A stretch of DNA of 12,722 bases from Polyangiaceae bacterium (lineage in GTDB: Bacteria; Myxococcota; Polyangia; Polyangiales; Polyangiaceae), in the NCBI GenBank assembly GCA_025936205.1, contig JAICTU010000258.1, positions 1 through 12,722 on the forward strand, read 5' to 3'. A program made the position numbers and the translations under genes. Position 1 is the first letter of the stretch, and the number at the start of each line of letters is the position of its first letter. Below, in pieces: positions 1 to 12,722 of the stretch. The notes beneath the pieces are model-generated. The model had not been told where the DNA came from. It did no database searches and saw only the letters and a list, made by a program, of their open reading frames with translations.

Positions 1-863
1 AAGCCTGGGCGCTGGCGGAGACGCGCGCGGCGCGGGGGCGCGCGCTGTGCCTGGCACTGCTGCCGGCGTTGCTCGTGGCGGTGCTGCGCTGGCTGGTGTT
101 TGGTGCGCCGGTGCCGCTCGCGGTGTACGCCAAGCCGTCCGACTTCGAGCACGGGCTGCGCTACGCGTTCGGTGTGCTGGTGCTGGCGGGGCCGGCGCTC
201 TCGTGGCTGGCTCGGGGCGCGTGGAAGCGGATTTCGCGGCGCTGGATGGCCGTGGCGGTCGCGTTCGCCGTGCATGTCGTGATTTTGATCGGGGTCGGCG
301 GGGACTGGATGCCGCTCTGGCGCCTGGCGGTGCCGGTGTTTCCTGGAGTGTTGCTGGTGGGCGCGGCGCTGGCGGAGGTGTCGAGCGGCTGGAGCAATGG
401 GTTGCGCGCCGTGCTGCTGGCGGGGGCAGCGGCGCAGTTGCACGTCGCGCTCGGCAGCGATACGCGCAGCGTGCGGGAGCGCCGGGCGGAGCTGATTGCA
501 TCCGGGAGATCGCTGTTGCAAGGGAGCGAGCGCGTGGGCGGGGTCGACGTCGGCTGGCTCGGCGCGGCGAGCGAGGGGGCGATCGTCGACTTTGCGGGCG
601 TGACGGATCCGCAGGTCGCGTACTTACCGGGCGGGCACACCAGCAAGCGGTTGCCGGTGGATTTTCTGGAGCGTCGCAATGTCGATGCGCTCGTGCTGCG
701 GCGCTGGCCGGCTCGAGAGGGTGATGGAGCGCGCTGGGCGTATGCGGTGGATGCGCGGGTGATGACGTTGCGAGGTGCGCAGAGGTTTGTGCAGGTCGGT
801 ACGATTCCGCTCGCTGGCGCCGGTGAATACGTGGTGCTGCGGCGGCGCTCGGAGCAGCCGTGA
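1..863 (+). CDS. C-terminal part of a GT-C-like polytopic membrane glycosyltransferase (5' end outside window)
   Basis: The frame is open from the left edge, so the N-terminus is missing; 286 residues are visible. The visible part holds several hydrophobic helices, then a positively charged stretch (WKRISRRW), another helix, and the motif GGDWMPLWRLAVP. A GGD(W/F)MP-type loop followed by a last membrane helix is typical of bacterial GT-C-like membrane proteins related to arabinofuranosyl/mannosyl transferases. The last 130 or so residues form a soluble tail containing VDFAGVTDPQVAYLPGG and a DALVLR end; the 'G-x-TDP-x-hA' pattern also recurs in the tails of that family. Such enzymes use polyprenyl-phosphate sugars at the outer face of the inner membrane. 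The acceptor cannot be told. The stop overlaps the next start by 4 bp, suggesting one transcript. The catalytic N-terminal Asp region is not visible, so the assignment rests on the tail only. Confidence 0.6.
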   Translation, partial: AWALAETRAARGRALCLALLPALLVAVLRWLVFGAPVPLAVYAKPSDFEHGLRYAFGVLVLAGPALSWLARGAWKRISRRWMAVAVAFAVHVVILIGVGGDWMPLWRLAVPVFPGVLLVGAALAEVSSGWSNGLRAVLLAGAAAQLHVALGSDTRSVRERRAELIASGRSLLQGSERVGGVDVGWLGAASEGAIVDFAGVTDPQVAYLPGGHTSKRLPVDFLERRNVDALVLRRWPAREGDGARWAYAVDARVMTLRGAQRFVQVGTIPLAGAGEYVVLRRRSEQP

Positions 864-1543
864 AAGCGCCGCGCGGCTTCAGGCAGGCGCGCTGCAGCGG
901 ATGCGGGCTGACGGAGGCGTTGTGCTTGTGCGGCGCCTGGCCGGCGCTGCCCGCGGCGTGCGCCGTGAGCATCGTGATGCCCGGAAGTGAAGCGCGCGCG
1001 GCGTCGAACAGCGCGCGGCTCGCGGCGCTCTGGCTATCGGGCGGCAGCTTGCACGTGCGGGGAGCGGAGGGCTTGGCGGAGCCGGGGGAGCTGCTGGCGC
1101 GGCCCGGCGCGGCGCTGCTGTTTCCTGGCGGCAACACGGCAGCGCCGGCGCCGCGTGGGGTGACGCACTTGATCGTGCCGGATGGCACGTGGTCGCAGGC
1201 CTTGCGCATCGAGCGCCGCTGGTTTGCGGCGGCGGGGCTGCCGCGGCTCGAACTCGAGCCCGGGTGGCCGTCGGCGTACGGATTGCGGCGCACGGCGCGT
1301 GCAGAGAAGGGGCATTTGCGCAGCGGTGCGCGCAGCCAGCTGTGCACGTTCGAGGCCATCGCGATCGCGCTCGGAGTGCTCGGCGAGCGCGAGCTGGCGT
1401 GCACACTACTCGCGCGCTTCGCCGAGTGGGCGCGGCGTGCGCGCTGGCTCAAATCGGGCGGGCCGGTTCCCGGCGGGGCGCGAGAGCCGTTGCCGGAGGT
1501 GCTGCCCGAGCATCCGGCGCTGGCGAGGCTGTCGGCTCGCTAG
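860..1543 (+). CDS. DTW-domain protein, probable tRNA-uridine aminocarboxypropyltransferase
   Basis: This 227-residue protein matches the DTW family. Members such as E. coli TapT (YfiP) transfer the 3-amino-3-carboxypropyl group of S-adenosylmethionine to a tRNA uridine, giving acp3U. An N-terminal Cys cluster (C12, C15, C22, C24, spacing CxxC-x6-CxC) fits the family's zinc site. The name-giving motif is at 108-111 as PDGTW, with Gly replacing the usual Ala (DATW or DGTW). The downstream SQLCTFEAIAIAL segment (159-171) matches the conserved 'S-x-x-T-x-EA-h' helix. The usual PxE/RxN-T segment is present only loosely (PGSEARAASNSARLA, 41-55). The GTG start overlaps the upstream stop (GTGA), so translational coupling is likely. 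The link to the neighbouring glycosyltransferase is probably only positional. Which tRNA position is modified cannot be told. Confidence 0.82.
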   Translation: MKAPRGFRQARCSGCGLTEALCLCGAWPALPAACAVSIVMPGSEARAASNSARLAALWLSGGSLHVRGAEGLAEPGELLARPGAALLFPGGNTAAPAPRGVTHLIVPDGTWSQALRIERRWFAAAGLPRLELEPGWPSAYGLRRTARAEKGHLRSGARSQLCTFEAIAIALGVLGERELACTLLARFAEWARRARWLKSGGPVPGGAREPLPEVLPEHPALARLSAR

Positions 1544-1575
1544 CTAGTAAGCTCGGGCCAGCGATGGGAGTATAT

Positions 1576-1587
1576 CCTCCGCGGAGG
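1576..1587 (+). promoter_or_regulatory. Perfect 12-bp palindrome containing the ribosome binding site
   Basis: CCTCCGCGGAGG reads the same on both strands. Its right half, GGAGG at 1583-1587, is a strong Shine-Dalgarno sequence 10 bases before the GTG at 1598 and supports that start. The left half is an exact anti-Shine-Dalgarno sequence, so in RNA it could fold back (CCTC-CGCG-GAGG, 4-bp stem) or pair between two transcripts. It could equally be a DNA operator. It lies in the 54-bp gap after the DTW gene, just downstream of TATAT (1571-1575). Confidence 0.45.
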
Positions 1588-1597
1588 GTCGAGATCT

Positions 1598-2623
1598 GTG
1601 TCCCAGCTCACTGCCTCGCAGGTTGCCGCGGAGCGCGGCGTTCGTTCGCGCAATCACTGGAGCCATTGGATCTGGATCGCGTCGTGGGTCGTGGCGGCGC
1701 TGTTGGTGCTGCCGGGGCTGCGCGTCGGGCCCGTGTTCGACGACTGGTTTCATGCTTTCGATACCCACTCCTCGACGGGAGCGTGGCAGCGCTGGTTCGG
1801 GCTCTACGACTTTTTTCATGCCGACCAGGTCGCGCAGGCGCGCGAGTACGGCATATTGCCCTGGTGGACCGACGATCGGCTCTCGATCGAGGCAGCGGCG
1901 AAGCGGCGCCTGGCGGCATTGTGCGTGGGGGCTCTGGTCGCGCTCCTGCCGGTCACCTCGGGCATTCCTGGCGGCAGACTGATCCTGCTGCCGAGCGTGA
2001 TCGCCTGCGCACTGTTCGGGATGGCGGGGCGCCGCGCGGTGCACGCCTGGCGAGAGCACAAGCGGCAGGCGTTGCTGCTCGGAGCCTGGGTGGCGCTGTT
2101 TGGCGTGGGCTTGCATCCACTGTTCCGCGCGCTGGTGCCGGCCGACATGGCCCGCGTCGCCAAGGAACTGCCGGCGGCGGCGCACGCCATCGCCGAGCGC
2201 TGCAAGGGGCGAGCGGCGCTCGGCATCGGCGTACCCGACCCCAACGCGGCGTACCTGAGCGCCATCCTTATTTCCATGCCGGAGAGCGAGCGCCCACAGG
2301 CGCTGCATTTGATCTCGATGGCGCCGGGGCATCATCACCTCGAGCAGACGGCGCCTGGCCGCTATGAGCTCACGGTCGACGGCGAGTTTCTCGCGCTGCC
2401 CTGGGCGCGCATCTATCGCGACACGCCGGTAGCGGCGCCCCTCGAGCGGGACTTGCGCGGCGTGCGCGTGGAGTTGCTCGAGGCGAGCGCGGAGAGCACG
2501 CGACTTGCGCTGAATGTGCCTGCCGATGCGCCGGCATGTTGGCTCACGCTGGAGAAGGGGGAGTTGGTGTCGATCGAGCCGCGGCGGGGGTTAGAGTGGG
2601 TGCCGACGGGGCGGCCGCAGTAG
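1598..2623 (+). CDS. Membrane protein resembling a myxobacterial polytopic family, apparently internally shortened
   Basis: This 341-residue protein has a hydrophobic helix at about 22-43, then a loop with VFDDWFHAFD (46-55) and GLYDFFHADQ (68-77), ending in LPWWTDDRL (87-95). It continues directly into helices at about 103-120, 126-146 and 157-176 and a soluble tail of about 165 residues. From memory, large GT-C-like myxobacterial membrane proteins have an N-terminal DDYxH loop and a 'LPWWxxxxL' stretch that leads into FRPLSS and many more helices. They also have a late 'LLPV-x-x-x-P-x-x-RLL' segment like ALLPVTSGIPGGRLIL here (114-131). The two halves are therefore recognisable, but the middle (FRPLSS and several helices) is absent. 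An in-frame deletion near residue 97-101 is my inference. The start is GTG, supported by GGAGG ten bases upstream. The protein may be nonfunctional. Confidence 0.5.
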   Translation: MSQLTASQVAAERGVRSRNHWSHWIWIASWVVAALLVLPGLRVGPVFDDWFHAFDTHSSTGAWQRWFGLYDFFHADQVAQAREYGILPWWTDDRLSIEAAAKRRLAALCVGALVALLPVTSGIPGGRLILLPSVIACALFGMAGRRAVHAWREHKRQALLLGAWVALFGVGLHPLFRALVPADMARVAKELPAAAHAIAERCKGRAALGIGVPDPNAAYLSAILISMPESERPQALHLISMAPGHHHLEQTAPGRYELTVDGEFLALPWARIYRDTPVAAPLERDLRGVRVELLEASAESTRLALNVPADAPACWLTLEKGELVSIEPRRGLEWVPTGRPQ

Positions 2624-2769
2624 GGGCCCTGGGGAGATCACTGCTCATTCATCGTGAAGGCGTGGGGAGAGGGGTGCCCGCGCGGCGTGCGATGTCCGGG
2701 CGGTGTCAGGATGGATGTGGGGCTTTGCGGCGCCGAGAGCTGGGAGGAGGCTCGTGGAAAACAGATCTG

Positions 2770-2787
2770 AGGTTTCCATGGAAACCT
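2770..2787. repeat. Perfect 18-bp palindrome
   Basis: AGGTTTCCATGGAAACCT is identical to its reverse complement over all 18 bases and stops at a G/G mismatch on each side. It has an AT-rich core unlike the surrounding sequence. No second copy was seen in the window. A dimeric regulator's operator or a genome-wide repeated site are both possible. No gene starts close by, which argues against a simple promoter operator. Confidence 0.6.
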
Positions 2788-3178
2788 GGGTCTGCGACGC
2801 GAGAGGAGGGGGCTTCCGCGGTAGTTCTCCGAGCGCAAGAAGCGGCGGGTTGCCGGCGGCTGGTGAGTCTTCTGCCTCACCACTGCGAGGGGTGCGCGAG
2901 TCTCGACTTCGGCGAGGAGACGGGCGGTCTTTCGCGCAACACGAGAACTGCCTGGCGCTAGGGGCCATCACTGCGGGAAGACCCTCCAGCATCGGATGGC
3001 TGCGTAGATTTTCGCTGGGCTCGCGAGTTCTGCGCGGTGTTCAGCTGTTGGAGCGCGAATGGCGGAACTGTATAGCGCCGGGCAGGAGGATGGCGTGCGT
3101 GCGTTGGGGAAAGGGTTCGCGTCCGAGCGACGCGCGTCAGGCGGTGGGTGGCGCGGCAGAATTTGAGAGTTGAACGAA

Positions 3179-3194
3179 GCCGCTCCGCAGCGGC
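3179..3194. repeat. Short GC hairpin
   Basis: GCCGCT and AGCGGC are exact complements around a CCGC loop, followed at once by CCGTC-TT-GACGG (3202-3213). No T-run follows on either strand, so an intrinsic terminator is not supported. The pair may be a REP-like element. Confidence 0.35.
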
Positions 3195-3311
3195 GAAGTC
3201 CGCCGTCTTGACGGAGACGGGCCTCGGCCTCGCGGAGACTACCTGACGCAGGGGGATCTAGTGGCGCCTGGCGGGGAGCCGAGGAGAGGGGGCAGGCGTT
3301 CTTGCGCCAGC

Positions 3312-3327
3312 GTAACCAATATGGTAC
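3312..3327 (+). promoter_or_regulatory. Candidate promoter and operator of the toxin-antitoxin pair
   Basis: GTAaCCA-ATA-TGGTAC is an inverted repeat with 6-bp arms and one bulged base (A3315). TATGGT (3320-3325) within it resembles a -10 box (4 of 6 to TATAAT), only 11 bases before the GTG at 3337. No Shine-Dalgarno sequence lies between, so the transcript would have a leader of a few bases or none. Ribbon-helix-helix antitoxins commonly repress their own promoters at dyads over the -10 region, which fits. No clear -35 box was seen. Confidence 0.4.
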
Positions 3328-3336
3328 TTTTTCGGT

Positions 3337-3609
3337 GTGGCACGCTCCGCAACAGCATCGGATTCAACAGTTGCCCGAACCATTCGCTTCTCTGCCGGGC
3401 TCAGACAACAAATCGCGGCCGATGCGGAACGCTGCGGTAGGAGTTTCGAGGGCCAGGTGATCGCGTTGCTGCGTCGTCACTATGGTGAAGACGTCGACAT
3501 CGCACCGAGTCCTGCGGAAATCCTAGCGCTGGCAACCGCCAGCATGGCGGACATGTCAGCGGCCGATGTTCGCTTGATCGAGCGCAAGTTGAAGGTAAGT
3601 GATCGCTAG
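3337..3609 (+). CDS. Ribbon-helix-helix (Arc/MetJ-type) antitoxin
   Basis: The 90-residue product has a ribbon-helix-helix pattern near the N-terminus. A beta strand TIRFS (16-20) is followed by helix A (LRQQIAADAERCG), the turn RSF, and helix B (EGQVIALLRRHYG). This is the Arc-type order 'h-x-h-R-h-P/S-x-x-h-x-x-x-h-x-x-x-A-x-x-x-G-R-S'. The C-terminal half, from about residue 50, would be the part that neutralises the toxin. RHH proteins bind DNA as dimers and autoregulate. It lies 9 bases upstream of a PIN-domain gene, the classic antitoxin-toxin order. The GTG start has no ribosome binding site and sits just after a putative -10, so it may be read leaderless. Base composition is milder than in the flanking genes, consistent with horizontal transfer. 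Confidence 0.8.
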   Translation: MARSATASDSTVARTIRFSAGLRQQIAADAERCGRSFEGQVIALLRRHYGEDVDIAPSPAEILALATASMADMSAADVRLIERKLKVSDR

Positions 3610-3618
3610 GGCTGACTG

Positions 3619-4080
3619 GTGAACGAAGTCGAGCCTGTCTTGCTGGATACCGACACCTTGTCGGAGTTGAGCCGAGGGGACGCGGCGGTCGTCGCTCATG
3701 CTCAGGCATACCTGAGGGTGTTCGGGCGCTTTACAATTAGCTCGGTGACAGTCTTCGAGCGCCTTCGCGGGTACCAGCAAGCAATTCGGGCGGGAAAGCC
3801 CTTTCACCGGCAATTGCATGCGTTTGAAGCGCTCGTGAAGAACTCTGTTGTGCTGCCGTTTGATGAAGGTGCCGCGGCAGTATCGGGCACCATCTGGGCG
3901 GCCTGCTCCCGCGCGCAGCGCCAGAAGCTGGGGGACATTCTGATCGCGGGCATTGCATTGGCCCGGCAGATACCGTTGGCAACTCGGAACCAACGAGATT
4001 TTGAAGCGCTGAGTAAGAACGCCAAGCTAACTCTACATCTCGTAAATTGGACTGCCAGAGCCAAACGAGTCGGTCGGTGA
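3619..4080 (+). CDS. PIN-domain (VapC-like) ribonuclease toxin
   Basis: The 153-residue protein has the acidic residues expected of a PIN nuclease, which binds Mg2+/Mn2+ and cuts RNA. D10 and D12 are in LLDTDTLSEL, E47 in SSVTVFERLRGY and D106 in LGDILIAGIAL; TRNQRDF (122-128) supplies the conserved T/N and the last Asp (D127). The central ring of acidic residues is complete, so activity is expected. In VapC toxins the target is usually tRNA or rRNA; here it is unknown. The GTG start lies 9 bases after the antitoxin stop, with AGGG (3608-3611) as a modest ribosome binding site. Expression with the antitoxin is likely. A strong hairpin follows downstream. Confidence 0.87.
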   Translation: MNEVEPVLLDTDTLSELSRGDAAVVAHAQAYLRVFGRFTISSVTVFERLRGYQQAIRAGKPFHRQLHAFEALVKNSVVLPFDEGAAAVSGTIWAACSRAQRQKLGDILIAGIALARQIPLATRNQRDFEALSKNAKLTLHLVNWTARAKRVGR

Positions 4081-4147
4081 CGAGCAGCCGGTCGGCGCAT
4101 AACTCCGACGTTGAAGCTGGCGGGTTCCTGGCTGGCGCGTCGTCCAT

Positions 4148-4178
4148 CGCTGCCTTGTTGGCTTCGCCCAAGGCAGCG
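4148..4178. terminator. Strong hairpin between convergent genes, candidate bidirectional terminator
   Basis: CGCTGCCTTG (4148-4157) and CAAGGCAGCG (4169-4178) are perfect 10-bp complements around an 11-base loop that can itself pair (GGC-ttc-GCC). It lies between the + strand toxin (ending 4080) and the - strand peptidase pseudogene (ending 4239), where a shared terminator is expected. There is no T-run, which is common at high GC, so the termination role is inferred. The rest of 4081-4238 shows nothing else. Confidence 0.5.
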
Positions 4179-4238
4179 GTCGAGCCGAGTATCCAGGTTC
4201 GGGCGAGTCTGGAGCGCTCGCAGCTGAACGCGGTCTCG

Positions 4239-5577
4239 TTATGCAGTCGTCGGACGTGCCAGGGCTTGCATGGCACGCTCCAGCGCCAACTCGGCCGCTG
4301 ACGCAATGTCTGGCTGTACGCCGGTGCCTTCCCAGTTGCTGTTCGTGATGGGATTGATGGATCGCCCCCACGGCACCGTCACGTGTAGGGCGAAGTCAAG
4401 GGCGTACGGCGCGGTGGGGTGCGCGCCGCCTGCCGTGATTTCGCCAACGACGATCGCGCGCTGATGCGTTTGCAATGTGCACGCGAGGTCCTCGCCGCCC
4501 GAGAAGGTGCGAGCGCTCGTGAGTACGTAGACGGGTTTTTTGCCCCAAAGCGCTTGCCGGGCAGCTCGCGCCGCGTCCAGAACTCTCGGGTCTCCCCGGT
4601 ATCGCGTCGATAGATACTGCTCAGCAGCACCGCCCTGGCCTCGAAGAAATAGCTCGCGCGATGAAGGCAACCGTTTCGGGCCATCCACCATGGTTGTTGC
4701 GCAGGTCGATGATGACCGCGTCGGCGTCCGCGATCTCGCTCATGCGAGCGCCGATAGCCTCCTCCACGGCCGCGCCGAGCAGCGGGACGAAGCCGTTGAT
4801 GGTGAGGAGCGCCACGTTGAGATCTGCGGTGAGCATCTGGGCAAACTCTGCCGCGTCGGTGATGGTGTCGTAGTCGCCGTGCGCAGCCTTCTCGCTGAGC
4901 CTCGCGACCATCTTCTGGGCTACTTCCTCGAAGATGTAATGCGCTTCGAGCTCGCGGCTCAAGGCACCGATCACGGCGTCTCGACGAGCGGCGTCCACAT
5001 TCCGCTGCGCGAGCTCTTCCTGAGACAGGAACTGGGGTGGCTTCGGGATGGGTCCGATCTCGAACTGAACTACCCGATGCGGTGCGCTCGGCTCGACTTT
5101 GAGATGGACGCGAGCGAATTGGGGGCGGGCGCGCTCTTGGAGCAGGATGGTCAGCGCTGTCGGAGTGCTCTGTTCCACCTGCCTCTCGGTGAAGCCGTTG
5201 GTGCCGAGGCTAAGCCCGTGTTCGCGATCGATGTCTGCGACGTCGGCGCTCGCCGCCGAGCAGGGGAAATGCTGTTCGTGATATGCCAACAAGGTCTCGC
5301 GATTCCCCGAGTTGAACGCCTCGAGCCAGCGTGAGAATTGAGTCCCTGCCGGTGTAGCCGGCGCACTGACGGGGGACGTGTCCGCCACGAGCCCCGGCGT
5401 CGGCGCTGGAGGTGGCTGTGCCGCGGCCGCTTCGGGTGTATGCGCAGGCATGGCCGCCGGCGGGTGGCTGGCACCCCTTTCGGTGCAACCCGCGTTGACG
5501 ATGGCCATCGAGAACAGACCGGGGCCCGCAATGACGGGCTGCGGCATCGGAGTGAGTGTCTGCTTGGGGGTCGGCAT
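4239..5577 (-). pseudogene. S41-family (C-terminal-processing/IRBP-like) peptidase lipoprotein, broken
   Basis: The - strand translation starts at 5577 with a hydrophobic segment ending in VNAGC (Cys 31), a possible lipobox. A Pro/Ala linker and an NTF2-like region follow (FSRWLEAFNSGNRETL, residues 81-96, to about 180). The S41 core is split over three frames. Frame one reaches IIDLRNNHGGWPETVAFIA, then shifts at CGCGCG (4655-4660). Frame two reads from SYFFEARAVLLSSIYRR to GKRFG, then shifts at the G4-C-A6 tract (4536-4546). Frame three reads KKPVYVLTSARTFSGGED, holding the expected nucleophilic Ser, and GVQPDIASAAELALE to the stop. Both breaks fit loss of 1 base (or gain of 2). In addition, ADL (residue 253) runs straight into NVALLTINGF; the SHDKHL-type segment usual there, about 45 residues, is missing. 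This makes decay likelier than sequencing error alone. Confidence 0.8.
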
Positions 5578-5601
5578 TTTCGTCGCGTAACGCGCGAGGG
5601 A

Positions 5602-5739
5602 CTAGCGCGTCTTGAACGAGTGAAAGGTCCGGTATTGCGCCGGCGTCAGCCCCACGTAGCGACTGAGGCCAGGCTGCATGAACGTCATGAGCCTGTAAGT
5701 AAGATCCGCGAGGCCCATCGCCACCAGCGTTGTTAGCAT
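5602..5739 (-). pseudogene. C-terminal remnant of an AraC-family transcriptional regulator
   Basis: A 45-codon frame on the - strand ends with LSRYVGLTPAQYRTFHSF and a TAG. 'R-x-hGLTP-x-x-YR' is the hallmark end of the second helix-turn-helix of AraC/XylS regulators. Just upstream, another frame (read through about 5650-5700) contains SYLQAHDVHAAW. This resembles the preceding 'GYxDQAH' helix, as though the gene was frameshifted as well as truncated. Everything N-terminal to this is gone. The stub ends 24 bases before the start of the S41 pseudogene, so the two may once have been neighbours or one unit. It could also be a small unrelated frame, but the motif is specific. Confidence 0.5.
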
Positions 5740-5768
5740 GTTGCATCAAGCGTTGGTCCGACTACACG

Positions 5769-5820
5769 AGGGATATGAAGATCCCTGCGACGCGAAGAGC
5801 CCCGAGGTGTCGTCCGGGGC
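5769..5820 (-). terminator. Hairpin cluster after the large lipoprotein gene, candidate terminator
   Basis: Downstream of the stop at 5866 on the - strand come GCCCCG/CGGGGC (5799-5804 with 5815-5820, 10-base loop) and AGGGAT-atgaag-ATCCCT (5769-5786). Both are exact 6-bp stems. A further weak pairing, GCTTG/CAAGC, lies just before them (about 5822-5852). No T-run follows. The placement fits transcription termination for the lipoprotein gene. Confidence 0.4.
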
Positions 5821-5865
5821 CCGCTTGTTTGAGGTCCGGCCCCCAAGCAAATCTTGCGAGTGTTG

Positions 5866-8800
5866 TTACTGCGCCGGTTGGCAGGTGTAGCGGACCTCCC
5901 AGTCGTGGAGGATGGGCGCGGTCTGCTTGTCCGTGGAGGGGACGAAGTCGATGGTGAGGCGGAGGTGGTCGAGGCCGTTGGAGTAGACGGCGTCGAGGGC
6001 CGCGCCGAGGTCTTTGAAGGCGGGGGTGGCGGGGCTGATGGTGGTGCCGGTGCCTTCGCCGAGGTCGATCAGGGGCGCCGCGTCGAGGGCGGTGGCGGTC
6101 TTGGCGGCTTGTACGTGGAAGAGGAGTTTGCTGTCGCTGGCCGCGGTGAGGTAGTAGTTGAGGAGCTGCCACTCGGGTTGGTAGTCGATCGGGCAGTCGG
6201 CTTCGTATTCGCGTTCGAAGCTCGCAGCCGTGAAGCTGGGCGGCGCCGCGCATTGGAAGTTGACGCAGGCGGTGTTGTCGCAGCAGTCCGCAGGGGAGTT
6301 GCAGCTGTCGCCGGCGGTGCCGCAGGTGCCGCTGATCGCAGCGCAGGTCTTCGCCGGCGGGCCGCTGGCAGGGGTCCAGTTGCTGGGCGCCCGGCAGGCA
6401 GCCGTGGGGTTGCTGCCGCCGCTGCCGCAGCATTCGTCGTTGCTGGAGCAGGAGACGCCGGAGGACTTGCAGGGCGTCGGCACGAGGTAGCCGCGTTCGT
6501 TGACGTAGTGGTTGGCGGTGGTGATCGCGGCCATGTTCTGGCCGGGCACGAGGAAGGCCGGGTGGCTGCGGTCGCTGGAGGTGGCCGTGGTGTCGTCGAT
6601 CGCCGCCATCCAGAGCATGCTCGCCGCGCAGCTGAAGTGGGTGGCGACGCCGGTGCTGGACTTCTGGTTGAATTGGTTGCCGTAGGAGCGCGGGCTGGTG
6701 AACATGACCCAGCGGTAGCCGCCCACGGAGTTGGGCAGCACGGTGGGTTGGTAGGAGCGGTCGGCGTCGCTGGGGTCCTCGGCGTCGTTGAGCTGGGAGA
6801 GCTCGGTGGGGGGGCTGCCCGGGTTCTGGGTGTCGAGCGACATCAGCTTGCCCTTCCAGTAGCCGCGGGTGGTCGGGCTCATGCTGCCGTAGCTGGCCTC
6901 GAAGCAGGCGCGCTTCAAGTCGCTGTTGACGGTGATGCCGTGGCCGGAGCTGGTGGCATCGCAGAATTCGCCCGTCTCCGTCTCGACGTAGAGCAGGCTG
7001 CGGCTGTCGCTCTCGAAGAAGGGCCACTTGATCGGCAGGCCTGCGGCGGCCGAGCTGTAGGTGCTGTAGAGGCGCACCTTGTTGCTGAGCTTCAGCGTGC
7101 TCTGGTCGAACGACATCATCGTCAAGCCGCGGCGCCAGCCGGTGTCGCTCGCGCCCTTGATGGGGTCGGCGTCGGCGTTGACGTAGGCGATCTTGGTGCC
7201 GTCCGGCGAGAACACCGGCACCATCATCGAGGGCATCTGCGTCTCTTTGTAGGCGGTCGCGCTGTTGCTGGCGGTCGTGTAGGTGACCGCCGTGCCCACG
7301 GCGGGCGTCGAGACGTAGAAGACCTTGTCGTTGTTGACGGTGCCGGCGTTGACGTGCACCTCCGCCAGCGGCACCACCTCACCGGTCTCGTCAGCGTCGC
7401 TGCGGCGCTTGAGCAGCCACGGCGTCGAGCTGCTGCCCAGGGCGGTGACGGTGTAGATGCCGTTGTGGCTCTGGGTGCCTTCGTCCTTGACCAGGATCGA
7501 GTCGTTGAGAGCGAGCGTCACGCCGTCGATGGCGGGCAGGGCGCCGTTCCCCGTGCCCTTCAGCGTGGCGGGCGACGGGTTGATCGCCAGGGTGTGCGCG
7601 GGGAGACCCGCGCTGGTCGCGACGCGCACTTCGAAGATCGGGCTGCTGGGCGACTGGGTGAAGGCCATGCCCGGGGTCGCCTTTTCCGCGAAGGTGATGG
7701 CCTGGCTGTTCACCGTGCCCGCGGCCGTCACCTTCCAGGTCCGGCCATGGTTGGTGTTGCCGTCGCTCACGCGCACCTCCGTGCCCACCGCGAACTCGCT
7801 GTTGTTGTCGAAGTCGTAGCGGCGCTTCAGCACCCACTTGGAGGTCGGCGACACCGCGGAGCCGACCGAGCTCACGTAGTAAACTCCGTTCTGCTTCTGC
7901 GCCGTCTCGTCCTTGACCAGCACCGCCGCGCCCGCCTCGAGCGTGACGCCGTCGAGCGTCAGCGTACCGTTGGCAGAGGCGGTGAAGACGCCGTTCGACC
8001 AGCTCGCCCCGGCCAGCGCCGAGCCGGTGGTGGCGAACTGCACGCCCACGCCCGGGCTCTGGGTGTTGACGAAGAAGTAAGGCTTGGCGGCGCCGGCCTT
8101 GCCGAGCAGCACCGCGCTCTGCTGGTTGTTGCTCGTGGCCTGGTCGACGGTGTTGCCCCAGAAGGACGCCCCCTGCAGCACCAGCGAGCCGTCGGGCGAG
8201 ATCGCGCCGTAGGAAAAGCCGCGGCTGTTCTCGCCGTCGCGTTCGTAGTTGTTGTACGGGTCGCCGGCGGTGTTGGCGGGGGCGGTGGAGCTGCCATTGT
8301 CGCTCAGGCCCGTGTAGGTGGGCGCGATGCCTTTGCCGTACGGAGAGAAGAACGGGTCGCCCGAGGAGTCCAAGCCGATCGTGTCCACGCCCTTGCTGGT
8401 GCCGCCGCCGACGACCTGCCAGGCCTGGTTGCCCGACACGACGCGCGCGCCGTTGGCCGAGACCGAATGGCACACGGGGCAGCCCGCGGTGGTGTTGAAG
8501 GGGTCCTGGTTGGGCGCGCTCTTCTGCGAGAGGTCGATGGCGCGCGTCATCGAGCTGTTGGCCGTGCTCGGGTGCGTCACGTTGCCCACCTCGCAGGTTT
8601 GCCCGGGAACGTAGCTGGTCGCGCTGTAGTTGGTGCCTTGCGTACCCGCGTGCAGCGTGCGCCGGTACTGGGTGTAGTAGACCGTGCCGTACAGCGGCTT
8701 GGTCGCGAACTTGACCGGGATCTTCAGCTCGTTCTTGACCTTGTTGGTCGTGCCGTAACGGCGCTGCACGATGATCTCGCCGACGGCGTTGACGCCGGCG

Positions 8801-9927
8801 CTGGCCACACTGCGATCGAACGCACTCCAGATCTCCTGCGGGATTTGCCACGCGGGCGAGCCCGTGGCCAGCGAGCCTTCCTTCGGATCTCCGCTCGTGT
8901 AGATCTTGCTGTACCAGAAGCTGGGTGAGCTCGAGCCCTGAGGGTAGCGCAGCGCCACCTGTACTTCGCTGGCGGCGTTGCCGCCGGTGTCCCACTGCAC
9001 GAGCGGCGCCTGGAGGTCGAGCGGGAAGACGGTGTTCTTGTAGGGGTACAGCGTCTTGCCGCTGTCGGCAGCCAACCCGGCGCCGGCAAACTCGCTGATC
9101 AGGCTGGCGCTGGCCGCGCCGTTGACGTCGATCTTCACCACCACGTCGACCAGCGCGCTGCTGCTGTCGGCGGAGCTCTTCGCCGTGACCACGATCGGCG
9201 ACGCGATGCCGGAGAAGGGCGTCAGCTTGCCGGTGCTGTCCAGCACGGCGCGGTCATAGGCGTCGATCGTCCAGCTCGGCTGAATCGGGGCGCCGCCCGT
9301 GCACGTGCCGCTGAAGGAGAGCGAGGCGGGGGTCGCCGTGATGGCTCCGTTCGCCGCGATGCCGGTGATCGTGAACATGGAGGTCGAGGGCGAGATCGCG
9401 ATGTCGTCGCAGTGACCCCCCGACCCGCTCCCGGGCAGGGTCAGTCCGGTGGAGTCGGCTTTCAAGTCCTCGTCCACGAGCAGCCCGTCCGGGGTGTCGT
9501 TGACCAGCATGCAGCGCGGATCGCACAAGTTCTTGCAGTCTTTGCTCGTGGACAGGGCTTGCAGACGCAGGCCCGAGGCGGTCGTGGTGGCGGTCTCGAC
9601 CTGTTGCTCAGCCTGGCACTCGCTCCACACACCAGCGTTGCAGCTGCGCGCGCCCATCGAGCAGATGGCGTAGTCTCCGCGCAGCTCGTGTACGCTGCCG
9701 CAGGCGATGCGAGCGCCCTCGTCCGAGCAGGGGCAGTCGGTCGAGGTCGGCTCGGCGCAGGGATCCTGCGCGGAGCCCGTCTGGAGCCACTGCGCGTCTC
9801 CGTTGCCGTCGAGGGAAGCGGGCTCGGGCGGCTCGCCCTGCGAGCAGCCGCTGAACAGAGCCACCAGTAGGGGACTGAAACTGAGCGACGTTCGGCGAAA
9901 GCTGGGGCGTCTGGGTGGCGAGAACAT
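5866..9927 (-). CDS. Large myxobacterial-type lipoprotein with one heme-c motif, beta-propeller blades and inserted phage-tail-fibre-type repeats
   Basis: The 1353-residue protein starts with Arg-rich residues and a hydrophobic run ending in the lipobox LFSGC (Cys 28). A Cys-rich stretch follows (57-104; CSMGARSCNAGVWSEC resembles 'C-x-G-x-x-x-C-x-x-G-x-W-x-x-C' modules of myxobacterial surface proteins). An Ig-like (Big2-type) region lies at about 195-270. YPYKNTVFPLDLQAPLVQW (294-312) and CPVCHSVSANGARV (483-496; heme site CxxCH at 483-487) lead into SPDG propeller blades at 577-580 and 907-910. SYQPTV and WVMFTSPRSYGN (1058-1084) follow, then two CC-containing modules (1153-1226). A C-terminal beta-rich domain ends at the stop. 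I recall this order from Polyangiaceae lipoproteins. Residues about 629-888 are an insertion of two repeats (see separate entries). Probably located at the outer membrane or cell surface; role unknown. It is divergent from an octaheme cytochrome gene. Confidence 0.85.
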   Translation of the reverse strand: MFSPPRRPSFRRTSLSFSPLLVALFSGCSQGEPPEPASLDGNGDAQWLQTGSAQDPCAEPTSTDCPCSDEGARIACGSVHELRGDYAICSMGARSCNAGVWSECQAEQQVETATTTASGLRLQALSTSKDCKNLCDPRCMLVNDTPDGLLVDEDLKADSTGLTLPGSGSGGHCDDIAISPSTSMFTITGIAANGAITATPASLSFSGTCTGGAPIQPSWTIDAYDRAVLDSTGKLTPFSGIASPIVVTAKSSADSSSALVDVVVKIDVNGAASASLISEFAGAGLAADSGKTLYPYKNTVFPLDLQAPLVQWDTGGNAASEVQVALRYPQGSSSPSFWYSKIYTSGDPKEGSLATGSPAWQIPQEIWSAFDRSVASAGVNAVGEIIVQRRYGTTNKVKNELKIPVKFATKPLYGTVYYTQYRRTLHAGTQGTNYSATSYVPGQTCEVGNVTHPSTANSSMTRAIDLSQKSAPNQDPFNTTAGCPVCHSVSANGARVVSGNQAWQVVGGGTSKGVDTIGLDSSGDPFFSPYGKGIAPTYTGLSDNGSSTAPANTAGDPYNNYERDGENSRGFSYGAISPDGSLVLQGASFWGNTVDQATSNNQQSAVLLGKAGAAKPYFFVNTQSPGVGVQFATTGSALAGASWSNGVFTASANGTLTLDGVTLEAGAAVLVKDETAQKQNGVYYVSSVGSAVSPTSKWVLKRRYDFDNNSEFAVGTEVRVSDGNTNHGRTWKVTAAGTVNSQAITFAEKATPGMAFTQSPSSPIFEVRVATSAGLPAHTLAINPSPATLKGTGNGALPAIDGVTLALNDSILVKDEGTQSHNGIYTVTALGSSSTPWLLKRRSDADETGEVVPLAEVHVNAGTVNNDKVFYVSTPAVGTAVTYTTASNSATAYKETQMPSMMVPVFSPDGTKIAYVNADADPIKGASDTGWRRGLTMMSFDQSTLKLSNKVRLYSTYSSAAAGLPIKWPFFESDSRSLLYVETETGEFCDATSSGHGITVNSDLKRACFEASYGSMSPTTRGYWKGKLMSLDTQNPGSPPTELSQLNDAEDPSDADRSYQPTVLPNSVGGYRWVMFTSPRSYGNQFNQKSSTGVATHFSCAASMLWMAAIDDTTATSSDRSHPAFLVPGQNMAAITTANHYVNERGYLVPTPCKSSGVSCSSNDECCGSGGSNPTAACRAPSNWTPASGPPAKTCAAISGTCGTAGDSCNSPADCCDNTACVNFQCAAPPSFTAASFEREYEADCPIDYQPEWQLLNYYLTAASDSKLLFHVQAAKTATALDAAPLIDLGEGTGTTISPATPAFKDLGAALDAVYSNGLDHLRLTIDFVPSTDKQTAPILHDWEVRYTCQPAQ
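6250..6471 (-). repeat. Two Cys-rich 'CC' modules within the lipoprotein
   Basis: Residues 1153-1178 (CKSSGVSCSSNDECCGS...C) and 1195-1226 (CAAISGTCGTAGDSC...DCC...C...C) share the pattern C-x6-C or similar, then C/D-x-x-CC, then C. Such modules are common in myxobacterial secreted proteins and look disulfide-bonded, like EB/knottin-type folds. They separate the propeller region from the C-terminal domain and are probably spacers or binding modules. Confidence 0.5.
7264..7632 (-). repeat. Phage-tail-fibre-type repeat, copy B (residues about 766-888)
   Basis: The segment begins FEVRVATSAGLPAHTL and continues AIDGVTLALNDSILVKDEG, HNGIYTVTALG, WLLKRRSDADETGE and a GTVNNDKVF turn. The order 'DGV-h-x-x-x-D-x-hLVKD-x-x-x-x-x-NGIY-x-V' then 'R-x-x-DAD' then 'G-T-x-N-x-D' matches a repeat I know from tailed-phage tail fibres. 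It is followed directly by the propeller blade VPVFSPDG. Confidence 0.7.
7690..8040 (-). repeat. Phage-tail-fibre-type repeat, copy A (residues about 630-746)
   Basis: QFATTGSALAGASWSNGVF leads into TLTLDGVTLEAGAAVLVKDE, QNGVYYVSSVG, WVLKRRYDFDNNSE and DGNTNHGRTWKVT. It aligns with copy B at DGVTL, LVKDE, NG(V/I)Y, W(V/L)LKRR and the following D-x-D. The copies are clearly diverged, so this is not a recent tandem duplication. Confidence 0.7.
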
Positions 9928-9997
9928 TGACAGATTCGTTGATCCAGAGCGGCTTCCATGGCAGCGGAGTGAAGCGGTTTCTTAACGGGTTTGCATC
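9928..9997. promoter_or_regulatory. Divergent control region between the two heme-motif lipoprotein genes
   Basis: Only 70 bp separate the ATG at 9927 (- strand) from the GTG at 9998 (+ strand), so promoters for both genes should lie here or inside the 5' ends. TTGACA occurs at 9927-9932 on the + strand, but no good -10 follows at 17 bp. No convincing consensus, dyad or Shine-Dalgarno sequence was found for either side. The assignment rests on gene orientation only. Confidence 0.4.
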
Positions 9998-11959
9998 GTG
10001 GGGCGACAAAACATTGTCAGGACGGGGCAGCGCGGGGTGAGCGCTGGAGCGGGCGCATCGGGGAGTTGCGCCCCTTCTCCCGGTTCTGCGCACCTGCGCA
10101 CCCTGGCTGCGCTGGCGCTCTGCGCGTGCAGCGCGGCGCAACCGGCGCACCTCTCGAGAGCAAGAGAGGCGGTCCGGCGCGTGCAGAGCAACGTCACGCG
10201 CGAGGACTACGTGGGCTCGGCCAGCTGCGAGCCGTGCCATGGGGCGATCTACCAGTCCTGGCAGAGGTCGCCGATGCATCGCATGACGCGCCCCTCCGGG
10301 TCCGACCTCCGCGCGCATTTTGACGGCACGGAGTTTTACCTCGGCCGCGATACGGCGCGCGTCGAGCAGCGCGGTGGGGAGCGCTTTGTCGAGCTGCACG
10401 GGTCGGGCGCTGCGCGGCGCTATCGGGTGACCAAGGTGATCGGCGGGCGGCACCGCGAGGACTTCGTCGGTGTGGAGCTGAGCGGCGGCGGCTCGGAGCA
10501 GCTCGAAGAAGATCCGGAGAGCCCGAGTGCCCGCGAGGCAGCCAACGGCCGCGAGCAGGTGCTGCCGCTGTCGTGGGTGTACGCGACGTCGTCGTGGCGC
10601 TACAAAGGGTACTCGGTGATGCTGCCCGAGCGGCCCGCGCTGCGCGCTGGCCCCGTCTGGGCCGCGACCTGCATCGGTTGCCACAACACGCTGCCGTACC
10701 TGACGCTCGCGTACGATGATCTGCTGGGTCCGTCGGCGCCGGCCTATCAGGGCTCGGTGCACGATCGCTTGCTGCCCAGCGAGCGGCTGTGGCCGGTGCA
10801 CGTGAAGGATGAGGCGGGGCTGAAGCAGGCGGTGGCGCTGGAGATCGAGCACCTCGGCGGCCCATCGAGGGCCGCTGCGGAACACTCATCGCTGGAGCGT
10901 GTGCTCGGGGCGGCCATCTCGACCACGCGCCACGGGCTCGGCGCCGAGCATCTCGTGGAGCTCGGCGTCGGCTGTGAGTCGTGCCACTACGGAGCGCGCG
11001 AGCACCTGGCGGACCCCAGCGTGCGGCCGAGCTTCGGCGTCGAGAGCTCGCTGTTCGAGATCGCGCCGCCCGCCGAGCCGGCGCGCGCCGAGCAGATCAA
11101 CCGCACCTGCGCGCATTGCCACTCGGTGCTGCTCAGCTCGTATCCCTGGACCTGGGAGGGCAAGCGGCGGCGCGACCCGGTGCCGGGTGGCAGCTCCACC
11201 AACTCGGGGGAGGGGCGCGATTTCTTGCTGGGCGGCTGTGCGCGCGAGCTCGCTTGCAGCAGCTGCCATGATCCGCACGCGGAGGATTCCGCGGACCGGC
11301 TCGCGCAGCTCGTGACCCCGCGAGGCAATGCGCTCTGCGTCGGTTGCCACCAGCAGTACGGATCGCAGGCAGCGCTCACCGAGCACACGCATCACCCGGC
11401 GGGCTCGGCGGGCAGCGCGTGCGTGGAGTGCCACATGCCGCGCAAGAACATGGGGCTCGACTACCGGCTGACCCGCTATCATCGCATCGGCTCGCCCACG
11501 GATCCCGAGCGCGTACTCGGCGATCGGCCGCTGGAGTGCGCGCTGTGCCACGCCGATCGCAGCGTCGAGTCGCTGACCGCCGACATGGAGCGCTGGTGGC
11601 GGAAGAGCTACCCGCGCGAGGCGCTGCGCGAGCTGTACGGCAATGACCTGAGCGCGAACACGCTGTCGAGCACGCTGCAGCGAGGCAAGCCGCACGAGCA
11701 GGCGGTGGCCATCGCGACCTTCGGCGACCAGCGCGTGCAGAGCGCGCTGCCCGAGCTCCTGCCGCAGCTCACGCACCAGTACCCGCTGGTGCGCTTTTAT
11801 ACCAAGGCGGCGATCGAGCGCATCACCGGGCAGCCCTTGCCCGTGGATGTGAACGGCTCCGGCGCCGAGATCCGCGCGGCGGCAAACAGCTGGTGGGCAG
11901 CGCGCAAGGGAGGCAACACAACTCGGCTTGCGCCGATGCCGAGTCGTCCCTCAGACTAG
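9998..11959 (+). CDS. Octaheme c-type cytochrome, probable lipoprotein, with HEAT-like C-terminus
   Basis: The 653-residue protein carries eight CxxCH heme-c sites: residues 77-81, 225-229, 326-330, 371-375, 420-424, 447-451, 475-479 and 514-518. The opening YVGSASCEPCHGAIYQSW is typical of the cytochrome c554-like multiheme superfamily. A hydrophobic run ending LALCAC (Cys 44) is a plausible lipobox, so the protein would sit in the envelope; hemes are attached outside the cytoplasm by the Ccm/Ccs machinery. The gap between hemes 1 and 2 is about 145 residues, while hemes 3-8 are close together. Residues about 565-612 (HEQAVAIATFGDQRVQSALP...LVRFYTKAAIERITG) look HEAT-like. The GTG at 9998 leaves a long pre-signal segment; GTG at 10037 (residue 14) is an alternative start. 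It is likely an electron-transfer protein or a reductase of unknown substrate. It is divergent from the heme-motif lipoprotein. Confidence 0.88.
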   Translation: MGRQNIVRTGQRGVSAGAGASGSCAPSPGSAHLRTLAALALCACSAAQPAHLSRAREAVRRVQSNVTREDYVGSASCEPCHGAIYQSWQRSPMHRMTRPSGSDLRAHFDGTEFYLGRDTARVEQRGGERFVELHGSGAARRYRVTKVIGGRHREDFVGVELSGGGSEQLEEDPESPSAREAANGREQVLPLSWVYATSSWRYKGYSVMLPERPALRAGPVWAATCIGCHNTLPYLTLAYDDLLGPSAPAYQGSVHDRLLPSERLWPVHVKDEAGLKQAVALEIEHLGGPSRAAAEHSSLERVLGAAISTTRHGLGAEHLVELGVGCESCHYGAREHLADPSVRPSFGVESSLFEIAPPAEPARAEQINRTCAHCHSVLLSSYPWTWEGKRRRDPVPGGSSTNSGEGRDFLLGGCARELACSSCHDPHAEDSADRLAQLVTPRGNALCVGCHQQYGSQAALTEHTHHPAGSAGSACVECHMPRKNMGLDYRLTRYHRIGSPTDPERVLGDRPLECALCHADRSVESLTADMERWWRKSYPREALRELYGNDLSANTLSSTLQRGKPHEQAVAIATFGDQRVQSALPELLPQLTHQYPLVRFYTKAAIERITGQPLPVDVNGSGAEIRAAANSWWAARKGGNTTRLAPMPSRPSD

Positions 11960-11963
11960 GACC

Positions 11964-12128
11964 ATGTCGGCGAGCAAGGTCCGAGCGGCGTGCGCCTGGT
12001 CCGTGGCTGGCGCGAGCTGGGTGCTGTCCAGCTCGGCGGCGGCGGCATCGCTCGAGCTGCAGGGACCGGAGAGCTGCTCCGATCGGGAGCAGCTCGGCTA
12101 TCATGTCGAGTGGCTGCTGGGCAGCTCG
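11964..12128 (+). pseudogene. N-terminal fragment of a secreted myxobacterial protein, truncated
   Basis: ATG at 11964 opens a frame with a signal-peptide-like start (SKVRAACAWSVAGASWVLSSSAAAA) and then LELQGPESCSDREQLGYH and VEWLLGSS. This resembles the mature N-terminus 'h-x-GP-x-x-C-x-D-x-x-x-h' of hypothetical secreted proteins that I associate with sigma-factor loci in this group. After about residue 55 the frame becomes Arg/His/Gly-rich and loses any resemblance to protein, while another frame shows a sigma-factor fragment. I infer a deletion junction near 12120. It starts 4 bases after the cytochrome stop, with no good ribosome binding site. Confidence 0.45.
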
Positions 12129-12228
12129 CCTTGTTGGAAAGCGTCCCGCAGCCGAGATCGCCGCGGCCGATGGCATCGGGATCAACACGCTGTACTCGCG
12201 CATTCGCAGCCTGCGGCTCGAGCTCATT
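12122..12228 (+). pseudogene. Fragment of a sigma-70 family factor (region 4 helix-turn-helix)
   Basis: The frame starting 12151 reads AEIAAADGIGINTLYSRIRS followed by LRLELI. This is the region 4.2 pattern 'AEIA-x-x-x-G-h-x-x-NT-h-YSR-h-R-x-h-R' of ECF-type sigma factors, whose helix contacts the -35 box. Just before it, in another frame, QLALLES (12122-12142) matches the preceding helix ('QLALEL'), so a small deletion or frameshift separates the two. Region 2 and the rest of region 4 are absent. No stop separates this frame from the next gene's ATG at 12274; an in-frame ATG lies at 12103. Confidence 0.6.
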
Positions 12229-12273
12229 TCTGGAGCGGAGGGAGCGGGGCAGCTCGCGCGGAGCCCGAGAGCC

Positions 12274-12722
12274 ATGAACGCGCGCTCCCTCGACACAGTG
12301 CTGGCCGCTGCCCGTGCGGGCCTGTCGCCATCGGACGAGCAGGTGGAGGCGATCGGAGCGCGCCTGGCCGCTCCGATGCCGTTGAAAGAGGCAGTGCCAC
12401 GCCCCGCTCCGGGGCGCTGGGCAGCCTTCAAGGCCACGGGCAGCGCGGGGCTGCTCGCCGCCGGAGTGCTCGTCGGGGCAGGCTTCCTCGCGGGGCTGCT
12501 CGCGCACCGCGCGCTGACCTTCGTCGAGCTTCCTCCGCCACCTCTCCCCGCCCCCATCGCGAGCCCCACGCCCGAGCTCCTGCTCCCCACGGAAGCCCCG
12601 ACGGCAACGCCCGCAACGAGCAGCAAGAGGGCAGGAGGGCAAGCGGGCGCTCCACGGCCGCGCGCGGCGCATAGCTCCCCGGACGACTCGACGGCAGAGC
12701 TCGCGCCGCCAGGCGCGAGCAG
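12274..12722 (+). CDS. Single-pass membrane protein of a sigma-factor locus (3' end outside window)
   Basis: 149 codons are visible and the frame is open at the right edge. A cytoplasmic-type N-terminus (MNARSLDTVLAAARAGLSPS, then VEAIGARLA) is followed by one membrane helix (about 57-78, GLLAAGVLVGAGFLAGLLA). A Pro/Thr/Ala-rich periplasmic linker follows (PPPPLPAPIASPTPELL onward). From memory, Polyangiales ECF sigma genes are often followed by a gene with exactly this layout, whose missing C-terminus usually bears helical repeats. It may act as an anti-sigma-like partner. Here the cognate sigma factor is only a fragment. ATG 12274 has GGAG at 12260-12263 as a modest ribosome binding site. 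The same frame is open upstream to ATG 12103, so a longer fusion product is possible. Confidence 0.6.
   Translation, partial: MNARSLDTVLAAARAGLSPSDEQVEAIGARLAAPMPLKEAVPRPAPGRWAAFKATGSAGLLAAGVLVGAGFLAGLLAHRALTFVELPPPPLPAPIASPTPELLLPTEAPTATPATSSKRAGGQAGAPRPRAAHSSPDDSTAELAPPGAS

What the first reader, a model, noticed from the sequence alone, without database searches (positions are those of the whole stretch)
7264..8040. Phage-tail-fibre-type repeats inserted inside a heme-motif lipoprotein's beta-propeller region
Residues about 629-888 of the 1353-residue lipoprotein are two diverged copies of a module ('DGVTL...LVKDE...NG(V/I)Y...W(V/L)LKRR...D-x-D'). I know this module mainly from tailed-phage tail fibres. 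The flanks (SPDG blades at 577-580 and 907-910) match the usual myxobacterial lipoprotein, which in my recollection runs from one blade to the next with only a short link. A phage adhesion module has apparently been grafted into a bacterial surface protein without breaking the frame, suggesting a surface-exposed binding or adhesion role.
Basis: partly seen in the sequence, partly recalled or inferred. Interest (0 to 1): 0.7.

Follow-up and report, generated by a model that had tools for sequence, protein, structure and literature searches.

The report
Phage-type module in propeller display slot
A bacterial lipoprotein carries two copies of a phage tail-fibre domain in one loop of its propeller, and its relatives appear to stack up to a dozen copies of that domain inside one another like Russian dolls.

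Summary

It is not a private graft. Of 120 family proteins (window included) the slot is empty in 8, holds one module in 17, two in 27 (the window among them), nested towers in 20; 25 bear an F5/8 domain (inside the module in the one checked) and 23 bear PA14 (in the slot in the two checked).

The towers are the surprise. The module has an N half (about 69 aa) and a C half (about 58 aa). Towers read N C, then N×k followed by C×k (k = 5, 6, 7, 8, 10, 12), equal in 20 of 20 proteins taken as complete. A model of five levels pairs N halves with their mirror-image C halves, so copies appear inserted inside copies. Slot length is 45 + 127 aa per module (r = 0.999). The deepest published nesting I found is six levels (RpoC2 Si3).

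Likely role, inferred: an adjustable surface binding stalk. The window protein is the un-nested two-module form.

The parts
5866..9927 (-). Whole gene: 1353-aa predicted lipoprotein (Cys28 invariant in the 18 sequences aligned), CxxCH motif, TolB-like propeller, Cys-rich C-terminal part
   Evidence: ORF; alignment of 18 sequences; homologs
8467..8481 (-). CPVCH (residues 483-487), c-type haem-binding motif; both Cys and the His invariant in 18 of 18 aligned sequences
6472..8547 (-). Stretch (residues 461-1152) over which the TolB propeller fold is aligned, insert included
8188..8202 (-). ISPDG blade motif before the slot (residues 576-580)
7858..8043 (-). Module 1, N half (residues 629-690: VQFATT...DGVTL...LVKDE...NGVYYV)
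   Evidence: half-profile string; motif positions; PHROGs
7663..7839 (-). Module 1, C half (residues 697-755: KWVLKRR...AITFAEK...)
7432..7629 (-). Module 2, N half (residues 767-832: VRVATS...DGVTL...LVKDE...NGIYTV)
7243..7422 (-). Module 2, C half (residues 836-895: PWLLKRR...VTYTTAS...). The short loop before it (about 828-835) corresponds to the site that hosts further copies in relatives; it is unoccupied here
   Evidence: comparison by eye with P0027 and P0005
7198..7212 (-). FSPDG blade motif after the slot (residues 906-910)
9998..11959 (+). Divergently transcribed neighbour: 653-aa multihaem cytochrome c-like ORF
   Evidence: Pfam Cytochrome_C7 1.8e-8, Paired_CXXCH_1 5.8e-8

Best explanation
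The insert is a display cassette. A TolB-like propeller lipoprotein offers one loop as a variable slot. In the window's lineage the slot holds a phage tail-fibre-type module made of an N half and a C half that together fold as one small beta domain. The loop between the two halves is a tolerated insertion site. Some relatives carry an F5/8 discoidin domain there; in others a further copy of the module sits there, and inside that another, to at least 12 levels. The chain then climbs through all the N halves and returns through all the C halves, so each level is closed by its mirror partner, both chain ends stay at the propeller, and the innermost module is at the tip. This gives a stalk whose length is set by copy number, carrying a binding surface at its tip. 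The window protein has two modules side by side with both loops empty. Shown: module identity, position in the propeller, slot states, equal N and C counts, length law. Shown by prediction only: mirror pairing. Inferred: surface exposure, stalk shape, ligand or glycan binding.
For: Phage module; solved relatives 9efk orf22 (profile E 3e-33) and 9nx3 capsid decoration protein (2.2e-5). In the propeller. Slot states on the tree: (12 state changes against a shuffled mean of 75.4). PA14 inside the slot of P0097 and P0120, the two tested. F5/8 at 685-800 of P0043, between its halves. Equal counts: 13 of 13 complete towers and 7 of 7. Slot length = 45.4 + 127.4 x modules, r 0.999, 60 of the 72 eligible rows; the intercept is 45.1 even without the empty rows. 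Model of five levels (pLDDT 86.1, pTM 0.65): in 10 of the 32 rows listed one small target spans residues of more than one level, and all 10 run from an N unit to its mirror C unit (levels 8, 9 and 11; level 10 is not sampled; unit borders). PHROGs match best in the innermost contiguous N-C for 8 of 8 families in P0027 and 6 of 10 in P0121. N and C similarity matrices agree better in mirror than in parallel order in 15 of 18 towers; permutation p at or below 0.05 in 10 of 18 against 1 of 18.
Against: The mirror signal is modest: 8 of 18 towers not significant, 3 of 18 favour parallel order. Between proteins mirrored order wins in 120 of 153 pairs with median r 0.21 against 0.11; without the two outermost levels in 104 of 153, permutation p at or below 0.05 in 46 of 153; for pairs of unequal depth 92 of 120 and 26 of 120. 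The eight pairs (r 0.50-0.86) were chosen by me. In P0027 against P0014 level 4 N matches level 6 while level 4 C matches level 4, so halves may be lost separately and re-pair. Foldseek found no significant PDB match for the tower model (best E 0.16). Six one-sided proteins were set aside as fragments (P0070, P0072, P0076, P0080, P0083, P0089); that their contigs end there was not checked. Outside the family many strings with NN are not balanced as read. No ligand or surface exposure is shown.
Confidence: 0.66

Rival explanations
1. The N repeats and the C repeats are two ordinary tandem arrays that expanded independently and form two separate repeat stacks; equal numbers are chance or a packing rule, not nesting.
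For: Units within each array are alike (mean identity 0.42-0.60); N and C level maps disagree for P0027 against P0014; the mirror signal between proteins is weak.
Against: 20 of 20 complete towers are equal at six different depths; the innermost N-C pair is a contiguous phage-type module; in P0043 an F5/8 domain splits a single module at the same loop; ten of ten level-crossing structural alignments join mirror partners; a protein outside the family reads NNNCCNCCNNCC, a balanced branched string (P0161).
Confidence: 0.12
2. A recent graft of a phage adhesion module into this one protein.
For: Clear phage similarity; module 2 is 41% and 38% identical to two phage copies and 34% to module 1 (31% and 33% to two plasmid-borne copies, 46% to the P0033 module).
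Against: 89 of 120 family proteins carry the module, on one side of a branch with support 99; insert composition matches the gene.
Confidence: 0.05
3. The module is a general surface domain shared by bacteria, phages and giant viruses, and moved from cells to phages rather than the reverse.
For: Present in bacterial proteins of other kinds and in giant-virus proteins among the fold matches; tower forms seen here only outside the viral loci sampled.
Confidence: 0.3
4. The slot content is a spacer that only sets distance, for example placing the haem-bearing part relative to a partner such as the neighbouring multihaem cytochrome, with no ligand binding of its own.
For: Invariant CxxCH, divergent multihaem cytochrome gene, strict length law.
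Against: Other occupants (PA14, F5/8 discoidin) belong to families usually described as ligand or carbohydrate binding (recalled).
Confidence: 0.25

Closest known systems
Phage tail-fibre / head-decoration module (phrog_30390, phrog_2647, phrog_11518; solved in 9efk orf22 residues 261-385 and 9nx3)
   Same: Same sequence family over the N plus C module. Five listed BFVD matches of the tower model have rmsd 2.3-2.6 over 130-136 columns, e.g. the S-CAM9 tail fibre at 2.3 over 136; I infer that they cover the innermost level, the only contiguous N-C in that model.
   Different: In 86 viral loci read (80 kept of 588 confirmed stretches, plus 6) no nested string was seen, only NC, NCN or N. Here it is set into a bacterial propeller and, in relatives, apparently into itself.
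Nested insertions of RNA polymerase RpoC2 Si3 in cyanobacteria (PMC13114784, passages read)
   Same: Recursive A1-B1-C-B2-A2 architecture; a domain is both guest and host.
   Different: Six levels with branching reported there; here linear towers of one module type up to 12 levels, equal counts, variable depth. A shared fold is not shown (Si3 structure 8emb only at Foldseek E 4.1).
TolB propeller
   Different: 13-16% identity, lipoprotein form, CxxCH motif, large display slot; no evidence of a Tol-Pal role.
F5/8 type C (discoidin) and PA14 domains
   Same: Found in the slot of the relatives checked: P0043 (F5/8), P0097 and P0120 (PA14).
   Different: No Pfam match to either in the window protein.

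Membership tests
Phage tail-fibre/decoration module | Profile match over both halves | tested here: met
   (two stretches for each of the 9 PHROGs hit)
Phage tail-fibre/decoration module | Fold of the contiguous module | tested here: inconclusive
   Met for the tower model of relative L004 (five BFVD rows at rmsd 2.3-2.6), but the region matched is inferred and the window's own modules were not searched alone
Phage tail-fibre/decoration module | Part of a virion | tested here: inconclusive
   Pfam scan of ten neighbouring ORFs: three with matches (DTW, S41 peptidase, cytochrome), none of a phage; seven without any match
TolB-like propeller | Propeller fold | tested here: met
TolB-like propeller | Tol-Pal function | not testable with these tools
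c-type cytochrome | CxxCH motif | tested here: met
c-type cytochrome | Covalent haem | not testable with these tools
Nested self-insertion architecture | A copy inserted between the halves of another copy, in the window protein | tested here: not met
   Window string is NCNC
Nested self-insertion architecture | The same in its relatives | tested here: met
   Equal N and C counts in 20 of 20 complete towers; mirror pairing in the predicted model only
RpoC2 Si3 hybrid motif | Sandwich-barrel hybrid motif fold | tested here: inconclusive
   8emb_F listed at E 4.1 only

The most novel reading that the evidence does not exclude
A single phage-type module has become a self-nesting building block: copies are inserted into copies at one fixed loop, giving proteins whose domain halves read as balanced brackets (N^k C^k up to k = 12, and a branched NNNCCNCCNNCC in another protein family), i.e. 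the deepest recursive domain insertion I could find described, used to build stalks of adjustable length from a propeller base.
Probability: 0.68. Interest if true: 0.85.

Novelty: new variant of a known kind. Interest (0 to 1): 0.74.

Why it matters
Repeat proteins normally grow by adding whole units end to end. Here each added level costs two separated halves, yet every tower taken as complete is balanced, so depth can change while both chain ends stay fixed. That poses testable questions: how such proteins fold during secretion, how a genome adds matching halves, and whether depth tunes reach. It also shows a phage-type module reused by bacteria as one of several occupants of one display slot.

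Tried and rejected
No whole genome is held for the window, so paralogues in its own genome could not be counted. Pfam and NCBIfam gave no match to the module that reaches a curated cut-off. A scan of genome contigs with the family gave five loci; in 106 of 108 genomes of that family something matches the scaffold profile, mostly far weaker than the loci with modules. Foldseek of the tower model against the PDB gave nothing significant, and the solved relatives 9efk and 9nx3 are not among the 50 rows listed there or the 32. Searches for the paper behind 9efk and for Si3 with hybrid motifs found none. Literature searches for nested or self-inserted domains turned up one relevant paper, PMC13114784, of which I read passages only; the lists (12 of 219; 5 of 12) were cut, and the library holds open-licence papers only. 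A viral scan aimed at N arrays found six loci, all with a single NC. I considered assembly artefact for the towers and think it unlikely: complete open frames of 1861-2759 aa, depth differs between sources, counts stay equal, and repeat DNA in L004 is at most 79% identical; no reads were checked. Unit identities did not show clearly whether module 2 of the two-module form is the host of the towers: its C half is nearest to the outermost C (0.49) but its N half is not nearest to the outermost N. Rows dropped: 7 proteins taken as fragments and then P0118 and P0119 before the tree; P0124 and P0125 from the mirror test, because one extra short C hit made them 10/11 there, although read them as balanced; P0073 counts one N too few. 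F5/8 and PA14 labels in the tree come from the precomputed Pfam column. Of 84 proteins outside the family, seven have a cluster with both NN and CC; of these strings only that of P0161 is balanced as read, one C of P0132 was found by eye in the sequence, and other clusters (NNCNC 5, NNCNNC 4, lone N 156) are unbalanced, by missed weak C halves or for real. In some searches only the listed rows were seen.

Full report
What is there. The minus-strand ORF 5866-9927 encodes a 1353-aa predicted lipoprotein. PHROGs profiles of phage virion proteins match both copies, best E 2e-30, among them 'head decoration' and 'tail fiber protein'; Pfam and NCBIfam gave nothing above a curated cut-off. Against phage genomes tblastn finds 20 records, 18 of them annotated as some kind of tail fibre at the match; on plasmids 15 records match, 11 of them Aeromonas tail-fibre genes and one a head-decoration gene. 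Two solved proteins are relatives: 9efk orf22 (E 3e-33) and 9nx3 capsid decoration protein (E 2.2e-5).

Who else has it. The protein search listed 120 of 142 matches, the window's own protein included, largely from metagenomes; those named are Polyangiaceae or Myxococcota, and one (P0026) is labelled Pseudomonadota. With nine tower proteins found later there were 129, of which 120 entered a scaffold tree built without the slot. States: empty 8, PA14-bearing 23, one module 17, F5/8-bearing 25, two modules 27, towers 20. Module-bearing rows (89, F5/8 rows included) and the rest (31) are separated by a branch with support 99; the window lies in a clade of 14 two-module rows (97). P0059, one module without F5/8, lies inside the F5/8 clade, so the guest can be lost. 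PA14 lies in the slot itself in P0097 and P0120 and F5/8 between the halves in P0043; for the other rows of those classes I infer it. The insert is therefore an old occupant of a variable slot, not a private graft.

The towers. Separate profiles of the N half (52 positions) and C half (58 positions) read each protein as a string. P0001 reads NCNC. The complete long proteins read NC, then N x k, then C x k: k = 5 (P0027), 6 (P0029), 7 (six proteins), 8 (three), 10 (P0122), 12 (P0121), and 10 in seven more; 20 of 20 are balanced. Six one-sided proteins were set aside as fragments without checking the contig ends. Two towers come from named MAGs: L003 and L004, Polyangiaceae, ORFs of 2531 and 2759 aa; the genome of L004 also has a one-module copy, L002. 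Two database proteins that report the same longest-contig length, P0076 (NC then 11 N) and P0070 (N then 12 C), would add to 12 and 12 but were not joined. Slot length over 60 of 72 eligible rows is 45.4 + 127.4 aa per module, r 0.999.

Beyond the family. Among 84 proteins outside it the same module appears mainly as N, NC or tandem NC clusters; seven have a cluster with both NN and CC, e.g. NNNCCNCCNNCC in P0161 and four N then two detected C in P0136 from a Verrucomicrobiia MAG. Many other strings are unbalanced as read. In the viral sample none was nested: the 80 loci gave 82 ORFs reading NC, NCN or N, and six more loci read NC. In the class of G002, 14 of 317 genomes have the module at all.

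How it most likely works. The propeller is the base near the membrane; the slot is a display position filled by modules of kinds that usually bind ligands (F5/8, PA14: recalled, not tested). The N/C loop of the module lets a guest be carried at its tip. In towers the guest is another module, so reach grows by one domain per level while both ends remain at the base. In the window the two modules stand side by side. The CxxCH motif is invariant and a multihaem cytochrome gene is divergently transcribed next door, so an electron-transfer setting is possible; I have no test of it.

Novelty. Recursive domain insertion is known; the 2026 survey PMC13114784 (passages read) reports six levels in cyanobacterial RpoC2 as its complex example. 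I found no report of same-module towers with equal halves or of 12 levels in the searches named under Tried and rejected. The window protein alone would be a new member of a family I found no name for; the family makes it a new variant of a known kind.

Noticed in passing
window 9998-11959 (+): 653-aa ORF with Cytochrome_C7 and Paired_CXXCH matches, divergent from the lipoprotein gene; weak MtrC/MtrF-like match.
   Followed up: partly
window 4621-5577 (-): ORF with the N-terminal part of an S41 peptidase; only the first third of the peptidase domain is matched in this frame, below its cut-off.
   Followed up: no
window 860-1543 (+): DTW-domain ORF (Pfam E 5e-22).
   Followed up: no
P0131, P0132, P0135, P0138, P0161, P0162 (database proteins): A second group of proteins, partly with beta-helix and leishmanolysin-type Pfam domains, carries nested-looking strings of the same module.
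   Followed up: partly
Giant-virus proteins (Marseillevirus LCMAC201, Indivirus, Pithovirus LCPAC401) are among the fold matches of the tower model.
   Followed up: no
window 6247-6327 (-): Cys-rich segment with a sub-threshold Dickkopf_N match (E 0.075), perhaps the source of the name 'dickkopf-related protein' given to two listed relatives.
   Followed up: no
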